Shown: positions 1 through 64,000, numbered from the stretch's first letter. The stretch: 64,000 bases of DNA from Pedobacter indicus (GCF_003449035.1 NZ_QRGB01000001.1:2480001-2544000); one strand, 5' to 3'. Notes: a model not told the origin generated them from the sequence alone. A program made the numbers and translations.

Positions 1-90
1 GTTAATTACGTCGACTCCATTGAGATGTTCAAACCCTTGAATTAACCGGGTTCCCACAAAGCCAGAACCCCCTATAACGGCGATCTTCAA
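1..90 (-). CDS. NAD-dependent epimerase/dehydratase, N-terminus only
   Basis: Reading the minus strand from a TTG at 90 gives 30 codons that run off the window edge. They begin with a Rossmann nucleotide-binding turn (KIAVIGGSGFVGTRLI, glycine pattern GGSGFVG) typical of extended short-chain epimerases/dehydratases of nucleotide sugars. The TTG lies 8 bases after the stop of the upstream WecA-like gene, so the two are probably co-transcribed and the product likely modifies a nucleotide sugar for a surface glycan. No ATG is available between the stop and the motif, so TTG is the likely start. The substrate cannot be told from this fragment. Confidence 0.7.
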   Translation of the reverse strand, partial: MKIAVIGGSGFVGTRLIQGFEHLNGVDVIN

Positions 91-98
91 ATCTAAAA

Positions 99-1286
99 CT
101 ATATTGGTTCTAATTCATATTTCTCTGATCTTAGTTTTTCTCTTGCATGCGACGGCTTTTTAATGATAGCAACTGCCGATTGAACTTTACGACGCTTTTC
201 TACCTGATGGAAAACGATATGAAAAGTCGCCCAGAGCACGGCATCGAGCGCTAAAACAATATTGTTGCTGATGAACTGTACCGTCACAATGTTAAAAACA
301 CTAAAGAATACAGCGATAGCAATAATATACACCATCGTCATGCGGTGCGAAATTCCGAGATCCAAAAATTTGTGGTGGATATGATTCCTGTCTGCTTCAA
401 ATACTGGTTTGCCATTTCTGAAGCGTACCCACATCACACGGGCCACATCCAATACGGGCACCATCAGCGTGGTAAACGCTGAAACAATCGCTCCTTCGAA
501 GAAAGGCTTTACACCCGGATTGTTCATTGAAAAACTAACCGCTAAAAACGCGATGGAATAGCCCAGCGTAAGGCTGCCGGTATCTCCCATGAATATCCTC
601 CGCTTTTTTGCCCATGCCCCGAATACATTAAAGTAAAAGAATGGAACAAGAATGCCGGTTGTAATAAAAGCAAAAATGGCATGTAACCAAGCGCCATCAA
701 TCGCAAATAGAACCCCCAGTATCAAACTACTAATCGCGATAAGTCCTGAACATAACCCATCAATACCATCAATCAGATTAACCGCATTGATGATCAGCAT
801 GACGGCGAAGACTGTTAATGGCATTCCGACCCAGGCTGGCAGATAGGTGATAAAAAAGACTCCATATAGGTCGTTGATCCAAAGCCCTGAAAGTGGAAAA
901 AGAGAAGCCGCAACCAATTGTGCTACAAACTTAAACCGGTAACTTACCCCAATCATATCATCGGCAATACCGATGATAAACATGATTACCAAGCCCGTTG
1001 TTAGCAACAAAAACATTGGTAGGATCTCTCCGGTGTTCAGGTGCAGATCATTCAAAAGGTTGTATTTATGAAAAATCACAATAGCAACGGTAACCAAGCA
1101 ACATTGGATAGGCGCAAATGCAACACCGCCCAATCGGGGAATGATACTCTGGTGCACTTTCCGTTTATTGATCGGGTCGAAAAGCCTTTTTTTATAAGTT
1201 ACCTTATAAATAAAAGGAATCATAGCCCGGCTCAAATAAAGTGCTAATAGAAAAGGTATAATGATAATAAAAAGCTTCATGATCAT
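99..1286 (-). CDS. WecA/MraY-like undecaprenyl-phosphate glycosyl-1-phosphate transferase
   Basis: 395-residue polytopic membrane protein of glycosyltransferase family 4 (WecA/TagO/MraY superfamily), expected to move a HexNAc-1-phosphate from UDP-sugar onto undecaprenyl phosphate at the inner membrane. Visible family motifs are the DD pair in GIADDMIG (about residue 107), the NAVNLIDGIDGL segment (about 165-176), the MGDTGSLTLG loop (about 234-243) and the HIHHKFLDLG motif near residue 300. Length fits WecA-type proteins with a C-terminal extension. The partial epimerase gene follows 8 bases downstream, which suggests a polysaccharide operon continuing outside the window. The exact UDP-sugar is not determinable. 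This copy keeps the acidic catalytic residues, unlike the relative at 15850-16761. Confidence 0.88.
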   Translation of the reverse strand: MIMKLFIIIIPFLLALYLSRAMIPFIYKVTYKKRLFDPINKRKVHQSIIPRLGGVAFAPIQCCLVTVAIVIFHKYNLLNDLHLNTGEILPMFLLLTTGLVIMFIIGIADDMIGVSYRFKFVAQLVAASLFPLSGLWINDLYGVFFITYLPAWVGMPLTVFAVMLIINAVNLIDGIDGLCSGLIAISSLILGVLFAIDGAWLHAIFAFITTGILVPFFYFNVFGAWAKKRRIFMGDTGSLTLGYSIAFLAVSFSMNNPGVKPFFEGAIVSAFTTLMVPVLDVARVMWVRFRNGKPVFEADRNHIHHKFLDLGISHRMTMVYIIAIAVFFSVFNIVTVQFISNNIVLALDAVLWATFHIVFHQVEKRRKVQSAVAIIKKPSHAREKLRSEKYELEPI

Positions 1287-1330
1287 TTCTTAATTCTTTT
1301 CTATCAGCACCCTTGTTTTTAAATGAATAT

Positions 1331-2302
1331 TTACAGTGGGCATGGTACTATTTGTTTTCCAGCTCCGCTACCGGTCATGGTTGTTTCTCCTGTAACCAAT
1401 TGGGTTACAATAACCTCATTGGCTGCGTCAGCATTCCAAGGCACGTTGTTAAATGAAAAGCCGCCAGTAAGTTCCAACGGGTATAGATCGCCTCCGCTTG
1501 TCTTACTACCATACATCGATATTTCACCTTCTGGACTGATTACCACGCGGATCATCGGTTTAGCTGCGGTACCAGTGATATTATAGATCTCGTCAATGTC
1601 AACAGCGTATTGAGTACCATCAGCAAACCGGATATTTTTAGGAGAGTTTTCAATATCTCCACCCTGAAACTGAACCTGTCGATGCAATATTGAATTGGAA
1701 TGCGTAATCAGATCGACCCCATTAATTGTCATACCAAAGGAATTATCAAGAATGGTTAGGTCGAATACGAATCCGAAATCAGCATTAGGAGCTGTAATAT
1801 TATGTTCAATTAAACTGCCATCTGGTCTTTGCCCATTTGTGTACTTCCAGTTAAAAATTTGCTCTTCTTCAACGCCTACAACCTCTGTACAAGGGATAAA
1901 GAAGTCAAGATTGAGGTTGTACCGAACACCTGGTGTAATCTTTATATCGTCCAATACGAGATCTCTCGTCATTCCATCGGCAGTAATTGAGTTAAGGATA
2001 AACTCTGCACTTGTTGTCGCCGGGGCAATTAAAAGCGTCGGTGAAGCTGTCACAGACCTAACAACACCGCCTAGTGACGGAAAATTAACCGTAGCTTCCG
2101 TTGGACTACCGTTGTACGTCAAGGTACCATCCGTTAGCATAATAGAAGCGCTGTTATGGGTCGGACTGATCGTAGTTTCACCAATTGCAGTAATGCCACC
2201 CACACTGCTATGCGTATTACCAAGGCCAATAGTCGTTGTAATCTGACTAAACTGATGCTTTAAAATTACATCCAGGAAGTTATCTCCTTTGCGTATCGTC
2301 AT
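1331..2302 (-). CDS. C-terminal half of a frameshifted fimbrillin-like lipoprotein
   Basis: 323 residues aligning over their whole length with the second half of the intact paralogue at 4494-6188 (shared stretches KGDNFLD, FSQITTTI, ADFGFVFDL, ISPEG..SMYG). The upstream ORF (2299-2970) aligns with the first half. The two overlap by the four bases ATGA at 2299-2302. Adding one A to the A5 tract just before the stop would rejoin them as ...MYFKKDMTIRKGDN, matching MYFRSEMTVTKGDN in the paralogue. As it stands this half has no signal peptide and could only be made by re-initiation at the ATGA overlap or by frameshifting. It may be a true pseudogene, a phase-variable gene or a sequencing error. 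Confidence 0.75.
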   Translation of the reverse strand: MTIRKGDNFLDVILKHQFSQITTTIGLGNTHSSVGGITAIGETTISPTHNSASIMLTDGTLTYNGSPTEATVNFPSLGGVVRSVTASPTLLIAPATTSAEFILNSITADGMTRDLVLDDIKITPGVRYNLNLDFFIPCTEVVGVEEEQIFNWKYTNGQRPDGSLIEHNITAPNADFGFVFDLTILDNSFGMTINGVDLITHSNSILHRQVQFQGGDIENSPKNIRFADGTQYAVDIDEIYNITGTAAKPMIRVVISPEGEISMYGSKTSGGDLYPLELTGGFSFNNVPWNADAANEVIVTQLVTGETTMTGSGAGKQIVPCPL

Positions 2303-2970
2303 ATCTTTTTAAAATACATCAAATCTCCGCTGACATTATTGACTGAAGCAGTGGAAAGCGTTGATCCACTCACATTAGGCACACTGGTCGTACTGTTCGT
2401 AGAGTAAGCGACAAAGGTGTAAGCAGTTTCACCGTTTAACGTAAATCCGCCTTGAGCTTCCTCGTCGCCATAAGTATAAACGATATCATCCACATAATTA
2501 CCTATACTATCGTACACTACAACCCGGTACATGATTCCGATATTCAATTCTTCCACGACAGACGTTGCCGCGCTAATATTCTTGTTAGTAGACATTATTT
2601 TTTGGCTTTTGACAGACCCAGCGTCTGCTTGGATAGCCTGGTTCCCTGCACCCTCGGGAACCAAAGTGGCAAGGATTGAAAGGTTGTCTGAAAAAGGGAT
2701 AACCCTTGTCATAACCGCACCTGAATGATAAGACATGCCTCCCGTCGATCCCTTGGCAGGAGCATCTACTGAAGCGAGTTTAGCCGACTTAATTCCCGAT
2801 GGAACAAGCCCATCTACAGCTGACTCGACTCCTAAAAGTTTAATAAAAACAGTAGCAGGCCCCTCCTGATTAGTGGGGAGGTCACTTTTTTTACAAGAGT
2901 AGATGAGGGTAGACAATGCCAATAGGCCGATTACCGCTCCCAATAATCTAATGTTTGTTCTTAAGTTCAT
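2299..2970 (-). CDS. Fimbrillin-like lipoprotein, N-terminal half (frameshifted)
   Basis: The ATG at 2970 is preferred over the one at 3009 because it starts directly with a lipoprotein signal peptide (MNLRTNIRLLGAV...LIYSCKK, lipobox cysteine about residue 26); the longer start also overlaps the preceding gene. The sequence then follows the first domain of the paralogue at 4494-6188, with the TYTFVAYS..S pattern of fimbrillin/FimA-type two-domain surface proteins. It stops at VSGDLMYFKKI, exactly between the two predicted domains. The mature protein would be lipid-anchored and exported, but lacks the second domain. Together with the next ORF it would give about 550 residues, close to the intact relative. 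Family assignment to fimbrillin is by pattern, not by search. Confidence 0.72.
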   Translation of the reverse strand: MNLRTNIRLLGAVIGLLALSTLIYSCKKSDLPTNQEGPATVFIKLLGVESAVDGLVPSGIKSAKLASVDAPAKGSTGGMSYHSGAVMTRVIPFSDNLSILATLVPEGAGNQAIQADAGSVKSQKIMSTNKNISAATSVVEELNIGIMYRVVVYDSIGNYVDDIVYTYGDEEAQGGFTLNGETAYTFVAYSTNSTTSVPNVSGSTLSTASVNNVSGDLMYFKKI

Positions 2971-3002
2971 TGCTTTAATATCTTGTTTTTTCAAAATATG
3001 AC

Positions 3003-3203
3003 TTACCATTCAAAGGTTCTGTTGTCATCCGGATCTTCTTCCCATTCCTCCAATATAGTACCGTTCATATTTGTAGGGGTCACTTCTGCAGATCCTGCCG
3101 CAATAGAATGTTCTAGTTCCAAATTGATGACCTGTATATCAGGCGACAGATAAGGCCGTCGCACTGATGTATCCTCAATATTGTTATTACCTACTTTATT
3201 CAT
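3003..3203 (-). CDS. Small conserved peptide of fimbrillin-type loci
   Basis: 66-residue peptide without signal sequence. It has the pattern P-x-L-S-P-x-I-x-V-I-x-L-E-x-E..IAAGSAEV followed by an acidic tail ending EWEEDPDDNRTFEW. Short proteins of the form YxxPxxxxxxLExExxIAxxS next to fimbrillin or surface-lipoprotein genes recur in Bacteroidota, to my recollection; their role is not established. The gene sits 32 bases upstream of the lipoprotein start at 2970 and 46 bases after the OmpA-like gene, on the same strand, so it belongs to the same operon. It could be a chaperone-like, regulatory or exported peptide; nothing in the sequence decides this. Confidence 0.65.
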   Translation of the reverse strand: MNKVGNNNIEDTSVRRPYLSPDIQVINLELEHSIAAGSAEVTPTNMNGTILEEWEEDPDDNRTFEW

Positions 3204-3249
3204 TATATATCGTTTATTTTTAAGTTGTTAATTCCCTTATCTTTTGTAT

Positions 3250-4437
3250 TTATTCAGCTATAACAATAACCGCCCTGCTTACACGCGGATCGTTATAAAA
3301 CATGTTATCAACACCGCCTTTATGATCTTTGATCAAACGCGAAGCTGGAACGCCAAACTCATTCACCAATACATTGAAAATAGCTTCTGACCGTTCTCTG
3401 CTCAAACGCTCGTTGATTTGTGGGTTACCTGTACCTTTGTCAGCATATCCTGTAACCTTATATACCACATCGGAATTGTTTTCCATGATCGCTTTCGCAA
3501 AGAAGCCAAGATTAACGCGAGCTTCATTACTAACGATACTCTTGTTGATTGGGAAGGTCACTAATATCGGTGAAACTAAGACGCTTTTCTCGATTTTCAC
3601 ATCAGTGATTGTCTCTTCCTTCGATTCAGCCAATAGTTTACGCAATGCATCATTATCGGCAGCTAGTTGGGTTACACGCTGACGCATGGTATTTAGATCA
3701 GCTTCGCTGTAGCTGATAACAGTCGTTGTTGGTTTTTCCCAGGTGCGCTCTTTGAACCGATAAGCTACCCCCAAAGCAGCTGTGAGCATCCCTTCGGTCT
3801 TACGTGCACCGAGCTCGCCATCGAAACGGTCGTTTACCATGCTACCGCGTAAGTCTAAGGTCAGGTCGAACTTCTTACTCAAACTTAAACTATTGTAAAT
3901 ACCGAGGTTGGCGCTTATTTCTCTGGCTGTTGGTTCATCCTTTGTTACCATCCAGCCCAGGCCAACATAAGGACTAGTCGTGAATTTCCGATCCTGACGG
4001 TACCCACCTAACAGGTTATGCAAATTAAATAATACATCTGCATGCACATTGTAGTAATTGAACTCTTGCTTTTCCAACCACTGCGAAGCATCGTATACTT
4101 CGCCTGTAGAATGGCTTCCGTTCTGCGTAACGCCTATATTTTTGACTCCATTCAAAGCGATTCGGGTACCGATCCCTGGAGTAAACCACGTACCCAAATA
4201 GAACTCAAATGCGGGCGCCAAACGGTCACCAAATTTCATCTGCTTGTTGTGATCACCATAATAAAACTGCGCCCCCGCGCCTACTCCGATAAACCAGTTA
4301 TCAAAAAAGCGGTTGGTTACTACCTCGTATCGATCAGTACTGACCGCCACTGTTGTGTCCTTTGCAATTTCTGTGGACTGAGCCATGGTCGCTGAAATGG
4401 CGAAAGTTGAAATCAAGAATGTAAAAACGTATTTCAT
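3250..4437 (-). CDS. OmpA-family outer membrane protein
   Basis: About 395 residues from the ATG at 4437, preferred because it begins a clean signal peptide (MKYVFTFLISTFAISATMAQ). The N-terminal half has alternating aromatic and polar beta-strand patterns (WFIGVGAGAQFYYGD, FEFYLGTWFTPGIGTRIALNG) of a small outer-membrane barrel. A short coiled coil follows (LNTMRQRVTQLAADNDALRKLLAESKEE). The C-terminal OmpA/MotB peptidoglycan-binding domain contains VTGYADKGTGNPQINERLSRERSEAIFNVL with the usual NxxLSxxRA-like helix. In type V pilus loci of Bacteroidota, OmpA-like proteins accompany fimbrillins; lying between two fimbrillin-like lipoproteins it may anchor or assemble them. That role is inferred. 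Confidence 0.88.
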   Translation of the reverse strand: MKYVFTFLISTFAISATMAQSTEIAKDTTVAVSTDRYEVVTNRFFDNWFIGVGAGAQFYYGDHNKQMKFGDRLAPAFEFYLGTWFTPGIGTRIALNGVKNIGVTQNGSHSTGEVYDASQWLEKQEFNYYNVHADVLFNLHNLLGGYRQDRKFTTSPYVGLGWMVTKDEPTAREISANLGIYNSLSLSKKFDLTLDLRGSMVNDRFDGELGARKTEGMLTAALGVAYRFKERTWEKPTTTVISYSEADLNTMRQRVTQLAADNDALRKLLAESKEETITDVKIEKSVLVSPILVTFPINKSIVSNEARVNLGFFAKAIMENNSDVVYKVTGYADKGTGNPQINERLSRERSEAIFNVLVNEFGVPASRLIKDHKGGVDNMFYNDPRVSRAVIVIAE

Positions 4438-4493
4438 GGTTATGTTTAAATTTATCATAGTTTATAGCTGATACTGCATTTTAAAAGTCTCGC

Positions 4494-6188
4494 TTAATTG
4501 CACGAAACCACCTTCTTCCCAAAGCCGCTGCCTTTCATCACGCTCGGTCCGGTAGCCGCCTGCGATATAACTACCGTATTTTCACCGTTTTTATTCCAAA
4601 CAATGTCATTGAACTCAAAACCCTTATAAAGTTTCAGTCGGTACAGCTTACCTCCACTTTCCTTCGTACCATACATAGAAACCTTCCCTTCCGGACTGAT
4701 AACCAATCGGAATACAGGATTCGTCACCGTGCCATTCATCTGCCAAATGGCGGGAAGCGGCGGATTATTCGGGTCGCCCTTCGGGAACTCCCATATTGAG
4801 CCATCTTCGAATTGGATATTTTGCGGATAGCGGGTTTGATTAACATCGTTGGTTTGAAACTGAACCTCACGGCTGCTATGCGTTTCATGTGTTATCAAAT
4901 TTGTTCCATTGATCGTCATGTTGAATGAATTATCCAAATGCAATAAATCGAATACAAATCCAAAATCTGCCGATGGGGCCTGAATAGTACGAGCGGTAAC
5001 ATCAATATTGTTTCCAAACTCCCAATCGAAAATATTGTTAGCCGTCACCTCTACCACGTCTGTACAAGGAATAACGAATTCTAAATTCAGATTATAGCGG
5101 CGACCCGGATTAATTGTCAACGCATCAAGGACTACCTCACGTGTATGACTGTTAACGAGCGTACTGTCAGCAATTTGGAATGAGCCGGCGATAACTGTAA
5201 CCGCACCGATAGAAAATTCTCCGTTTGTTGTCGTCGGAGCGATCAAGGTTGTCGGAGCACTGGTAATCGTCCTCACCCCTTCTTCTATTGAGGGAAAAAC
5301 TACGCTGGCTGTATCCAACGCGCCATAACTGAGAGTACCGTCCGACAGCTTGATCGATGCGCTTCGATGAGTCGGGCGAATGGTTGGTGCACTTATGGCA
5401 GTTATCTCACCTACCGTCAGATCACTTAAACTGATCGTTGTGGTAATCTGGCTAAACTTATGCTTCAACACAATGTCTAGAAAATTGTCCCCTTTTGTCA
5501 CCGTCATTTCGCTTCTGAAATACATCAAGTAGTCACGAACATTATTCACAGAAGCTGTTGATAATGTGGAACCTGTTATCTCCGGAACGCTACTGGTGCT
5601 ATTGATTGAATAAGCTACAAAGGTGTATTTTGATCCGCCGTCTAATACAAAGCCAGGCGATGATTTTTCCTGACCATATGTATATACCTTATCGTCAACA
5701 TAGGTACCTAAGCTATCATAGACGGCAACACGATAGAGCACGCCTAATTCAAGTTCCTTTTGAACTTTCGTCGCGGCAGTAGTCGGCTTCTTTGTCGACA
5801 TATACTTCCCCGAAGCAGTTGATTTCGTTCCAGGCGACTGATTAATATCGCTGGTAAGCTCCTCCGGGGTTAAAGTAGCCAATATTGAAAGGTTTTCTGT
5901 AAAAGGGATGATACGTGTCTGAATCTCTTCTGAAATCGATTTATCATTTTCAGAACGAATAACACTCGCATTTTCGCCAGCTTTGATAGAAGCTAATTTT
6001 GGTGACTGCTTTCTAGAAAGTGGGGAAAGATCATTGTTTGACTCAACACCTTTTAGATTTACAAAGACCGTAGCGGGTCCCTTCTGAACAATAGCGATAT
6101 CCTCCTTTTTACAGGAATGGAGAGAAAACAAAAGAGCTAATATTACAATCTCAGCTCCTTTAAACAAAACAAATTTTCGCAAGCCCAT
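4494..6188 (-). CDS. Fimbrillin-like surface lipoprotein (intact)
   Basis: 564 residues with a lipoprotein signal peptide (hydrophobic IVILALLFSLHSCKK, lipobox Cys about residue 27), so probably exported and lipid-anchored. Two beta-rich domains are suggested. The first ends near YTFVAYSINSTSSVPEITG, and the second opens with MTVTKGDNFLDIVLKHKFSQITTTI, which resembles the domain junction of FimA/Mfa1-type fimbrillins (..LTFKHxLSKIxV). It precedes the OmpA-like gene by about 56 bases and is paralogous to the split pair at 1331-2970. Bacteroidota fimbrillins are polymerised into type V pili after lipoprotein export and proteolysis; whether this one polymerises is unknown. It heads the minus-strand group that runs to 1331. 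Confidence 0.78.
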   Translation of the reverse strand: MGLRKFVLFKGAEIVILALLFSLHSCKKEDIAIVQKGPATVFVNLKGVESNNDLSPLSRKQSPKLASIKAGENASVIRSENDKSISEEIQTRIIPFTENLSILATLTPEELTSDINQSPGTKSTASGKYMSTKKPTTAATKVQKELELGVLYRVAVYDSLGTYVDDKVYTYGQEKSSPGFVLDGGSKYTFVAYSINSTSSVPEITGSTLSTASVNNVRDYLMYFRSEMTVTKGDNFLDIVLKHKFSQITTTISLSDLTVGEITAISAPTIRPTHRSASIKLSDGTLSYGALDTASVVFPSIEEGVRTITSAPTTLIAPTTTNGEFSIGAVTVIAGSFQIADSTLVNSHTREVVLDALTINPGRRYNLNLEFVIPCTDVVEVTANNIFDWEFGNNIDVTARTIQAPSADFGFVFDLLHLDNSFNMTINGTNLITHETHSSREVQFQTNDVNQTRYPQNIQFEDGSIWEFPKGDPNNPPLPAIWQMNGTVTNPVFRLVISPEGKVSMYGTKESGGKLYRLKLYKGFEFNDIVWNKNGENTVVISQAATGPSVMKGSGFGKKVVSCN

Positions 6189-6372
6189 TTTTTAAATACG
6201 TTTGTTTTAGTATCTTTAATTTTATCTGTGAATCGAAAAAGTACAAATACCCAACGTTGTCAATTTCTTTTCTCGATACAAACATAGGAAATAATAATGA
6301 ATTCTTTTCCTCAGGAGTCAATTCGAACATAAAATCTTCGGAAAAACGCTCTATTAGGATGCATATCGATTT

Positions 6373-6906
6373 ATGACAACTGCCGTATCCATAATTTCTC
6401 TATTAGCGTGGGGGTTGGGCTATTTCGGGCAACCCCATATACTGGTCCGGTTTATGGCTGTTGACCATGTTAGGGATATACCGAAAGCACGAAATATTGG
6501 GATGACGTGGATGGTCGGCACCGTATTGGGAGCCGTTTGTCGGTCTTGGTTGTTGCGGTCGTAGCCTTTCTCCCTGCTCTGAATCCACAAGAAAGAATTC
6601 TCGGACTTGTAGGAAATGCTTGGGCTGGATTTGGCGCAGCATTTGGCCCCTTGGTTATTCTATCATTGCTATAAAAGGATAACGGCAACTGGCGCTCTAT
6701 CAGGTATGGTAGCAGGTGGTGCAACGGTGTTATTATGGGTCTACCTTCCTCATGATTACAAAGATATATATGAAATCATTCCGGGTTTCATACTCAGTTT
6801 TCTCACAACTGTAGTAGTTTCACTATTGACCAAGCCGGTTTCTGAGGATATTATACGTGAGTTTGATGAGGTACAAAAAGAGACTCTGTATGGTGGTAAG
6901 GGATAA
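6373..6906 (+). pseudogene. Decayed sodium/solute symporter (PutP-like), 3' third only
   Basis: Three reading frames must be joined to recover one protein. From 6373 one reads [25 protein letters not shown]...[10 protein letters not shown] second frame, from about 6540, gives [38 protein letters not shown] third runs from about 6665 to the stop at 6906 (ITATGALSGMVAGGATVLLWVYLP...). These are the last transmembrane segments of SSS-family symporters such as PutP (normally about 500 residues). The N-terminal two thirds are absent and there are two frameshifts plus internal stops, so it is a pseudogene. It abuts another truncated transporter 2 bases downstream. Confidence 0.85.
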
Positions 6907-6907
6907 A

Positions 6908-7489
6908 ATGGATGAAATAATCAGTATAGTCAATGGCATCGTTTGGAGTAATGCCTTGGTAATATTATGTTTGGGAGCTGGAATATATTTCTCCTTCACC
7001 ACAAAATTTCTACAAATCCGATACCTCCGGGAGATGATCCGATTGCTTTTTTCCGGAAAATCCTCTACCAAAGGCGTAAGCTCATTTCAGGCGTTTGCCA
7101 TCGCTATTTCTGGGAGGGTTGGTACTGGAAATATAGCAGGCGTTGCCATTGCCATCGCTATGGGAGGACCAGGCGCTATATTTTGGATGTGGGTAATCGC
7201 ATTCTTGGGAAGTGCGTCTGCATTCATTGAAGCAACGCTTGGACAGCTATACAAACAAGTCAACAACGGGCAATACCGCGGAGGGCCAGCATTCTATATC
7301 GAAAAAGGATTGGGTATAAAGTGGTATTCAATGTTGTTCGCATTGGTGACGATCGTCAGTACAGCCGTATTTCTACCGGGTGTTCAAAGTAATAGCATCG
7401 CGCTGAGTATGCAAAATGCTTTTGACATACCCGTAGCGTATACAGGGGTTGCAATAGTCTTGTTTTTGGCGCTAATCATCTTTGGTCCT
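6908..7489 (+). pseudogene. Truncated sodium:alanine (AGCS) symporter, N-terminal part
   Basis: From the ATG at 6908 (MDEIISIVNGIVWSNALVIL) the sequence matches the N-terminus of AGCS-family amino acid:cation symporters. Recognisable parts are SFQAFAIAISGRVGTGNIAGVAIAIAMGGPGAIFWMW, IEATLGQLYK, and RGGPAFYIEKGLG. Family members are about 450-500 residues. Here homology stops after LALIIFG at about 7488, and the rest of the ORF (to 7663) is antisense to the neighbouring membrane gene. A deletion or rearrangement has therefore fused two unrelated 3' ends. A functional transporter is very unlikely. Confidence 0.85.
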
Positions 7490-7790
7490 GAATGGCCGCG
7501 TCAAGAAGGTATATTTGGGATATCGTGCCGCTTGACACGTAATAAATGTCGATTACTAAAAAGCTCATCGCCGTTAAAATATTTAAAAGATGTGGTCTCG
7601 AGCGCGTCTTTTGCAGCAAGATTACTAATCCAATCGACAAGCTCAATAAACCGACCATTTTAACCAACCAGACATCGGTTTTTGGACCGGTCATAATCAT
7701 AAAGGATTCGATATGAAGCACTGGCCATATCCCGGTTGCTAAATAATAGATCCCTTGAGCTTTCGATGCTTTATTCCTTCGGTTCTCCAT
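7476..7790 (-). pseudogene. Conserved small membrane protein, probably truncated at its C-terminus
   Basis: The start at 7790 (MENRRNKASKAQGIYYLATG) gives about 104 residues and lies inside the last codons of the preceding gene, which suggests coupling. Hydrophobic helices are visible in YYLATGIWPVLHI, LVKMVGLLSLSIGLVILL and LLNILTAMSFLVIDIYYV. I recognise no named family. The ORF ends IYLLDAAIQDQR, and the bases coding the last residues are antisense to the AGCS fragment (its LIIFG codons), so the original C-terminal end appears to have been lost at the junction near 7488. Whether the shortened protein is still functional is open. Confidence 0.55.
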
Positions 7791-8016
7791 CTTCTGGATC
7801 ACCCATAGCGGAGCCGCCCGTACTTTCATCAATATCTAGATTGCTGTAATCGGGTATTTCTTGCTCATCATCTTTTTTCTTTTTCTCTTGGTCTGATTTT
7901 GAATGTTCTTTCTTGTTAGAGTCGTTCCGATCAGGTTGTTTTCCTCTATCCTGTTCGTTTCTCTTTTCGTTTCGTTCACCGTTGGCATCGGTATAATTGT
8001 GATTGCTCGTTTCCAT
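7771..8016 (-). CDS. Small highly hydrophilic, low-complexity protein
   Basis: 81 residues rich in Asp, Glu, Lys, Asn and Gln with no hydrophobic segment (NEKRNEQDRGKQPDRNDSNKK, then EKKKKDDEQE) and a conserved-looking acidic end DYSNLDIDESTGGSAMGDPEDGE. Such disordered soluble proteins are common in Bacteroidota and are often stress-related, but there is no motif to prove it. It starts 41 bases inside the 3' end of the truncated DUF421 gene, and its last codons overlap the start of the membrane gene at 7790. The sensible start and acidic tail support a real gene; the low complexity reduces certainty. Confidence 0.5.
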   Translation of the reverse strand: METSNHNYTDANGERNEKRNEQDRGKQPDRNDSNKKEHSKSDQEKKKKDDEQEIPDYSNLDIDESTGGSAMGDPEDGEPKE

Positions 8017-8452
8017 AATCGAATGATTTAATATTTGTTAAGGAGCAACACCACCTGCAAAGAGATTGTTTCACCGAACTATTTTCCACCCTTTGCCACG
8101 ACCCATGTATTATTCTTGCACCCAAATACTTTTCAGCTTTCTCGCTTTTTGTGACTAAGAGAACTAATAACCGATATAACATCAGAACAATCCCAAATAT
8201 AAAGAGCGTATGAGAAAGGGCAACATCCTTAACTGTCATCGAATCGCCGGCTGCTGATCCCAACGCTATAATGATCACCATCTCAAAAATAGAAAGTTGT
8301 TTGACTCCCCTTTTGCCTGTTAACCGCAATAAAATAATAATGGCCAGAAATGTGGTTACCGTCCTGATCAATACTTCGATAAAAAAAGAATACTGTTGAT
8401 CACCAAAAAAGATCATATGCCAGCCCATTTCCATAAATATGGTTTCCTTCAA
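7976..8452 (-). pseudogene. Truncated DUF421 (YetF-like) membrane protein
   Basis: The first 110 or so residues match the transmembrane half of DUF421/YetF proteins: three helices, then RLTGKRGVKQLSIFEMVIIIALGSAAGDSM and HTLFIFGIVLMLYRLLVLLVTKSEKAEKYL. The family continues with a soluble domain (KxxxGxPxxLIxxGK...). Here the frame changes after KYLGARIIHGSW to unrelated residues (SVKQSLCRWCCSLTNIKSFDYG) and ends in the next gene. The soluble domain is missing, so the protein is probably non-functional. Start may be 8452 or the Met at 8434. It closes the debris field that begins at 6373. Confidence 0.75.
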
Positions 8453-8507
8453 CCGAGCAACATCGCCTGAGATGGGATTGTTTCAGTGATTTTTGTTATA
8501 TTTATGG

Positions 8508-8614
8508 GTTCAACATCATTATGGAAATGGGTGATGTTGAAATAAGTTCCGAACCTGAACGAAAAAATCCCACCTGACTGGAATGAATAACAAAAGGTCT
8601 TGTGGGATTTTTTA
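8508..8614 (+). ncRNA. Candidate small RNA with two hairpins
   Basis: A non-coding stretch with a perfect 10-bp stem (TTCAACATCA at 8509-8518 with TGATGTTGAA at 8532-8541), then an unpaired TCCGAACCTGAAC (8548-8560), then a terminator stem with T6 (8562-8613). A promoter-like TATATTTA (8497-8504) with TTG at 8478-8480 would start a transcript near 8508. The unpaired box and the terminator arm recur at 40357-40382 with 24 of 26 positions identical. This layout looks like a trans-acting sRNA or an independently transcribed leader. No Rfam family is recognised. Confidence 0.5.
8562..8613 (+). terminator. Intrinsic terminator of the candidate sRNA
   Basis: AAAAAATCCCAC (8562-8573) pairs with GTGGGATTTTTT (8602-8613) across a 28-base loop and ends in a T6 run. 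The symmetric A/T tracts would let it act in both directions. Confidence 0.65.
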
Positions 8615-8668
8615 ATTCTATTTACCAACCTCTTTAGTAGCCAATTACTCTATTATATTTTTTCTTCC

Positions 8669-8698
8669 CTTGCAATACTAATATTATTAGTATTTTTG
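8669..8698 (+). promoter_or_regulatory. umuDC promoter with overlapping palindromic operator
   Basis: CTTG (8669-8672) and TATTTTTG (8691-8698, a perfect TAnnTTTG) are spaced 18 bases apart, matching the Bacteroidota -33/-7 promoter. Between and over them lies a perfect inverted repeat at 8674-8694: AATACTAATA, a central T, then its reverse complement. A repressor bound here would cover the -7 element, so LexA-like or other damage-responsive control of the downstream pair is likely. The start codon follows at 8722. Confidence 0.75.
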
Positions 8699-8721
8699 AA
8701 GCAAAGATTAATGAGGAAATT

Positions 8722-9153
8722 ATGCTTAGAGAAATCAACCCCAAAAGAGACAAAGAACTAGAACCCCTAGCGGATCCCGGTAATGTAAGCGGCTTCGCCT
8801 CTCCTGCTGGAGATTATATTCAGGACCGATTGCATATTGTACAGAAGCTAGTCAAAGATCCTGTCAGTACATTTTATTTCCAGATGGAATCTAAAGAGTT
8901 GGAGAGCTTGGGAATCTCTAAGAATGCCCTCCTGGTGGTTGATCGATCCGTCCCTCCCCGTCACGGTTCGATCATCGTGGTCAACAAGGACGGCGAATGG
9001 ATCGTTAGGCAATTGATCATCCTAGGCAGACAAAAATACCTTGTTAACGGTCGCCTACAATCCGAGCGGACGCTCATTGACGATGATGGCATCCACATTT
9101 TCGGAGTGGTCACATGGAGCTGCAACCCGATGCTCAAACTGATCAAACATTAA
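8722..9153 (+). CDS. UmuD-like S24-family protein lacking the catalytic dyad
   Basis: 143 residues resembling UmuD, the accessory subunit of translesion polymerase V: GFASPAGDYIQDRL matches the UmuD cleavage-site region, followed by TFYF, GISKNALLVVDRS, HGSIIVVNKDGEWIVRQL and HIFGVV. In UmuD the self-cleavage dyad is Ser in GDSM and Lys in TVKKL. By alignment this protein has Glu59 (KEL) and Arg96 (IVRQL) at those sites, and Ser23-Gly24 at the cleavage bond. Autoproteolysis therefore looks impossible, while the beta fold needed to bind the polymerase seems kept. It begins 24 bases after the -7 element and ends 9 bases before the polymerase gene. It probably acts as a constitutive or modified polymerase partner. 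Confidence 0.85.
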   Translation: MLREINPKRDKELEPLADPGNVSGFASPAGDYIQDRLHIVQKLVKDPVSTFYFQMESKELESLGISKNALLVVDRSVPPRHGSIIVVNKDGEWIVRQLIILGRQKYLVNGRLQSERTLIDDDGIHIFGVVTWSCNPMLKLIKH

Positions 9154-9162
9154 AAACTTGCC

Positions 9163-10407
9163 ATGGTAGCATTAATAGACTGCAATAACTTCTACGCCAG
9201 CTGCGAGCGCTTGTTCCGTCCAGAACTCAATGGCAAACCTGTCGTCGTACTCAGCAATAATGATGGCTGCATCATTGCGCGAAGCAACGAAGCCAAAGCC
9301 TTAGGCTTCAAAATGGGCGATGTCTTTCATCTCGTTCAGGATAGAATCAAAGAGCATCAAGTTCAGGTCTTCAGTAGTAATTATGCCCTGTACGGCGATA
9401 TGAGCGCCAGAGTCATGACCATTTTAGCGAGGTTCTCGCCACAAGTAGAAGTTTATAGTATTGACGAATGCTTTTTGGATATGGACGGGTTTACAGAATT
9501 AGACAATTATGCCCATACTATTCGGAATACAGTTATCCGCAATACGGGAATCCCCGTTTCCGTAGGCATCGCACCGTCAAAAACCCTAGCGAAGCTAGCT
9601 AATAGAATGTGCAAGAAAACAGGCGGTACCTGCGTATTAGAATCCGACGAAGAAATCACAGCTGCTTTGAAGGACTTTGAAGTCGGCGATCTCTGGGGAA
9701 TTGGGCGACGCTATGCCAAGAAGTTAAATAAATTTGGCGTGGTTACTGCCCTCGACCTACGGAACTTGCCGCTCGAGTTCGTCAAAGAGAAGCTAACCAT
9801 TCAAGGTGTAAGAATGTGGTACGAGCTGCACGGCAAGCCTTGCATCCCCTTAAAATTGAAAATCGAACGAAAGAAAAATATCTGTTGCAGCAGAGGCTTT
9901 GGCAAGGCGACGAACGACTACGCGCATCTACGAGAGGCGACGGCCAGCTATACAAACCGCCTGTCCCAAAAACTGAGGAAAGATGGCAGTTGTGCCACAG
10001 TCCTTAACGTCAAACTGTATACCAATGCATTTAAAGTTGGTACGCCACAACTGTTTCCGACCATATCTATTCCTTTGCCCCATCCAGCCAACAATGCAAC
10101 TGATCTTATCAAAGCAGCCATGCATGGCTTAAAACATATTTTTCGTCACGGATATATGTGGAGCAAGGTTGAAGTTATGGCTACAGGATTAGTTCCCGAA
10201 GGCGAAACGCAATTGCACCTGTTTACCAACTATAACGGCGCAGTCAACAATAAAGTCAGCAAACTCATGGACAAGATCAATCGCCACTATGGTGACGGAA
10301 CACTGCGCATGGCCATTGAAGGTAAGCATCATCAGTGGACAATGCGCCGAGCGTTTCTGAGTAAGGAGTATACCACGAAGTGGAAGGATGTTGTTGGGGT
10401 GAGGTAG
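9163..10407 (+). CDS. umuC: Y-family translesion DNA polymerase, UmuC-like
   Basis: 414 residues, close to the 422 of E. coli UmuC. N-terminal palm motifs are DCNNFYASCERLF (residues 6-18; metal-binding Asp6) and SNNDGCIIARS; the catalytic YSIDECFLDM motif follows near residue 101. The helix-hairpin-helix thumb (VGDLWGIGRRYAKKLNKFGV) and little-finger domain are present, and the C-terminus has the UmuC-type tail with W-R-A-(F)LS..YTT. It copies past DNA lesions at the cost of errors. It is co-transcribed with the UmuD-like gene 9 bases upstream and presumably induced through the palindrome at 8674-8694. All acidic metal ligands seen are intact, so it should be active. Confidence 0.93.
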   Translation: MVALIDCNNFYASCERLFRPELNGKPVVVLSNNDGCIIARSNEAKALGFKMGDVFHLVQDRIKEHQVQVFSSNYALYGDMSARVMTILARFSPQVEVYSIDECFLDMDGFTELDNYAHTIRNTVIRNTGIPVSVGIAPSKTLAKLANRMCKKTGGTCVLESDEEITAALKDFEVGDLWGIGRRYAKKLNKFGVVTALDLRNLPLEFVKEKLTIQGVRMWYELHGKPCIPLKLKIERKKNICCSRGFGKATNDYAHLREATASYTNRLSQKLRKDGSCATVLNVKLYTNAFKVGTPQLFPTISIPLPHPANNATDLIKAAMHGLKHIFRHGYMWSKVEVMATGLVPEGETQLHLFTNYNGAVNNKVSKLMDKINRHYGDGTLRMAIEGKHHQWTMRRAFLSKEYTTKWKDVVGVR

Positions 10408-10519
10408 GTGGCAGAGTTAAAAGTTGGACAAGACCCAAGCTCTCCTCGAACAGAATTTAATTTCACAAAAATTAGTATATTAGGCCATCTAAAGCATACA
10501 AAGCTTATTATAAACCTAA

Positions 10520-11100
10520 AAGCATGATAGCATTTCCATTGACAATCCACTTGTCTCGATAAAAACAATTGATGAATCTATTAGTAGTCAGGTCGATAAG
10601 CTAGATAGCATAATCGATAACCTAGAATTTAATAACGGTGAACCATTTACACTGGACGGTTCAATTCAAAAGAAAAAGTCGACTGGCAAGAATATAATTG
10701 TCAAGGTATATATTTATTTGAAATAGAAACTTCAAATAAACATACAGATATTGAATCGTGGATGGATAATTTTAAAGGTTTATGGAGCGACCCTAAGTAT
10801 CACATGAAATTTGTTCCGGGGTGTAAAAAAATCAGAATGGCCGCTCATAAAGAACTAAAAGAATGGATACCTCTCTATATTGGAAAGAGCAGGAATATTG
10901 CAAGCAGGATTCATGGACATATATTTAGGGAGCTAGATAAAACAACCTTTGCCATGAAACTGAAGTCACGAGAAAATCTATACGGTCAAAGATTTCGGAT
11001 CAGTTACATCAAACTAGATGTAAACAACTACGACATGTTAGTTCCCTACGTTGAAAGGCGTCTTAGAAACAAAATAAACCCCATTGTAGGGAAACAGTAA
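10520..11100 (+). pseudogene. GIY-YIG nuclease-like gene with a frameshift
   Basis: Two frames join into one protein. The first (from 10520, no ATG) reads IDNPLVSIKTIDESISSQVDK..LDGSIQKKK. The second, joined in the A-rich tract at 10667-10678, reads VDWQEYNCQGIYLFEIE...EWIPLYIGKSRNIASRIHGHI...VERRLRNKINPIVGKQ. QGIYLF and LYIGKSRNIASRI are the two halves of the GIY-YIG endonuclease motif, including the Arg of the second helix, and ...NPIVGKQ is a typical ending. The 112-residue ORF from the ATG at 10762 contains YIG but has lost the GIY strand, so it should be inactive. It sits between umuC and a putative defence operon. Confidence 0.7.
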
Positions 11101-11198
11101 GGGTCATTATAAAACAGAAGACTGACCGAACCGGACTTGACAACTTAACTATAAGATTTTATCCAACAACATCCGCTAATTGATAAATTATCGAACAC

Positions 11199-11408
11199 AT
11201 GCATGTAAGTAAATTTATCGAACTTGATTTGAAACTAGGGGACTTCATCTGAATACAAGACGAGAAAGCCAGAGGATTTCCGGGAATTTATGATGGTCAA
11301 TTTGACACTGGCAAACTTAGCTTTCGGTTTAGAAACCATTCTAATGGCCTTACCCAAACGATTGAAATAGAAAAATTACAAATGATTGTAATAAATGAAC
11401 GTAGCTGA
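11199..11408 (+). pseudogene. 69-codon ORF interrupted by TGA
   Basis: From the ATG at 11199 the frame reads MHVSKFIELDLKLGDFI, a TGA at 11250-11252, then IQDEKARGFPGIYDGQFD..TGKLSFRFRNHSNGLTQTIEIEKLQ and a stop at 11406-11408. The part after the TGA has balanced, protein-like composition. I recognise no family. It looks like a small gene broken by one nonsense change. Confidence 0.4.
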
Positions 11409-11496
11409 ATGTAACACTTGTCCAGTTGAACTAGTTTTTTAAACCAGCTGGGATGAATTTAAAAGCACAAAAAGTGAGTCATTCACCTTCGAAATC

Positions 11497-12657
11497 CTAA
11501 AATGGTTTTAGTGCACCCAGTTTGTCAGCAATATCTCTCGTTAACTTTGCCAAAGGGCGCTTATTGAAGTAACATTCGTCGTAAAAATTACCATAGGCAA
11601 GTCGGTATGCTTCCTCATAATTAAGTTTAGCCCCTGGAAACGTTTTAATCAAAGTTTCAATATAACTGTCATTGGAAATATGTCTTTTACGAATAATTTC
11701 CTGAACGACATCTTTATGCTCATTTATTAAGATATCATGCTTAAATATTTCTAGATTACCACCTAACTGAGCCTTTATTCTAGAACTAGAAATCTGTGGA
11801 TCTTTGATCACTTTTATTGTAATATCGTCCGATTCACCCACTGCCCCAAGGTAAGACGTTGGCTCATAATCAAAGTAAAGGAAACCATGTTTCTCGTTTT
11901 GTTCATATGGAGAAAAATGAGTGTCATAACTGAAAGGACTGCGTCCTTTTAAATTTCTATTACAAACGGTGCATGACGGGATTAAATTGAAAAAGCTAAG
12001 CGCTAATAAGGGGTGTTGTTCTCTAGGGAGAAAGTGGTCAAGCTCAGCTCGAGTTATTTTTTTTCTTTTTCGAGAGACACTGAATGTATATTGCTGATTG
12101 CAATATGGACATACACGCATCTCTAAATTCGCTATTAGCTGGTAAGGACCCCACTTCTTGCCAGGACCAAGGCGTGAAAACCATCCGTAATCAAAAATCG
12201 CCGGTATTAAAAATAATAAAGGCTGATATGATGACTTCGACAAGGTATAATATCGAGAGGCTTGTGTACTCGTTGTGAAATCTAAATTTACTATAGAACG
12301 GCTTTTCGATTTAAGTTTATCCAGACAGGCGATAATACCTTGATAGTTTAGAGCGTCATTTTTGAAGGCTTCAGGTGATGCCAAGAGGCCATATGAGTTG
12401 CGTGTAAAAGAGTGTTCATTGTTAAAAAGCTTCTTGATTAAAGAAACTGCTTGTTTATGATGGACTATACCATTATTTACTTCTGTACGTATGAGATCCT
12501 CAGGTATATTGTTTTCATTTTGATTATATAGCAACCAGCTGAATAGATGAGAATAAAAATCGATGCGCTTATCTATCTCTTCTACAACAAAATCAGTATG
12601 GGTCGCTCTTATTTGATCTAACCGTTCGCTGTTTAGGCACTCTCGAATACTAATCAT
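11497..12657 (-). CDS. HNH endonuclease of a putative three-gene defence operon
   Basis: 386 residues. A helical N-terminal region of about 170 residues precedes an HNH/zinc domain: CPYC at 183-186, the metal-binding DH at 207-208 (ITRAELDHFLP), Asn224, and a second zinc pair with Asn in CTVCN (229-233). This arrangement (CxxC..[E/D]HfxP..NL.xSCxxCN) is like PtuB of Septu systems and other effector HNH nucleases. It is the last gene of an operon, starting 2 bases after the ATPase stop (TAGAAATG). By analogy the ATPase would hold or trigger it and it would cut nucleic acid on infection. The long N-terminal region may bind the ATPase. Function is inferred from family and context. Confidence 0.82.
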   Translation of the reverse strand: MISIRECLNSERLDQIRATHTDFVVEEIDKRIDFYSHLFSWLLYNQNENNIPEDLIRTEVNNGIVHHKQAVSLIKKLFNNEHSFTRNSYGLLASPEAFKNDALNYQGIIACLDKLKSKSRSIVNLDFTTSTQASRYYTLSKSSYQPLLFLIPAIFDYGWFSRLGPGKKWGPYQLIANLEMRVCPYCNQQYTFSVSRKRKKITRAELDHFLPREQHPLLALSFFNLIPSCTVCNRNLKGRSPFSYDTHFSPYEQNEKHGFLYFDYEPTSYLGAVGESDDITIKVIKDPQISSSRIKAQLGGNLEIFKHDILINEHKDVVQEIIRKRHISNDSYIETLIKTFPGAKLNYEEAYRLAYGNFYDECYFNKRPLAKLTRDIADKLGALKPF

Positions 12658-12659
12658 TT

Positions 12660-14525
12660 CTATTTACGGTCAAGTTTATTTAAATCCTTTTGGAGTTCTT
12701 CAATTTGCTTTTTCAAATATTCACGTCGCATACTATCCGGAACTTCAAAACGTTCCGTATACATGCTCCATAACTTATTAAAAATGATAGGTTCTCCTAT
12801 GAGAAGTATCTCTTTTGATAGAGTTTGCCGTTCCGCGTCTGAAAGATCTGAACTCGTTAAAGTATTTAACCTTTGAATTATATTATTTATTTTTGATTTT
12901 GCGAAATCCCCGATTAGCCCATCTTTAACAAAAAAGGCATCCTTCAGTAAATCGGTAATATTTGCACCAAACGAATTCTGATCAAGATCAGGGCGTATCA
13001 CAGTGCGATCTCCAATCCTTTCCAAGTAACTAACATTGTTTTTGGGAATATCAGAAAGTGTCAATGGGTCGTGAGTGGTAAGAATTAACTGGACGTTTTT
13101 ATTAGATAAAAGAAACGAAAAGAACTCAATAAGTATATTTACAAACCTTTTTTTCCATTCTGGATGGAAACCCACATCCCCTTCATCGATCAAAAAAATA
13201 TAATTCTTGAACTCGCGAGTTTTAATAGATGCTCGGTTTTCGTCAACATCAACGCCATTTAAAACATCAGAATACCAATTGCTGAAATTTGAAAATAAAT
13301 TATAAATATTTTTTTCACCTGAGCTCAGGTTTCGATCCACACTGAATGTTATTGGGGTGTCTTTATCATAAACAAAATGATCTTTAAAAGCTAGAATAAA
13401 AACGTCATATGCGTCGATAACTTCCTTTGCTTGTTCAAAGTTTACGTAAAACTCCGTCCAGTTCTTAGTTTTGTTAGAGTGTGGTATACATGATATTAAC
13501 GTAGACATAAAGTCCATTATCTCCCTTCTTGGAAAGTATATCTTATTCTTTTCGTAAAGTATATATGCATTTTTCAAAAACCAATTTATCTTATCTTTCA
13601 CACTTTCGTTTTTCTGATATTGAACGCTTTCTATATCCCAGTCGTTTCTTATCTTTCCCTCCTCCAGATACTTATTTCCTGTCCCTTCTAAAATCAGAAT
13701 TATCTTACGTACGACACTCTCTATAATTCGATATTTTAGTTTGATACGGTATTCTTCATCATCGTACTTTTGATCTCGCAACTTCTCTTGATCTCGCAGC
13801 TCCTCAAACTTTCGTTCATGGGTCTTACCTATTTCAGTTTTTATTGATGATAGGATGTCTTCAAAAAATGGACGAAAGTTGTAAGAAGTATCGTGGAACC
13901 GTTTCTCGTCATTATGTACTTTAATTTTAATCCGCTCAAATACTGGCAACGCGGTTTTACCAAGCATTTTACTCACTCCCGGTTGGGCCCTAAATTTAAT
14001 CCATCGCTTTATTCGATAAGAATCAGCCAACAGCATTAATTGAGCCATATTACCGGTCGTAAACTTAATATCTTCGTACATGGTTTCAGATATAGATATA
14101 TCTTTGTAATAATCATTATTACCTTCCATAGAGAAAGATTCATAATGACCGGTATAGTAAACCGTGTAAAATTTTCTAGGATCACAAACTTCATAAGTTA
14201 CACCGACGGTAGTATCTCTCTCAATGATAAAAGATATTGGATTCTCACCTGGAAGGCCATCCCTTGTATATGCACTTCTAAAAACATTCAAAATAGTAGT
14301 TTTTCCTACTCCATTTTCACCTACTAATACCGATATATTTGAAATCTCAGTCTTTCCCCAAAAGCCTGGGATATATTGTGGATTCTCAACTGCTTCTATA
14401 CGACCGTGCACATCTGAATAAAGGTTTGCGCCCCCCAAATTGATAATTTGACTAGCATGGTCTTCTCCAAAAATCTCGGGTAATTGTCCTTCTTTAATAT
14501 ATATTCCTGCTATTCGTTCTTTCAT
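12660..14525 (-). CDS. AAA/ABC-type ATPase (PtuA/OLD-like) of a putative defence operon
   Basis: 621 residues. Walker A is GENGVGKTT at 69-77, in a sequence that begins like RecF/OLD-type ATPases. A long charged helical insert (about 200-340) is followed by the ABC signature LSSGEK (about 398-403), Walker B FLIDEGDVGFHP (about 443-454) and the H-loop LTTHDP (about 483-488). It has a D-E-G-D Walker B variant and a C-terminal coiled-coil tail (REYLKKQIEELQKDLNKLDRK). It contains no TOPRIM domain, so it is an ATPase alone, as in PtuA. ATGA overlaps the stop of the upstream unknown gene, and the HNH gene follows after 2 bases, so the three are translated together. Likely role: infection-sensing ATPase controlling the nuclease. 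Confidence 0.85.
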   Translation of the reverse strand: MKERIAGIYIKEGQLPEIFGEDHASQIINLGGANLYSDVHGRIEAVENPQYIPGFWGKTEISNISVLVGENGVGKTTILNVFRSAYTRDGLPGENPISFIIERDTTVGVTYEVCDPRKFYTVYYTGHYESFSMEGNNDYYKDISISETMYEDIKFTTGNMAQLMLLADSYRIKRWIKFRAQPGVSKMLGKTALPVFERIKIKVHNDEKRFHDTSYNFRPFFEDILSSIKTEIGKTHERKFEELRDQEKLRDQKYDDEEYRIKLKYRIIESVVRKIILILEGTGNKYLEEGKIRNDWDIESVQYQKNESVKDKINWFLKNAYILYEKNKIYFPRREIMDFMSTLISCIPHSNKTKNWTEFYVNFEQAKEVIDAYDVFILAFKDHFVYDKDTPITFSVDRNLSSGEKNIYNLFSNFSNWYSDVLNGVDVDENRASIKTREFKNYIFLIDEGDVGFHPEWKKRFVNILIEFFSFLLSNKNVQLILTTHDPLTLSDIPKNNVSYLERIGDRTVIRPDLDQNSFGANITDLLKDAFFVKDGLIGDFAKSKINNIIQRLNTLTSSDLSDAERQTLSKEILLIGEPIIFNKLWSMYTERFEVPDSMRREYLKKQIEELQKDLNKLDRK

Positions 14526-15667
14526 AATGTTTCTTCTTTCAGTTCTTTTTTTAGGTTTTCAATAAATATAGCTGGACTCCTCCCTTTAATTAAATTATCT
14601 AACATTAATGAATCAAAAACTCCTAGACCAAGCTCTGCTATTACCGCTGCCGTACCACCAATAACATTTCCAAGCGCAGCACCCATACCGAAGAGGGTCA
14701 AATGTTTTAATAGTTTTCCCTCGTTAGTCTGAAAAAAATTTGATTTACCTTTGATCTCATTTAAATATTCTTTTGAAATATCCATTGCATTCGCATTCTC
14801 GCCTACTGTATTTATCCATTTTCTGTAATATTTTGCGGAATTTAGATATCGAATCTTAAAGACATCTTCGAAGCCAATTCTTTCATTTAAAAATAGATCC
14901 TTTAAATTAGGGAGGTTCTCTAAAGCCAAGATGGCACTTGTGTTATCAGCTATGTTGTATGCTTTTCCAATGTTTTTCAGGTTTTGATCGCATATCGAAT
15001 AGTGTTGATAGTTCTCATAGCTTTTAAAATTGTTTTTTGATAGTATCGTGGTTTCCAGAACCTTGTGACCAAGATTCTGTAGAACTTCACGCTCTTGTAT
15101 TCCTAATAAAGCCGGTTTCTTGAGATATGGCAAACCTAATTCTGCGAGAATATCATTTTCATATGCATCTATTACAATATCGACTGCATCTTTTGAAAGC
15201 TCGAGACCACCAGTCCCCAAGTAGTGACCTCTAGCACGTCTGTTGAAGATTCTCTTTCTATCTCGGTGAAAATTAAAATTTCGCAATGCTTCATGAATGT
15301 TTCTTTCTGGGTCTAAATCACCATCTGTCAACGCTCCCGCTACAATTGGAGGTTGACCATATATAGTAGAAGTATTTATCGTACCATCTTCCAAAGATGT
15401 TCCACGACCGGTGATGATCGCCGGTGCCCAAATCATCATTTTTAAGTATCCACGATCAAAAAGCCTTTCAACTACGTTGATACCCAAATTCTTGAGTAGG
15501 AAATAAAGCGCATAGTTTACTCTATTAGTGGTTATAACAACGGTGTCGAAAATTAGTAATTGCTCAAAAAGATTTGCCACAAGTTGTCGTTCAACTTCGG
15601 CGTTAACTTTAGGAAAGCCAAATTCATAAGGTGATCCGATTGTATTGTTGAAAACTATATTTTTCAT
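14522..15667 (-). CDS. Unknown first gene of the ATPase-HNH operon
   Basis: 381 residues that I do not recognise. The N-terminal part (30-75) has alternating hydrophobic strands and helices (FEQLLIFDTVVITTNRVNYALYFL, LGINVVERLFDRGYLKMMIW). The middle is charged and mostly helical. Near the C-terminus a glycine-rich hydrophobic segment (HLTLFGMGAALGNVIGGTAA, then VIAELGLGVFDSLML) could be a membrane or amphipathic helical hairpin. It is the promoter-proximal gene, ATGA-coupled to the ATPase, so it is an integral part of the operon rather than a passenger. It could be the sensor, a membrane-acting effector or an immunity-like regulator. Confidence 0.75.
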   Translation of the reverse strand: MKNIVFNNTIGSPYEFGFPKVNAEVERQLVANLFEQLLIFDTVVITTNRVNYALYFLLKNLGINVVERLFDRGYLKMMIWAPAIITGRGTSLEDGTINTSTIYGQPPIVAGALTDGDLDPERNIHEALRNFNFHRDRKRIFNRRARGHYLGTGGLELSKDAVDIVIDAYENDILAELGLPYLKKPALLGIQEREVLQNLGHKVLETTILSKNNFKSYENYQHYSICDQNLKNIGKAYNIADNTSAILALENLPNLKDLFLNERIGFEDVFKIRYLNSAKYYRKWINTVGENANAMDISKEYLNEIKGKSNFFQTNEGKLLKHLTLFGMGAALGNVIGGTAAVIAELGLGVFDSLMLDNLIKGRSPAIFIENLKKELKEETL

Positions 15668-15703
15668 TTAACAATTGACATTCAATGTTATTACGGTTGG
15701 TTT

Positions 15704-15737
15704 AAGAAATAACTGGTTAAATATTCCAATATACAAA
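15704..15737 (-). promoter_or_regulatory. Possible promoter of the three-gene operon
   Basis: On the minus strand TTTG (15737-15734) and TATTTCTT (15711-15704) are 22 bases apart, roughly matching the Bacteroidota -33/-7 pattern, and lie 37-70 bases before the ATG at 15667. The -7 box is imperfect. Confidence 0.3.
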
Positions 15738-15849
15738 CATTAAATATCTTTCTGACAATAACTTCAAAAAAATATTAGCTGTATTAAATTAATGACGCCG
15801 ATTGACGCCTCCCCTGAAAACCGGAGTATTTAAATTTAGAAATATTTTA

Positions 15850-16761
15850 TTATTTCATTAACCTAAACTTCAGCATATACACCCCTACCAATGGCAGCGT
15901 ACATATCAACAATACGATTAACCAGTACACATAAACCCCAATAATCAACCAAACAATCAAACCCTGCACAATTGCATAAATACTAGACACCACCAGGTGA
16001 GGCACTCTCCTTTCGTTAGCTAAGATTTGATAAAAATGCAACCGATGAGCACCAAAGATATTTTGACGCAGAATCAGACTATGAACCAAAGTAAGAACAG
16101 AGTCAACACCGTACACCGCCAAAAACAAAATATAAATTGGATTTCCTGAATCTAATATCAATCGAAGCAACAGGAACATGATCCAAAAGGCCATGGTTAC
16201 ACTACCCACATTCCCCGCAAAGCATTTTGCTTTTTTACGGAAATTAAAGAACAGGAATACGACACATGAGATCATCGGCAACCAGATCAGATCACGTTCT
16301 ACAAAGTTAAATACATTGATATTGACATATTGCAGACCACCGAGTACAACAAGGCTATAAAGAACCGTCATGCCGTTGATACCGTCCATGGATTTGTAAA
16401 CCTGAATACAGCCAAGAACGAACATACACAACACCGCAATCGCCCACCAGGGCATAATGATGAATACCGGTAAGAACTGAAACATCATCAGCACAGCCGC
16501 TACGTAAACGGATAAGCGTATTTTCCAAGAAAGTGAAAAGTAGTCGTGAAGCAAGGAAACAACACCAATAACTGCAGCACCCGCAACAGCTAACAGATAG
16601 TTCGGATAAACGAAGCCAGCTAAAACAATCGCAATTAAAAAAACAATACCGCCACTCCTTATCGAAGTCGCGGTATCAGCAGTAGCCTTAGCCCGCACTA
16701 GTCGTACTACCAGCACGAGTTGCGGTATCTGAATTATATTTCTTCTGCTTCCCGATAGCAT
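15850..16761 (-). pseudogene. Degenerate WecA/WbpL-like transferase paralogue
   Basis: 303 residues very similar over the C-terminal 270 to the transferase at 44584-45525 (for example a long identical run around VNINVFNFVERDLIWL). The N-terminal 35 or so residues are replaced by unrelated ones, removing the first transmembrane helix. Catalytic positions are altered: FLDDR became LLHDY, NFMDG became KSMDG, and FAGDVG became FAGNVG. Losing acidic residues at all three motif sites means transferase activity is very unlikely, though the frame stays open. It follows an aminotransferase relic on the same strand, so both look like remnants of a displaced glycan locus. It could alternatively be a repurposed membrane protein. 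Confidence 0.7.
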
Positions 16762-16780
16762 TTAATTTTATGGACAGACC

Positions 16781-16806
16781 CAGTGCAAAATCTCACGCAC
16801 TGGGTT
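16781..16806 (+). terminator. Hairpin resembling an intrinsic terminator
   Basis: CCCAGTGC (16781-16788) pairs with GCACTGGG (16799-16806) over a 10-base loop and is followed by TTTTAATCTT on the plus strand. It lies between the aminotransferase relic and the degenerate transferase, both on the minus strand, where no T-run follows, so its use in that direction is doubtful. Confidence 0.4.
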
Positions 16807-16829
16807 TTAATCTTATCAAGTGATCAATC

Positions 16830-17291
16830 TTAAAACAACTCCTTAATCTTCCCTACCACCCTGTTCAAGTCCTCTTCCGTCAAGTTAGATCCAGACGGAA
16901 TACACAAGCCATTGGCAAACAGTTCTTCCGAAACACCAGAACCGTAGTACGGAGCATCCCTAAACACAGGTTGCATATGCATCGGCTTTCAGAGTGGGCG
17001 GGATTCAATGTTATCCGTTTCAAGATGCAAGCGAATCTTTTCGCGATCTGTACCACTCGTAGCAGGATCAACCAAGATCGTAGACAACCATCTGTTCGAA
17101 TAGTAACCAGCAGGTTCTTCTAAGAAAGAAATACCTTTCAGATCAGCAAAGGTACCCATCGCCTGACCGTCCAGCGTAGAGCCCAAAGCCTCCGCAGCAT
17201 CTTCAATCACCGGGATATCATAGTAATTCGCAAACTGCATGATCTCATCCATTTTAGTAGGCATCCCATACAGGTGCACCGGGATAATCTT
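16830..17291 (-). pseudogene. DegT/DnrJ/EryC1-family sugar aminotransferase relic
   Basis: Segments match PLP-dependent sugar aminotransferases: IIPVHLYGMPTKMDEIM..YDIPVIEDAAEALGS, then YYSNRWLSTILVD, ESRPL, KPMHMQPVF and a standard C-terminal end LNRVVGKIKELF. The N-terminal third is absent. An internal deletion joins GTFADLKGISF directly to LEEPAGYY, removing the PLP-lysine region (SFNGNK). The Trp expected in ESRPLWKPMHMQ is a TGA stop. Three independent lesions make it a clear pseudogene. Such enzymes supply amino sugars for glycans. Confidence 0.85.
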
Positions 17292-17297
17292 CTATAC

Positions 17298-17495
17298 TCA
17301 ATTCACCAGCTCCTCCTCTTCCGGTTCTTCATTCCAATACCCGCAGGTACAGATAGTAGTATGACGGTTAAAGTATTTATCAAACAGCTCGTATAAATAC
17401 AGCGCCTGATGATAGGCCAGTAAATTCTCCAACGTCAACTCACCGGCCATCTCCAGTTCCATTTCTATCAAATCTAAGCTCGTGATATCTTTCAT
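17298..17495 (-). CDS. Small protein with C-terminal CxCGYW motif (copy 1)
   Basis: 65 residues from the ATG at 17495, which lies one base after the stop of the upstream lipoprotein gene and suggests translational coupling. The second half, AYHQALYLYELFDKYF..HTTICTCGYWNEEPEEEELVN, is closely matched by the gene at 21552-21746 (AYTQAVYFYDLFQRCF..YTDICYCGYWREEPEKEPILN). The CxCG pair could bind a metal or form a disulfide. No signal peptide. I recognise no family. Its repeated presence at the 3' end of DUF6266-containing modules suggests a shared role. Confidence 0.65.
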   Translation of the reverse strand: MKDITSLDLIEMELEMAGELTLENLLAYHQALYLYELFDKYFNRHTTICTCGYWNEEPEEEELVN

Positions 17496-17496
17496 T

Positions 17497-18021
17497 TTAA
17501 TTCCAATTAAATTTTCGTAAAACCAATAAGGTAATCCCAATTGCGCCGATAAACAAGAGTAAGGGCCAAAACCATACTGACTTTCCCTCTCGCGTTTTAT
17601 CCGTCGCCAACGAACGCAAATGCACCTCCTCTTTCACATCCAGCTCTGCGACCGAATCAGCACGGCTCTCCATAGCCAGATCAGAGGAAGCCCGAAGCAA
17701 AGAGGAACCCTCGGACGCCTGGCGATACAACACCCGACCGCCCTGCAGTTCAAACCCCGTCTGCGGATCAAATGCGATCGCCGAATCAGACTCCATTACA
17801 GCCGTCACCACAGACGACCCAGCCGACCATCCATCCAATAACCATCTAGCATTCAGTATCGAACTATCGCTAACCTCCACACGCTCATCAACTACCGACA
17901 ACCTCTCCCCCCGTTCCTTCTCCTTCATTTTCCTCATCGCTCCACAACCACCAAACACGAATATTGCTAATGCTAGTATAGTGCCTAATACTTGTATATT
18001 TCTTCTCATTTTTCTATTCAT
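17497..18021 (-). CDS. Lipoprotein with C-terminal transmembrane helix (spanin-like topology)
   Basis: About 174 residues from the ATG at 18021 (18009 is also possible); longer starts add a charged N-terminus and spoil the signal peptide. It begins MNRKMRRNIQVLGTILALAIFVFGGCG, a lipoprotein signal with a lipobox Cys, followed by a long polar Ser/Asp/Glu-rich region (35-140) and a single C-terminal helix (WFWPLLLFIGAIGITLLVL) with a basic end. A lipid anchor at one end and a membrane helix at the other is the layout of phage unimolecular spanins, which span the periplasm. It lies downstream of the CHAP amidase and a 3-TM protein, matching the order of lysis cassettes. Spanin function is inference. 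Confidence 0.6.
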   Translation of the reverse strand: MNRKMRRNIQVLGTILALAIFVFGGCGAMRKMKEKERGERLSVVDERVEVSDSSILNARWLLDGWSAGSSVVTAVMESDSAIAFDPQTGFELQGGRVLYRQASEGSSLLRASSDLAMESRADSVAELDVKEEVHLRSLATDKTREGKSVWFWPLLLFIGAIGITLLVLRKFNWN

Positions 18022-18199
18022 CTTGAATTTCCATTTTTTCTGTCTTTTCTCCCTGTCTTCCGAGTGTTTATCAGTTTTTGTTATTTGTTTTGCCACCTGT
18101 CTTTCCACCATGTCGGTGCAGTGAATTTAAATTTCAACGCCTTGGCTTTGCGAGGAACCGAAGCAAAACACAGCGGCGAAATAAAATTCACTGCAAATA

Positions 18200-18802
18200 T
18201 CAAAGCCAGGTAGCAACCTGATAAATACTCGAAACCAACCTTCGTTTCCTATACACCCCATCACCCTCCCGGCTGCCCGCTTCATTCGTGTTTCCCTCAA
18301 CCGTGATGACATATTTATCGCCCCATTCATCCACGAAGCCCGCATGCGCAATCCGCTTCACCGAATTAAAGTAAATTCCGAAGACATCCCCTTTTTGTGG
18401 GAGTAACGTAGCCGCAGGTGACTTCCCGATAGGCCGCGACCCACGTCCCCGTTCCCAGATCACGCGTTTCTGTGGGAAGAGCGATGGCGACCAGGCTGTC
18501 CGCGGTTCGGGATAGCCTGCCTGGCCGTAAACCCAGGAGACAAAAGACGCACACCATGCATAGCCCTCACCCAAGTGTGTATAGCGCAGGTATTCCGCTA
18601 CCCGCTCACCATCGTTCCTACCCGTCCGCTCACGCACGCCAACCTCACCGAGGTAAATCTGCTGAAGCCGGTCGCGCGGGGAAGCTTCCACCGATCCAGT
18701 GGCGCCCACGTAAGGAGCCCTTACAGAAACGCCTTCGTCACGCTGATAAACGAATACAAGAGCGCTAAGTAGAACGAAAAATAAATTAATGCTTTTTGCC
18801 AT
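18200..18802 (-). CDS. CHAP-type peptidoglycan amidase/peptidase
   Basis: 200 residues with an N-terminal signal anchor (INLFFVLLSALVFVY) and a CHAP/NlpC-P60-like domain. The nucleophile is Cys84 in GEGYAWCASFVSWVY, His153 is in KRIAHAGFVDEW, and the polar third residue lies in TVEGNTN (Glu169/Asn171). GDVFGIYF precedes the histidine as usual. It cuts peptide cross-links or the amide bond of peptidoglycan in the periplasm or outside the cell. Its start lies 82 bases inside the 3' end of the 3-TM gene, in another frame; this tight overlap is typical of phage lysis genes. It resembles endolysins of the TIGR02594 type. Confidence 0.8.
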   Translation of the reverse strand: MAKSINLFFVLLSALVFVYQRDEGVSVRAPYVGATGSVEASPRDRLQQIYLGEVGVRERTGRNDGERVAEYLRYTHLGEGYAWCASFVSWVYGQAGYPEPRTAWSPSLFPQKRVIWERGRGSRPIGKSPAATLLPQKGDVFGIYFNSVKRIAHAGFVDEWGDKYVITVEGNTNEAGSREGDGVYRKRRLVSSIYQVATWL

Positions 18803-19188
18803 GATAGAAGATGTTTAAATGTTTTTTCCAGAAAATTACGTTGGTATGCATCCAGTACCGGCCATTGCCAGGCAATGAGCCATTCAGTCAGCATCAGAAA
18901 ACTGATCACCGTGATGGCCGACAGCGGCAGCACGGCCAAAATACCTAGGTCGATCGGCGCTGCCGTCACGTCCACCATCCGCAGCACATCCCCCGAAGCG
19001 ATGAAGGTCAGCACCGACACAATCAGCATGATGCCCAATTTATAACGGAGCGCAAAACGGAGGACTCTTTGTGCAGAACGGTAGACGTCTTGTATAGCAC
19101 GGAAGACTCCCTGTGCAGAACGATAAACCGTTTGCCCCAAGCGGTTTAAACCACCGGAAACAGTGTATGTAGATTCATTCGTTATCAT
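18721..19188 (-). CDS. Three-helix membrane protein, holin-like
   Basis: 155 residues. Residues 15-48 form an amphipathic stretch with an internal repeat (TVYRSAQGVFRAIQ then DVYRSAQRVLRFA). Three hydrophobic helices follow at about 50-66 (KLGIMLIVSVLTFIAS), 80-103 (LGILAVLPLSAITVISFLML) and 130-150 (ALIYFSFYLALLYSFI). Three helices in a small protein directly before a peptidoglycan hydrolase fits a class I holin, but no specific holin family is recognised. The last 82 bases overlap the CHAP gene. It may instead be a membrane partner of the amidase. Confidence 0.6.
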   Translation of the reverse strand: MITNESTYTVSGGLNRLGQTVYRSAQGVFRAIQDVYRSAQRVLRFALRYKLGIMLIVSVLTFIASGDVLRMVDVTAAPIDLGILAVLPLSAITVISFLMLTEWLIAWQWPVLDAYQRNFLEKTFKHLLSWQKALIYFSFYLALLYSFISVTKAFL

Positions 19189-19225
19189 TGTTGAAAATTT
19201 TTAAGTGATTAAAAGATTAAGGTTT

Positions 19226-19262
19226 AAAGAAGGGAAGCAGCCTCCCGGCCGCTCCCCTCTTT
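19226..19262 (-). terminator. Terminator hairpin after DUF6266 copy 1
   Basis: A long imperfect stem (about 16 bp with G-T pairs; AAAGAGGGGAGCGGCC pairing with the GGCTGCTTCCCTTCTTT arm on the minus strand) ends in a short T-run. It separates the DUF6266 gene from the lysis-like genes, so read-through or a separate promoter is needed for the latter. Confidence 0.55.
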
Positions 19263-19321
19263 ACTTTCTCCTGTATATACTATGGCGAATGACGGAGAAA
19301 GTACTTCGCTAGAAACCGACT

Positions 19322-19948
19322 CTAGAACTCGATCAACCCTAAATAGGTGCTCTTCGAGCGGCCAGCATTGTTGGCCGAGGTGGCAAATATCCATCCATGG
19401 AAGTCACCTCCGCCCATCTCCTCCGAAGTGATCGAATACAGGCCGTCCGCCCGCGTCGCATCCTGGAATACGAAGAAGTCGTCCGTCACCTCGCTATAAA
19501 GCACCAAGTTCACCACATCCGTAGGGTTCGCACCGTACAGATTACTCGCCGTATTCCAGCTGATATCCATACCGTCCATACCCGTACCCACTACCGCACG
19601 CACAGGCTGCATCCCACCGTTCGAAAGAACCACCTGATCATACGGGATATTGAAATTCGGGTACTCGCCTTCAACCAATCGCATTAGCTGACCGGTGGCC
19701 TTATTAAAGCCCGTCTGTTTAGCCTGCTGATCATCGTTGTAGCCGATATTAATCAGTTCTCGTAAAGGCGACAGAAAATTGATCACTAAGGCAAACTTTT
19801 CCCTATGTGCTATCTGCTTTTCCGTTGCCGGCTTCGATGAAGGTTTCGGCAATGACCGCAAGTAGTCGATCGAACGCCAATTTGCACCTACAACCGTTCC
19901 AACTTTCCCTGAAAACGATCCCAATACTCCTTTAACATAAAGTCCCAT
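19322..19948 (-). CDS. DUF6266 family protein (copy 1)
   Basis: 208 residues. The N-terminus (MGLYVKGVLGSFSGKVGTVVGANWRSIDYLRSLPK) is the hallmark of DUF6266, a Bacteroidota family of unknown function. The rest is beta-rich (VLSNGGMQPVRAVVGT, VVNLVLYSEVTDDFFVFQDATR). There is no signal peptide, and the glycine-rich start resembles an assembly or export segment rather than a leader. It is the first gene of a module that continues with a 3-TM protein, CHAP amidase, lipoprotein and CxCGYW peptide. A divergent relative lies at 22199-22948. Confidence 0.78.
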   Translation of the reverse strand: MGLYVKGVLGSFSGKVGTVVGANWRSIDYLRSLPKPSSKPATEKQIAHREKFALVINFLSPLRELINIGYNDDQQAKQTGFNKATGQLMRLVEGEYPNFNIPYDQVVLSNGGMQPVRAVVGTGMDGMDISWNTASNLYGANPTDVVNLVLYSEVTDDFFVFQDATRADGLYSITSEEMGGGDFHGWIFATSANNAGRSKSTYLGLIEF

Positions 19949-20227
19949 AATTCTAAAATTTAAGTGTTAAACAATAAAATAATTGACCTTGATGCGCTAC
20001 CGGTTTTGCTATCAATTGCTACAAACGTATGGCGCCATAAGCACCCAAAAAAAACTTGATAGACTGTGGTGAACAGAATGTTCAGATTGTATAAAAAGAG
20101 GAGAAATTGATGCCCTGTGAGCACCAAAAATGTAATGGTTGGGGTCTATGTAATAGCGTTGGCTATCTTAAATGGCGGTCGCACTTGCTTGGATAATCCC
20201 ATGGATCAAAATGATTTCATCCGCCAA

Positions 20228-20416
20228 TCAACCCCACAAAAAAAATACAAGCAAGTAAATATAGTCCTTCAATAAAATTTTCAATCGCTTTAGCGCTATG
20301 CCTATTTGATTTTCGACGGTTTTTACAGAAATATTCAGTTCCGCTGCTATTTCCTTATGTGAAAGCTGCTTAAAGCGGCTCATTACGGCCAACCCCCTTC
20401 TGATGGCAAGGAACAC
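20228..20416 (-). pseudogene. C-terminal fragment of an ECF sigma factor
   Basis: The readable part, MSRFKQLSHKEIAAELNISV followed by KTVENQIGIALKRLK, is the region-4 helix-turn-helix of Bacteroidota ECF sigma factors, with their usual hydrophobic tail (DYIYLLVFFLW). The preceding residues FLAIRRGLAV do not continue into region 4 linker or region 2, and no sigma-2 domain is found upstream. Such sigma factors normally have about 180-200 residues. A GTG start at 20416 could give a 62-residue peptide, but it would lack core-polymerase binding. Confidence 0.65.
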
Positions 20417-20466
20417 GAAATGATTATCGAGAAAGTGGAGTATGTGGCTGAGTCCTAAATGCCTCT

Positions 20467-21252
20467 TTACTTCGCCTTTACATAAATATACTCCCTCGTC
20501 TCAACCAAATTATCGGTGCCCCGGTCATAGACTTCAGCTTTAATAGGATAACCCGCTTTGTTGTATGTGTATTTGACCGTCCGATCAATATTAGCAGCTG
20601 TAACAAGGGAGGTAATCCTTTCAGATCGCGGATTATTGGTCGCTCTTCCCGCTATCCATGCAAACTGATGGTGGTTGCTGGTGGCACCCTTTTTATCGTC
20701 AAAGTCACCCCATTCCAACGTAGTCAGCAACTGTCCATCGACCGTGGTCTGAGTATTTGTTAAGAGATTTCCGTTGTCATCAAACGTATAAGTTAATTCA
20801 AGCCCACTATTACCCGTAATCACGGTCTTATTTTTTGTGTAGGTAAACTGACTTAATACAGGATTAAAATCCGGATTACCAGGATCAAATTGTCGTAATG
20901 AGATCGGTTGATTGCCATCGCCATAGGTATATTCATCACGAAGAAAAATATAACCATTCCTATTATAAGTAGTAAGCACCAATTGATATTTTTGATTGTA
21001 TGTATAAAGAATTTCCGTGTCGTTTACACCGTTCTCGTCATAGGGATACATAGCGATTACCCTATTCTCGTCGTTGTAAACGTATTTCGCCGTAAGAACA
21101 TCGTTTAGCCTATACTCTGTTAACAATAGATTATCACCGCTTGCGACCTCGGCATAGCAAGGACTTTGTTCGTCATTCGGATCGCAGAGATCATCATCTT
21201 TCGCACAAGATACTATAGTCAGAACCAATAAGGTGAACCAGGCAGTTTTCAT
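20467..21252 (-). CDS. Secreted lipoprotein with YD/RHS-like repeats
   Basis: About 261 residues from the ATG at 21252, which begins a lipoprotein signal (MKTAWFTLLVLTIVSCAKDDD). The body has repeated short units built around Y-x-Y-(N/D)..G-(N/Y), for example KYVYNDENRVIAMYPYDENG, ILYTYNQKYQLVLTTYNRNG, EYTYGDGNQPISLRQFD, LTYTFDDNGNLLTNTQT and VKYTYNKAGYPIKAEVYDRG. This is the pattern of RHS/YD-type beta-sheet wraps seen in many Bacteroidota surface lipoproteins. No toxin or enzymatic domain follows. A strong 16-bp palindrome lies about 70 bases upstream. Likely surface-exposed; function unknown. Confidence 0.78.
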   Translation of the reverse strand: MKTAWFTLLVLTIVSCAKDDDLCDPNDEQSPCYAEVASGDNLLLTEYRLNDVLTAKYVYNDENRVIAMYPYDENGVNDTEILYTYNQKYQLVLTTYNRNGYIFLRDEYTYGDGNQPISLRQFDPGNPDFNPVLSQFTYTKNKTVITGNSGLELTYTFDDNGNLLTNTQTTVDGQLLTTLEWGDFDDKKGATSNHHQFAWIAGRATNNPRSERITSLVTAANIDRTVKYTYNKAGYPIKAEVYDRGTDNLVETREYIYVKAK

Positions 21253-21323
21253 TTGGATAGCTTTCATTTTTTTTAAGTTTTATAATTTGCATACAAAACT
21301 AACCAAGCTATACTTCATAGGAT

Positions 21324-21339
21324 ACCCCCTATAGGGGGT
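21324..21339. promoter_or_regulatory. Perfect 16-bp palindrome upstream of the YD-repeat lipoprotein
   Basis: ACCCCCTATAGGGGGT is fully self-complementary with no loop, so it is more likely a binding site for a dimeric regulator than an RNA hairpin. It is 72 bases upstream of the ATG at 21252. Confidence 0.5.
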
Positions 21340-21517
21340 TTTGTAGATACCACCTTTATAACACAGAATTCGCAATGGGGAAAAGTCTCAACGAAAGAGA
21401 TCGCACTATACAGGAACTACACACTGCGATCCGTCGAAAACCGAAAATATCGGATCAGAAAAAAACTCACGTTAGGAAGTGAGGTTGATTTCGTTGTGTG
21501 GATTGCAGGTATCAACT

Positions 21518-21549
21518 AAAAAATAAGGCCCTCCTTTCGGAAGGCCTTG
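21518..21549 (-). terminator. Intrinsic terminator after CxCGYW copy 2
   Basis: On the minus strand AAGGCCTTCCGAAAGGAGGGCC-type pairing (AAGGCC.TCC with GGA.GGCCTT, one mismatch) is followed by TTATTTTTT. It starts right after the stop at 21552. Confidence 0.7.
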
Positions 21550-21551
21550 TT

Positions 21552-21746
21552 CTAATTCAAAATTGGCTCCTTTTCGGGTTCCTCCCGCCAGTAGCCACAA
21601 TAGCAGATGTCCGTGTAATGCTCGAAACACCGTTGAAAAAGATCGTAGAAATATACCGCTTGTGTGTAAGCGATCGCCTCTTCCAACTCCGCTCGCGCCT
21701 CGGTTACCGCTTTGTTTTTCTTTTCTGTTTTAGTATCCTGTATCAT
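21552..21746 (-). CDS. Small protein with C-terminal CxCGYW motif (copy 2)
   Basis: 64 residues. A lysine- and glutamate-rich start (MIQDTKTEKKNKAVTEARAE) leads into the conserved AYTQAVYFYDLFQRCF..YTDICYCGYWREEPEKEPILN, which matches copy 1 at 17298-17495 at most positions. It is followed at once by a strong terminator and preceded 25 bases upstream by the excisionase-like gene, with DUF6266 copy 2 further upstream. No family recognised. The paired cysteines suggest metal binding or a redox-active turn. Confidence 0.65.
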   Translation of the reverse strand: MIQDTKTEKKNKAVTEARAELEEAIAYTQAVYFYDLFQRCFEHYTDICYCGYWREEPEKEPILN

Positions 21747-21771
21747 ATCATCCGGTTAATTTTACAGACAA

Positions 21772-22077
21772 TTATTCAAACGTTTTTCTATTTTTATTAA
21801 ACAACTCCAACAACTCATCCTCGTGAATGTAAAGCTGCCGGCCGACCACCGTGGATGAGATATTGCCAGCCCGGATGTACCGGTAAACCGTATTCCGGTG
21901 GAGGTCCAGCAACTCACAAACCTCTTCGATCGTCAGGTAGCGCCTCAGCCTTGCGCCCTTTACATTTGCTTTCTGCTGCTTCAGCAAATCTCTTAATGTG
22001 GCCTCAACGCTCTTCACTTGCTTTTGTAAATCTTTCAGCATATTGGAAAAGCCAATTAAATTAAAGTCATCTTTCAT
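21772..22077 (-). CDS. Excisionase/MerR-like helix-turn-helix protein
   Basis: 101 residues. An N-terminal coiled coil (MLKDLQKQVKSVEATLRDLLKQQ) precedes a helix-turn-helix of the excisionase/DNA-binding-domain family: RRYLTIEEVCELLDLHRNTV, then YRYIRAGNISSTVVGRQLYIHEDELLELF. Proteins like this bind DNA in mobile elements or act as small regulators in Bacteroidota. It sits between DUF6266 copy 2 and the CxCGYW peptide, all minus strand, so it probably regulates this module. No integrase is present nearby. Confidence 0.82.
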   Translation of the reverse strand: MKDDFNLIGFSNMLKDLQKQVKSVEATLRDLLKQQKANVKGARLRRYLTIEEVCELLDLHRNTVYRYIRAGNISSTVVGRQLYIHEDELLELFNKNRKTFE

Positions 22078-22198
22078 AAGATCATATACTTAAGTTTGAA
22101 AAAAATAATAATTACTTTCGGGCCCGTTTACTTCTTCAAAGCTATTTCAACGCCCAAATTTAAACAAGGGTCACTTTTCGGGTCACCGCATTAAACGG

Positions 22199-22948
22199 CT
22201 ATTCCCTCGCCCAAACCCCCATGATCACGCTAGGGTTGAAATTTTTGTTGTTCAGATAAGCCATTGATTCATGATGAGCGTAGGTCCGGATATTAAAAAC
22301 GGCCAACAGCAAACCATCTTCCAGGAGTTTACCAGCGTTATCGACCAGCGGCGGTGTCAAGACAAACGAAGAGCTCCTGTCGTATAAACCAAGATTGTAA
22401 CGTTCCGACTCCCAATGATAAATGGGCACAGCGCTTTCCGACTCGAAATCATAATGAAAAATAGCGACCGCATTCTGCATCGACACCACCCCTTGTGGCA
22501 TCCGATAGTGATTTGAGGAAAAAAAGCGCAGTTCAAAATGTGGGATAAAGATACTGCACGTACCATCCTCAATAGTCATTGTGGGATCACTGCCTAACAT
22601 GTGCCGCGGCCGGATCTTCTTGGTCATCGGCAGGTCGCTGCTTTCACCAATTTTTTTCCATTCAAAAGTCTTTTCGTCGATCATAAACGACGAATGCCGT
22701 GTAACAAAGAAGCTCGTCAGCTTATTGTACAGATCCGATGACACCAAATTAAGGTTAAACTCCTTTAACTGCCGGTAGAATCTGCTCGATATTTTGATCG
22801 CCAACGCAAATTTCCCATGCTGCTCTTGTGGTTCAAAATTCTCCTTGTTTCGGCGCGGTAAAGACGTTACCACCGATTTACCGTCTACCACCTTGTAGAC
22901 CACATTTCCTACCCTTCCACGGATGAATCCGTTTTTAATAATAGCCAT
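22199..22948 (-). CDS. DUF6266 family protein (copy 2)
   Basis: 249 residues. The start MAIIKNGFIRGRVGNVVYKVVDGKSVVTSLPRR follows the DUF6266 N-terminal pattern (glycine-rich G.GKVGxVV..., then SLP) with changes, and the next block (EQHGKFALAIKISSRFYRQLKEFN) corresponds to HREKFALVINFLSPLRELIN of copy 1. The remainder is beta-rich and diverges strongly. No signal peptide. It heads the second module (DUF6266, HTH, CxCGYW). Function unknown. Confidence 0.7.
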   Translation of the reverse strand: MAIIKNGFIRGRVGNVVYKVVDGKSVVTSLPRRNKENFEPQEQHGKFALAIKISSRFYRQLKEFNLNLVSSDLYNKLTSFFVTRHSSFMIDEKTFEWKKIGESSDLPMTKKIRPRHMLGSDPTMTIEDGTCSIFIPHFELRFFSSNHYRMPQGVVSMQNAVAIFHYDFESESAVPIYHWESERYNLGLYDRSSSFVLTPPLVDNAGKLLEDGLLLAVFNIRTYAHHESMAYLNNKNFNPSVIMGVWARE

Positions 22949-23274
22949 GTTTTTAAAGATTTAAGTGTTTAACAATGGCCCAATATGCCCCTGTACAATC
23001 ATGTTTCAAAAAAATGGTGGACTATGGTGGATTGTTGTATGGGAAAGTTGCAAAACTCGCTATAAAACCCGTTCGAGAAACCCTCTTGCTCCGCCGCTTG
23101 TTTGCAGTGCCTCGACTCAGCCCAACCCTGTGAATTGGAGAGTCAACACCGAGAGAACAAGCTGTTCACACTGGCAGTCGCTCGCACAAGGTCACAGCGC
23201 GACCTCCCAAAGAAACTTAATTATGTATATTTGTTATAATTGCTGATACCTAAAACTAAGAAAACCATTTATCT
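22949..23274 (+). other. Intergenic region with a divergent promoter
   Basis: This 326-base gap separates the minus-strand DUF6266 gene from the plus-strand gene at 23275. TATATTTG at 23226-23233 is a perfect TAnnTTTG element, 41 bases before the ATG; no clear -33 TTG is seen. The middle (23050-23210) is more GC-rich than its surroundings and holds no convincing ORF or repeat. Confidence 0.45.
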
Positions 23275-24084
23275 ATGCCTAACACCCCAAACGGACGTGG
23301 CAACTACCAGTTAGTAGCGCCCACGACTACAGACCTGTACAACCCCCATACCCTATTAAACCGATTAAAAAACGCCGGTATTGACGACCGTCTGCTCCAC
23401 ATCCTTCAAGCATTCCTATCAGAAAAAGCAAAGTCAACCGACCCGGGCGATCGTAAATACCTGATCGATCTGTTAACTGAGATCCATATCCTCTTACGTG
23501 AATATTCCAGTACCGATCTGAAAATCATGCTAATGCAGCGATTGATCATCTTCGGCGTCAACCATCCAAAACTCACCACCTATTATTACGACGCCTTCGT
23601 TAGTTCAAAAGAAAAAACAGAGCCCAAAAACCTTAAAAAATTGATTTCCCGATTAATACAGAAGACAGAAGTCACCGAATTGTACCCGCTTGCCTATCAA
23701 GAATTTCCCTCTTTAAAAGAATCGTTGCAAACGCAACTCGATGCCTGGATCAAAACGGTTGAAAAAGAAGAGTACGGATTCCATACCGTCGCTAAAAACA
23801 ACCAGGGGCCGATCGTCAAACTTAATGTTCCGGCGGGTGTCTTCATGAACATCTACCGCGCAATGGAAGAAACCGGTTTGATTGAGACTACCGTTAGCCA
23901 CAAGCAATTGTATAGTTTTTTAAGCCAGGTCTTTATTTCAAATAAATTCCGGAAAATACAAGCCGAAACCCTGCGGAACGGCTTTGTTTATGACAATCCC
24001 AAAGAAATTGAGAAAGCAAGGTGCTACCTTATCAAAATGCAGGAAAGCTTAGAAGAAATGCAGGATATGGTGCTGAGGAAGTAG
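23275..24084 (+). CDS. Conserved-looking protein of unknown function
   Basis: 269 residues without signal peptide or membrane segment. It is mostly helical: a first bundle (TLLNRLKNAGIDDRLLHILQ.., LLTEIHILLREYSSTDLKIMLMQRL), a middle part (LKKLISRLIQKTEVTELYPLAYQEF), and a C-terminal segment (VSHKQLYSFLSQVFISNKFR, then KIQAETLRNGFVYDNPKEIE) resembling a small helix-turn-helix followed by a helical tail. That end recalls regulatory proteins of Bacteroidota mobile elements, but the match is too weak to name a family. It is divergent from the DUF6266 module and about 90 bases upstream of a Crp/Fnr regulator. Confidence 0.65.
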   Translation: MPNTPNGRGNYQLVAPTTTDLYNPHTLLNRLKNAGIDDRLLHILQAFLSEKAKSTDPGDRKYLIDLLTEIHILLREYSSTDLKIMLMQRLIIFGVNHPKLTTYYYDAFVSSKEKTEPKNLKKLISRLIQKTEVTELYPLAYQEFPSLKESLQTQLDAWIKTVEKEEYGFHTVAKNNQGPIVKLNVPAGVFMNIYRAMEETGLIETTVSHKQLYSFLSQVFISNKFRKIQAETLRNGFVYDNPKEIEKARCYLIKMQESLEEMQDMVLRK

Positions 24085-24178
24085 ATTGCTAACATTCGCT
24101 ATATTAGTCATTTTAGACGATTACACATCGAAATTTTATAATTATACTACTGGTTACACTAAAACTTAGAGGTAAAGT

Positions 24179-24754
24179 ATGCAACGATTTTTATCATTTT
24201 TGCAGTCAAAAGCTGTTTTAGATGGTAAGTTTATTGAAATGATTACAAGTTCTGTAGAAGAGTTAACGTTATATAAACTGGACTACCTCTACACTGAAAA
24301 CCAATCTATTAACACCATTTATTTTTTGTTGGACGGATTTGTGTCCGGTTCCGAAAGAGTCGAAGGTCGTGATATCCTGACAAACTTCTGGGAGCCCATG
24401 ACCTTTATCATACCCGACAGCATCGCCCGGAAAACCTACTTCGAGAGCACTGTCAAAATACAATTACAGGAAGATAGCAACTTCATTAAAATCAAAACAC
24501 GCGACATCCTGGAGTCCCTCCAATACCCGACGGGGCAGTACCTTTACAATTTCTTTATCAATGCCGAATTGCGGAGAAGGCACCTCCAGACCCGTTTTCT
24601 GCGTCTATGCACCGTGAAAGAACGGATTAGGTACCTGAGCGACCATCACCAAGTCGTTTTTAGGTATCTTAGTCACGAACAACTCGCTTCGTTTGTTGGT
24701 ACCAGCCGGCCGAACCTAACCAACCTGCTTTCCGAAATAACTCGGGGCGGGTAA
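24179..24754 (+). CDS. Crp/Fnr-family transcriptional regulator
   Basis: 191 residues, the usual length. The N-terminal cyclic-nucleotide-binding-like beta roll includes YLYTENQSINTIYFLLDGFVSGSERVEGRDILTNF and FESTVKIQLQEDSNFIKIK; the canonical cAMP-binding arginine/glutamate motif is absent, as in most Bacteroidota members. The C-terminal DNA-binding helix-turn-helix is VFRYLSHEQLASFVGTSRPN followed by LTNLLSEI. It lies directly upstream of tandem hairpins and the MauE/DUF6520 genes on the same strand, so it is a plausible regulator of that locus. Confidence 0.87.
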   Translation: MQRFLSFLQSKAVLDGKFIEMITSSVEELTLYKLDYLYTENQSINTIYFLLDGFVSGSERVEGRDILTNFWEPMTFIIPDSIARKTYFESTVKIQLQEDSNFIKIKTRDILESLQYPTGQYLYNFFINAELRRRHLQTRFLRLCTVKERIRYLSDHHQVVFRYLSHEQLASFVGTSRPNLTNLLSEITRGG

Positions 24755-24795
24755 GACAGCAATAGTCAGAAATTCATGAAGCTTTGTTACAATGA

Positions 24796-24872
24796 TGTTT
24801 GTTTCAAACAATTTTATGTTTGAAACAAACAAAAATTCGTTCGAAATAAACCCAAAATGGTTTGTTTCGAAC
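24796..24872. repeat. Two tandem hairpins sharing a GTTTGTTTC core
   Basis: Hairpin 1 is a perfect 15-bp stem (TGTTTGTTTCAAACA at 24796-24810, partner 24817-24831) with the 6-base loop ATTTTA. Hairpin 2 is a 14-bp stem with one mismatch (GTTCGAAATAAACC at 24839-24852, partner 24859-24872) and a 6-base loop. Both contain GTTTGTTTC(A/G)AAC. Neither is followed by a T-run, so they are unlike terminators. They lie between the Crp/Fnr gene and the MauE-like gene and could be regulator-binding sites or an mRNA-stabilising or processing element. Confidence 0.65.
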
Positions 24873-24943
24873 CTTTTCTGCCGTTTTTCTTCCCGAGCTT
24901 TATGGTATCCATTATTGAACCGTTGACCAGATGAACAGGAATT

Positions 24944-25420
24944 ATGAAATGGGCAGAAAACATATCGTGGGCAGTTAGCTTTCTCTTGATCCTTCTTTGG
25001 GTATATACTGCCTTGAGCAAGGTGGCAGATGTAGAGATGTTCGCATCACAGCTGAGCCGACAACCCGAACCCGTCAGCACCTTGGCACCAATACTGGTTT
25101 GGGTACTGCCCTTGGTAGAATTGGTGGCGGCAACCATGCTGATGTTCGCGCAAACGCGGAAAAGCGGCCTTCTCCTCTCCTTCTTCCTGATGCTGGGATT
25201 TACAGTTTATGTAGCGCTGGCCGTTATAGGTTTCTGGGAAGACATACCCTGCAGTTGTGGCGGTGTACTTAATCAGCTCAGTTGGCGAGATCATTTATGG
25301 TTCAATCTATTCTTTCTCATGATCGCTGCACTTGGTTTAGCAGCAGAAAGACATTTAAGAAGATCAAAACATCAAGGGGGCAACCTGCAGCAGGCCGCCC
25401 CTGCGGGCGGACCGGCCTAA
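24944..25420 (+). CDS. MauE/DoxX-like redox-associated membrane protein
   Basis: 158 residues with four hydrophobic helices (ISWAVSFLLILLWVYTALSK, ILVWVLPLVELVAATMLMF, GLLLSFFLMLGFTVYVALAVIG and HLWFNLFFLMIAALGLA) as in the MauE/DoxX superfamily. A CSCGG motif (about 103-107) sits in the loop after helix 3; MauE/VKOR-like relatives use such cysteines in thiol-disulfide chemistry with a thioredoxin-like partner. The tail is Gln/Ala/Gly-rich (GGNLQQAAPAGGPA). A DUF6520 gene follows 63 bases downstream, and a TlpA-like gene lies in the facing operon, so redox maturation of an exported substrate is the likely theme. Confidence 0.78.
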   Translation: MKWAENISWAVSFLLILLWVYTALSKVADVEMFASQLSRQPEPVSTLAPILVWVLPLVELVAATMLMFAQTRKSGLLLSFFLMLGFTVYVALAVIGFWEDIPCSCGGVLNQLSWRDHLWFNLFFLMIAALGLAAERHLRRSKHQGGNLQQAAPAGGPA

Positions 25421-25483
25421 AGGTCAGATAAGAAAACATTGATACTAAAACAGTATCGAATTTACACATTTTAATTCATTAAC

Positions 25484-25783
25484 ATGAAAAAGATCAAAAT
25501 TAATCTACTGGCAATCATCGGAATGATGGTTGCAGTAGGAACGGTTGCCTTTACGGCACCGAAGGAAAACCTCGAATTGGTATGGTTCGATGTATCAAAT
25601 GGCATAATCCAGGTCGACGTTGAGATTGAAGAAGGCCCTGGTGGGGACTGCATTCAATCGCCAGCTGCTGAGACATGCATGGCTGCATTCGATAGTGCTG
25701 ATTTAGATACTAACGGACATGCCCCTACATCGGACTTAAACAGTCCGCTTGTGAAAGACCGGGCTTATACTGATCCAGAATAA
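25484..25783 (+). CDS. Small secreted DUF6520-like protein
   Basis: 99 residues beginning with a signal peptide (MKKIKINLLAIIGMMVAVGT, cleavage near VAFTAP). The mature part is acidic with two cysteines (GGDCIQSPAAETCMAAFDSAD), like DUF6520 proteins of Bacteroidota, which are short, exported and of unknown function. Cysteines in a periplasmic peptide next to MauE- and TlpA-like genes make it a candidate redox substrate. A bidirectional terminator follows. Confidence 0.7.
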   Translation: MKKIKINLLAIIGMMVAVGTVAFTAPKENLELVWFDVSNGIIQVDVEIEEGPGGDCIQSPAAETCMAAFDSADLDTNGHAPTSDLNSPLVKDRAYTDPE

Positions 25784-25789
25784 CCCCAC

Positions 25790-25824
25790 ACCCGGTTGCC
25801 CTTGAACATTCAGGGCAACTGGGT
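25790..25824. terminator. Bidirectional terminator between convergent operons
   Basis: ACCCGGTTGCCCT (25790-25802) pairs with AGGGCAACTGGGT (25812-25824), one G-T pair. It lies in the 68-base gap between the DUF6520 stop and the SusD stop on the other strand. T-runs are weak, so efficiency is uncertain. Confidence 0.6.
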
Positions 25825-25851
25825 TATGTAATGCAATGGGTTTAGGCTATA

Positions 25852-27213
25852 TCACCGCGGGTTCTGTCTTATTCCAGAAAGTTCAATAACAATATCCGGG
25901 ATCGGCAACACATAGCGCTCGCTGTTGGGTTCCAGCATAAAAGTTTGATCACCCATTTGACGGGTCAACGTAATTGCATGATCATGATGTTTGTTTAACC
26001 TCCGTAAATCTGACCATCTGATGCCTCTAAACGGAAGTTCCTTACGGCGTTCACGAAGAATAATGTCCAATAGCCTATTTCGTTCTGTTTCATTTATCCC
26101 CTCCCAACCTTCAGGGTAGCGATTTTTCAGCAGCGTATTCAGGGAAGCGTTTGCTTCTTCCATTTTCCCTGTCCTTACTGCACATTCGGCTTTGATTAAA
26201 TACAGTTCATTCGTTGAAAGGCCGGCAAATAAAAAGCGGTCACCGTTATACGACCCCTTGAAAGTAGGTGAACCGTTATTCCCCATTGTAAAGAAAATAT
26301 GCTTCCTTAAATCATTTTCCTCATATAGGCCATATAATGAAGGGTCGACCTGCAGGTTCCGTGGGTGCAAAATGGTCGATGAAACCATAGCTGTATGGAA
26401 GATAACCTCCCTATTGAATCGGATAAACGGGAACTCTTCGTTGGCGTCCATGATATTGAGATCCAACAGCTCATTATCTATCGTCAATGCTGAATCTGCA
26501 TACAAATAGGCATTATCGAAGTCGTCCATAACCAAGAGGGTTCTTGCCATTAGCGCATAGGCTGCTTGTTGAGATGGCCGCGTCTTTGTTTCTGATTTAG
26601 CAGATAATAGTTCCAATGCGTTTTTTAGATCACCTACGATCTGCATGTATGTAATGGCCACGGAACTACGGCGAGGTTGTATATTAATGTCAGATTCAAG
26701 CTTTAGGGGCAGCCCCAAATCGACATCCGATGTTCGAGCGTCGTAGGTCTTACAGAACAACTGTGCCAACTGGTAATAAGCCCATGCCCTGCAAAAATAG
26801 GCGCTCCCTTGCAGTTCATCGTATTCAATTGCATTCATAGACGTCCTTTCTATCTTATCCAGGGTCTCCAGTACTAGATTGGTGTTGTAGATCTGCTGGT
26901 AGGGATATTTCCAGTCCATGATATTGATATCGCTCTCATAGATGTCCTCGTTCCAGACGTATGCATTTTTTTCGGGTAAGACCACGAGCGACTGCCAGGT
27001 TTCTGGCTCGACGAAGAAATTGTCAGAACCTATAACCGAAAGGGTGCTGTGGGAACCGTTCATTAATACCGAGTTGTCAAGCAGGCCCCGGAGATCCTTC
27101 AGCGTCTGGGGTACGACGAGTGACTTATCGGGTTTCACATCCAGATAATCAGAGCAAGATGCTAAAGCCCACAACAAAGTGACAAAAATAAATCTATACA
27201 TATAGTTTCTCAT
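25852..27213 (-). CDS. SusD/RagB-family outer-membrane lipoprotein
   Basis: 453 residues with a lipoprotein signal (MYRFIFVTLLWALASCSDYL). SusD features seen are the early SDYLDVKPDKSLVVPQTLKDL block, TPR-like helices around ELQGSAYFCRAWAYYQLAQL and the family's characteristic C-terminal section with RNRLLDIILRERRKELPFRGIRWSDLRRL. It is shorter than many SusD proteins (about 500-600). It would cap the SusC barrel encoded 10 bases upstream and bind the imported ligand at the cell surface. With a TlpA-like protein rather than glycosidases in the operon, the substrate is probably not a simple polysaccharide. Confidence 0.92.
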   Translation of the reverse strand: MRNYMYRFIFVTLLWALASCSDYLDVKPDKSLVVPQTLKDLRGLLDNSVLMNGSHSTLSVIGSDNFFVEPETWQSLVVLPEKNAYVWNEDIYESDINIMDWKYPYQQIYNTNLVLETLDKIERTSMNAIEYDELQGSAYFCRAWAYYQLAQLFCKTYDARTSDVDLGLPLKLESDINIQPRRSSVAITYMQIVGDLKNALELLSAKSETKTRPSQQAAYALMARTLLVMDDFDNAYLYADSALTIDNELLDLNIMDANEEFPFIRFNREVIFHTAMVSSTILHPRNLQVDPSLYGLYEENDLRKHIFFTMGNNGSPTFKGSYNGDRFLFAGLSTNELYLIKAECAVRTGKMEEANASLNTLLKNRYPEGWEGINETERNRLLDIILRERRKELPFRGIRWSDLRRLNKHHDHAITLTRQMGDQTFMLEPNSERYVLPIPDIVIELSGIRQNPR

Positions 27214-27223
27214 AATTTAGTAT

Positions 27224-30200
27224 TTAGAAGTCGATCCTTAGTCCCAAGGATAGGGTCGCTCGCGGTCTCACCGTCATATATGGATATTCAGGATCAATAC
27301 CTGACTTAGTCGATTTCCATATAATGCCCAAATTTTGTGCGTGAGCATATACGTTCAGGTTCTTAAAAGGTAAACCTTTATGTCCATTTCTCAACATCGT
27401 ATAGCCTAACCGAATATCCCTGAAACGGACATGGTCGCCTTTTTCCACCAACACTTCGGAGCGCTCATATACCAGGTCCCTATTGCTCACAATATTTTGG
27501 GGAAGTGACGGAACATCCGTGCGCTGCTCATCTCCGGGCTTTTGCCAGCGATCGTAAAAATCACGATGGCCATCCCAGTTTTGGAAGAGGTTGTTGTAAT
27601 TGATGCTGTTTTTCCTGAAAAAATAACCCGCCTTCCACATTATATTCATAGACAGGTCGAAAGCTCCGTACCGGAAGCTGTTCATGACCGAGCCTGTGTA
27701 TTTTGGTATTTGAGAACCGTGGTACACGAGATCATCGACCGTTAGATCTCTGACATAAGCTGAGTAGTCGTCAGAAATAACGCCATCCACCAAGACCTGA
27801 GGGTCACCTGTTTCTGGATCGAGCCCATGCCAGGGATAACTGTAAAGACCAAACGCAGGGTAACCCAATCGCGGAACTGGCTCAACATATGTCGACAAAT
27901 AGGAGGCCACGGCCGTCCCTTCGAATTTATAATCCGTTACCTTGTCCGTATTGTAATTGAATATCGCGGTGATATCCCATTGCAACCTGCCAATCTGGTT
28001 TTTACTGTTCAAAGTTGCTTCAAAGCCCTTTGCTTTAAGATCTGCATAGTTTATACGATATGAATATCCTGTCCCGAGAAAATATCCAGAAGTGGGATCC
28101 AATGGTATGTTGCCCAACAAATCAGTTGAGTGCTTACTATAATACTCCAGGCTCCCCGACAGCCTTCCGTTCTTTGTTGCGAAGTCGGCACCCAGATTAA
28201 ACGTCCGCACTTTTTCCCATCGCAGCTGCGGATTGCCAGCCGTGCTGATCGAAACATAGTCCAGTCCCGTCACATGGTCTGTCAGGTAATAGCCAGTTGG
28301 GAACGCCGTTGTTGACCGGTCTATGTTTCCACTGTACCCGAATGTAGCCCTTAGTTTTAGATAGGTAATGGTTTCATTGTTATAGAATCCCTCGTTGTCT
28401 ACCAACCAAGCCGCTCCCGTTGACCATAAAGGCACCCGTTGTTGGTTTGTCTTTACCCCAAAAAGGTTCGAGCCGTCGGACCGTGCGCTGGCGGAGATCA
28501 AATAACGGTCATCGTAGGAATAGGAAGCATTTGAAAAATACGAAATATACCGGTCCGTCAATTCCCTGAAGCTATTGCCCTGTGATGGGATGTTCGCCCT
28601 TCCGGTAGGCAGCGTATAAAATCTCGTACTATAATCAATCCGGTTCTGAAACGTGTATATTTCCTCATCAAAACCATAAACCCCTTGTGCGTTTGCCGTA
28701 GTTTTGACCTCTCGTACCTCGGCACCTGCGAGTGCCTTTACAACATGCTTGTCATCAAACCGCCGGTCAAAGTCGATTTGCGCCCTACCTATATAGGCTC
28801 TGACCCTATCCTTGTTTTCAGTCAGAATACTACCCCTTGGCACCGCATGGCTACCATCCGCCTGGGTAAACCGGTTGATCAGGTTCCTTGTGTAATAGCT
28901 CTCTTCTGTCCGCAAGTTCCGTAGTTCCCGGTTTGAGTTCCTGTACTGAAACTTCATTGCGAATGTCAATCCCGCGGGCAATTTATAATCTATCCCCAGG
29001 TTGACCCTCGTCTCCATATTTTTATCATATTTTTCTTTCAGGCCGATTTCGCTCAAGGGGTAGAACCCCCAGTTAAGCAAGCCGTTGTCTTCAGCCTCTT
29101 GGACGTATGTCATCCGGTAATCGGTAGGTATAGGCAACGGGTTCCTCTCTTCATCGGCCAATTGGGCGTATGGATAAAGCCCCTGCGTTCTCAGCTCCCT
29201 TAAACTTATCCCGTTATTTTGCCTGTTGGTATGCACAAAGTTGACCCCAAGGTGTAGCGAAAGGTTCTCAAGTGGTTTTATCGACGTGTTGCTCGTGAGC
29301 GTTGTCCTGGAAGATTCATCGCTGACGATGTTATATTTACTTCTGTCATCCCCCGCTGAAATATAATAAGCATAAGAGTCCGAACCACCGCTGATGCTGA
29401 GTGAATTTCTGAACGAACCCGCATTCCTATACAGGTGCTCTTCGGCTTCCCGTCTAATATCGTATTTACTGTAGTAATTTACTAAGTTGTCAATGCTTGG
29501 GTCGTCTCTGAACAATGCTTCCACAATAGGTGAAAGTGGCGTCCGGACATCCTCCTGATAAAAGCCCTGATCGAACAGCATCCTCTCGACTTCAATAAAA
29601 TCCCCTGCAGCCAGGTAACCCCCATTGTAAAAGAGGTCCGGTCTGGGTGTTGCCGAAAAGTTACTGCTCAAACTTATCCTGGATTTCGACCCTAATGCTT
29701 TTTTTGTCGATATGACGATCACACCATTACCTGCCCTTGCCCCCCAGATCGATGCAGCGGCTGCATCCTTAAGGACCGTTACACTTTCCACATCCTCAGG
29801 GTTGATGTTATTGATATCTCCCTCATATGGAAAATTATCGACTACGATCAAAGGGCTCAGGTTCGCATTGATGGTACTGACACCCCTCACCAGTGGCACA
29901 GGCGCAACCAACCCGTTCTCCGAAGCGTTCCTCTTATCAAAATTCAATGAGCTTGCAACGCCTTCCAACCTGTCCATAATATTGGAGCTCACACCCCTGG
30001 ATAACAGCTTCTTATCGACAAATTCAAAAGCTCCCGTTGCCCGCTCTCTGGGTAGCTGCTGATATCCGGTAGACACCTCGACCGCCCTCAATTCACGGCC
30101 TTCTTCCTGGAGAAAAATTGTAAGGTATTGAAGTTCTCCATGCCCTAGTCCCATTTCATATGTTACAAATCCCAGATGGCTCACCAAAAGAGTATCGGGC

Positions 30201-30409
30201 AATCGTTTTACTGGAATCGAGAACCTTCCGCCCTCACCGGACGAAAAGCTGACCTCGCCCTTCTTTAGAAATATATTGGCTCCGACAATGGGCTCTCCTA
30301 TCAGGTTCTTAACTTCCCCACGTAGGATCTGTTGACCCAGCGCACCGATAGAATGGAATGTCATCCATGCGGTGAAGAGCACTGCGCTTATAAGTTTGCT
30401 TTTTCTCAT
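27224..30409 (-). CDS. SusC/RagA-family TonB-dependent outer-membrane transporter
   Basis: 1061 residues. A signal peptide (to about residue 25, ending IGALGQQ) is followed by a carboxypeptidase-regulatory-like domain (ILRGEVKNLIGEPIVGANIF, about 27-110), then a plug domain. The plug contains the SusC signatures PLVRGVSTINANLSPLIVVD, NPEDVESVTVLKDAAAASIW and GARAGNGVIVISTKKA. A 22-strand type barrel ends in LSLGLRIDF with the terminal Phe. There is no N-terminal STN domain, so it is not of the sigma-factor-signalling class. It imports a ligand delivered by the SusD partner, using TonB energy. The start at 30409 is one base before the stop of the upstream tlpA-like gene, so the three are coupled. 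Confidence 0.95.
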   Translation of the reverse strand: MRKSKLISAVLFTAWMTFHSIGALGQQILRGEVKNLIGEPIVGANIFLKKGEVSFSSGEGGRFSIPVKRLPDTLLVSHLGFVTYEMGLGHGELQYLTIFLQEEGRELRAVEVSTGYQQLPRERATGAFEFVDKKLLSRGVSSNIMDRLEGVASSLNFDKRNASENGLVAPVPLVRGVSTINANLSPLIVVDNFPYEGDINNINPEDVESVTVLKDAAAASIWGARAGNGVIVISTKKALGSKSRISLSSNFSATPRPDLFYNGGYLAAGDFIEVERMLFDQGFYQEDVRTPLSPIVEALFRDDPSIDNLVNYYSKYDIRREAEEHLYRNAGSFRNSLSISGGSDSYAYYISAGDDRSKYNIVSDESSRTTLTSNTSIKPLENLSLHLGVNFVHTNRQNNGISLRELRTQGLYPYAQLADEERNPLPIPTDYRMTYVQEAEDNGLLNWGFYPLSEIGLKEKYDKNMETRVNLGIDYKLPAGLTFAMKFQYRNSNRELRNLRTEESYYTRNLINRFTQADGSHAVPRGSILTENKDRVRAYIGRAQIDFDRRFDDKHVVKALAGAEVREVKTTANAQGVYGFDEEIYTFQNRIDYSTRFYTLPTGRANIPSQGNSFRELTDRYISYFSNASYSYDDRYLISASARSDGSNLFGVKTNQQRVPLWSTGAAWLVDNEGFYNNETITYLKLRATFGYSGNIDRSTTAFPTGYYLTDHVTGLDYVSISTAGNPQLRWEKVRTFNLGADFATKNGRLSGSLEYYSKHSTDLLGNIPLDPTSGYFLGTGYSYRINYADLKAKGFEATLNSKNQIGRLQWDITAIFNYNTDKVTDYKFEGTAVASYLSTYVEPVPRLGYPAFGLYSYPWHGLDPETGDPQVLVDGVISDDYSAYVRDLTVDDLVYHGSQIPKYTGSVMNSFRYGAFDLSMNIMWKAGYFFRKNSINYNNLFQNWDGHRDFYDRWQKPGDEQRTDVPSLPQNIVSNRDLVYERSEVLVEKGDHVRFRDIRLGYTMLRNGHKGLPFKNLNVYAHAQNLGIIWKSTKSGIDPEYPYMTVRPRATLSLGLRIDF

Positions 30410-30410
30410 A

Positions 30411-31811
30411 CTAATTTTTGTCCTTTCTTGATATCACCAACACCTCAATCTCGATTTCCTGTTCCATGATCGTTATGCCACGACTGTTCAGTACATTGAT
30501 CGTCTCCTTAAGCTTATTCGGGTTCATTACGATTTTCAGGTTCATTTTTCCCTGATATCTGCTTTTGTCGATGAACGGCTTCTCTTCCTTGTAATACGTA
30601 GCAACTAGCGACTTGACTAAATGATCAAATGGCTGGTTTATGAAGGTGAGTGTGTCCCCATCCTTTGTGAACCGGGGTTTTATTCGCTGGTCGGAGAAAG
30701 TTGGATTGTCTTTATCGACGCGGTGGATCACCAAGCTCCTGACCTTTCGCTTTTCTATACTAGCCTCCACTTCAAATTTAGAGTTCAGTAGCCGCGCCAG
30801 ATCAGTCTTGAATATTTCCATTACAAGTTGGGGATCCGTCCTTTTGGGCATTTCAAGTGTATAACTGTAGGTGTTCTTTCCTAACCAATCCATTGCTTTT
30901 TGCTTCCCTGCGCTCGACGGATTTGTAATTGAGGAATCAGCTGCCATGCGGTCCTTTGTCTCTTTATCAATTTCCCAAATGATACGGTTGTTATCGGGAT
31001 ATGAACCGAGTCTATCTTCATAGACCAATCGGAGCATCCCCAATAAATCAAGATTATAAATAGTTATCCCGTTATCCCTTCTACGGTACCCTCCGATCTG
31101 AGCATTGATCCTGTTTGTAAAAGACGATTGATAAACACGGTTTTCTTCCGTGACATCAATGGGCTTTGACTTATCAAAACCCACATCCTCTTCCTTTGCA
31201 ACCATCTTAACCTGCTCCCCCTTTAGTATTGACAAAATATTCTCCCTACTCGCATATTCCGGCCCTGCAATGGCCATCACCTCCCCTCCTTTGATCCAAA
31301 CCTGATGAGGGATACTCCGGTGCGGAAAGTACTCCTTCAAGTGAGTTTCATCGAAAGCTGTCGGCAAGCTCCATCCTTTATCCGCAAAAAACTTGGTAAC
31401 TTTATCCTGAGCTTCATAACTGGTGGGGAATACCAATAGGTCACCTGCAAATTCCTGTTGCAGGGTATCGAGCTTGTGCAGTGACGATATGCACGGTGCG
31501 CACCACGTCGCCCAAAAATCAAGGATGATCAGTTTATCACGGAAGTCGCCGAGCGTCAGGTATTGCACCTGATCACTATGCGGACTTACAACTGGGAAGG
31601 CATAATCCCATAGTTCGTCCGGTATTTTGTCGCCTATCTTCAGAGGCGTAATAGAGTCTATTGTTGCGGAGTCTGTTTCAGAGCTAGCATCAACGGCAGG
31701 GATCGCTCCTCCCCCGCCAAGGCTCCCCGAAGGGTAAGCCGATGAAGGCTTACCCAAACAGAGAACTGATACTAAAACATAAAAACAGAACGGAAAGTAT
31801 TTTCTTGTCAT
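30411..31811 (-). CDS. TlpA-like thioredoxin-fold protein with C-terminal secretin/STN-like domain
   Basis: 466 residues from the ATG at 31811, chosen because it starts a signal peptide (MTRKYFPFCFYVLVSVLCLG). Residues about 65-205 are a TlpA/ResA thioredoxin domain with the active site WATWCAPC and the cis-proline in RSIPHQVWI. The C-terminal half (about 230-460) resembles the TIGR03435-type or FecR/STN-like repeats seen in Bacteroidota thiol proteins (MDWLGKNTYSYTLEMPKRTD, LARLLNSKFEVEASIEKRKV). It is the first gene of the tlpA-susC-susD operon. It likely reduces or isomerises disulfides in the periplasm, tied to what SusCD imports. A hairpin sits just before the start. Confidence 0.82.
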   Translation of the reverse strand: MTRKYFPFCFYVLVSVLCLGKPSSAYPSGSLGGGGAIPAVDASSETDSATIDSITPLKIGDKIPDELWDYAFPVVSPHSDQVQYLTLGDFRDKLIILDFWATWCAPCISSLHKLDTLQQEFAGDLLVFPTSYEAQDKVTKFFADKGWSLPTAFDETHLKEYFPHRSIPHQVWIKGGEVMAIAGPEYASRENILSILKGEQVKMVAKEEDVGFDKSKPIDVTEENRVYQSSFTNRINAQIGGYRRRDNGITIYNLDLLGMLRLVYEDRLGSYPDNNRIIWEIDKETKDRMAADSSITNPSSAGKQKAMDWLGKNTYSYTLEMPKRTDPQLVMEIFKTDLARLLNSKFEVEASIEKRKVRSLVIHRVDKDNPTFSDQRIKPRFTKDGDTLTFINQPFDHLVKSLVATYYKEEKPFIDKSRYQGKMNLKIVMNPNKLKETINVLNSRGITIMEQEIEIEVLVISRKDKN

Positions 31812-31837
31812 AAAAGTGCATTTATTGGTTTTAAGAT

Positions 31838-31875
31838 GCACTTACCGTGGCCCGGGGAGAGCCACGTATAAGTGC
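31838..31875 (-). promoter_or_regulatory. Leader hairpin before the tlpA-like gene
   Basis: GCACTTACCGTGGC and GCCACGTATAAGTGC form a nearly perfect stem (one extra base) around a 9-base loop, 27 bases upstream of the preferred ATG at 31811. In the mRNA it would control ribosome access or stability. An operator function is also possible. Confidence 0.5.
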
Positions 31876-32512
31876 GGCTGATTACACATGAAACTAGGTC
31901 TTTAAGGTCTATTTCCGTACAATAAATCATACCTGACATCTAAAAAATGATGGCATAAGGGTTCCCCGAAGGACGGAATTGACCTCTTTTATTTACGAAC
32001 TAAAATGTGTTGATTTTGAAAATAACTGGACGCTATTCCGGTGCCTTGGCAACGACAATAAGTAGACATTGCATCTTCAGCGAAAAGACTTCTGATATTT
32101 CTACTTCTACAAAGAAATCAGTTTCAAATGTTTCTCTAAAAAGCGCAAAGAAATGAGTTGTGTATAGGTTTATCATGGCTCATTGGTTTGTCCAGCTACA
32201 AATATAGATTTGGATACGAAGAATATCGAATGATAAGGATGGTAAATCATCACATAAGCAATGTAAATCATTGCGAAGAATATCAAAGGTAGTCGAGGAA
32301 GGACACATAAATTAATCTCTAAAATTTTATATAAAACAACTAAAAAGCTCGATTAATTATGGATATCAACATATATATACTATATTTACCATACAGATAA
32401 TCAACCACTTATAACCTACTATTCTTAATTAAGACCGGGGCTATTTGAAGTTGATGACTTTCGAATACTACTCTATACACCATTATTACCTTACTAAATT
32501 ATAACCATTATT
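31876..32512. other. Long non-coding gap upstream of the giant LamG gene
   Basis: About 637 AT-rich bases between divergent genes. No ORF with protein-like composition is seen. TATATTTA at 32381-32388 could be a -7 element for the plus-strand gene, which would give a leader of about 120 bases. Nothing else stands out. Confidence 0.35.
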
Positions 32513-35500
32513 ATGAAAATCAGAAACGAAGAACGACAGTTTACACAAGTTAAAACATTGACACATCAAGGCTATACTTTTATATTTGCCACTGCACCCG
32601 CAGAGATTAACGGAATTACATTTGATGAGGTTTATTGGTGTACACTCAATCCAACGCTTGGAACAAAAAGTGACGAATCGGGCGATGAGACGGATCGAAT
32701 ATTGGATAATGATCAACTATTGGATGATTATTGGACTGCACTTACACCTCTAAATTGCGCCACGGAAACACGTGTGATCGGAATGAATCTTTTGTCCCAG
32801 GAAATACCCGGAGAAGATGATAAGCGTCGCCCCCTCACTTCAGTATCTTTGACACAAGCGAACCCTTTTGTAGTCGTATCCGATGGTGATTATGTCTATG
32901 TTTTTCGTACCACTTCGCTGGACACGGGTTATCAAGCCACATCTGGAGATAAGTTTCCAGTAGGGTTATTAGTTGACCGTTTTATTTTCCAGCGGGAGAA
33001 TGTAACTCTATCGCACGCCACAGAAACCCGGTACATACGGAGTGAAAACGCGGATGTACCTGCGTCTGATAAAGACAGTTTAGGGGGTCAAACTATGGAT
33101 GGTGAACTATTTATTGAACCTACTTTTCTTCTACCTCTTGATTTAGAACTAGCACCGGATGATGAGTTTTCAGTCGTACGGGTACCAGTTGATACAAACG
33201 CTGCAGTTTGGCATATTTTTGCTGCCAGCGGAAACAACATACTATCTTTTTCTATTCCCAGCACACTTCTGTTGCCGTTTGATGTTTCGTCCTTAAATGG
33301 ATTTAACATCTTCTCGAATAAGAACAAATTAAGTTACCCATTAATTACACCATCCGCAAAGTACCAACCGACCTACAATGATCAACAATTGACGGTAACC
33401 AATATTTCATCGACCGTGTATTACCAGCAGGAACCGGCTCAAAACAAAGACGGCGATAATTTGAGTATGATGACCAATGCAAAAGTATTTTTAACATTAT
33501 CTGGGAATAGCACAAACCTGTTGGTTGTCGACCTTGAATTAGGGATCAATGGGCGACTTGCAGGTTCCTCACCGACCGAATGGATGGATCCTAGTGCTGA
33601 ACCTAATATACTCCAACTATCTGACGCACCGTTTTTTGGTACAGCACTTGAATTAAATGGAAGGAGCGATTATATTTCGTTACCCAATACGGATGCCAGG
33701 GGAAATACCTTTGAAATATGGATCAAGCCTTATGCTGATCCAAAAGAGTATCAAAGCATCATAGAATTGCAGTTTGGCGACAATAAAAGTTGCGGTTTGT
33801 GTTTAACCGATGATCTACGTTTGGGCTTGTTCTCACTAGATAATACATCGAATAACGGGATGTACAAATCCATGATGGATAGACTTCCACCCCTACCATC
33901 TCATGTCTGGGCTCATTTGACCTTTTCTTTTAATCTTACTGCAGATGATCTAAATCTACGAGGATATTTAAACGGCTACCTCGTAGGTAGCTTTGTGATT
34001 TCCGCACCCACCAATAGACCTACACAAGTCACGGTTGGTGGTAGTTTGTCTACAAAAGCTTATTACTTTAAGGGTGCAATTAGCGAGATCCGCACATGGA
34101 ATTTAGAACCCTATGATCAAAATCTTTTCGCTTATAGAAGTATCGATGTCCTAAATCCGCCCGAAGGCGTGAACGTCCAACATAAAGACAAAATTGTAGC
34201 TGTCTTCCCCCTAAATGAAGGTAAGGGCAATGAACTATTCAATCAGATCACAGGAGGCTCTTCCGCAACTTGTTACGGCGGAAGCTGGGTTAGTGCCGCC
34301 TCTCCTAGCCGAATTAGTATGCCTCTAGCGTGTAAACGGGACAAAGGTCTCCTAGCGGTTCGTGGAACTGTGTTACCCGGGGTTCAAACTCAGGGTGCAG
34401 CTGACTTACTCGCCAGTGCAGATGGATTAATAAGAATGTCTTATTGCAGAAAAGATACTCATTGGGGCTCTCTTCATTACAGTACACGCACGCAACGTGC
34501 TCAGCTAATTTTATCATGGCAGTCAGATTCAGAAAAAGAGCTTGCTGCGAAGCTTAGGTTTATGGCACTGATTTCGGGCACAACATTTAATTTATGCTCC
34601 ATCACTATCAGCGACGACAAGAATCATAAAGGTATGATATCCATTACCATGAGCGAAGATACAACAAGTACTAAAAAAGGATTACTCGAACAGTGGACCA
34701 ACCTACCAAGAAAGGTTTCGTCGATTATAGACATCATCAATGGCCGCATACCCGATTCTATCGAACAACCGGATGCACCACGAAATTATAATTACAAAGA
34801 AAACTTGATCAGACTACTAAATGGTACACCATTCCCAGAAGAAGAATTACCTGACCGTCCGTTCCCACACGCTTCTCTTTTATTCGCCGTCTCGGCAATC
34901 TATCAATTGGATGAAGATCGCGATCAATCCCTACCGAATGAAATAACAGCGAATACATTACAATTCACTTGGCTCGCATGCTCCGATCCCCGCTGGTTGT
35001 TAGACCCTATTCCTGCAGCAGTACATCAACCTTTATTCAAATTAAGCGATGATCCAAAAGAAAAATTACAGATTGACGGAGATATAACCTTAGAGGCGTG
35101 GGCTCGTGTTCAACCGGATATAAACGGCACAATTTTATCCCAGGGAGATGGAAATTCACCCTATTTATTCGGTCTCATCAATGGCCGTTTGTATGCAAGT
35201 AAAAATAAGGGTGACCAACAGGTATGGGCGCAAAGTGTGGATGCAGTAGTAACGAAGTCAACTGGATCGTGGACTCATTTAGCCGCTTCTTATCATGCAA
35301 GTTGGGGACTACACCTACATGATGAAAGCTACATAAAATGCGGGAAGTTGCAAATCGAACCCAGAGAAGCGATAACGGTTGAAGCGTGGGTATGTCCTGA
35401 TGAAGAAAGCATAAATTCAGGTGTTACCATTCCGATCCTGTCGCAATGGTCAGAAGAAGATGAAAACAGAAAATTCAAATTGGCTATTGACCCAAAAGGC

Positions 35501-38500
35501 ATCCCCACTTTCCAAGCTTATGACGGGAAAAGGAAACACTACACTTCGACGTCAGACATCTTGCCATTAAATCCCGGGCAGTGGACTCATATTAGCGGTG
35601 TTTATCGGGCTGATGGGACGCGAAATATCTTATACTTTCCAAGTAACAAAAACTCGTATGCTGCAGTACTCGAGAACGATGGCATATCAAGGACAATGAC
35701 CATTGAAATGTGGATCCGTCCAGAGCTAAAAACCACGGACCGATCAACACTTATCTCTTGCGTTAGAAATGAGAAAGACAAATCTAATTCTTTTTTAGAA
35801 GTGGCGATAGGAACAGACGGGAAACTCAAATTATACTATTATTCAAAAAATAAAAAATTAGAAGAAATTTCCACTGGCCTGACTATTATCAATAAAAACG
35901 ATGAAAACGCTTTAGTTGATCATCACGTAGCAATCGTATTTGATTGGAAAGCAAAAATCATAACCATCTATTTAGACGGCATTCCACATGTACTACCCGC
36001 ACTTTCCATAGATCCGAACTTCGATACCACGAAAGACGCCCCTCTCTTTGGATGGCTGATAGGCAGTGCGGCCAAGAATATAGCTGACGATGAAGTCACG
36101 GAAACACAAAAGCATTATGTCGGAGGCATGTGGGACGTCCGAATGTGGACCACCTGCCGTAGCGAGCAGCAAATCATTGATCATATGAACTTCCCTGTTT
36201 CCACAGTCGAATCAGGTCTACTCGGGTATTGGAAAATGAACAATACCCCTGTCAACACAAGTACAAGTTCCGACAACGATGATTCTGATAGCACCACACA
36301 GCAAATGAACTTTAAAGTTCAACCACGCATTACCAATGCCGTTAACTCGGTTAGTGCAGAGGTTGCAGGCAGTGCATATTATACCGCAGTCAAAGTTAAA
36401 CCTAAAGTGGAATTATATGTAAATGGTCAACTTACAGTATCGAACACCTTTAGCGAATATAAAAAACCTGAAAAACTATTGACCAGTGAAGCCGCGCTAC
36501 TGATCGGTAAAAAGGATACGAACGACTCCCCCATTCTTTCCGCGATTGTAGACGATATTCGAATTTGGAATACTGCCAGATTACCAGCTCAAATTGACTA
36601 CTATCAGAAATCTCCGGTTAACAGTCCGACTGAGCGTGCAGATCTCGCCGCATACTGGAATTTTGATCAGGGAGAAGGTCTCCAGGTTCCAGATGAAACA
36701 GGCGGCAATCCCGGTAAAATTGTCGGGATACGCAACATTAATGACTCCGATATGGATGTCCCTTATTGGGTGCCTACTCCCATTACCTCCTATTGGACAT
36801 TATATGTAAACGGCCAAAAAGCTCCAATGGACACCATGGCACCGAAGATGGAAATCTCCTCGCAAGAAGCCTGGTTAGGTTCTTCAGATGGCATTAACGC
36901 ATTTAATGGTTATCTCAATGAAGTTCGATTATGGGATATCCAAAGAGATCATCGTGCCATCCAACTAAGCCTCAATCAACGCTTAATGAATGATGAAAAT
37001 GGCCTTATCGCTTACTGGCCGTGCAATGACAATCAGGGTTCAGGAATAAATCTTGATATTGCCCTATCGGATCGAACCAACAACCCATGCGATGCACATT
37101 ATGTAGAAAACAATCCTTCTCAACAGATTTGGCCTTCAACCAATGATAACAACTCGAATCTGCCATATCCCGTTCCCGTCTCAGACGATGCACAATATGC
37201 CATAAACTTCAGCAATGGAATTCAAACCCCCGCAACCGATGAAGTTATCCTGAGCTCGCCACCGGCGGTTGTTGAATTAGACGCAGCATCAGGAACGGTT
37301 CGTGTCGGTATTTGCTCAGATCCATTTTCTATACTTTTAAATACCACAAAGGAACCAGATGCGACTGAGTTGGTATATCTAGGTCAAATCCAAACCGGTG
37401 CCCGCATTGTCGGCTATATTGAAGGAGCGCCACCCTTGCCTAGTGAAAACATGGGGATAGAGCAGTCAAGTAATCCCGACAAATACTTAGGCGCATCTAG
37501 TGTCACCCTTGCGCAAGGAGACGAGGTGACATATAGCGGAATCAGCAAGTTTTCATGGGGAAGAGCCATGGATCTTGATTTTACAATCGGCGCCGGAGCA
37601 AAGGTGAAGGCGAAGGTTGAAAGCCCTGTTTCGGAAAGTGATACAGTCGAGGGACACGGGAAACATCTTGTTCATTTAAAAGCCGACGGCGATTACAATA
37701 TCCGGGCTGTTAACACTGCTCAAGTTTTTGAGAACACAAATACCAAAAGCACACTTGTCATGGCGGGGGCATTTGAACAAAACCTATATAATATTGGAAA
37801 TTTCACTAAAGATCAGCGCCAAGTGCAATCAAGAAGGATATATCGCCCTAATAATATGGGAGCTGCCATCGTCAAATCGATGGTCGCCGATTTTTATGCA
37901 ATACGATCCAAACGTACTGGAGCCACCATCGGCTACCTCCCTATACCCGATCCAAAAATCCCGATGGATATGAATGTAATTATGTTTAAGATCAATCCTG
38001 TCTATATAAAAAACGGTTCACTCGATGGGTATATCGGTTTCGATAAGGATATCCACTACAAAAATTTGAGTCTGGCAGAAAAAGGCAGTTATTACAAAGT
38101 ACAACAAGCTTATGCCACCAAAGACAAGATTAATAGAGAACAAGCTGAATACAATAATTACTTTGCAAGCTTAATGAACACTGCCCCTGACGTCCAGTTG
38201 TCAAAAAAAGACTGGCTCAACGAAATTGCCAACCGGAGCATGGTCAATACTTATGTTTGGACCGCAGACGGCGGTCTCGCGTCCTTAGAGGTCTCGGAAG
38301 GCTCGTCACGACGGGAAGCTCTAGGAATCGATTTTAATGTAAATGCGAAGTTGGGATATAAATATGAATCAGAAGCAACAGTCGGGTTTATGGCAATGAG
38401 CGGTGTAGCTGCTAGCCTTGATATACTTGGTGGGACGAAAATTCAGGGAATCCATACCTTCGCTTCTAGTGATAAGGCAACATTTGCTCTTGAATCCAAA

Positions 38501-39775
38501 GCCGATGGTGAGGGATTTCTTGGTAAATTATCTATTCCCGTGAATGGCGTTGACATTAAGGATAAAAACTGGGGTGAGAGAAATCCAATGAATGGAGATG
38601 CTAGCTATTTAGACCCTTCCTCAGACCCTCTAACACAATTACTAATAGAAAAAGGCTTGGTGACCAAAATACGGATTAGCTATTCACCGGATGTACATAC
38701 AACACAATATACCATTAGCCCTACGGAGGAAGATGGAATGTGGATCCTAGAAGATCTAGCTGGCAAATTCGATGTAAAAGTGAATGAATCCACTGCAGAT
38801 TTTACCCCTCGTGTGGAGGCTGGACAATACCCGTTTAACTTCCAAACGGCTCTTTGCCCTGGCAAAGTCTTAGGCTACCGTTTTATGAGTTACTATCTGG
38901 ATCCCGATAAAGAAAATTTTAAGGCATTGGCAAAAGCAGATGATCCGAACAATCAGATAATTGACCGAGATTGGCTAGATAATCCGGATGACCCAAATGC
39001 TGTTGCATTAAAAGATGCCTTAACCCGGTCTAACGAACCCTGGCGCGTACTTCACCGTGTCACCTACGTAAACCGGGTTCCGCCAGAAAAACAAGATACG
39101 GAGGAAGCAAGCATCAAGCATACGGTCATCCCTAATCAAAAGAAGCGGCCTGATTCCATAAGCATAGCGAGAAATGACCTCGTAATCAGACTGCTCTTAG
39201 GTTACGATGATCGTCTTAATGAATGTCTCCCGAACATCAAACACAGTGGATATCCTGCGGATATAGCTATTATTGACGAGAATATAGCATTGTTAGTAGA
39301 CTCATTACATCTGCCGAAGATTAAAAACACAAAATTGTTTAATCAACTGCATAACTACATGGTCAGCTATATCGCAACCGATGCAGAAATTTTCACTTTA
39401 ACCCAACAAGCAGAAGACTGCAGTTCATCCAAAAATGTAAACCGCAACGACAATCATGCCGACACCGATGGAGGAAAAAATGTTGGTAATGTACAGCCAA
39501 ATGGTGAATTGACCTATGATTATATCAACATTCCCAGAACAGGAAAGTACTTGATCGAGTTTAGAGTTTCCACAGATCGGGATAATATCAAAATTTCGCT
39601 ACAAATTGACGCGGATGGTGAAAAATCTACATTAAACGTGCCGAACACCAAAAGTTGGAAAAATTATGAAACTATAGGACTTGAAACTGAAATCGAAAAA
39701 GGTCAGCATAGCTTTATTATTAGTACAACAACCGGTGGATGGAATCTTGACTGGTGGAGAATAACCGCAATGTAA
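32513..39775 (+). CDS. Giant multi-LamG protein with C-terminal CBM-like domain
   Basis: 2420 residues and no N-terminal signal peptide (MKIRNEERQFTQVKTLTHQG). Repeated LamG/concanavalin-like domains are recognised by the pattern (L.L.G..(Y/D)I..P ... TxExWxxP ... W.H(L/I) ... LY.NG ... G.I.EvRxW): about 375-545, 840-940, 930-1040, 1040-1225, 1285-1390 and 1425-1510, each ending in an R-x-W motif such as EIRTWN, DVRMWT, DIRIWN, EVRLWD. A unique region of about 700 residues follows (1580-2270), rich in beta structure with QIQTGARIVGYIEGAPPLP, GLASLEVSEGSSRREALGID and PWRVLHRVTYVNRVPP. The last 100 residues (LTYDYINIPRTGKYLIEFRV to WNLDWWRITAM) look like a CBM6/35 beta-sandwich. Carbohydrate binding is likely; catalysis is not evident. 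An XRE regulator follows. Confidence 0.85.
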   Translation: MKIRNEERQFTQVKTLTHQGYTFIFATAPAEINGITFDEVYWCTLNPTLGTKSDESGDETDRILDNDQLLDDYWTALTPLNCATETRVIGMNLLSQEIPGEDDKRRPLTSVSLTQANPFVVVSDGDYVYVFRTTSLDTGYQATSGDKFPVGLLVDRFIFQRENVTLSHATETRYIRSENADVPASDKDSLGGQTMDGELFIEPTFLLPLDLELAPDDEFSVVRVPVDTNAAVWHIFAASGNNILSFSIPSTLLLPFDVSSLNGFNIFSNKNKLSYPLITPSAKYQPTYNDQQLTVTNISSTVYYQQEPAQNKDGDNLSMMTNAKVFLTLSGNSTNLLVVDLELGINGRLAGSSPTEWMDPSAEPNILQLSDAPFFGTALELNGRSDYISLPNTDARGNTFEIWIKPYADPKEYQSIIELQFGDNKSCGLCLTDDLRLGLFSLDNTSNNGMYKSMMDRLPPLPSHVWAHLTFSFNLTADDLNLRGYLNGYLVGSFVISAPTNRPTQVTVGGSLSTKAYYFKGAISEIRTWNLEPYDQNLFAYRSIDVLNPPEGVNVQHKDKIVAVFPLNEGKGNELFNQITGGSSATCYGGSWVSAASPSRISMPLACKRDKGLLAVRGTVLPGVQTQGAADLLASADGLIRMSYCRKDTHWGSLHYSTRTQRAQLILSWQSDSEKELAAKLRFMALISGTTFNLCSITISDDKNHKGMISITMSEDTTSTKKGLLEQWTNLPRKVSSIIDIINGRIPDSIEQPDAPRNYNYKENLIRLLNGTPFPEEELPDRPFPHASLLFAVSAIYQLDEDRDQSLPNEITANTLQFTWLACSDPRWLLDPIPAAVHQPLFKLSDDPKEKLQIDGDITLEAWARVQPDINGTILSQGDGNSPYLFGLINGRLYASKNKGDQQVWAQSVDAVVTKSTGSWTHLAASYHASWGLHLHDESYIKCGKLQIEPREAITVEAWVCPDEESINSGVTIPILSQWSEEDENRKFKLAIDPKGIPTFQAYDGKRKHYTSTSDILPLNPGQWTHISGVYRADGTRNILYFPSNKNSYAAVLENDGISRTMTIEMWIRPELKTTDRSTLISCVRNEKDKSNSFLEVAIGTDGKLKLYYYSKNKKLEEISTGLTIINKNDENALVDHHVAIVFDWKAKIITIYLDGIPHVLPALSIDPNFDTTKDAPLFGWLIGSAAKNIADDEVTETQKHYVGGMWDVRMWTTCRSEQQIIDHMNFPVSTVESGLLGYWKMNNTPVNTSTSSDNDDSDSTTQQMNFKVQPRITNAVNSVSAEVAGSAYYTAVKVKPKVELYVNGQLTVSNTFSEYKKPEKLLTSEAALLIGKKDTNDSPILSAIVDDIRIWNTARLPAQIDYYQKSPVNSPTERADLAAYWNFDQGEGLQVPDETGGNPGKIVGIRNINDSDMDVPYWVPTPITSYWTLYVNGQKAPMDTMAPKMEISSQEAWLGSSDGINAFNGYLNEVRLWDIQRDHRAIQLSLNQRLMNDENGLIAYWPCNDNQGSGINLDIALSDRTNNPCDAHYVENNPSQQIWPSTNDNNSNLPYPVPVSDDAQYAINFSNGIQTPATDEVILSSPPAVVELDAASGTVRVGICSDPFSILLNTTKEPDATELVYLGQIQTGARIVGYIEGAPPLPSENMGIEQSSNPDKYLGASSVTLAQGDEVTYSGISKFSWGRAMDLDFTIGAGAKVKAKVESPVSESDTVEGHGKHLVHLKADGDYNIRAVNTAQVFENTNTKSTLVMAGAFEQNLYNIGNFTKDQRQVQSRRIYRPNNMGAAIVKSMVADFYAIRSKRTGATIGYLPIPDPKIPMDMNVIMFKINPVYIKNGSLDGYIGFDKDIHYKNLSLAEKGSYYKVQQAYATKDKINREQAEYNNYFASLMNTAPDVQLSKKDWLNEIANRSMVNTYVWTADGGLASLEVSEGSSRREALGIDFNVNAKLGYKYESEATVGFMAMSGVAASLDILGGTKIQGIHTFASSDKATFALESKADGEGFLGKLSIPVNGVDIKDKNWGERNPMNGDASYLDPSSDPLTQLLIEKGLVTKIRISYSPDVHTTQYTISPTEEDGMWILEDLAGKFDVKVNESTADFTPRVEAGQYPFNFQTALCPGKVLGYRFMSYYLDPDKENFKALAKADDPNNQIIDRDWLDNPDDPNAVALKDALTRSNEPWRVLHRVTYVNRVPPEKQDTEEASIKHTVIPNQKKRPDSISIARNDLVIRLLLGYDDRLNECLPNIKHSGYPADIAIIDENIALLVDSLHLPKIKNTKLFNQLHNYMVSYIATDAEIFTLTQQAEDCSSSKNVNRNDNHADTDGGKNVGNVQPNGELTYDYINIPRTGKYLIEFRVSTDRDNIKISLQIDADGEKSTLNVPNTKSWKNYETIGLETEIEKGQHSFIISTTTGGWNLDWWRITAM

Positions 39776-39854
39776 AGAACACAATAAATTCATTATATTT
39801 ACAGTCTAACAGCAAATTTATTAATAAGCATTTAACAAACATCTGAATAGAACT

Positions 39855-40304
39855 ATGGATACTTTTTTTGATGAGAGAAAAACCAAACCGCATATAGGTT
39901 ATAACCTACGTCGGATTCGTGAAATCATTGGCATGAAGCAAGACGTGTTAGGCATGAGCATCAAGAACCCAATTAAACAGCAGACTGTTTCTAAATGGGA
40001 AAATGCAGAAACTATTCCAGATGACCTATTAGAAGAATTTGCGGACGCATTGGGTGTAACGCCAGAGTTTATTAAAAACTTTAACGAGGAAAAAGCAATC
40101 TATAATATTCAGAATAATAGAGATCACTCGACAAATCATCAGAATTACCAACCGAATATTACTTATGAGCCTGTTGAGAAAGTTGTCGAGGTTTTCGAAA
40201 AGTTTATTGCAAATGACAAAGAAAGAAGCGACTTGATAGTTAATCTAAATAAAGCTGTGATTAGTCTGGCAGAAGAGGTAAAAAAGCTTAAAGCTGAGAA
40301 GTAA
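39855..40304 (+). CDS. XRE-family regulator with C-terminal coiled coil
   Basis: 149 residues. A helix-turn-helix of the XRE/Cro type occupies about 15-75 (IGYNLRRIREIIGMKQDVLG, QQTVSKWENAETIPDDLLEEFADALGVTPEFIKNF). The end is a coiled coil (DLIVNLNKAVISLAEEVKKLKAEK) suitable for oligomerisation. It starts 79 bases after the giant LamG gene on the same strand, so it may be co-transcribed and could control it. A strong terminator follows at 40372. Confidence 0.87.
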   Translation: MDTFFDERKTKPHIGYNLRRIREIIGMKQDVLGMSIKNPIKQQTVSKWENAETIPDDLLEEFADALGVTPEFIKNFNEEKAIYNIQNNRDHSTNHQNYQPNITYEPVEKVVEVFEKFIANDKERSDLIVNLNKAVISLAEEVKKLKAEK

Positions 40305-40409
40305 TACCTGGCATAGTTTCGGTCCTAAACCTTTTAAAACTTTGGAGTACAATCGCTCCGAACCTGAACCTAAAAATCCCACTCGACAATGTCGAGTGGG
40401 ATTTTTTTT
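40305..40409 (+). ncRNA. Structured 3' element or small RNA related to 8508-8614
   Basis: After the XRE stop comes a small GGAG/CTCC stem (about 40344-40359), the box TCCGAACCTGAAC (40357-40369) and a terminator hairpin of 16 bp (AAAAATCCCACTCGAC, loop AAT) followed by T8 (40372-40409). The box plus terminator arm is the same as in the candidate RNA at 8548-8573 except for two bases. It may be an sRNA released from the 3' end of the XRE transcript, or a repeated terminator module. Confidence 0.45.
40372..40409 (+). terminator. Strong intrinsic terminator after the XRE gene
   Basis: Perfect 16-bp stem, three-base loop AAT (40388-40390), T8 run. This is the clearest terminator in the window. 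Confidence 0.9.
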
Positions 40410-40612
40410 ATTAAAACAAACATCCTGAAAAAAGATGCTGTAGACGAATATAGCCCAAACAATTGATATAACAAATAAACTCTATCCCTTGCCTTCGTTT
40501 GATAGGTCATTTCACGAGCAAGGGGGAATGATGGCTCGTGTGCATAACGAAAGTTAATTTATTAACCGTATTTTTACCCGCTAGTTATAAATCATCACAA
40601 CTGACGTTTGTA

Positions 40613-41716
40613 ATGAAGCGTATTTCTGCTTTTTTGTTGATTCTGCTGTGCGCAAACTTTGTTTACGCTCAGGAACAAAGAAACAGTCTGGAGTTTAGCC
40701 CTGAGATCAGCTTAGCTACTTTTTCAGATGGTGGGGATAAACTGTCGGGAACGGTTTTAGGAGGTGAATTGATCTATCATATCAGTACTGAAGGCAGCAA
40801 CCGTCCTTGGATCACCGGTTTGAATATCAGCAGCATTGACATTATTCTGAATTACAAAAACAACAACAAGCTGTCCATAAATAACGAGCCACCCGGAAAG
40901 TTTGGGGACTCCTTTGCATTGATGAGCGCGGTGAGCGTTCCTATTGTGAAAGGCCAAAATACCGGCCTCTATTTCTCTCCGCGGATCGGGCTAGCCTATG
41001 CCGGTCAAACCTGGTTCACCAACGAAAACCAATTTATTGCTGGTCACTTAAATTTCGCGCTGGGAGCGTCTTTAAAAATGAACAGCCGTATCTCTGATAA
41101 TCTGGCACTATCGGCAGGTATCGACGTCTTCCATTATTCCAATGCAGCCTTACGGGTACCCAATAAAGGGATCAATAGTATCAATGCAGATTTGGGGTTA
41201 ATCCATTATTTAAACCCTCGAAAAACGTCTCTTGAGAAGACAGATCATGCGCCTTACTTCGAATCAGGGTATAAGACCCATAGTTTTGACCTAGGTATTA
41301 ATATCGGTCGGCGTGGTGTTTATAAAAGCAAGGACGGCTTAACAAAAACCGGGCTGTACGCTGGTTACAACTATCGCTTCAATCAGGTCTTTGGCTTAAG
41401 TTTTGGTGTAGACGCAGTTTACTACCATTCTATTTATGATGCAAACCGACACGCGGAAACCTATCAATTTTACGCGACGTCTTTCAAACGGTGGAGAGCA
41501 GGAATCGGCTTAGGCCCCGATCTATGGATGGGCCGACTGGGCTTTTCATTCAAATATGGGTATTACCTTTATTACGACAGCCTATTACCTGTCAATACCT
41601 ACTGGACAGCGAATATAAAATATCAGTTAACTAACTGGGCAGCTATTCAAGCTAAAACTTACTTTCATCAAGCTCAGGCTGATTTTGTGGGGTTTGGGGT
41701 GGTGTTGACACGTTAG
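40613..41716 (+). CDS. PagL-like acyloxyacyl hydrolase, outer membrane
   Basis: About 367 residues from the ATG at 40613, which begins a signal peptide (MKRISAFLLILLCANFVYAQ); the upstream in-frame ATG at 40538 would add 25 residues without improving the leader. The sequence is an outer-membrane beta-barrel. The motif FHYSNAALRVPNKGIN (about 172-187) matches the PagL lipid A 3-O-deacylase active site, where His and Ser of HxSN act with a Glu. Members of Bacteroidota are longer than PagL itself (about 170 residues); a second barrel-like half (SFDLGINIGRRGVYKSKDGL onward) accounts for the length. It would trim lipid A acyl chains. Catalytic Glu not located with certainty. Confidence 0.75.
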   Translation: MKRISAFLLILLCANFVYAQEQRNSLEFSPEISLATFSDGGDKLSGTVLGGELIYHISTEGSNRPWITGLNISSIDIILNYKNNNKLSINNEPPGKFGDSFALMSAVSVPIVKGQNTGLYFSPRIGLAYAGQTWFTNENQFIAGHLNFALGASLKMNSRISDNLALSAGIDVFHYSNAALRVPNKGINSINADLGLIHYLNPRKTSLEKTDHAPYFESGYKTHSFDLGINIGRRGVYKSKDGLTKTGLYAGYNYRFNQVFGLSFGVDAVYYHSIYDANRHAETYQFYATSFKRWRAGIGLGPDLWMGRLGFSFKYGYYLYYDSLLPVNTYWTANIKYQLTNWAAIQAKTYFHQAQADFVGFGVVLTR

Positions 41717-41806
41717 AAGTTATAAAACCCATCACTCCATGTAAGCTTCCCCGAAAAGAAGACTGTTAGGTAATAGAAAAATGATTTATAACTTTAACAG
41801 TGTATT

Positions 41807-42073
41807 ATGAAAAGAAAACGATTCAAACCAGAGGAGATCAGCAAGGTCCTAAAAGAATTTGAAGGGGGCAAAAGCGTTCAGGAGCTGACGCGCGAATACG
41901 GCATCAGTCCGGCCTCTTTCTATAAATGGCTGCAACGTTACGGCGGGATGGAGGGCAGCGAGCTGAAACGGATGAAGCAACTGGAGGAGGAGAACCTCAA
42001 GCTGAAACGTATGTATACGGAGCTGGCCCTTGATCTGGAAGTAGCCAAGGAGGTTATCGCAAAAAAGCTCTAA
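41807..42073 (+). CDS. IS3-family transposase OrfA
   Basis: 88 residues with the IS3 OrfA layout: helix-turn-helix (EEISKVLKEFEGGKSVQELT, then REYGISPASFYKWLQRYGG) followed by a leucine zipper (LKRMKQLEEENLKLKRMYTELALDL). The last codons contain A-AAA-AAG (42061-42067), a classical -1 slippery heptamer by which IS3 elements make the OrfAB fusion. OrfB is cut short, so the element cannot transpose by itself. OrfA may still bind ends of related copies elsewhere in the genome. Confidence 0.88.
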   Translation: MKRKRFKPEEISKVLKEFEGGKSVQELTREYGISPASFYKWLQRYGGMEGSELKRMKQLEEENLKLKRMYTELALDLEVAKEVIAKKL

Positions 42074-42138
42074 AGCCCTGCCAGAAGAAACAGATCGCTC
42101 AGGAGATTGTGGGCTCGGGTAAAGGCATCAACCGATCG
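41807..42138 (+). mobile_element. IS3-family remnant: orfA plus the first codons of orfB
   Basis: In the -1 frame after the slippery site the start of OrfB is readable (KKALKPCQKKQIAQEIVGSG, then KGINRS) and then stops at 42138, where sequence identity passes to a different gene on the opposite strand. The catalytic DDE domain is missing. No matching inverted repeats could be identified with confidence. Confidence 0.75.
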
Positions 42139-42725
42139 TGAACGGTTTCTTTTGGAAAAATTTGTATTAATGATGGAACGAACAATCGGCAAAAGATCCA
42201 TAAGATGAGAAAGCCGGTGAAGATTGGGGTAGTAACCTAAAAAAGTAACTATCAAACCTAGACACGATTGTTCCAAAGCTTGGCTAAAAAGTGAAATACA
42301 TATTTCATAATTAACAGACGTTTGTTCGGCAGTTGCCAAAAATGATGATGCACGTGAGTTTCGTATATTTACGTAACGTTTATCAGTCTTGAGAATCTGT
42401 ATATCCACAGCATCGGGAAACTGTGATTTATCAACTACTTGCGATTGATCTGTTTGCAATAAGCTTTCTGACAAAGGTGTATAATACAATCTTGCACCGT
42501 ATCGCTTTATATGAGAAAAAACCGGTCACCCAACTTTATTTTTCTTTAAAATGCCCTCACCAAGTGGATTAACAAAGTAACTGGCACCGTGCTGTGGCGT
42601 AAGGTATTGATCTTATCCTGGATATTAAGCACATAAGGGTCATTGAGATTGCTAATCACCAACAAGTAATAATGCTTATGGGTAATGTCCCCGCCCGAAT
42701 GACCAAAGACACTCCCATCTTGGGG
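42139..42725 (-). pseudogene. Decayed nucleotidyltransferase-HEPN protein
   Basis: Three frames combine into one protein: VFGHSGGDITHKHYYLLVIS followed by NLNDPYVLNIQDKI and LRHSTVPVTLLIH (part of a MNT-like nucleotidyltransferase), a short KLGDRFF piece, then SHIKRYGARLYYTPLSESL and a HEPN-type helical domain (RNSRASSFLATAEQTSVNYE, ALEQSCLGLIVTFLGYYPNLHRLSHLMDLL). The pattern of a nucleotidyltransferase domain followed by HEPN with QAxEQxxLxLI...GYxPNxHxLxxL occurs in Bacteroidota proteins and toxin/defence pairs. At least two frameshifts are present, and the 3' end is lost at the IS remnant. The gene is dead here. Confidence 0.65.
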
Positions 42726-42778
42726 TGGTGTTGAGTAAGTGAGTTGATATCACTCGTATTTTCATTATTTTTGGGTGC

Positions 42779-43519
42779 ATGGCAACAACAAAGATCAATG
42801 ACGAATTAGAAACACTTTATCAGAGTTTTTATGACAACTCAATAAGCAGCATAAACGGTCGTAATCATTCAATTGATACATTTATAGACCGGCCTATAGA
42901 CAATCGCAGAGGTTTATCTCTAATAATCTGGCCTGATAAAGAAGTTCAGAAAAACATAGAAAAGTTCAATGGAGAGCTACGGGAAATTGACTCATCACAA
43001 TATTACCAACCGATTTCGGATCTACATGTGACCGTTCTGTCCATTATATCGTGTCAAGATGGATTTACGATTGATCAAAGAAATGTCGATAAGTATATCG
43101 AAGTTATATCAACAAGTCTTAAAGATATTCAAGATATACAAATTCGTTTCAAAGGAGTTACTACCACGAAGGAAGCAGTCATGATTCAAGGGTTTATACT
43201 CAACGATAATTTGCCAACTTTGAGAGATCGGCTTCGTGAAAATTTTAGAAGCTCTACTTTAATGCAAGATATCGATACTAGATACCTTACAAAAACCGCC
43301 CATATAACCTCAGTCCGTTTTCGGGATCGAATCAGAAATGCTGAAGAATTTGTAAAGACGATTGAAAAATATAAAGGTCTTGATTTTGGCATAACGAAAA
43401 CAACCGATATTGACCTCATATATACCGATTGGTATTGCCGGAAATCGAAGATTAAGTGGTTGAATAGGTTTGCTTTGGACGAAAGGGGTTATAGCAGGGA
43501 AGAAAACCATACATTATAA
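42779..43519 (+). CDS. 2H phosphoesterase-like protein
   Basis: 246 residues with the two H-x-T/S-x motifs of the 2H phosphoesterase superfamily: HVTV (His about 83, in SDLHVTVLSI) and HITS (His about 175, in KTAHITSVRF), separated by the usual distance. Family members (LigT, CPDases, mimics of AKAP7) hydrolyse or ligate 2',3'-cyclic phosphates in RNA or nucleotides; which one is not decidable. The N-terminal 40 residues are helical. It lies between decayed elements and the capsule operon and overlaps the last 31 bases of the convergent glycosyltransferase gene. Confidence 0.72.
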   Translation: MATTKINDELETLYQSFYDNSISSINGRNHSIDTFIDRPIDNRRGLSLIIWPDKEVQKNIEKFNGELREIDSSQYYQPISDLHVTVLSIISCQDGFTIDQRNVDKYIEVISTSLKDIQDIQIRFKGVTTTKEAVMIQGFILNDNLPTLRDRLRENFRSSTLMQDIDTRYLTKTAHITSVRFRDRIRNAEEFVKTIEKYKGLDFGITKTTDIDLIYTDWYCRKSKIKWLNRFALDERGYSREENHTL

Positions 43520-44565
43520 TCAAAATCGTCCATTTCTTCCATATCAAAATCCATATTCATAGCTTGTAAAATTCCTTCAACCAAAGAATTTACATTAGCT
43601 TTCTTTGCAATGTATCCGTTAGAGCCTGGATTAATAATTCCTTGAAAATCTACGCAGTCAGTTACTACACACGGCACTTTTAAACTCAATGCTTCAAGAA
43701 CAACATTAGGAAATCCTTCCTTCAGTGAGGATAAAACAAAGACATCTGCGTGCTTCATATAAGGATACGGATTAGGAGTGTAACCCTCAAGGAAAATATT
43801 ATCTTCAAGTTTCAAATCTTCTATCATTGCCTTAAGAAACTTATCATAGCCACTATCTTTAATTAGGTTTTCTCCTACGATATACAATCGAACCTCTTGA
43901 CGATGTTTGTAAACAATTTCCCTCATTGCTTTAATCAAAAACTCAAAACCTTTAGTCGCCCATAAACTACCTACAGCAACTAATGTTGTGCCGTTATATG
44001 GCTTATAGGGGTTATATTTGTTTGCTAACTGAATTATTTGATCACGATTGACAATATTTTGAATAACATCAACTTTCCCTTTTGATATTGGATAATATTC
44101 TGAAATTTCATCATGCATTTCAGAGCTCTGGGCAATAATCTTATTAGCTGATTTGACTGAAAAGCTTTTACTATTTTTCGTTACCGGCAATCCCAACATT
44201 GAGGAGATAGTATAAGAAGGCATGGTGTTAAAACGAAGTACGCTAATAAATCTCCTGAAAGAAAATAATTTATAGATACCAACAACAAAATTGAGATCGA
44301 TAAAAGAGGTGAAGGTTATATCTGGACGAACTAATCGGATTGTTTTTACGATGTAATAAAACTTCCAAAAGGGTGTGTGCGATCCGATTTCAATGACGTT
44401 AACGCTGTTATTCAGAAACTCCTTGAAATCGCTCTGCCCTTTTGAGCAGATTAACAATGTTAAATCGAATCGGCTAGTATCCAGCGAATTTAAGATGTTT
44501 AGCGTATTCTTCGCCTCCCCTCCTTTTCTGAACGAAGGTAAAAGAAATAAAATTTTTAATTTCAT
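43489..44565 (-). CDS. Glycosyltransferase, GT4-like
   Basis: 358 residues with two Rossmann halves (GT-B). MKLKILFLLPSFRKGGEAKN is the N-terminal nucleotide-sugar loop with the GG motif; the second half has VAVGSLWATKGFEFLIKAMR and the EX7E donor motif region VLSSLKEGFPNVVLEALSLKVPCVVTD. It adds a sugar to the lipid-linked repeat unit on the cytoplasmic side of the inner membrane. It is the promoter-distal gene of the polysaccharide operon. Its last residues (DFDMEEMDDFDYNVWFSSLL) are unusual, and the C-terminal 30 positions seem shortened, overlapping the convergent 2H gene. Sugar specificity unknown. Confidence 0.85.
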   Translation of the reverse strand: MKLKILFLLPSFRKGGEAKNTLNILNSLDTSRFDLTLLICSKGQSDFKEFLNNSVNVIEIGSHTPFWKFYYIVKTIRLVRPDITFTSFIDLNFVVGIYKLFSFRRFISVLRFNTMPSYTISSMLGLPVTKNSKSFSVKSANKIIAQSSEMHDEISEYYPISKGKVDVIQNIVNRDQIIQLANKYNPYKPYNGTTLVAVGSLWATKGFEFLIKAMREIVYKHRQEVRLYIVGENLIKDSGYDKFLKAMIEDLKLEDNIFLEGYTPNPYPYMKHADVFVLSSLKEGFPNVVLEALSLKVPCVVTDCVDFQGIINPGSNGYIAKKANVNSLVEGILQAMNMDFDMEEMDDFDYNVWFSSLL

Positions 44566-44583
44566 AGCGAAGACAACCTTACC

Positions 44584-45525
44584 CTACGGCAAAGACTTCA
44601 TCAATCTAAACTTCAGCATATACACCGCTGCGAGCGGCAATGTACTAATCAAGAACACCGCCAACCAATGCATATTAGAACCAATAATAAAGCAAATAAT
44701 CAGAGCTTGCACAATTGCGTAAATTGTTGACACTACTAAGTGAGGCACTTTTCTCTCATTGGCTAAAATTTGATAAAAATGAAGTCTATGAGCGTCGAAG
44801 ATATTTTGACGTAATGCCAATCGGTGTATAATCGTAAAGATGGAATCAATACCATATACGGTCAGGAATAAAATATAGATAGGGTTCCCGGATTCCAATA
44901 TCAAGCGTAGCATCAAGAACATAACCCAAAATGCCATAGTTACGCTACCTACATCACCAGCGAAACATTTGGCTTTCTTTCTGAAATTGAAAAAAAGGAA
45001 TACCACACATGATATCATGGGTAACCAGATAAGGTCACGCTCAACAAAGTTAAACACATTAATATTGACGTATTGTAGACCGCCAAGCACAACCAGACTG
45101 TAGAGCCCTGTAATACCATTGATGCCGTCCATAAAGTTATAGGCATTAATAATCCCAATCACCAGGATATAAAGTGCGATAATACCCCACCATGGGATAA
45201 TTGTAAACACCGGCAGGAACTGAAACATCATTGACACAGCCGCCAAATGAAATAGAATCCGAATTTTACTAGAAAGCGTAATACGGTCATCAAGGAAAGA
45301 GATAATTCCAATTACCGCTGCGCCAGCCACTGGTAGCAGATAACTCGGATACATGATCCCGGCAATGATAATCGAAACTAAAAAGATTATACCGCCTCCG
45401 CGAATAGTAATCGTAGAATGCGAACTACGCTCATTAGGTTTGTCAATGATATTAAACTTGTCCGCTATTTTGAAATAGACGAACATGAGGGCGAAAAGCG
45501 TAATTATTAAGAAAATATATGTCAT
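44584..45525 (-). CDS. Initiating glycosyl-1-phosphate transferase, WecA/WbpL-like
   Basis: 313 residues with about nine transmembrane helices, matching WbpL/WecA of GT family 4. Family motifs are intact: SFLDDR (DD), YNFMDGINGITG and CFAGDVGSVTMAF, plus AHRLHFYQI near the end. It transfers a HexNAc-1-P (in WbpL, FucNAc/QuiNAc or GlcNAc) to undecaprenyl phosphate, starting repeat-unit synthesis. It sits 17 bases after the UDP-glucose dehydrogenase-like gene. A damaged homologue lies at 15850-16761, and a third family member at 99-1286. Confidence 0.9.
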   Translation of the reverse strand: MTYIFLIITLFALMFVYFKIADKFNIIDKPNERSSHSTITIRGGGIIFLVSIIIAGIMYPSYLLPVAGAAVIGIISFLDDRITLSSKIRILFHLAAVSMMFQFLPVFTIIPWWGIIALYILVIGIINAYNFMDGINGITGLYSLVVLGGLQYVNINVFNFVERDLIWLPMISCVVFLFFNFRKKAKCFAGDVGSVTMAFWVMFLMLRLILESGNPIYILFLTVYGIDSIFTIIHRLALRQNIFDAHRLHFYQILANERKVPHLVVSTIYAIVQALIICFIIGSNMHWLAVFLISTLPLAAVYMLKFRLMKSLP

Positions 45526-45542
45526 TGAACAGTAGGTATTAA

Positions 45543-46934
45543 CTAACTCCCAACACCACTAATCATAAATCCGATCTCTCTTAGTTTATCTTTGTCTAAA
45601 ATATTACGTCCATCAAAGATATGAGCTGGCTTCAACATATTGTCATAAATTTTTTGCCAATCATATTCCTTGAACTCATCCCACTCTGTTAAAATAGCTA
45701 TCGCATGAGCATCTTTACAAGCTTCATAAGGATCAGATTCTATTTGAAGAAGCTTTTTGTTCTCTTCACTACTTCGTGTAGCTAAATAATCCAGATCATT
45801 ATAAATTTGTTGCTCAGTTACCTTTGGATCGTAAACAGAGATCTCAGCTTGTTCAAACAAAAGGTGATCGGCAACATAGATCGCTGCAGATTCACGTGTA
45901 TCATTCGTGTCTTTTTTAAAAGCCCAGCCAAGGAAAGCAATCTTCTTACCATTAACCGTATTATAAAGATTACGAATAATCTTATCCGCAAAACGACGCT
46001 TCTGATGATCATTCATTAAAATTACTTGCTCCCAGTAATCTGCTACTTCCATCAAACCATAAGTTCGTGCTATATAAACAAGATTTAAAATATCTTTTTG
46101 AAAACATGAACCGCCAAAACCTACTGATGCTTTTAAGAACTTCGGCCCGATACGACTGTCCGTACCAATCGCTCTTGCAACTTCGTTAACATCAGCTTCC
46201 GTGAATTCACATAACTCAGAAAGTGCATTGATGGAAGACACTCGTTGAGCTAAGAAAGCGTTTGCTGTAAGCTTCGACAACTCTGAGGACCAAATGTTAG
46301 TTGTTAGAATTTTTTCTTTCGGTACCCATCTTGCATAAACGTCAACAAGAGCCTGAATAGCTTGCTTGCCATCTTCGGTTTGCTCTCCCCCAATCAAGAC
46401 GCGATCCGGGTTTAGTAAATCCTTAACAGCTGTTCCTTCAGCAAGGAATTCGGGATTTGAAAGAATATGAAATTTAACGCCACTTCCCGTATGCTTAAGA
46501 ATGTCTTTTAGAGTGCTCGCTGTGCGGACGGGCAACGTTGATTTCTCAACCACAATTTTATCAGATTGGCTAACTTTAGCAATTTGTCTTGCACAAAGTT
46601 CTATCCACTTTAAATCTGCTGCTTGCCCCTTACCTTTACCATAAGTTTTTGTTGGGGTATTTACAGAGATAAATATTGTATCAGCTTCTTCAATTGCTTT
46701 TTCAACATCCGTTGAAAAGAATAAGTTACGATTTCTTGCATCAGCGACCACATCTGTAAGACCAGGTTCATAAATAGGTATATTGTTAATGTCCTCGTCA
46801 TTCCAAGCAGCTATTCGTTGCTGGTTTAAATCAACAACAGTGACCTGAATATCTGGACATTGCTTTGCAATCACCGACATTGTTGGTCCACCTACATAAC
46901 CAGCACCTATACAACAGATTTTATTAACTTTCAT
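45543..46934 (-). CDS. UDP-glucose 6-dehydrogenase
   Basis: 463 residues close to the eukaryote-like UDP-glucose dehydrogenase clade. The N-terminal Rossmann motif is [17 protein letters not shown]; the active-site region [17 protein letters not shown] and the catalytic cysteine motif [18 protein letters not shown] (about 266-283) are present, as is the C-terminal [16 protein letters not shown] block. It oxidises UDP-glucose to UDP-glucuronic acid with two NAD+. This indicates an acidic sugar in the polymer. It is co-directional with the epimerase gene 12 bases upstream. Confidence 0.93.
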
Positions 46935-46946
46935 TATGATTGTATT

Positions 46947-47861
46947 TTAAATATTAATATCAGTTTTTATTTTTTCCAACACATTGGAAGGTCTCCATCC
47001 AATTTCTTTCCTAGCTTTGCTATCGTCAAAAGTTAGGGAAGACGTAATTTTACGTAATTTATCTGAACTAATAGGTGAGCGTGGTCCTAATAAGTCTCCT
47101 ATCTTCGCCAATACTCTAGCCAATAACATAGGTATTTTTGTCGGTAAAGGGCGATCAAGTGATTCAGAAATAGCTCGCTCTAATTCACCAAAAGAAGGAT
47201 TATAGCCATCTGTAAGATTAAATATTCCCCCTACTTCCGATAGCCTCGGTATTATCTTGACAATATCCTCTGCCCAAATTACACTCTTCTTTGAGTTCGC
47301 TTTACCTATACTGAAGTACCGGCCGGTATTTATACCATTGATCATAGCACCCAAGTTCCCAGGTGGGTTAGGTCCTGCAACAAGTGGCAACCTTAAGATA
47401 CTTAGTGTAATATTGTTCAAACTCGCCCATTTTTTTAAATATTCTTCTGCCATTATTTTACTTTTTGCATATGGAGAATCTCCTAAAAGAGCATGTTTTT
47501 CATTAACATTCTCGCCACTTTCTAATCCATATACCGAAACTGTACTCATAAATATAAACGAAGATGGTCTCACCTCTAACTTGTCGAGAAAAGAGGTCAA
47601 GTTTACGGTTCCCCAATAATTCACGTCAAAAAAGCGCTGTTGTTCCCATTTCGATTTTGGGACCGAATGAGCTTTACCTGCACTATGTATAATTATCTCT
47701 GGAAGAAAATCAATATTCAGCGTAATATTCTTGGAAATATCTATATATTCTTTAGAAAATTCTTGAAGATCTTTAATCTCAAATTCAGTAGAAAAAGCGC
47801 TTTTCAATATTTTTCCTAAGAATCCATTACTACCAGTAAATAAAATTTTAGTTTTCTCCAT
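46947..47861 (-). CDS. NAD-dependent epimerase/4-ketoreductase (WbpV-like)
   Basis: 304 residues of the extended SDR superfamily. FTGSNGFLGKIL (about 8-19) is the nucleotide-binding turn, and the catalytic region has STVSVYG and SPYAKSKIMAEEYL (YxxxK, about 132-136). Relatives such as WbpV/WcfU reduce a 4-keto nucleotide sugar (to UDP-QuiNAc) or epimerise at C4, and commonly stand beside a WbpL-like initiating transferase as here. It overlaps the upstream glycosyltransferase gene by 14 bases. The matching dehydratase is not in this window. Confidence 0.82.
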   Translation of the reverse strand: MEKTKILFTGSNGFLGKILKSAFSTEFEIKDLQEFSKEYIDISKNITLNIDFLPEIIIHSAGKAHSVPKSKWEQQRFFDVNYWGTVNLTSFLDKLEVRPSSFIFMSTVSVYGLESGENVNEKHALLGDSPYAKSKIMAEEYLKKWASLNNITLSILRLPLVAGPNPPGNLGAMINGINTGRYFSIGKANSKKSVIWAEDIVKIIPRLSEVGGIFNLTDGYNPSFGELERAISESLDRPLPTKIPMLLARVLAKIGDLLGPRSPISSDKLRKITSSLTFDDSKARKEIGWRPSNVLEKIKTDINI

Positions 47862-49047
47862 GAACCTTTTCCAATATTTTCAACATTTTATTTGCTAAAT
47901 AATCTTTATCAAAATATTGTTTAGCAATTGATAGGCTTTTTTCGCCCATTGAATTCGTTCTATCAGGATTATCCTTCATTTCAATAAGCGCATTCGCCAA
48001 TTGCTGCGGGTCATTCGGGTCTAAAGTTAAACCAATTTCATGCTCAGTTAAAAAGTCTTTCATCCATCCCTGTGTGTTTTGAATAACCGGAACACCCGCT
48101 GCAAGAGATTCAAAAAATTTGTTCGGAGAAGATGTATCTAAAACTGGTGTTCCCTTTAATGGAACTAAAGATACGAATGCGTTTTGAACATATCCTACTA
48201 AATCGCTCTTAGGCATAAGCCCAAGTCGTATGAAGTTATCTATACCTTCTTTACTTGCTAACGCTTCCAATTCTTCACGTTGCTGTCCTTCACCAATTAA
48301 TAGTATCTTGATATCATCCCGATTTGATTTCTTCAATAGTTTGGCAGCTTCGTATAACCAATAAGAATTATTAACCATTCCGATGTTACCTGTATATATC
48401 GCATAACTCTTAGAGGAAACTTGTCCGGAATCAAAAGAAACAGGCGTAGAAAAAAGCTTAATGTTAGCAGCATTCGTCACATCATCTACTTTCTGAAAAC
48501 CAAACCTTTTCTTAATATTTTGGGTCATTCCTGGAGATAAAGTAATAATATATGCTGAAGCGTTGTAGCAGACTTTCTCAAACCAGTAAGCTACCTTCGT
48601 CATTATAGAGTTATCTATAATCCCAAGTTCAATAGCCCCCTCTGGCCACAAGTCTCTTGTTTCAAATACAAGCTTTCTTCCTCTGATGTATCTAGCGATT
48701 AGTCCTGGTAACCCAACGGTTATTGGTCCAGAAGAGGCAATAACAATATCGGCTTTAAGTGTTAGCGCGTAATAGGATGAAAGAAAGCTATATTGAATAA
48801 AAGACCAAATACGTTTTAGAAAAGGTTGTTTATTGTCAATAGTAACATTTATTACCTTAACATGTATACCCTCGAAATATTGATCCTCAATTAGTTTCTT
48901 GGCCTCTAAATCCGACTTACTATAAACACTCGAAACAACGGTCACTTCGTGTCCTTTTTCTACCCAATCCTTTGCAAACTCGTAAACACGAGTCCCCCAG
49001 GAGCCCTTAGGTGTCGAAAAATATTGATAGAAATATATTATTTTCAT
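47848..49047 (-). CDS. GT4 glycosyltransferase, WbuB-like
   Basis: 399 residues. MKIIYFYQYFSTPKGSWGTR, then VYEFAKDWVEKGHEVTVVSS and KLVFETRDLWPEGAIELGII are typical of the WbuB group of GT4 enzymes (fucosamine transferases and relatives). The C-terminal Rossmann half has YTGNIGMVNNSYWLYEAAKL and the donor site FESLAAGVPVIQNTQGW with the E-x7-E-like spacing. It transfers a sugar onto the lipid-linked first residue at the inner membrane. WbuB-like, WbpL-like and epimerase genes in a row suggest an amino-deoxy sugar near the reducing end; that is inference. Confidence 0.87.
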   Translation of the reverse strand: MKIIYFYQYFSTPKGSWGTRVYEFAKDWVEKGHEVTVVSSVYSKSDLEAKKLIEDQYFEGIHVKVINVTIDNKQPFLKRIWSFIQYSFLSSYYALTLKADIVIASSGPITVGLPGLIARYIRGRKLVFETRDLWPEGAIELGIIDNSIMTKVAYWFEKVCYNASAYIITLSPGMTQNIKKRFGFQKVDDVTNAANIKLFSTPVSFDSGQVSSKSYAIYTGNIGMVNNSYWLYEAAKLLKKSNRDDIKILLIGEGQQREELEALASKEGIDNFIRLGLMPKSDLVGYVQNAFVSLVPLKGTPVLDTSSPNKFFESLAAGVPVIQNTQGWMKDFLTEHEIGLTLDPNDPQQLANALIEMKDNPDRTNSMGEKSLSIAKQYFDKDYLANKMLKILEKVHGEN

Positions 49048-49063
49048 TAATATATGAATTTAG

Positions 49064-50197
49064 CTAATTCTCATTTGTCGTACTGATCGTTTTTTGAAAA
49101 ATATCAATATATCGAAATGCAATATTTTTCCACGAAAAAACTCCAAAATCGATTTTTAAAAGATCATATGAATCATAATTATCCAGAATACGTTGGATAG
49201 CGTTCTCAATTGAAGTAATAGAAAAGGGATCGCACGACTCTCCCACTCCATCTATCATTTTATCTACACTTTCGTTGACCGCATAAATGATAGGTAAGCC
49301 TTGAGAAAGAGCTTCAATATAAACCAAGCCAAATGTCTCTCTGTAAGACGGCATCGCAAATACATGATTTTCTCTTAGCTTTTTTATTAAATCCATTTGA
49401 TTGTCAATAGATCCAAAATATCTAATTATCGTTGGATATTTCTTGGAATAATCAACTACATCATTTTCTAAACCACCGCCTTTTCCATATATATTTAACT
49501 GTATATTTTTTCCCTTATTTGAAATTTTAACAACGGAGTCCATTAATCGCATCACATTTTTACGCCGGATCAAACTTCCAACATAAATAATTTTCCAAGG
49601 TTTAATATTATTTTTCTTTTGTTCTAAATTAGCCAGAAACTCCTTCGAAATTCCGTTATATATTATTTTACTTTTTTGTTCTATTTGCAGTCGGTGCTGA
49701 TTATTAATCCTTTTAAAGAATTTAAATTTCAAAGAATCACTAATAAATATCACATATTTAGCATGATTTAGGATATCCAAACACAGGTTATTTAAATCAG
49801 GTCTAAATCTCATAAACACATCAATGTCAGTGCTTCGAACAGCAACAATATATGGTATTCCGGTTTTTTTATGAATATCCAATGCTATCGATCCGTCACT
49901 AAATAACGTTGTTGCAAATATAGCGTCTACTCGAGTCGTATTGACTTGTTCATAAAAGCTCTTTAGCAACATTTTTATTTTCAACCGAAAAAAAAACCTG
50001 TGGTAAAGCTTTATTTGCTTTGAAAAAACAACAAAAGAGTCTTTAGCTTGAAAAGTTACTCTATTTCTGGCAATGTCTTGCCCTTTTCGAAACGGAACGA
50101 AAACTACTTGTGAAACATCATAACTATCAATTTCCTCATAAAGACTTTTATGAACCTTAGAGCCCAAATAATCGTTACAAATATGCAGTATCTTCAT
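49064..50197 (-). CDS. Glycosyltransferase, GT4-like
   Basis: 377 residues, GT-B fold. The acceptor half begins MKILHICNDYLGSKVHKSLY and includes PYIVAVRSTDIDVF; the donor half has KIIYVGSLIRRKNVMRLMDS and VFAMPSYRETFGLVYIEALS (E-x7-E donor motif). It resembles Bacteroidota transferases near UDP-GlcNAc 2-epimerase genes, suggesting a ManNAc-related donor, though this is not provable. Another GT4 gene with the same acceptor pattern (IVTLRSIQRKD) lies at 51336-52520, so the pair probably add consecutive sugars. Confidence 0.87.
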   Translation of the reverse strand: MKILHICNDYLGSKVHKSLYEEIDSYDVSQVVFVPFRKGQDIARNRVTFQAKDSFVVFSKQIKLYHRFFFRLKIKMLLKSFYEQVNTTRVDAIFATTLFSDGSIALDIHKKTGIPYIVAVRSTDIDVFMRFRPDLNNLCLDILNHAKYVIFISDSLKFKFFKRINNQHRLQIEQKSKIIYNGISKEFLANLEQKKNNIKPWKIIYVGSLIRRKNVMRLMDSVVKISNKGKNIQLNIYGKGGGLENDVVDYSKKYPTIIRYFGSIDNQMDLIKKLRENHVFAMPSYRETFGLVYIEALSQGLPIIYAVNESVDKMIDGVGESCDPFSITSIENAIQRILDNYDSYDLLKIDFGVFSWKNIAFRYIDIFQKTISTTNEN

Positions 50198-50210
50198 AAT
50201 ACAAATACCC

Positions 50211-51305
50211 CTAATCGAAGTCCAAAATGGTCAAAATATCAACTATTCTCTCCGCAGTTTTACCATCCCATAATGGAATTACATCCCCCTTTTTCCACGT
50301 ACCTGCAAATAATTTTTCCATTGCCGGTTTGATAGCTTTTGGATCGGTACCCAACAGTTCATTTGTACCTAATGTGATTGTTTCAGGCCGTTCAGTATTA
50401 TCGCGTAGCGTCATACAAGGAACACCCATTACCGTAGTTTCTTCTGTGATACCACCTGAGTCAGTAACAACAGCTTTGGCACGTTCCACAAGATAATTGA
50501 ATTCCAAATAACTTAAGGGTTCAACCATATGTAGGCGAGGATGAGAAACACCAACATTTGACAGGATTTTGGCAGTACGTGGGTGAACAGGAAAAACTAA
50601 AGGAAGATTTTGTGAATTATTTACAATTTCATCCATCAATTCTTTCAACTTTTCTTCTTCGTCTACATTCGCAGGACGATGAAGAGTCATAACAAAATAC
50701 TCTTTTTCCTTTAGTTTCAATTTATCCCAAATTGCAGGTTTTTGAAAACGTGGTCGCTGCTCTAATAGGGTGTCGATCATTGTGTTTCCAACAAAGAAAA
50801 TGCGATCTTCTTCTACACCGGATCCTTTGAGGTTTTCATTCGCTATATCGGAAGTAGTAAAGAAATAATTAGTAACACTATCTGTTACCAAACGATTAAT
50901 CTCTTCTGGCATCGTCCAATCATCAGACCTGATACCAGCTTCAACGTGTGCAACTTTAGTATGCATCTTTTGTGCAGTGACTGCGCATGCCATTGTCGAT
51001 GTAACATCACCCACCACTATTACAAGGTCAGTCGGGTTCGCTTGCAATTCTTTTTCAAATCTGATCATTATCGCCGCAGTTTGTTCCGCTTGCGTACCAC
51101 CTCCAGCCTCTAAATTTGCATGGGGCTCTGGGATCTGTAATTGTTCAAAAAAATCACCAGACATCTTTTTATCATAGTGTTGTCCAGTGTGTATTAATCT
51201 GTAATCGATGTTATTACCTGATTTTTTTGACTTTTCAATGGCGTGTATAATAGGCGCAATTTTCATAAAATTGGGACGTGCACCTGCTATGATGGTAGTT
51301 TTCAT
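50211..51305 (-). CDS. wecB: UDP-N-acetylglucosamine 2-epimerase (non-hydrolysing)
   Basis: 364 residues, the usual length. Recognised regions are IAGARPNFMKIAPIIHA at the start, VVGDVTSTMACAVTAQKM, HVEAGIRSDDWTMPEEINRL (with the conserved acidic residues), VFPVHPRTAKIL and the UDP-binding VTDSGGITEETTVMGVPCMT near the C-terminus. It interconverts UDP-GlcNAc and UDP-ManNAc in the cytoplasm. The product could be incorporated directly or oxidised to ManNAcA by the dehydrogenase at 56444-57760. Confidence 0.95.
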   Translation of the reverse strand: MKTTIIAGARPNFMKIAPIIHAIEKSKKSGNNIDYRLIHTGQHYDKKMSGDFFEQLQIPEPHANLEAGGGTQAEQTAAIMIRFEKELQANPTDLVIVVGDVTSTMACAVTAQKMHTKVAHVEAGIRSDDWTMPEEINRLVTDSVTNYFFTTSDIANENLKGSGVEEDRIFFVGNTMIDTLLEQRPRFQKPAIWDKLKLKEKEYFVMTLHRPANVDEEEKLKELMDEIVNNSQNLPLVFPVHPRTAKILSNVGVSHPRLHMVEPLSYLEFNYLVERAKAVVTDSGGITEETTVMGVPCMTLRDNTERPETITLGTNELLGTDPKAIKPAMEKLFAGTWKKGDVIPLWDGKTAERIVDILTILDFD

Positions 51306-51335
51306 AAAAATTTCTATTATAAATATAAACTAAAA

Positions 51336-52520
51336 CTAAGAATTATCTCGAGACATTATATATACATTATGAAGCTTTTCGATGATAATTTCCCAGCGGA
51401 AAGCTTCAACTAATTTTCGCGCGTTTACACTCATTTCTCTCAACTGATCGGGATTATCAAAAACTTTTGTCAATACCCGCTCCAATGATCTCTCGTCATC
51501 AATATCTACAAGAAAGCCATGTTTTCCGTTTTCAACTATTCCGTCAATTCCGGTGTTTTTAACACCAATGATTGGCAGTCCACATGCCATCGCTTCGAGG
51601 TATACCCGACCTAATGTCTCTGGAAAACTCGGCATGACAAATAAATCCATATTAGAAAGGATACCAGGCAACTCTCTATTTGGAACAAAACCATGAAGTG
51701 TGACTTTATTTGATAGATCAAACCTAGTAATTAATCTTTCTAAATTTTGCTTTTCAGGTCCATCACCATATATATGATACGTGTAATCATAATTCACTGT
51801 AGCCAATGCCTTAATAACCATGTCTAAATTTTTCAATTTCAGCAAACGACACACAGAAATAATTCTAATACGAGTGTCTCTTTTTTCATGACTTTCAATT
51901 GTTGAAAAAAAAGAATCAGGAATCCCGTGAGGGATGAATACAGGATCAATACCGAAGGAATTAGCTATTTTTTTTTGCATGAAACTAATGGCAATATATG
52001 AGGATGGACCGACCAAATTGGTTTTAACTACTGAATCCTTTCTTTGGATACTTCTTAGAGTCACGATATAAGGTATACCATATTCTTTAAAAATATATCT
52101 TGCAAGGGAAACATCTTCATCAACATTCTGAGCATGAATCACAGATGGTTCGAAATCTTTAATAACTCTTGCTATCATCTTTCTATTAAAAAAGTAGCTG
52201 AGTTTATAAAATAATTTCCGAAATGAAAATTTAATTGGAAACATCAATAAACCATATATATGAACGGTATGATCCGCCAACGAATAGGTTTTACCTCTTC
52301 TTAATTTGTAATACGAAAGCCATCTTTTCGAAAAAACAGAGAGTATAATATTAGAATAAGGAGTAACAAATATATACTTAAACTCAATATTTGGATAATA
52401 GAGTTTAAATTTCTTTTCAGTCTCCAGAATTACATCATTCTCATTCTTTTTTCTTTCTATTTCCGAAATAGGTAGTATGTTAGTAATCACTAAAATACGT
52501 AAATTTGAATTTTCAATCAT
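51336..52520 (-). CDS. Glycosyltransferase, GT4-like
   Basis: 394 residues, GT-B fold. It starts MIENSNLRILVITNILPISE; IVTLRSIQRKDSVVKTNLVG and the donor-binding section RIISVCRLLKLKNLDMVIKA, DLFVMPSFPETLGRVYLEAM (E-x7-E) are visible. It lies 30 bases upstream of the 2-epimerase gene and shares features with the transferase at 49064-50197. Expected to extend the undecaprenyl-linked repeat. Linkage and donor unknown. Confidence 0.87.
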   Translation of the reverse strand: MIENSNLRILVITNILPISEIERKKNENDVILETEKKFKLYYPNIEFKYIFVTPYSNIILSVFSKRWLSYYKLRRGKTYSLADHTVHIYGLLMFPIKFSFRKLFYKLSYFFNRKMIARVIKDFEPSVIHAQNVDEDVSLARYIFKEYGIPYIVTLRSIQRKDSVVKTNLVGPSSYIAISFMQKKIANSFGIDPVFIPHGIPDSFFSTIESHEKRDTRIRIISVCRLLKLKNLDMVIKALATVNYDYTYHIYGDGPEKQNLERLITRFDLSNKVTLHGFVPNRELPGILSNMDLFVMPSFPETLGRVYLEAMACGLPIIGVKNTGIDGIVENGKHGFLVDIDDERSLERVLTKVFDNPDQLREMSVNARKLVEAFRWEIIIEKLHNVYIMSRDNS

Positions 52521-52570
52521 GATATAATAATGGTGTATATTAACGAAATTATTAGATTGTTACTTTGTGA

Positions 52571-53701
52571 TCAATCCTTTGAGATTACGGAATTTTCCTC
52601 AATATACATCCTACCCTTATCAACATATCGTTGCTCAAAAGCCGAATATGATCCCATTAATGATTTTAAAATATTTTTAGGGCTGTGTTCAACCTTATTT
52701 TTATAAATATATACACCGTCGTCTGCATAGCCTCTAATAATTACTGCTCTATTCTCATTTTTCAATCGAAAATAATTGTGATGTATTTTTATAGTGGTTC
52801 CTGCAATATTGGTACCATCGTTCCGATCTCGTCCTCCATGCATATCCAACGAGTGAGATGTGTTATTTTCTAAAAACACATTATAACATGCTTCATAACT
52901 CGTCCCAGGGACTCCAGTTCCTGCTACATCATGACGATTATAGTCAAAAAGATTCGCTTTTATCAACGCCGATGCTCCATCTAGTACAACACCGTAACCA
53001 AGCCCGTAACGTCGATTATGATGTATATAATTATGATGTATAATCACATTGTCCGCACCTTTTTCTAAACTTATCGCTCCATGAGTCCACCCGAATAGTT
53101 CACAGTTTTCTACTATAAGATAGGAAAAAGAAGACCCTATTCCAACGGTTACGGGCTTCCTGTATACGTTCCTTCGATCGTTTTCCTTACCAGCTAACTT
53201 CTTTCCGTATGGATAGATATCAGTATCAGTGCCGCTTATTCTTAAGCCAAAAAAGACAACATTTTCACCTCCGACTTTAAAAAGAGGCGAGACACCTGCG
53301 GTATTTGTATAAATTAATGCACCTTTACTATTGTTGATGCCCCTACCACTTGCAATTGTCACACCACCAGGTACAACGATACTCTTATGATTGCTAAGAT
53401 CAATCGACGCTTTATCATCAATGTATACAACCTCTCCATTTTGTGCAGTTTCCAAAGCTGCTAGCAATTCACTTTTCGTATGAACTACATAATCCTTCTT
53501 CTCCAATTCCTTAGAATAGACTGGAACAGTTTGATTTTTAAGTCCTCCGATGAATTCGCCATCCACCTTATCATTTGGAAGTCCTATGGTTTCGTCCTTA
53601 ATAAAATTCTTCTGCCTGATGATTGAGTTCTGAGCAAACACGTTCGCACTTAAAATAAAAAAGCTTATAAAATACAAATAAAATACCGTTCGAAAATTCA
53701 T
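52571..53701 (-). CDS. Secreted right-handed beta-helix protein (lyase-like)
   Basis: 376 residues with a signal peptide (MNFRTVFYLYFISFFILSAN, cleavage after VFAQ). The rest is a parallel beta-helix as in pectate lyase-like proteins: LLAALETAQNGEVVYIDDKA, IASGRGINNSKGALIYTNTA, then repeated NVIIHHNYIHHNRRYGLGYG, IKANLFDYNRHDV, YNVFLENNTSHSLDMHG and IKIHHNYFRLKNENRAVIIR. The many HHNYxHHN turns resemble PL6/chondroitinase B and right-handed helix lyases or epimerases. Catalysis on the polymer during export (trimming or C5-epimerisation) is plausible since the protein is exported and encoded within the synthesis operon. Its start overlaps the Wzy stop by four bases. Confidence 0.75.
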   Translation of the reverse strand: MNFRTVFYLYFISFFILSANVFAQNSIIRQKNFIKDETIGLPNDKVDGEFIGGLKNQTVPVYSKELEKKDYVVHTKSELLAALETAQNGEVVYIDDKASIDLSNHKSIVVPGGVTIASGRGINNSKGALIYTNTAGVSPLFKVGGENVVFFGLRISGTDTDIYPYGKKLAGKENDRRNVYRKPVTVGIGSSFSYLIVENCELFGWTHGAISLEKGADNVIIHHNYIHHNRRYGLGYGVVLDGASALIKANLFDYNRHDVAGTGVPGTSYEACYNVFLENNTSHSLDMHGGRDRNDGTNIAGTTIKIHHNYFRLKNENRAVIIRGYADDGVYIYKNKVEHSPKNILKSLMGSYSAFEQRYVDKGRMYIEENSVISKD

Positions 53702-55047
53702 GTCGTTAAAGTGTTTTTATGTTTTTGTGAATAATGACCCCGAACTGCTGACATATAGAGAAACAAAAGTAAAATACAAATTCCTGCTCCATGACCAATA
53801 ATAGTAGTAAAAAATGCGCTATTACTAAATGCGAAGGCAGGAGCAATTAAAAATACGAACGAAAGTCGATAATCAACGCCAGATGAAATTGAATCATAAA
53901 TATGTAAAAAAAAACCTAATAAAATAGAAACAACTATCATGCCTATAAAACCGTATTGAGCGTAACCGTCTGCCCATATATTCGCATTTGCATGGGGTGC
54001 GGCATTCCCCCATACGAAAGCACCGACAATCTCAGGCGCAGAACGAGAACCGTAAAAAGAATGATAATCAACCAAAACACCAAATAATGAGTTGTTGGCC
54101 ATAAACATTTTGGGATTATGTAAAAAGAAATTATAGTATTGACCACTTAGAAACCCAGGCATAGCAATATTTCTGCGTAAAGTTAACGACGTTACTATAT
54201 TCTTATACAAAATACTATCTACAAAATATATCGAATCTATTATTAATGCAATAGCAATCATACAAACAACACCAAACGTAATCAATGTCGGAACACTTTT
54301 TATACTCCTTAGTTTACCTAGAAAATATAAAATAAGAATCAATACAAAGCCTATAAATAACGCAGATTTTAAACCCGATATTGAGTATATAAACAATTCA
54401 CCGGCCAAACCTAAAAAAAGCATCCAAATATTTTTCTTCTCTATATATCCGCAGATTATTAAAAAGGGGTTAAAAATAAAAAGAAGCCATCGGATCGGAT
54501 AATTAGAGGATTGAGAGCTGCTTAATTGATCCTTATATTCTGTTCGAACATCGTAAACATCTCGTAATGAAACGAAAGAAAAGTCTAATCCAAAAACCGA
54601 AATAACATTAAGTAATAAAATACCGTAGATCACAAAAAAGAAGGCATAGAAGCCGTACATCGATAATGGTGGATAATTATAGTTGCTCAATGGACGACCC
54701 GCTGATCTGCATAGCAGAAAAAAACATAATAACAACACAACATTAAAGAAAACTAAATGATCAATTCCTATATAAATTGACAAATACGGAATAATCATCG
54801 ATGGAATTAAAACCACCAAATACAGCGCCCATATAACTAAAACGCTAGGTCTAGTGGCTTGTACAGGTATCCAGTACATCGGAATCAGCGACATCAATGA
54901 AAAGAGAACTGTTACAAGCATAGATGGGTTATTAATATGATTAATTAGATCTGATGAAATGAAATGTTCAAAACCAAAACATATTAACAGAATAAAAACA
55001 CTCACAAGAAATGTCAACCTTCTTCTAACTTTATTTTCTTTATTCAT
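53698..55047 (-). CDS. O-antigen/capsule repeat-unit polymerase, Wzy-like
   Basis: 449 residues with about 11-12 hydrophobic segments and a long loop at about 270-340 (LRRNIAMPGFLSGQYYNFFL, then YHSFYGSRSAPEIVGAFVWG), the arrangement of Wzy proteins. Sequence identity among Wzy enzymes is low, so the call depends on topology and on its position next to Wzx and glycosyltransferases. It would polymerise lipid-linked repeats on the periplasmic face. It ends with ATGA overlapping the beta-helix gene. Confidence 0.8.
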   Translation of the reverse strand: MNKENKVRRRLTFLVSVFILLICFGFEHFISSDLINHINNPSMLVTVLFSLMSLIPMYWIPVQATRPSVLVIWALYLVVLIPSMIIPYLSIYIGIDHLVFFNVVLLLCFFLLCRSAGRPLSNYNYPPLSMYGFYAFFFVIYGILLLNVISVFGLDFSFVSLRDVYDVRTEYKDQLSSSQSSNYPIRWLLFIFNPFLIICGYIEKKNIWMLFLGLAGELFIYSISGLKSALFIGFVLILILYFLGKLRSIKSVPTLITFGVVCMIAIALIIDSIYFVDSILYKNIVTSLTLRRNIAMPGFLSGQYYNFFLHNPKMFMANNSLFGVLVDYHSFYGSRSAPEIVGAFVWGNAAPHANANIWADGYAQYGFIGMIVVSILLGFFLHIYDSISSGVDYRLSFVFLIAPAFAFSNSAFFTTIIGHGAGICILLLFLYMSAVRGHYSQKHKNTLTT

Positions 55048-55082
55048 TACTACCTCAATAATAAAAGTAAGATACTAAAACT

Positions 55083-56405
55083 TCATCGGATTATATTTTT
55101 CTCTTTCAATGTAACATATTTTAAGCATATCAATATTAAAAGAACGTAAGAAATTGAGCTACCAACGCTGTATATTAATATCGTTGGATCAATCGCATAT
55201 CCTAAGATTGGTGGCAAACATAGAGTACCAATAGTAAGAATTACCCTTATGATATCCCATATTAATTGAACCTTCTGAAGAGTTAACAGATTTAAAATCT
55301 GTGACAAGGGCGAAGAGATAAATTGAAGACAAAAAGGTAAGGCTAGGATTTGTATGAAATATCCGGATTGCGACCATTCTTGCCCAAAGAATAATTTAAA
55401 TATTGGCTGCCCCCAAAAGGTAGCGATAATAAATGGTACAAGAATTAAAAGAGACAACCGCAAAATTAGATTTTTGTATAATTTGCTTAAGCCAGGTTTC
55501 TTTTCCCTTATCATTTCTGCACACTCACCTATAAACGCTTGAGAAACTGATTTTCCCACTACTCGCATTGGTAGTGAAATGAGTGTAATACAAAAAGCTA
55601 ATCCTCCTGCTTCCTTTGGTCCAAAATAATACATAACTAATGGCACAGGTAAATATAATCCTAGAGCGTTAATAAGACCGGAAGGTGTACCATAAAATAT
55701 ATAATCACGGTGCTCCTTGACATGCGAAAAAATTATTAACTTGGATAAAGGAGTCCAGGTCAAGACTTTTCTCTTTTTCAATACACGAATCAAGTTTGTC
55801 ATCCCCGTACCTTGATTAAAAAAAGTACCAAAAATTAAAGATAGACCAGATGCTGAAAATAATCCTAATATAATTTGTACAACATTCTTTACAAGGATCT
55901 GATTTATAAACGAATAGGAGATGGCTTTATAAGCTTTAAATCGAACAACAGCACTGGTTAAAATTCTCGTACAACCAGTAATCAACAAAGTTAAAGGAAT
56001 CAACCACAAAAAATCTACAAGTTCAGAAACATTGAAAGTTTCATAAACACTTATGGGGATAAAGATTAGAACAGCAGCTATTAGCAGTGCATACCCTAAA
56101 TTGGCAAATAGACAAATCCACAACAACTCTATAAATTCATCTGTTTCTTTTTGCAATGGTAATGCCATTTCCAATTTTAAAGATGAAGAGTTTGTAAGGA
56201 TATTTATAACTGATGTGAACACACCAAATACTCCAAAAGCCTCTGGTGGGAAGATGCGTGTAATGACCGGACTCATAAGCAAGTTAATTACTTGTCCTAG
56301 TGCACTTCCCCCCAAAAGAATCAAAACATTGTTGAAAAAGCTATTTTTTGAGGGACTAAAAATTTTCTTAAACAGAACCACAATGTCAATCAAAATACTA
56401 CACAA
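55083..56405 (-). CDS. Repeat-unit flippase, Wzx-like (MATE/MVF superfamily)
   Basis: 440 residues with about 12 predicted helices. The N-terminal part SFFNNVLILLGGSALGQVIN and LLMSPVITRIFPPEAFGVFG is a recognisable opening of polysaccharide-biosynthesis flippases. LGLYLPVPLVMYYFGPKEAG marks the second half. It moves undecaprenyl-linked repeats across the inner membrane for the polymerase encoded downstream. A start at 56405 gives a short hydrophilic-hydrophobic lead (MCSILIDIVVLFKKIFS); an internal start is possible. Confidence 0.88.
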   Translation of the reverse strand: MCSILIDIVVLFKKIFSPSKNSFFNNVLILLGGSALGQVINLLMSPVITRIFPPEAFGVFGVFTSVINILTNSSSLKLEMALPLQKETDEFIELLWICLFANLGYALLIAAVLIFIPISVYETFNVSELVDFLWLIPLTLLITGCTRILTSAVVRFKAYKAISYSFINQILVKNVVQIILGLFSASGLSLIFGTFFNQGTGMTNLIRVLKKRKVLTWTPLSKLIIFSHVKEHRDYIFYGTPSGLINALGLYLPVPLVMYYFGPKEAGGLAFCITLISLPMRVVGKSVSQAFIGECAEMIREKKPGLSKLYKNLILRLSLLILVPFIIATFWGQPIFKLFFGQEWSQSGYFIQILALPFCLQFISSPLSQILNLLTLQKVQLIWDIIRVILTIGTLCLPPILGYAIDPTILIYSVGSSISYVLLILICLKYVTLKEKNIIR

Positions 56406-56443
56406 TCAACCATTGTATAAGAAATTAAAGTGTGAAATCAATT

Positions 56444-57760
56444 TTATAACCTCCCATCTACTAAAGCTCTATCTAAACAAGCTTTGGTATCGAATATAAC
56501 CCCATTATTACGCTTAATTTTCTGATAATCAAACTTCAAGAACTCGTTATGTGCCACAGCGACAACAACGGCATCGTAAACAGTATTCTTATCCAATTTG
56601 TTCAAAATATCTACCCCATATTCGTGCTTAACTTCTTCTGCATCGGCCCATGGATCATAAATATCGACATCTAATCCAAAGGATACTAACTCATGGTAAA
56701 TATCGACTACACGAGTATTACGAACATCAGGGCAATTCTCTTTGAAAGTAATACCCATGATTAAAGCTTTAGATCCTTTAATTTTGTGGTCTTTCTGAAT
56801 CATTAACTTAACTACCTTATCAGCTACGAAAGGCCCCATATTATCGTTTACACGACGACCAGAAAGAATTACCTGAGGGTGATAACCCAAAGCTTGAGCC
56901 TTATGAGCCAAGTAGTAGGGATCCACCCCTATACAGTGACCACCAACCAGCCCCGGTTGATATTTCAAGAAATTCCACTTAGTTCCGGCAGCTTCAATTA
57001 CATCATTTGTATCGATACCAACACGATCAAATATTAATGATAATTCATTAACAAAAGAAATATTAACGTCTCGCTGAGCATTCTCAATAGCTTTCGACGC
57101 TTCAGCAACTTTAATATTGGGAGCTTTATGCGTTCCTGCTGTGATAATGGAACGGTAAAGATCATCAACACGATTTGCAATCTCCGGAGTCGAACCTGAA
57201 GTTACTTTTTTAATTTTTGTTAATGTATTTATCTTATCACCAGGATTAATACGCTCAGGAGAGTACCCAGCAAAGAAATCTTTATTAAATTTTAGACCAG
57301 ACGTTCTCTCTAAAACAGGGACGCAATCTTCCTCAGTACAGCCGGGATAAACTGTTGATTCATAAATAACGATATCACCCGACTTAAGGATTGAACCTAA
57401 CATCTCAGAAGCCTTAATTAACGGAGTAAGGTCTGGAGCTTTAAATTGGTCGATTGGAGTTGGAACTGTAACAATGAACGTATTATAATTCTTTAAATCC
57501 TCTTTCCTAGCAGAAAACGAAAGACCGGTTTTACTCTTTCCTTTTTTATTCTCAATTACAGCTTTGAGATCAACCAAGTTCGCTTCTTGGGTTCTATCTT
57601 TTCCTTCGCTCAACTCGTCCACACGAGCCTGATTAATATCAAAACCTAGAACATCATATTTTTTGCCAAATTCAATAGCCAGCGGCAAACCGACATAACC
57701 CAAACCAATTACAGCTATTTTAGCATTATCAACGGCACCGTTAGAATTATTTTTACTCAT
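56444..57760 (-). CDS. UDP-N-acetyl-hexosamine 6-dehydrogenase (WbpO/TviB-like)
   Basis: 438 residues. The N-terminal Rossmann motif is IAVIGLGYVGLPLAIEFG (about 15-32), the middle helix block has KVAEASKAIENAQRDVNISF, and the catalytic region includes GVDPYYLAHKAQALG with VGGHCIGVDP carrying the cysteine nucleophile. This clade oxidises UDP-GlcNAc/GalNAc (WbpO, TviB) or UDP-ManNAc (WecC) to the uronic acid. The 2-epimerase in the same operon makes UDP-ManNAc one possible substrate, but WbpO/TviB-like sequence features argue for GalNAc or GlcNAc. It follows the Wzc gene by 53 bases. Confidence 0.92.
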   Translation of the reverse strand: MSKNNSNGAVDNAKIAVIGLGYVGLPLAIEFGKKYDVLGFDINQARVDELSEGKDRTQEANLVDLKAVIENKKGKSKTGLSFSARKEDLKNYNTFIVTVPTPIDQFKAPDLTPLIKASEMLGSILKSGDIVIYESTVYPGCTEEDCVPVLERTSGLKFNKDFFAGYSPERINPGDKINTLTKIKKVTSGSTPEIANRVDDLYRSIITAGTHKAPNIKVAEASKAIENAQRDVNISFVNELSLIFDRVGIDTNDVIEAAGTKWNFLKYQPGLVGGHCIGVDPYYLAHKAQALGYHPQVILSGRRVNDNMGPFVADKVVKLMIQKDHKIKGSKALIMGITFKENCPDVRNTRVVDIYHELVSFGLDVDIYDPWADAEEVKHEYGVDILNKLDKNTVYDAVVVAVAHNEFLKFDYQKIKRNNGVIFDTKACLDRALVDGRL

Positions 57761-57812
57761 TTTATTGTTATTTTATTTTTTGTAAATCTAAAAATTGAAT
57801 ATTAGCTTAATA

Positions 57813-60185
57813 TTATCTCGATAAATATCTTTTTATTTTATCTTTCCATGAGTTCTTTTGAAGATCCTCGCCATAACCGTAGCCGTAGCCATAACCGTAA
57901 CCGTAACCGTAACCATAAGAATTTTCTTTCTTCGCATCATTCATGACTACCATAAGATTATTCATCTTCTTATTCCTTCTAATATCTTCGACGATGTGCA
58001 GCTGCTGTTTGAAAGTATAGTTATACCTTACCATATAAGCAGTTACGTCTGCAAATGGTGCTAGAGAGAAAGCATCCGCCACCTGACCTATTGGCGAGGT
58101 GTCGACAATTATTACATCAAAGTGTTCTCGTAACTCTGAAAATAGTTTCTCAATCTTAGGACTTAAAAGCAACTCAGCAGGATTAGGAGGAATTGGACCA
58201 GATGAAATAACCCATAAGTTATCAACCAAGTTAGTCGGCTGTACAATATCGGCTAAAACCATATCCTCATTAACTAAGAAAGAGGTAAACCCGCGCCCTT
58301 TTTGGGTAGACAGTCCAATATCTTTCATCAGCTTAGGCTTACGAATATCAAACTCCAACAAAACTACTTTTTTACCTGAAAGCGCTAAACTAGCACCTAC
58401 GTTAATTGAGAAAAAAGTTTTTCCTTCTCCCGACATAGATGAGGTGACCATTAACACCTTGGCGTGTTTCCCGGGTGCAGCAAATTGAAGATTAGTTCTA
58501 ATTAACCTAAACAGCTCAGCAATAGCAGTTCGGCTACCTTTTTTCACTACTAACGCATCCTCTTCGTCGTGGTGTACTAGCTCTCCTAACACAGGGACAT
58601 CTGTAATTTTTTCAACATCTCGCATATTCCCTACTTTGTCGTCTAACAACCCTTTAGTGTATAATGCTCCGATAGGAATTCCAAAACCCACCACTAAAGC
58701 TAAAAATGCAACAAGCACCTTCCTAGGACTAACCGGAATATCATTAGTAATCGCGGCATCAATAATACGTGTGTTCGATACTGTCGACGCTAAAGATATA
58801 GCTGATTCTTCTCGTTTCTGCAATAAATAACCATATAAAGCTTGTTTAATACCTTGTTCACGCTGAATTTCCAACAAATTGCGTTCGGCTGACGGAATTT
58901 GGGAAATTCGAGACTGAAACCCACCAGTTTTATTTTGAAGATTATTTCGCGTTATAGTCAACGAGCGCTTTATATTACTTAAATTTTCTAAAATATTAGA
59001 GCGTAAATTAGCTAACTGTTCATCCAAACTTTGGACCAATGGGTTCGCCGGTTGAACATTACGAAGAAGTTTTTGACGCTCCAACTGTAAATCATTATAT
59101 TTTGACGTCAAACTCACTAAAGTAGGATCTGAAATCCCCATCGAACTAGGTACCAATTCATCTCCAGCAGCATCCTGCATATAACTTTCCATACTCTCCA
59201 ACACAGAGATTTGCGTTTGATAATCAGCTAACTGCCTACCGTACTCAGACGCTTCCTGCATATATTGCTGCGCTTCGTTTCCAATATCAGTAATTTGATT
59301 TTCGCGTTTATATTGCTCAACATCTTGTTCAACGTCTTCGAGTTCAGTTACTAGAAAATTTAAGCGTTCGTCGATAAACTTTACCGTGTTTTGGGCAATT
59401 TGGTTTTTATCTTCGATCGCCTCCCTATTATAAACTTCGATCAATTTGTTAATGATATCCTCCGCTTTAGTCGGAACAGCATGAATCAAAGAAATAGATA
59501 AAACAGACGCATCTTTGTTAACTGGACTAATATTTATTGATTCATTATAAACGGCAGCCATCTTCTGTAAATCGTTAAATTGAATCCAAATAGTTTTACC
59601 TTGGCTTACGTTACCTGATGCGGCGGTTAAAGTAAATGTAGCGTATTTTTTCTTAACCTGTTTACCAAATTCATAGTCTTCCGAACCATCTTCGTCTACT
59701 AAAGTATATCTATTCTTATCTTTAATGTCCACCTTAACCCTCTCCCCTAACGCTGCTGAGTCGAGACTTGATAATGTTATATTAATGGGAACCGAATTAC
59801 CATAAATTTCAGATGTTTTTATATTTCCTTCCGTATAGAAGGTCGTTTCTTGATTTAATTCTCTTAAAACCCTAAACATTAATGTTTTCCCTTTCAGAAC
59901 CTCTATTTCATTATTAATATTTTGATTTGACTTAAATATATCCAAGTCCTGAAACGCTGCAGCCGGGTCAAGTGAAGCACCCCCTTTTTTGTCGTCTTTA
60001 ATAAGAACTTTCGAAACAACTTCGTATTGGGGAGTTGCATATCGCAAATAAAGAAACGCAACAAACAAACATACAACTAAACTAATGGCGAACCAATGCC
60101 AATGTCGAAAGTAGTTAAAAATTAGAGCTTTAAGATCAATTTGTTGATTTTGGTTTTCCTGATGATGAACTTCTTCTTGATTCAT
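57813..60185 (-). CDS. Polysaccharide co-polymerase/tyrosine kinase, Wzc-like
   Basis: 790 residues. A Wzz domain is flanked by two transmembrane helices (WFAISLVVCLFVAFLYL near 36; VSPRKVLVAFLALVVGFGIP near 495) with a coiled-coil region (about 270-440) between. The cytoplasmic BY-kinase domain has Walker A SSMSGEGKTFFS (about 580-592), A' VVLLEFDIRKP and Walker B FDVIIVDTSPIG. The C-terminus is eight YG repeats, the tyrosine cluster autophosphorylated in BY-kinases. It controls chain length and export with Wza. It lies 20 bases after the wza-like gene. Cycling between phosphorylated and dephosphorylated forms needs a phosphatase, which is not in this window. Confidence 0.93.
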   Translation of the reverse strand: MNQEEVHHQENQNQQIDLKALIFNYFRHWHWFAISLVVCLFVAFLYLRYATPQYEVVSKVLIKDDKKGGASLDPAAAFQDLDIFKSNQNINNEIEVLKGKTLMFRVLRELNQETTFYTEGNIKTSEIYGNSVPINITLSSLDSAALGERVKVDIKDKNRYTLVDEDGSEDYEFGKQVKKKYATFTLTAASGNVSQGKTIWIQFNDLQKMAAVYNESINISPVNKDASVLSISLIHAVPTKAEDIINKLIEVYNREAIEDKNQIAQNTVKFIDERLNFLVTELEDVEQDVEQYKRENQITDIGNEAQQYMQEASEYGRQLADYQTQISVLESMESYMQDAAGDELVPSSMGISDPTLVSLTSKYNDLQLERQKLLRNVQPANPLVQSLDEQLANLRSNILENLSNIKRSLTITRNNLQNKTGGFQSRISQIPSAERNLLEIQREQGIKQALYGYLLQKREESAISLASTVSNTRIIDAAITNDIPVSPRKVLVAFLALVVGFGIPIGALYTKGLLDDKVGNMRDVEKITDVPVLGELVHHDEEDALVVKKGSRTAIAELFRLIRTNLQFAAPGKHAKVLMVTSSMSGEGKTFFSINVGASLALSGKKVVLLEFDIRKPKLMKDIGLSTQKGRGFTSFLVNEDMVLADIVQPTNLVDNLWVISSGPIPPNPAELLLSPKIEKLFSELREHFDVIIVDTSPIGQVADAFSLAPFADVTAYMVRYNYTFKQQLHIVEDIRRNKKMNNLMVVMNDAKKENSYGYGYGYGYGYGYGYGEDLQKNSWKDKIKRYLSR
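57870..57917 (-). repeat. Hexanucleotide repeat encoding the (YG)8 tail of Wzc
   Basis: Eight tandem copies of the 6-base unit TA(T/C)GG(T/C), 48 bases in all, code for Tyr-Gly pairs. Copies differ only at third codon positions. Gain or loss of whole units keeps the frame, so repeat-number variation could change how many tyrosines are phosphorylated without breaking the gene. Confidence 0.9.
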
Positions 60186-60205
60186 TCTTTTATTAAAATA
60201 ATAAT

Positions 60206-61003
60206 TTACAATCTCGTAGCAATAATTGTTATAATTGATAAAATACCCATTATAATCGGAACTGAATTCGGGTTTCTATTCGCTTGCCTACCTTTCATAT
60301 CCGAAGGTTCTACGTAGACAATATCATTTTGTTGTAGATAGAAATAAGGCGACTGAAAAGCATTGCTGCTGTTCAGGTTTAAACGAGCCATGTTTCGCTT
60401 GCCATCAACTTCACGAATAACCAACACGTTTTCACGCATACCAAAAGAAGTCATATCCCCTGCTCTACCGAGTGCTTCCAAAACATTGATCTTTTCATTA
60501 TCAACCGTAAAGGTAGTTGGTCGTGCAACCTCCCCAATAACGGTTACTTTGAAATTCATATAGCGAACATTAACAATTGGATCTTTAACATATTCGCTGA
60601 TTTCATTACGCATTTTTTCATGTGCTTGGGTTAAGGTTAAACCTTGGAGGTTCACTTTGCCTATGACAGGAAAATTAATGGTACCATCATTACCTACTAA
60701 ATAACCTTCTTTGCCTAAGTTGGTACTTCCAGCTGCTTGCGTTGTGCTTAATTGTGGGTTACTTCCTTGGATAACAGCGCCGGTATTAAAAAGTGCATTG
60801 GATGTTGGGTCTAAGGTGCTGACGGTAATCCCCATAATATCCCCAACTTGGATTTTGGGTTCGTGGGCATTGGTGATGGCTTGCTGGTAGGCGTCACTCT
60901 GTTGGATATCATCAAAATAGACTAGGTTTCTTTGTTCGGCGCAACTGCTGAAGAGCAAAAGGATGCCGACTACCGCGAGGTAAAGTAGGTTGTTAGATTT
61001 CAT
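60206..61003 (-). CDS. Polysaccharide export lipoprotein, Wza-like
   Basis: 265 residues with a lipoprotein signal (YLAVVGILLLFSSCAEQRNL). The Poly_export domain follows (KIQVGDIMGITVSTLDPTSN, about 50-65), then a SLBB region (GKVNLQGLTLTQAHEKMRNE, VTVIGEVARPTTFTVDNEKI, NVLEALGRAGDMT). It ends with a short C-terminal hydrophobic helix (SVPIIMGILSIITIIATRL). Bacteroidota Wza relatives are shorter than the E. coli protein (379). It forms the outer-membrane exit pore with Wzc. It is the first gene of the operon that ends at 43489. Confidence 0.93.
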   Translation of the reverse strand: MKSNNLLYLAVVGILLLFSSCAEQRNLVYFDDIQQSDAYQQAITNAHEPKIQVGDIMGITVSTLDPTSNALFNTGAVIQGSNPQLSTTQAAGSTNLGKEGYLVGNDGTINFPVIGKVNLQGLTLTQAHEKMRNEISEYVKDPIVNVRYMNFKVTVIGEVARPTTFTVDNEKINVLEALGRAGDMTSFGMRENVLVIREVDGKRNMARLNLNSSNAFQSPYFYLQQNDIVYVEPSDMKGRQANRNPNSVPIIMGILSIITIIATRL

Positions 61004-61026
61004 ATGTTCTATGAGTTAACTTTTTG

Positions 61027-61034
61027 CAAAGATA
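61027..61034 (-). promoter_or_regulatory. Possible -7 element of the polysaccharide operon
   Basis: On the minus strand TATCTTTG matches TAnnTTTG exactly, 24 bases before the ATG at 61003. A clear -33 TTTG is not seen at the expected distance (only a T-rich tract), so confidence is moderate. Confidence 0.4.
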
Positions 61035-61271
61035 GGCTTTCAATGTTAAGTTTCTGAAAAAAATGTATTTTCTGTAATTTTATGGTGATTTTGTATATCA
61101 CGAGTCTCTTTTGCGACGGTAAAAGCAATCATCATACCAAAAAGGCTTTAACAAATTCTAATCTCATACGTGTACAAATAATAGCCTTTTGCATATTTTT
61201 TCATGGGTTAAGTGTAATTTATTCTATATTCGTTCCGTTTTCAGATTAAAGCCTTAGACTTAAATTGCCCA

Positions 61272-61937
61272 GTGGAGAAATTAGCTATACATATTGTAGA
61301 AGACGAAGTAATCATTGCCATGGACCTGGAAGATATTGTAACAAATCTGGGTCATCGGGTTGTACAGGTGTCTACTTCTTATGAGGAGGCTTTTGAACAT
61401 TTGGACAATAATAAGGCGGATATCTTTTTGGTGGATATTTCACTGAAGGGTGTAAACGAGGGTTTGAACCTGGCGACGGAGCTGGATAAAAGGGATATTC
61501 CGCATATTTACATTTCTTCGCATAAGGATGAGATGACGATTCAGAAGGCGCGGGCTACGAATGCTTACGGCTATGTGATTAAGCCTTTTGATGTGGGGGA
61601 TATTTTTGTTGCGCTTGAGATGGCAATCGGTCGCATTAAGGGTGAAAAGGCGCGGCGGTCTACGATCATCAACGAGGGGGGCACAAAAAACATTGTAAAC
61701 TTTATTGATATCCTGTACGCGGAAGCGGACGGGAACTATACGCATATTTATACGGTGGAACGGAAATTTACGCTGCGCGCTAACCTGAAGCGCACGCATC
61801 AGGAGGTGCTGAACCATGATTGGTTTAAGCGGGTGCATAAGTCTTTTGTGGTGAATGAACGACACATTGATAAGATTTTACACACGCATGTGATCTTGAA
61901 GTCTGGGGAGGTGATTCCGGTGAGTAAAAACTATTAA
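61272..61937 (+). CDS. LytTR-family response regulator
   Basis: 221 residues from a GTG at 61272. The receiver domain (1-120) has the acidic pocket (EDE), phosphoacceptor Asp in FLVDISLKG (about 55) and the K in YVIKPFDVG. The LytTR DNA-binding domain (about 140-221) reads FIDILYAEADGNYTHIYTVE, then LRANLKRTHQEVL and WFKRVHKSFVVNERHIDKIL. It is divergent from the wza-to-43489 operon, with 268 bases between, so it probably controls capsule expression. No histidine kinase is adjacent; signal input may come from a separately encoded kinase. Confidence 0.92.
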   Translation: MEKLAIHIVEDEVIIAMDLEDIVTNLGHRVVQVSTSYEEAFEHLDNNKADIFLVDISLKGVNEGLNLATELDKRDIPHIYISSHKDEMTIQKARATNAYGYVIKPFDVGDIFVALEMAIGRIKGEKARRSTIINEGGTKNIVNFIDILYAEADGNYTHIYTVERKFTLRANLKRTHQEVLNHDWFKRVHKSFVVNERHIDKILHTHVILKSGEVIPVSKNY

Positions 61938-62016
61938 CTTGGTAACTTCAACACTGGTATTCAATACAATATTCAAAATCGCCTACTTTAGTTTAAATGT
62001 TCTTCCTGTTTTAAGT

Positions 62017-62973
62017 TTATATTTTAAATCCTGAACTTTGATTTGTTCTTAATTGCATGCGTCGCCCTCCATTCTTTTTACTTTCATCTGCCGCAATAAT
62101 AAACGCCATGATTTCAAGGGTTTCTTCTAGGCTAACTGGAGATTTCTTTTCCTCAAAAAAATTGATAATCTCAGAAGCTATTGGTTCGAAACCTTCGAAA
62201 CCACCTAAAATAATATTTGATTTCTGTCCGAACACTACTCCTCCAAACCCATCGCTGCCCCTTCTTGCTCCTCTAAATGTTCCTATTCTTCCGTCACGCC
62301 ATTGTCCAATTAAATAGTCATAGTTTTCATTATTAATTCTTTGGACACTTGTACACCCCGGCCCCATTATAGCAAAAAGCATCTCAATACCATTGATAGC
62401 ATTCCAAAGTAAATCAGGTTCTGAACCATCAAAATGGGCTGGACTATAAGTATGCGCACCTAAAATTTTTCCTACCCTCCATTTACTTATCCAATTGTCT
62501 AGTCGCCTAATACTATCTATAAACCTCAAAGAGGAAGAAGAGAAAACTGGCGTATTGTGACGTTTAGAAGAGCGATAAATTGACAGCGCGTCATCCCATG
62601 ACCCAGCGAGAGGTTTATGGATAAATACTGGCTTGCCTGCTTCGATAGCTAGAAGCGCTTGTTCCCGATGCACGCGCCCATCATTACTTGTGATTATAAC
62701 ACAGTCAACAAGTTGTAAGAGTTCTTTAATTGAATGCACTATATTCACACCAAGTCTTCTTAACGCTTCACTATATTCAGGAACTCTAGCACTTCTATAA
62801 GTTAAATCTCTCGTTCCGTGGGGATAAGCCGCGGAGACACGATAACCGTAGTATTTCCCTTCGTCAGAGACTTTGTTAATTATCCTTGTTAATTCAACCG
62901 ACAGCATATGGTCAAGTCCTATAATTCCAATACGTCTGCTTTCCCGGGGTGGCTTTTTGTTCATAATATTCAT
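62017..62973 (-). CDS. Gfo/Idh/MocA-family oxidoreductase
   Basis: 318 residues. N-terminal NAD(P)-binding region RRIGIIGLDHMLSVELTRII; the family Lys is seen in GKPVFIHKPLAGSWDDALSI (EKP-like motif as HKP, about 118-120). The C-terminal alpha/beta half includes SPAHFDGSEPDLLWNAINGI with the WxxxHxxD-like loop partly altered (PDLLWNAINGIEML instead of GLYWYGIHGxE). Members of this family oxidise or epimerise sugars or inositols. It lies between two LytTR DNA-binding domains, which suggests that it arrived by insertion or recombination. Substrate unknown. Confidence 0.8.
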   Translation of the reverse strand: MNIMNKKPPRESRRIGIIGLDHMLSVELTRIINKVSDEGKYYGYRVSAAYPHGTRDLTYRSARVPEYSEALRRLGVNIVHSIKELLQLVDCVIITSNDGRVHREQALLAIEAGKPVFIHKPLAGSWDDALSIYRSSKRHNTPVFSSSSLRFIDSIRRLDNWISKWRVGKILGAHTYSPAHFDGSEPDLLWNAINGIEMLFAIMGPGCTSVQRINNENYDYLIGQWRDGRIGTFRGARRGSDGFGGVVFGQKSNIILGGFEGFEPIASEIINFFEEKKSPVSLEETLEIMAFIIAADESKKNGGRRMQLRTNQSSGFKI

Positions 62974-63113
62974 AAATCTTAAGAGCTTAAATTAAGGACT
63001 GACCATGATCACAATGCAAATTATAATATTATTTCACAACCGAAATAGCAGCTTGTTTTCGAAGTTACATAAATACAGTTAAATATTACTGCAATAAAAC
63101 AAATATATATTGA

Positions 63114-63371
63114 AATATAAAAAGCATCGTTCACTTTATTGATATCCTTTACGCGGAAGCGGACGGGAATTATACGCATATCTATACGGTAGACCGAAAG
63201 TATACGCTGCGCGCTAACCTGAAGCGCACGCACCAGGAGGTGCTGAACCATGATTGGTTTAAGCGGGTGCATAAGTCTTTTGTGGTAAACGAACGCCACA
63301 TTGATAAGATTCTGCACACGCATGTGATGCTGAGGTCTGGTGAGGTGATTCCGGTGAGTAAGAATTATTGA
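63114..63371 (+). pseudogene. Headless LytTR DNA-binding domain (second copy)
   Basis: The frame downstream of a TGA at 63111 has no ATG and reads KSIVHFIDILYAEADGNYTH, then IYTVDRKYTLRANLKRTHQE and WFKRVHKSFVVNERHIDKIL, ending PVSKNY. This nearly repeats residues 139-221 of the regulator at 61272-61937, with only a few amino-acid changes but many synonymous ones. The receiver domain is absent. It is a remnant of a diverged paralogue rather than a fresh duplicate. Confidence 0.88.
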
Positions 63372-63472
63372 TTCACAAAGGTGCTGAAAATGATAGGTGG
63401 GGCTAGTGAGGGGGAAATTTCATATATTTGTGGTAGAGGCAAATATTGTCATTTTATTAAATATAAGAAGCT

Positions 63473-63700
63473 ATGAAATTAACGATAAATATCGAAGGGG
63501 AAGCCGCTGAACGAAAAATCAAGGCACTGCTAGATAAGTTAGGGGTGGAATATTCAATCGACAAAGATAGTCAGTCTTATAAATGGTGGGAGGATCAACT
63601 ACTGGTTCAAGAATTACATGAACGTTCTCAGCGGCTAAAATCAGGACAAGACGTAGGTGTAACTTTTGATGAAGTAAAACGCCGGTTAAATTCTAAATAA
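63473..63700 (+). CDS. Antitoxin-like protein of a RelB/ParD-type pair
   Basis: 75 residues: MKLTINIEGEAAERKIKALL, then a helical second half (DQLLVQELHERSQRLKSGQD..GVTFDEVKRRLNSK). Its position 22 bases upstream of a ParE/RelE-like toxin and its C-terminal toxin-binding helix pattern (SG.D.G.TFDEVKxRL) support an antitoxin. A DNA-binding domain is not clear, so autoregulation is uncertain. Confidence 0.75.
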   Translation: MKLTINIEGEAAERKIKALLDKLGVEYSIDKDSQSYKWWEDQLLVQELHERSQRLKSGQDVGVTFDEVKRRLNSK

Positions 63701-63722
63701 ATAGATAGTATAATCAAAAAAA

Positions 63723-64000
63723 GTGTCGCTCACAGTTATTCTTTCTTCAGTTGCAGAAATGGAATTGCAGGAATCTTACGAATGGTATGAGTATAAACAA
63801 GCGGGATTGGGTGAAAGGTTTCTTGGACAAATTGAGGCATCGATTAATGCAATTGTTCTTAATCCCGAATTATATCCAATAAAAATTAGATCATTTCGCC
63901 AATACGTTGTATCCAAATTTCCATATATTATTGTCTATGAACTAATTTCAGAGCAACGATTAATACATATCCTTCATATATTTCATACTGATAGAAATCC
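63723..64000 (+). CDS. ParE/RelE-like toxin (cut by the window end)
   Basis: Begins at a GTG at 63723 (SLTVILSSVAEMELQESYEW) and reads through YEYKQAGLGERFLGQIEASI, FRQYVVSKFPYIIVYELISE and LIHILHIFHTDRNP before the edge. These match ParE-type RelE-superfamily toxins, including the RxxxVxKFPYxIxY core and the FHxxRNP end. The stop codon is outside the window. ParE toxins poison DNA gyrase while RelE relatives cut mRNA; the subfamily cannot be fixed here. Confidence 0.85.
   Translation, partial: MSLTVILSSVAEMELQESYEWYEYKQAGLGERFLGQIEASINAIVLNPELYPIKIRSFRQYVVSKFPYIIVYELISEQRLIHILHIFHTDRN

Follow-up and report, generated by a model that had tools for sequence, protein, structure and literature searches.

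Lysis cassettes of phage origin with a proposed fibronectin type III cargo in Sphingobacteriaceae chromosomes suggest a release system similar to type 10 secretion

In Pedobacter indicus a gene for a DUF6266 protein, a family (PF19781) for which we found neither an assigned function nor a paper, is followed by what looks like a set of phage lysis genes. The question that this arrangement raises is whether the lysis genes are what is left of a prophage, or whether they have been kept to let the DUF6266 protein out of the cell. A sequence-only reading of the window (the whole stretch of 64,000 nucleotides that was analysed) had favored the second possibility and proposed export as in type 10 secretion systems (T10SS). 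Our analysis suggests a domesticated phage lysis cassette with a fibronectin type III (Fn3) cargo, working in a manner similar to type 10 secretion. All the components described in that reading, i.e., the genes for DUF6266, a small protein with three transmembrane (TM) segments (3-TM protein), a CHAP amidase, a lipoprotein and a CxCGYW peptide, were recovered on the minus strand of 17298-19948. Together with their immediate surroundings they are:

16989-17297, minus strand: truncated fragment of a DegT/DnrJ/EryC1 aminotransferase gene (PF01041), abutting the 3' end of the unit
17298-17540, minus strand: CxCGYW peptide, probable start at 17495
17497-18021, minus strand: lipoprotein resembling a unimolecular spanin (from alignments; ORF open from 18111)
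18200-18802, minus strand: CHAP endolysin, 200 aa, with C84/H153/E169/N171 intact (PF05257, phrog_9589, alignment)
18721-18802, minus strand: 82-bp overlap, the CHAP gene starting within the 3-TM gene in the -1 frame
18721-19188, minus strand: 3-TM protein, holin candidate, 155 aa (family alignment; homologues 5' of the CHAP gene in phage contigs)
19225-19263, minus strand: strong terminator-like hairpin, separating the proposed cargo gene from the lysis genes (-28.2 kcal/mol, z -4.5)
19322-19948, minus strand: DUF6266 protein, 208 aa, proposed cargo (PF19781, E 5.6e-30)
21772-22077, minus strand: HTH_17/excisionase-like DNA-binding protein, upstream, candidate regulator (PF12728, E 2e-16)
22199-22948, minus strand: diverged protein with a DUF6266 N-terminal domain, 249 aa, candidate second cargo

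The DegT fragment matches PF01041 only at positions 115-170 and 276-359, and the candidate second cargo scores 24.7 bits against the DUF6266 profile over residues 2-62. Besides this diverged DUF6266-like gene and the HTH_17 gene, the flanks carry a glycosyl transferase, SusC/SusD-type genes and an AAA/HNH pair. As the earlier reading had stated for phage structural genes, no terminase, portal, capsid or tail gene was found among the flanking genes with Pfam and PHROGs. The CxCGYW peptide had been counted as part of the set, but it falls outside the conserved module, since its relatives are confined to the window, where a second copy lies at 21552-21746. This copy belongs to what looks like a second unit (21525-22948), in which the diverged DUF6266-like gene, the HTH_17 gene, the CxCGYW peptide and a terminator-like hairpin are found on the same strand with no lysis genes of their own.

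The identity of the lysis genes could be established to different degrees. The CHAP gene product matches both Pfam (PF05257, E 2.4e-6) and a PHROGs endolysin family (phrog_9589, E 5.5e-17), has a hydrophobic N-terminal segment (signal or SAR type) and shows W83, C84, H153, E169 and N171 invariant in an alignment of 14 sequences, confirming the family and the two residues (C84 and H153) originally singled out. For the 3-TM protein, Pfam, PHROGs and the phage protein search gave no match, to holin families or to others, and therefore its designation as holin rests on position and topology, which are those of a holin; relatives of it sit in phage lysis cassettes. The start of the CHAP gene 82 bases inside the 3-TM gene proved to be real and conserved. 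Of the 47 chromosomal pairs in which it could be measured, 39 have an overlap of exactly 82 bp and two more one of 79 or 85; among 22 measurable phage pairs, 82 bp is again the length in 13, and 79 in five. The 82-bp overlap can be taken as diagnostic of the cassette. The CHAP ATG is kept even where the 3-TM codon under it differs. A programmed -1 frameshift fusing both proteins was considered and discarded; since conservation extends to the CHAP ATG but not to the A-run at the overlap, separate starts are likelier. A natural holin-endolysin fusion, with the 3-TM and CHAP parts in a single ORF, was seen at another locus (L043, 6685-7836).

Unimolecular spanins are defined by an N-terminal lipobox and a C-terminal TM helix (PMC6139136). 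The lipoprotein, whose ORF spans 17497-18111 with the true start probably at 18021, has a lipobox, a Cys-free periplasmic domain and a C-terminal TM helix; the Cys of the lipobox is shared by all 26 relatives, phage ones included, and each of them terminates in a hydrophobic helix. By these predicted features, and as the last gene of the lysis cassette, it has the architecture of a unimolecular spanin. The periplasmic domain of unimolecular spanins is rich in beta strands; the model of the domain here has four short strands between helices, at low confidence (pLDDT 63.6).

Where the set came from is indicated by its viral relatives. Scanning IMG/VR with the CHAP alignment retrieved contigs that hold the same 3-TM and CHAP genes, often with a spanin-like gene. 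Among the neighbors of these genes are matches to families of head decoration, portal, minor tail, baseplate hub and tail fibre proteins. Because its relatives adjoin portal, tail and baseplate genes in phage contigs, the cassette can be considered a real lysis cassette, and what had been described as similar to one now has homologous phage counterparts, of the same gene order and overlap and in several cases with a spanin-like lipoprotein, next to virion genes. This supports that the set (holin candidate, endolysin and spanin) is a genuine lysis cassette of phage origin, located in chromosomes without virion genes. The tailed-phage cassettes differ from the chromosomal ones precisely in these neighbors and in the cargo, as neither DUF6266 nor the other Fn3 cargo described below was found beside any of 34 phage cassettes (over at most 6 kb read to either side). 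In a maximum-likelihood tree of the CHAP proteins a single branch (support 94/83) separates the 34 phage sequences from all 64 chromosomal ones. Rooting with a distant outgroup, in a quick tree search, did not settle the direction of transfer or a single origin, the module needing 3 changes and the branches being long. A single capture of a phage cassette by chromosomes thus appears likely, with a direction of transfer that is not firmly rooted.

In many loci of Sphingobacteriaceae, soil and water bacteria that keep the cassette outside any virus, one or two copies of DUF6266 are followed by the genes for the 3-TM protein, CHAP and the lipoprotein in this same order (the loci come from the window's own family, whose named members belong to this group). 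This is the conserved order that the sequence-only reading had expected from a survey of gene neighborhoods. Of the 150 best-scoring DUF6266 genes of the family that were listed, 47 are followed on their own strand, at no more than 3.5 kb, by a gene of this CHAP type, where chance predicts 0.08; 103 (69%) have no CHAP within that distance. These counts are not exact frequencies, as only the best-scoring matches are included. The linkage is far beyond chance. The proposed export is nevertheless weakened, the earlier reading having itself named a DUF6266 found mainly without these partners as evidence to the contrary. The window genome has three DUF6266 genes, of which two are solo, with no CHAP in a distance of 3.5 kb, and 20 of the 55 genomes with listed DUF6266 genes have no CHAP of the cassette family. 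Some of these CHAP-less DUF6266 genes precede other lysis sets, and about half of those read are solo; their products could be released in trans or serve otherwise.

As for the proposed cargo, the DUF6266 protein is a full-length member of its family (104.8 bits against a curated cut-off of 23.4 for PF19781) and lacks a signal peptide. Its AlphaFold model (pLDDT 88.8) consists of a helical N-terminal part and a C-terminal fibronectin type III domain (ca. residues 112-208), which superimposes on Fn3 with a Z of 10.6 and an rmsd of 2.0 Å over 87 residues. A PHROGs search with 75 DUF6266 proteins returned no consistent family. What the present analysis adds to the DUF6266 family is its Fn3 domain and its link to lysis genes.

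A different cargo was found in genome G019 (bacterium A37T11, as named for its locus L097), with 22 CHAP matches. The 18 cassettes read in this genome besides the one with DUF6266 have the order 3-TM, CHAP, a protein of ca. 210 aa and lipoprotein, and no DUF6266 (in a few of them the 3-TM or the lipoprotein gene was missed by its own profile). In the ca. 210-aa protein, too, the first half is helical and the end resembles Fn3 (Pfam fn3, E 0.0016, under the cut-off; PHROGs minor tail, fn3-like region, 1.1e-11). We considered it as a direct relative of DUF6266, but the comparison of profiles found no sequence relation. A third type, with a DUF6266-like N-terminal domain (24-30 bits), precedes some cassettes, and along the CHAP tree the label for the 210-aa cargo changes at least four times. 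Since ca. 20 cassettes of one genome hold this different protein with an Fn3-like end, the cargo of the cassette would be exchangeable. The copies of the cassette with the Fn3-like protein of 210 aa in this genome (L158-L175) are diverged from each other.

The reverse is also found, i.e., DUF6266 lies upstream of at least two further and unrelated lysis sets elsewhere. In Bacteroidales it is followed by a holin-family protein (PF05105, at the cut-off), a 136-aa endolysin (phrog_873) and a short lipoprotein that ends in a TM segment. The genes that follow DUF6266 in Proteiniphilum code for a GH19-type endolysin (phrog_181, 4.8e-27) and a lipoprotein similar to a spanin, and those in several Sphingobacteriaceae for DUF5675 and small membrane proteins, of which one has a weak holin match. 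That DUF6266 is paired time and again with lysis genes of unrelated kinds speaks for a functional tie between it and lysis. A possible parallel system in Bacteroides (HU-HIG/DUF4469) was dropped; the HU-HIG model matches ordinary HU proteins, and DUF4469 genes are rare and have no lysis neighbors. At one DUF6266 locus (L048, 7659-8864) seven ORFs of 64-67 aa, spaced by 139 bp, form a tandem repeat opposite the DUF6266 unit.

The arrangement of the units also gives hints about their expression. A relative of the HTH_17 protein is found upstream in 40 of the 64 cassette loci (41 of 43 genes co-oriented), and in many of 18 loci the upstream genes include a cluster with response regulators of the LytTR type. 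In the window, a short ORF at 20228-20416 groups with sigma-70-like proteins and is probably a remnant; sigma or anti-sigma-like genes are close to several other cassettes. Of 36 loci, 15 have a terminator-like hairpin in the stretch from DUF6266 to the 3-TM gene, against 1.9 expected. When only the 19 loci with a gap of 40-300 nt at this junction of cargo and lysis genes are counted, 11 have it (0.7 expected). The stretches preceding the cargo (0 of 38) and following the spanin (4 of 57) gave no excess. The hairpin could alternatively separate two independent transcripts.

There are several other explanations for these units. One would be that DUF6266 acts in the cytoplasm as a control of the cassette, e.g., as an antiholin or an endolysin inhibitor that times lysis, as might be expected from its tight linkage, its co-oriented position upstream of the holin candidate and the lack of a signal peptide. 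We regard this as improbable, given that unrelated proteins take the same place in other cassettes, that DUF6266 is found upstream of at least two unrelated lysis sets, that the 34 phage cassettes have no adjoining DUF6266 or Fn3 cargo and that many copies are solo. Neither do we give much credit to an altruistic suicide or anti-phage defence, in which DUF6266 would sense phage infection and the cassette would kill the cell early. A sensor-effector pair would agree with the regulator found upstream of the lysis genes and with a partner protein that varies and occurs in many copies, but the two N-terminal types are unrelated and only the Fn3-like end is common to both, the cargo can sit between endolysin and spanin, solo DUF6266 genes are common, and the hairpin favors the cargo over the lysis proteins in amount.

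A third alternative makes DUF6266 a protein of a small virus, with a structural or adhesion role, and the unit what remains of such an element. This alternative comes from a single record of 8 kb, OP209177 (L036, 1-8038), filed as Caudoviricetes, in which no tailed-phage gene was seen. The record codes for a Rep protein (PF23343) and a PAPS reductase and has three DUF6266-like ORFs, one of which reaches 86.5 bits along the whole profile; it also holds a CHAP endolysin (7526-7957) that is missing from its annotation. Since these three DUF6266-like proteins occur without the cassette described here, DUF6266 is not solely the cargo of such cassettes, and from the content of this record it may also have a viral past. 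However, no relatives of OP209177 were found in IMG/VR, no Rep-like family recurs among the neighbors of the 64 cassettes, the Fn3 fold is not known as a capsid fold and the units are retained in chromosomes by selection, all of which make this origin of the unit doubtful. In the viral collections DUF6266 relatives amounted to one weak match in a phage record and one IMG/VR contig (L157). In the latter, at 2540-4200, a DUF6266 lysis unit is found beside direct repeats (CRISPR-like) and Cas1/Cas2-like ORFs, and the contig is probably bacterial and misfiled as viral.

The least probable explanation is a prophage remnant with DUF6266 as a mere passenger, for which the phage origin of the cassette, the truncated DegT gene marking a past rearrangement at the border and a few broken copies (e.g., L051, with an insert in the CHAP gene) could be invoked, but which is largely refuted by dN/dS values of mostly 0.07-0.24 between close pairs for all four genes (DUF6266, 3-TM, CHAP and lipoprotein), by the retention of catalytic residues, overlap and gene order across genera, and by the recurrence of the same class of cargo with virion genes absent nearby. 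The few higher values, in the 3-TM and spanin genes, are in part due to gene overlap. Such low values rule out simple decay, and purifying selection on four genes with no virion genes in the vicinity means that this is not a decaying prophage.

We are left with a cassette that, as far as can be read from the genes, is intact, conserved, homologous to phage cassettes, located outside prophages and linked to small leaderless proteins with an Fn3 end. That Sphingobacteriaceae chromosomes captured it, and that selection has maintained it for the release of a cytoplasmic protein encoded in the same unit, seems to us somewhat better than an even guess. According to this release model, a trigger signal would be read by the upstream HTH_17 or two-component regulator, and the DUF6266 protein would accumulate first and in excess, because the hairpin after its gene would limit read-through into the lysis genes. 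The lysis proteins would then be made by read-through past the hairpin, and holin, endolysin and spanin would open the three envelope layers, so that the Fn3 protein exits the cell, probably (this is a guess) to bind a surface or glycan outside. The exit could take place by lysis of a subpopulation, a route supported for T10SS and reported for Yersinia entomophaga (PMC10847048), or by a limited opening, the non-lytic route also supported and reported for Salmonella (PMC13284979). The presence of a spanin leans toward the lytic route.

T10SS are known from a handful of Proteobacteria and clostridia, and their cargo are toxins or chitinases. The cassette described here shares with those of Serratia (ChiWXYZ), Y. 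entomophaga (HolA-PepB-Rz-Rz1) and Salmonella (ChiH-ChiP) the combination of a holin candidate with a peptidoglycan hydrolase, the phage origin, the location outside a prophage and a regulator nearby (PMC13284979, PMC10847048), and with the first two also the presence of a spanin (PMC10847048). It differs in belonging to another phylum, in the single unimolecular spanin that replaces Rz-Rz1, and in a built-in gene for a putative, exchangeable Fn3 cargo with many copies per genome. Two of the features by which a T10SS is recognized, derivation from a phage lysis cassette and location outside a functional prophage, appear to apply. T10SS are also recognized by a pair of holin and peptidoglycan hydrolase, of which the hydrolase is clear here and the holin a candidate, and by the release of a cargo protein with no other export route. 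Another parallel is provided by colicin operons, in which the cargo gene is followed by a terminator and then by the lysis gene. The cargo in first place, the terminator-like hairpin and the release genes at the end are alike, whereas colicin operons have a single lysis lipoprotein instead of the full holin-endolysin-spanin set. Neither a toxin or immunity domain in the cargo nor an immunity gene between cargo and lysis genes was found.

More tentatively, and a little short of an even chance in our view, the Bacteroidota would possess a T10SS of their own, in which domesticated holin-endolysin-spanin cassettes, up to ca. 20 per genome and each with its own exchangeable cytoplasmic Fn3 cargo and attenuator, act as specialized release units. 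Among the papers searched, none links Bacteroidota to “type 10 secretion” or Sphingobacteriaceae to “lysis cassette”. If true, holin-based release would extend to another phylum, DUF6266 would gain a testable role, and the many cassettes would provide natural replicates for the question of whether they secrete or lyse.

In an empty-site comparison, the flank of the unit was not found in the genome of the same genus used. Farther upstream in the window, 514 bp (24987-25500) with a MauE-like gene inside are repeated ca. 0.9 Mb away in the same genome (G000:C1:3449868) at 91% identity.
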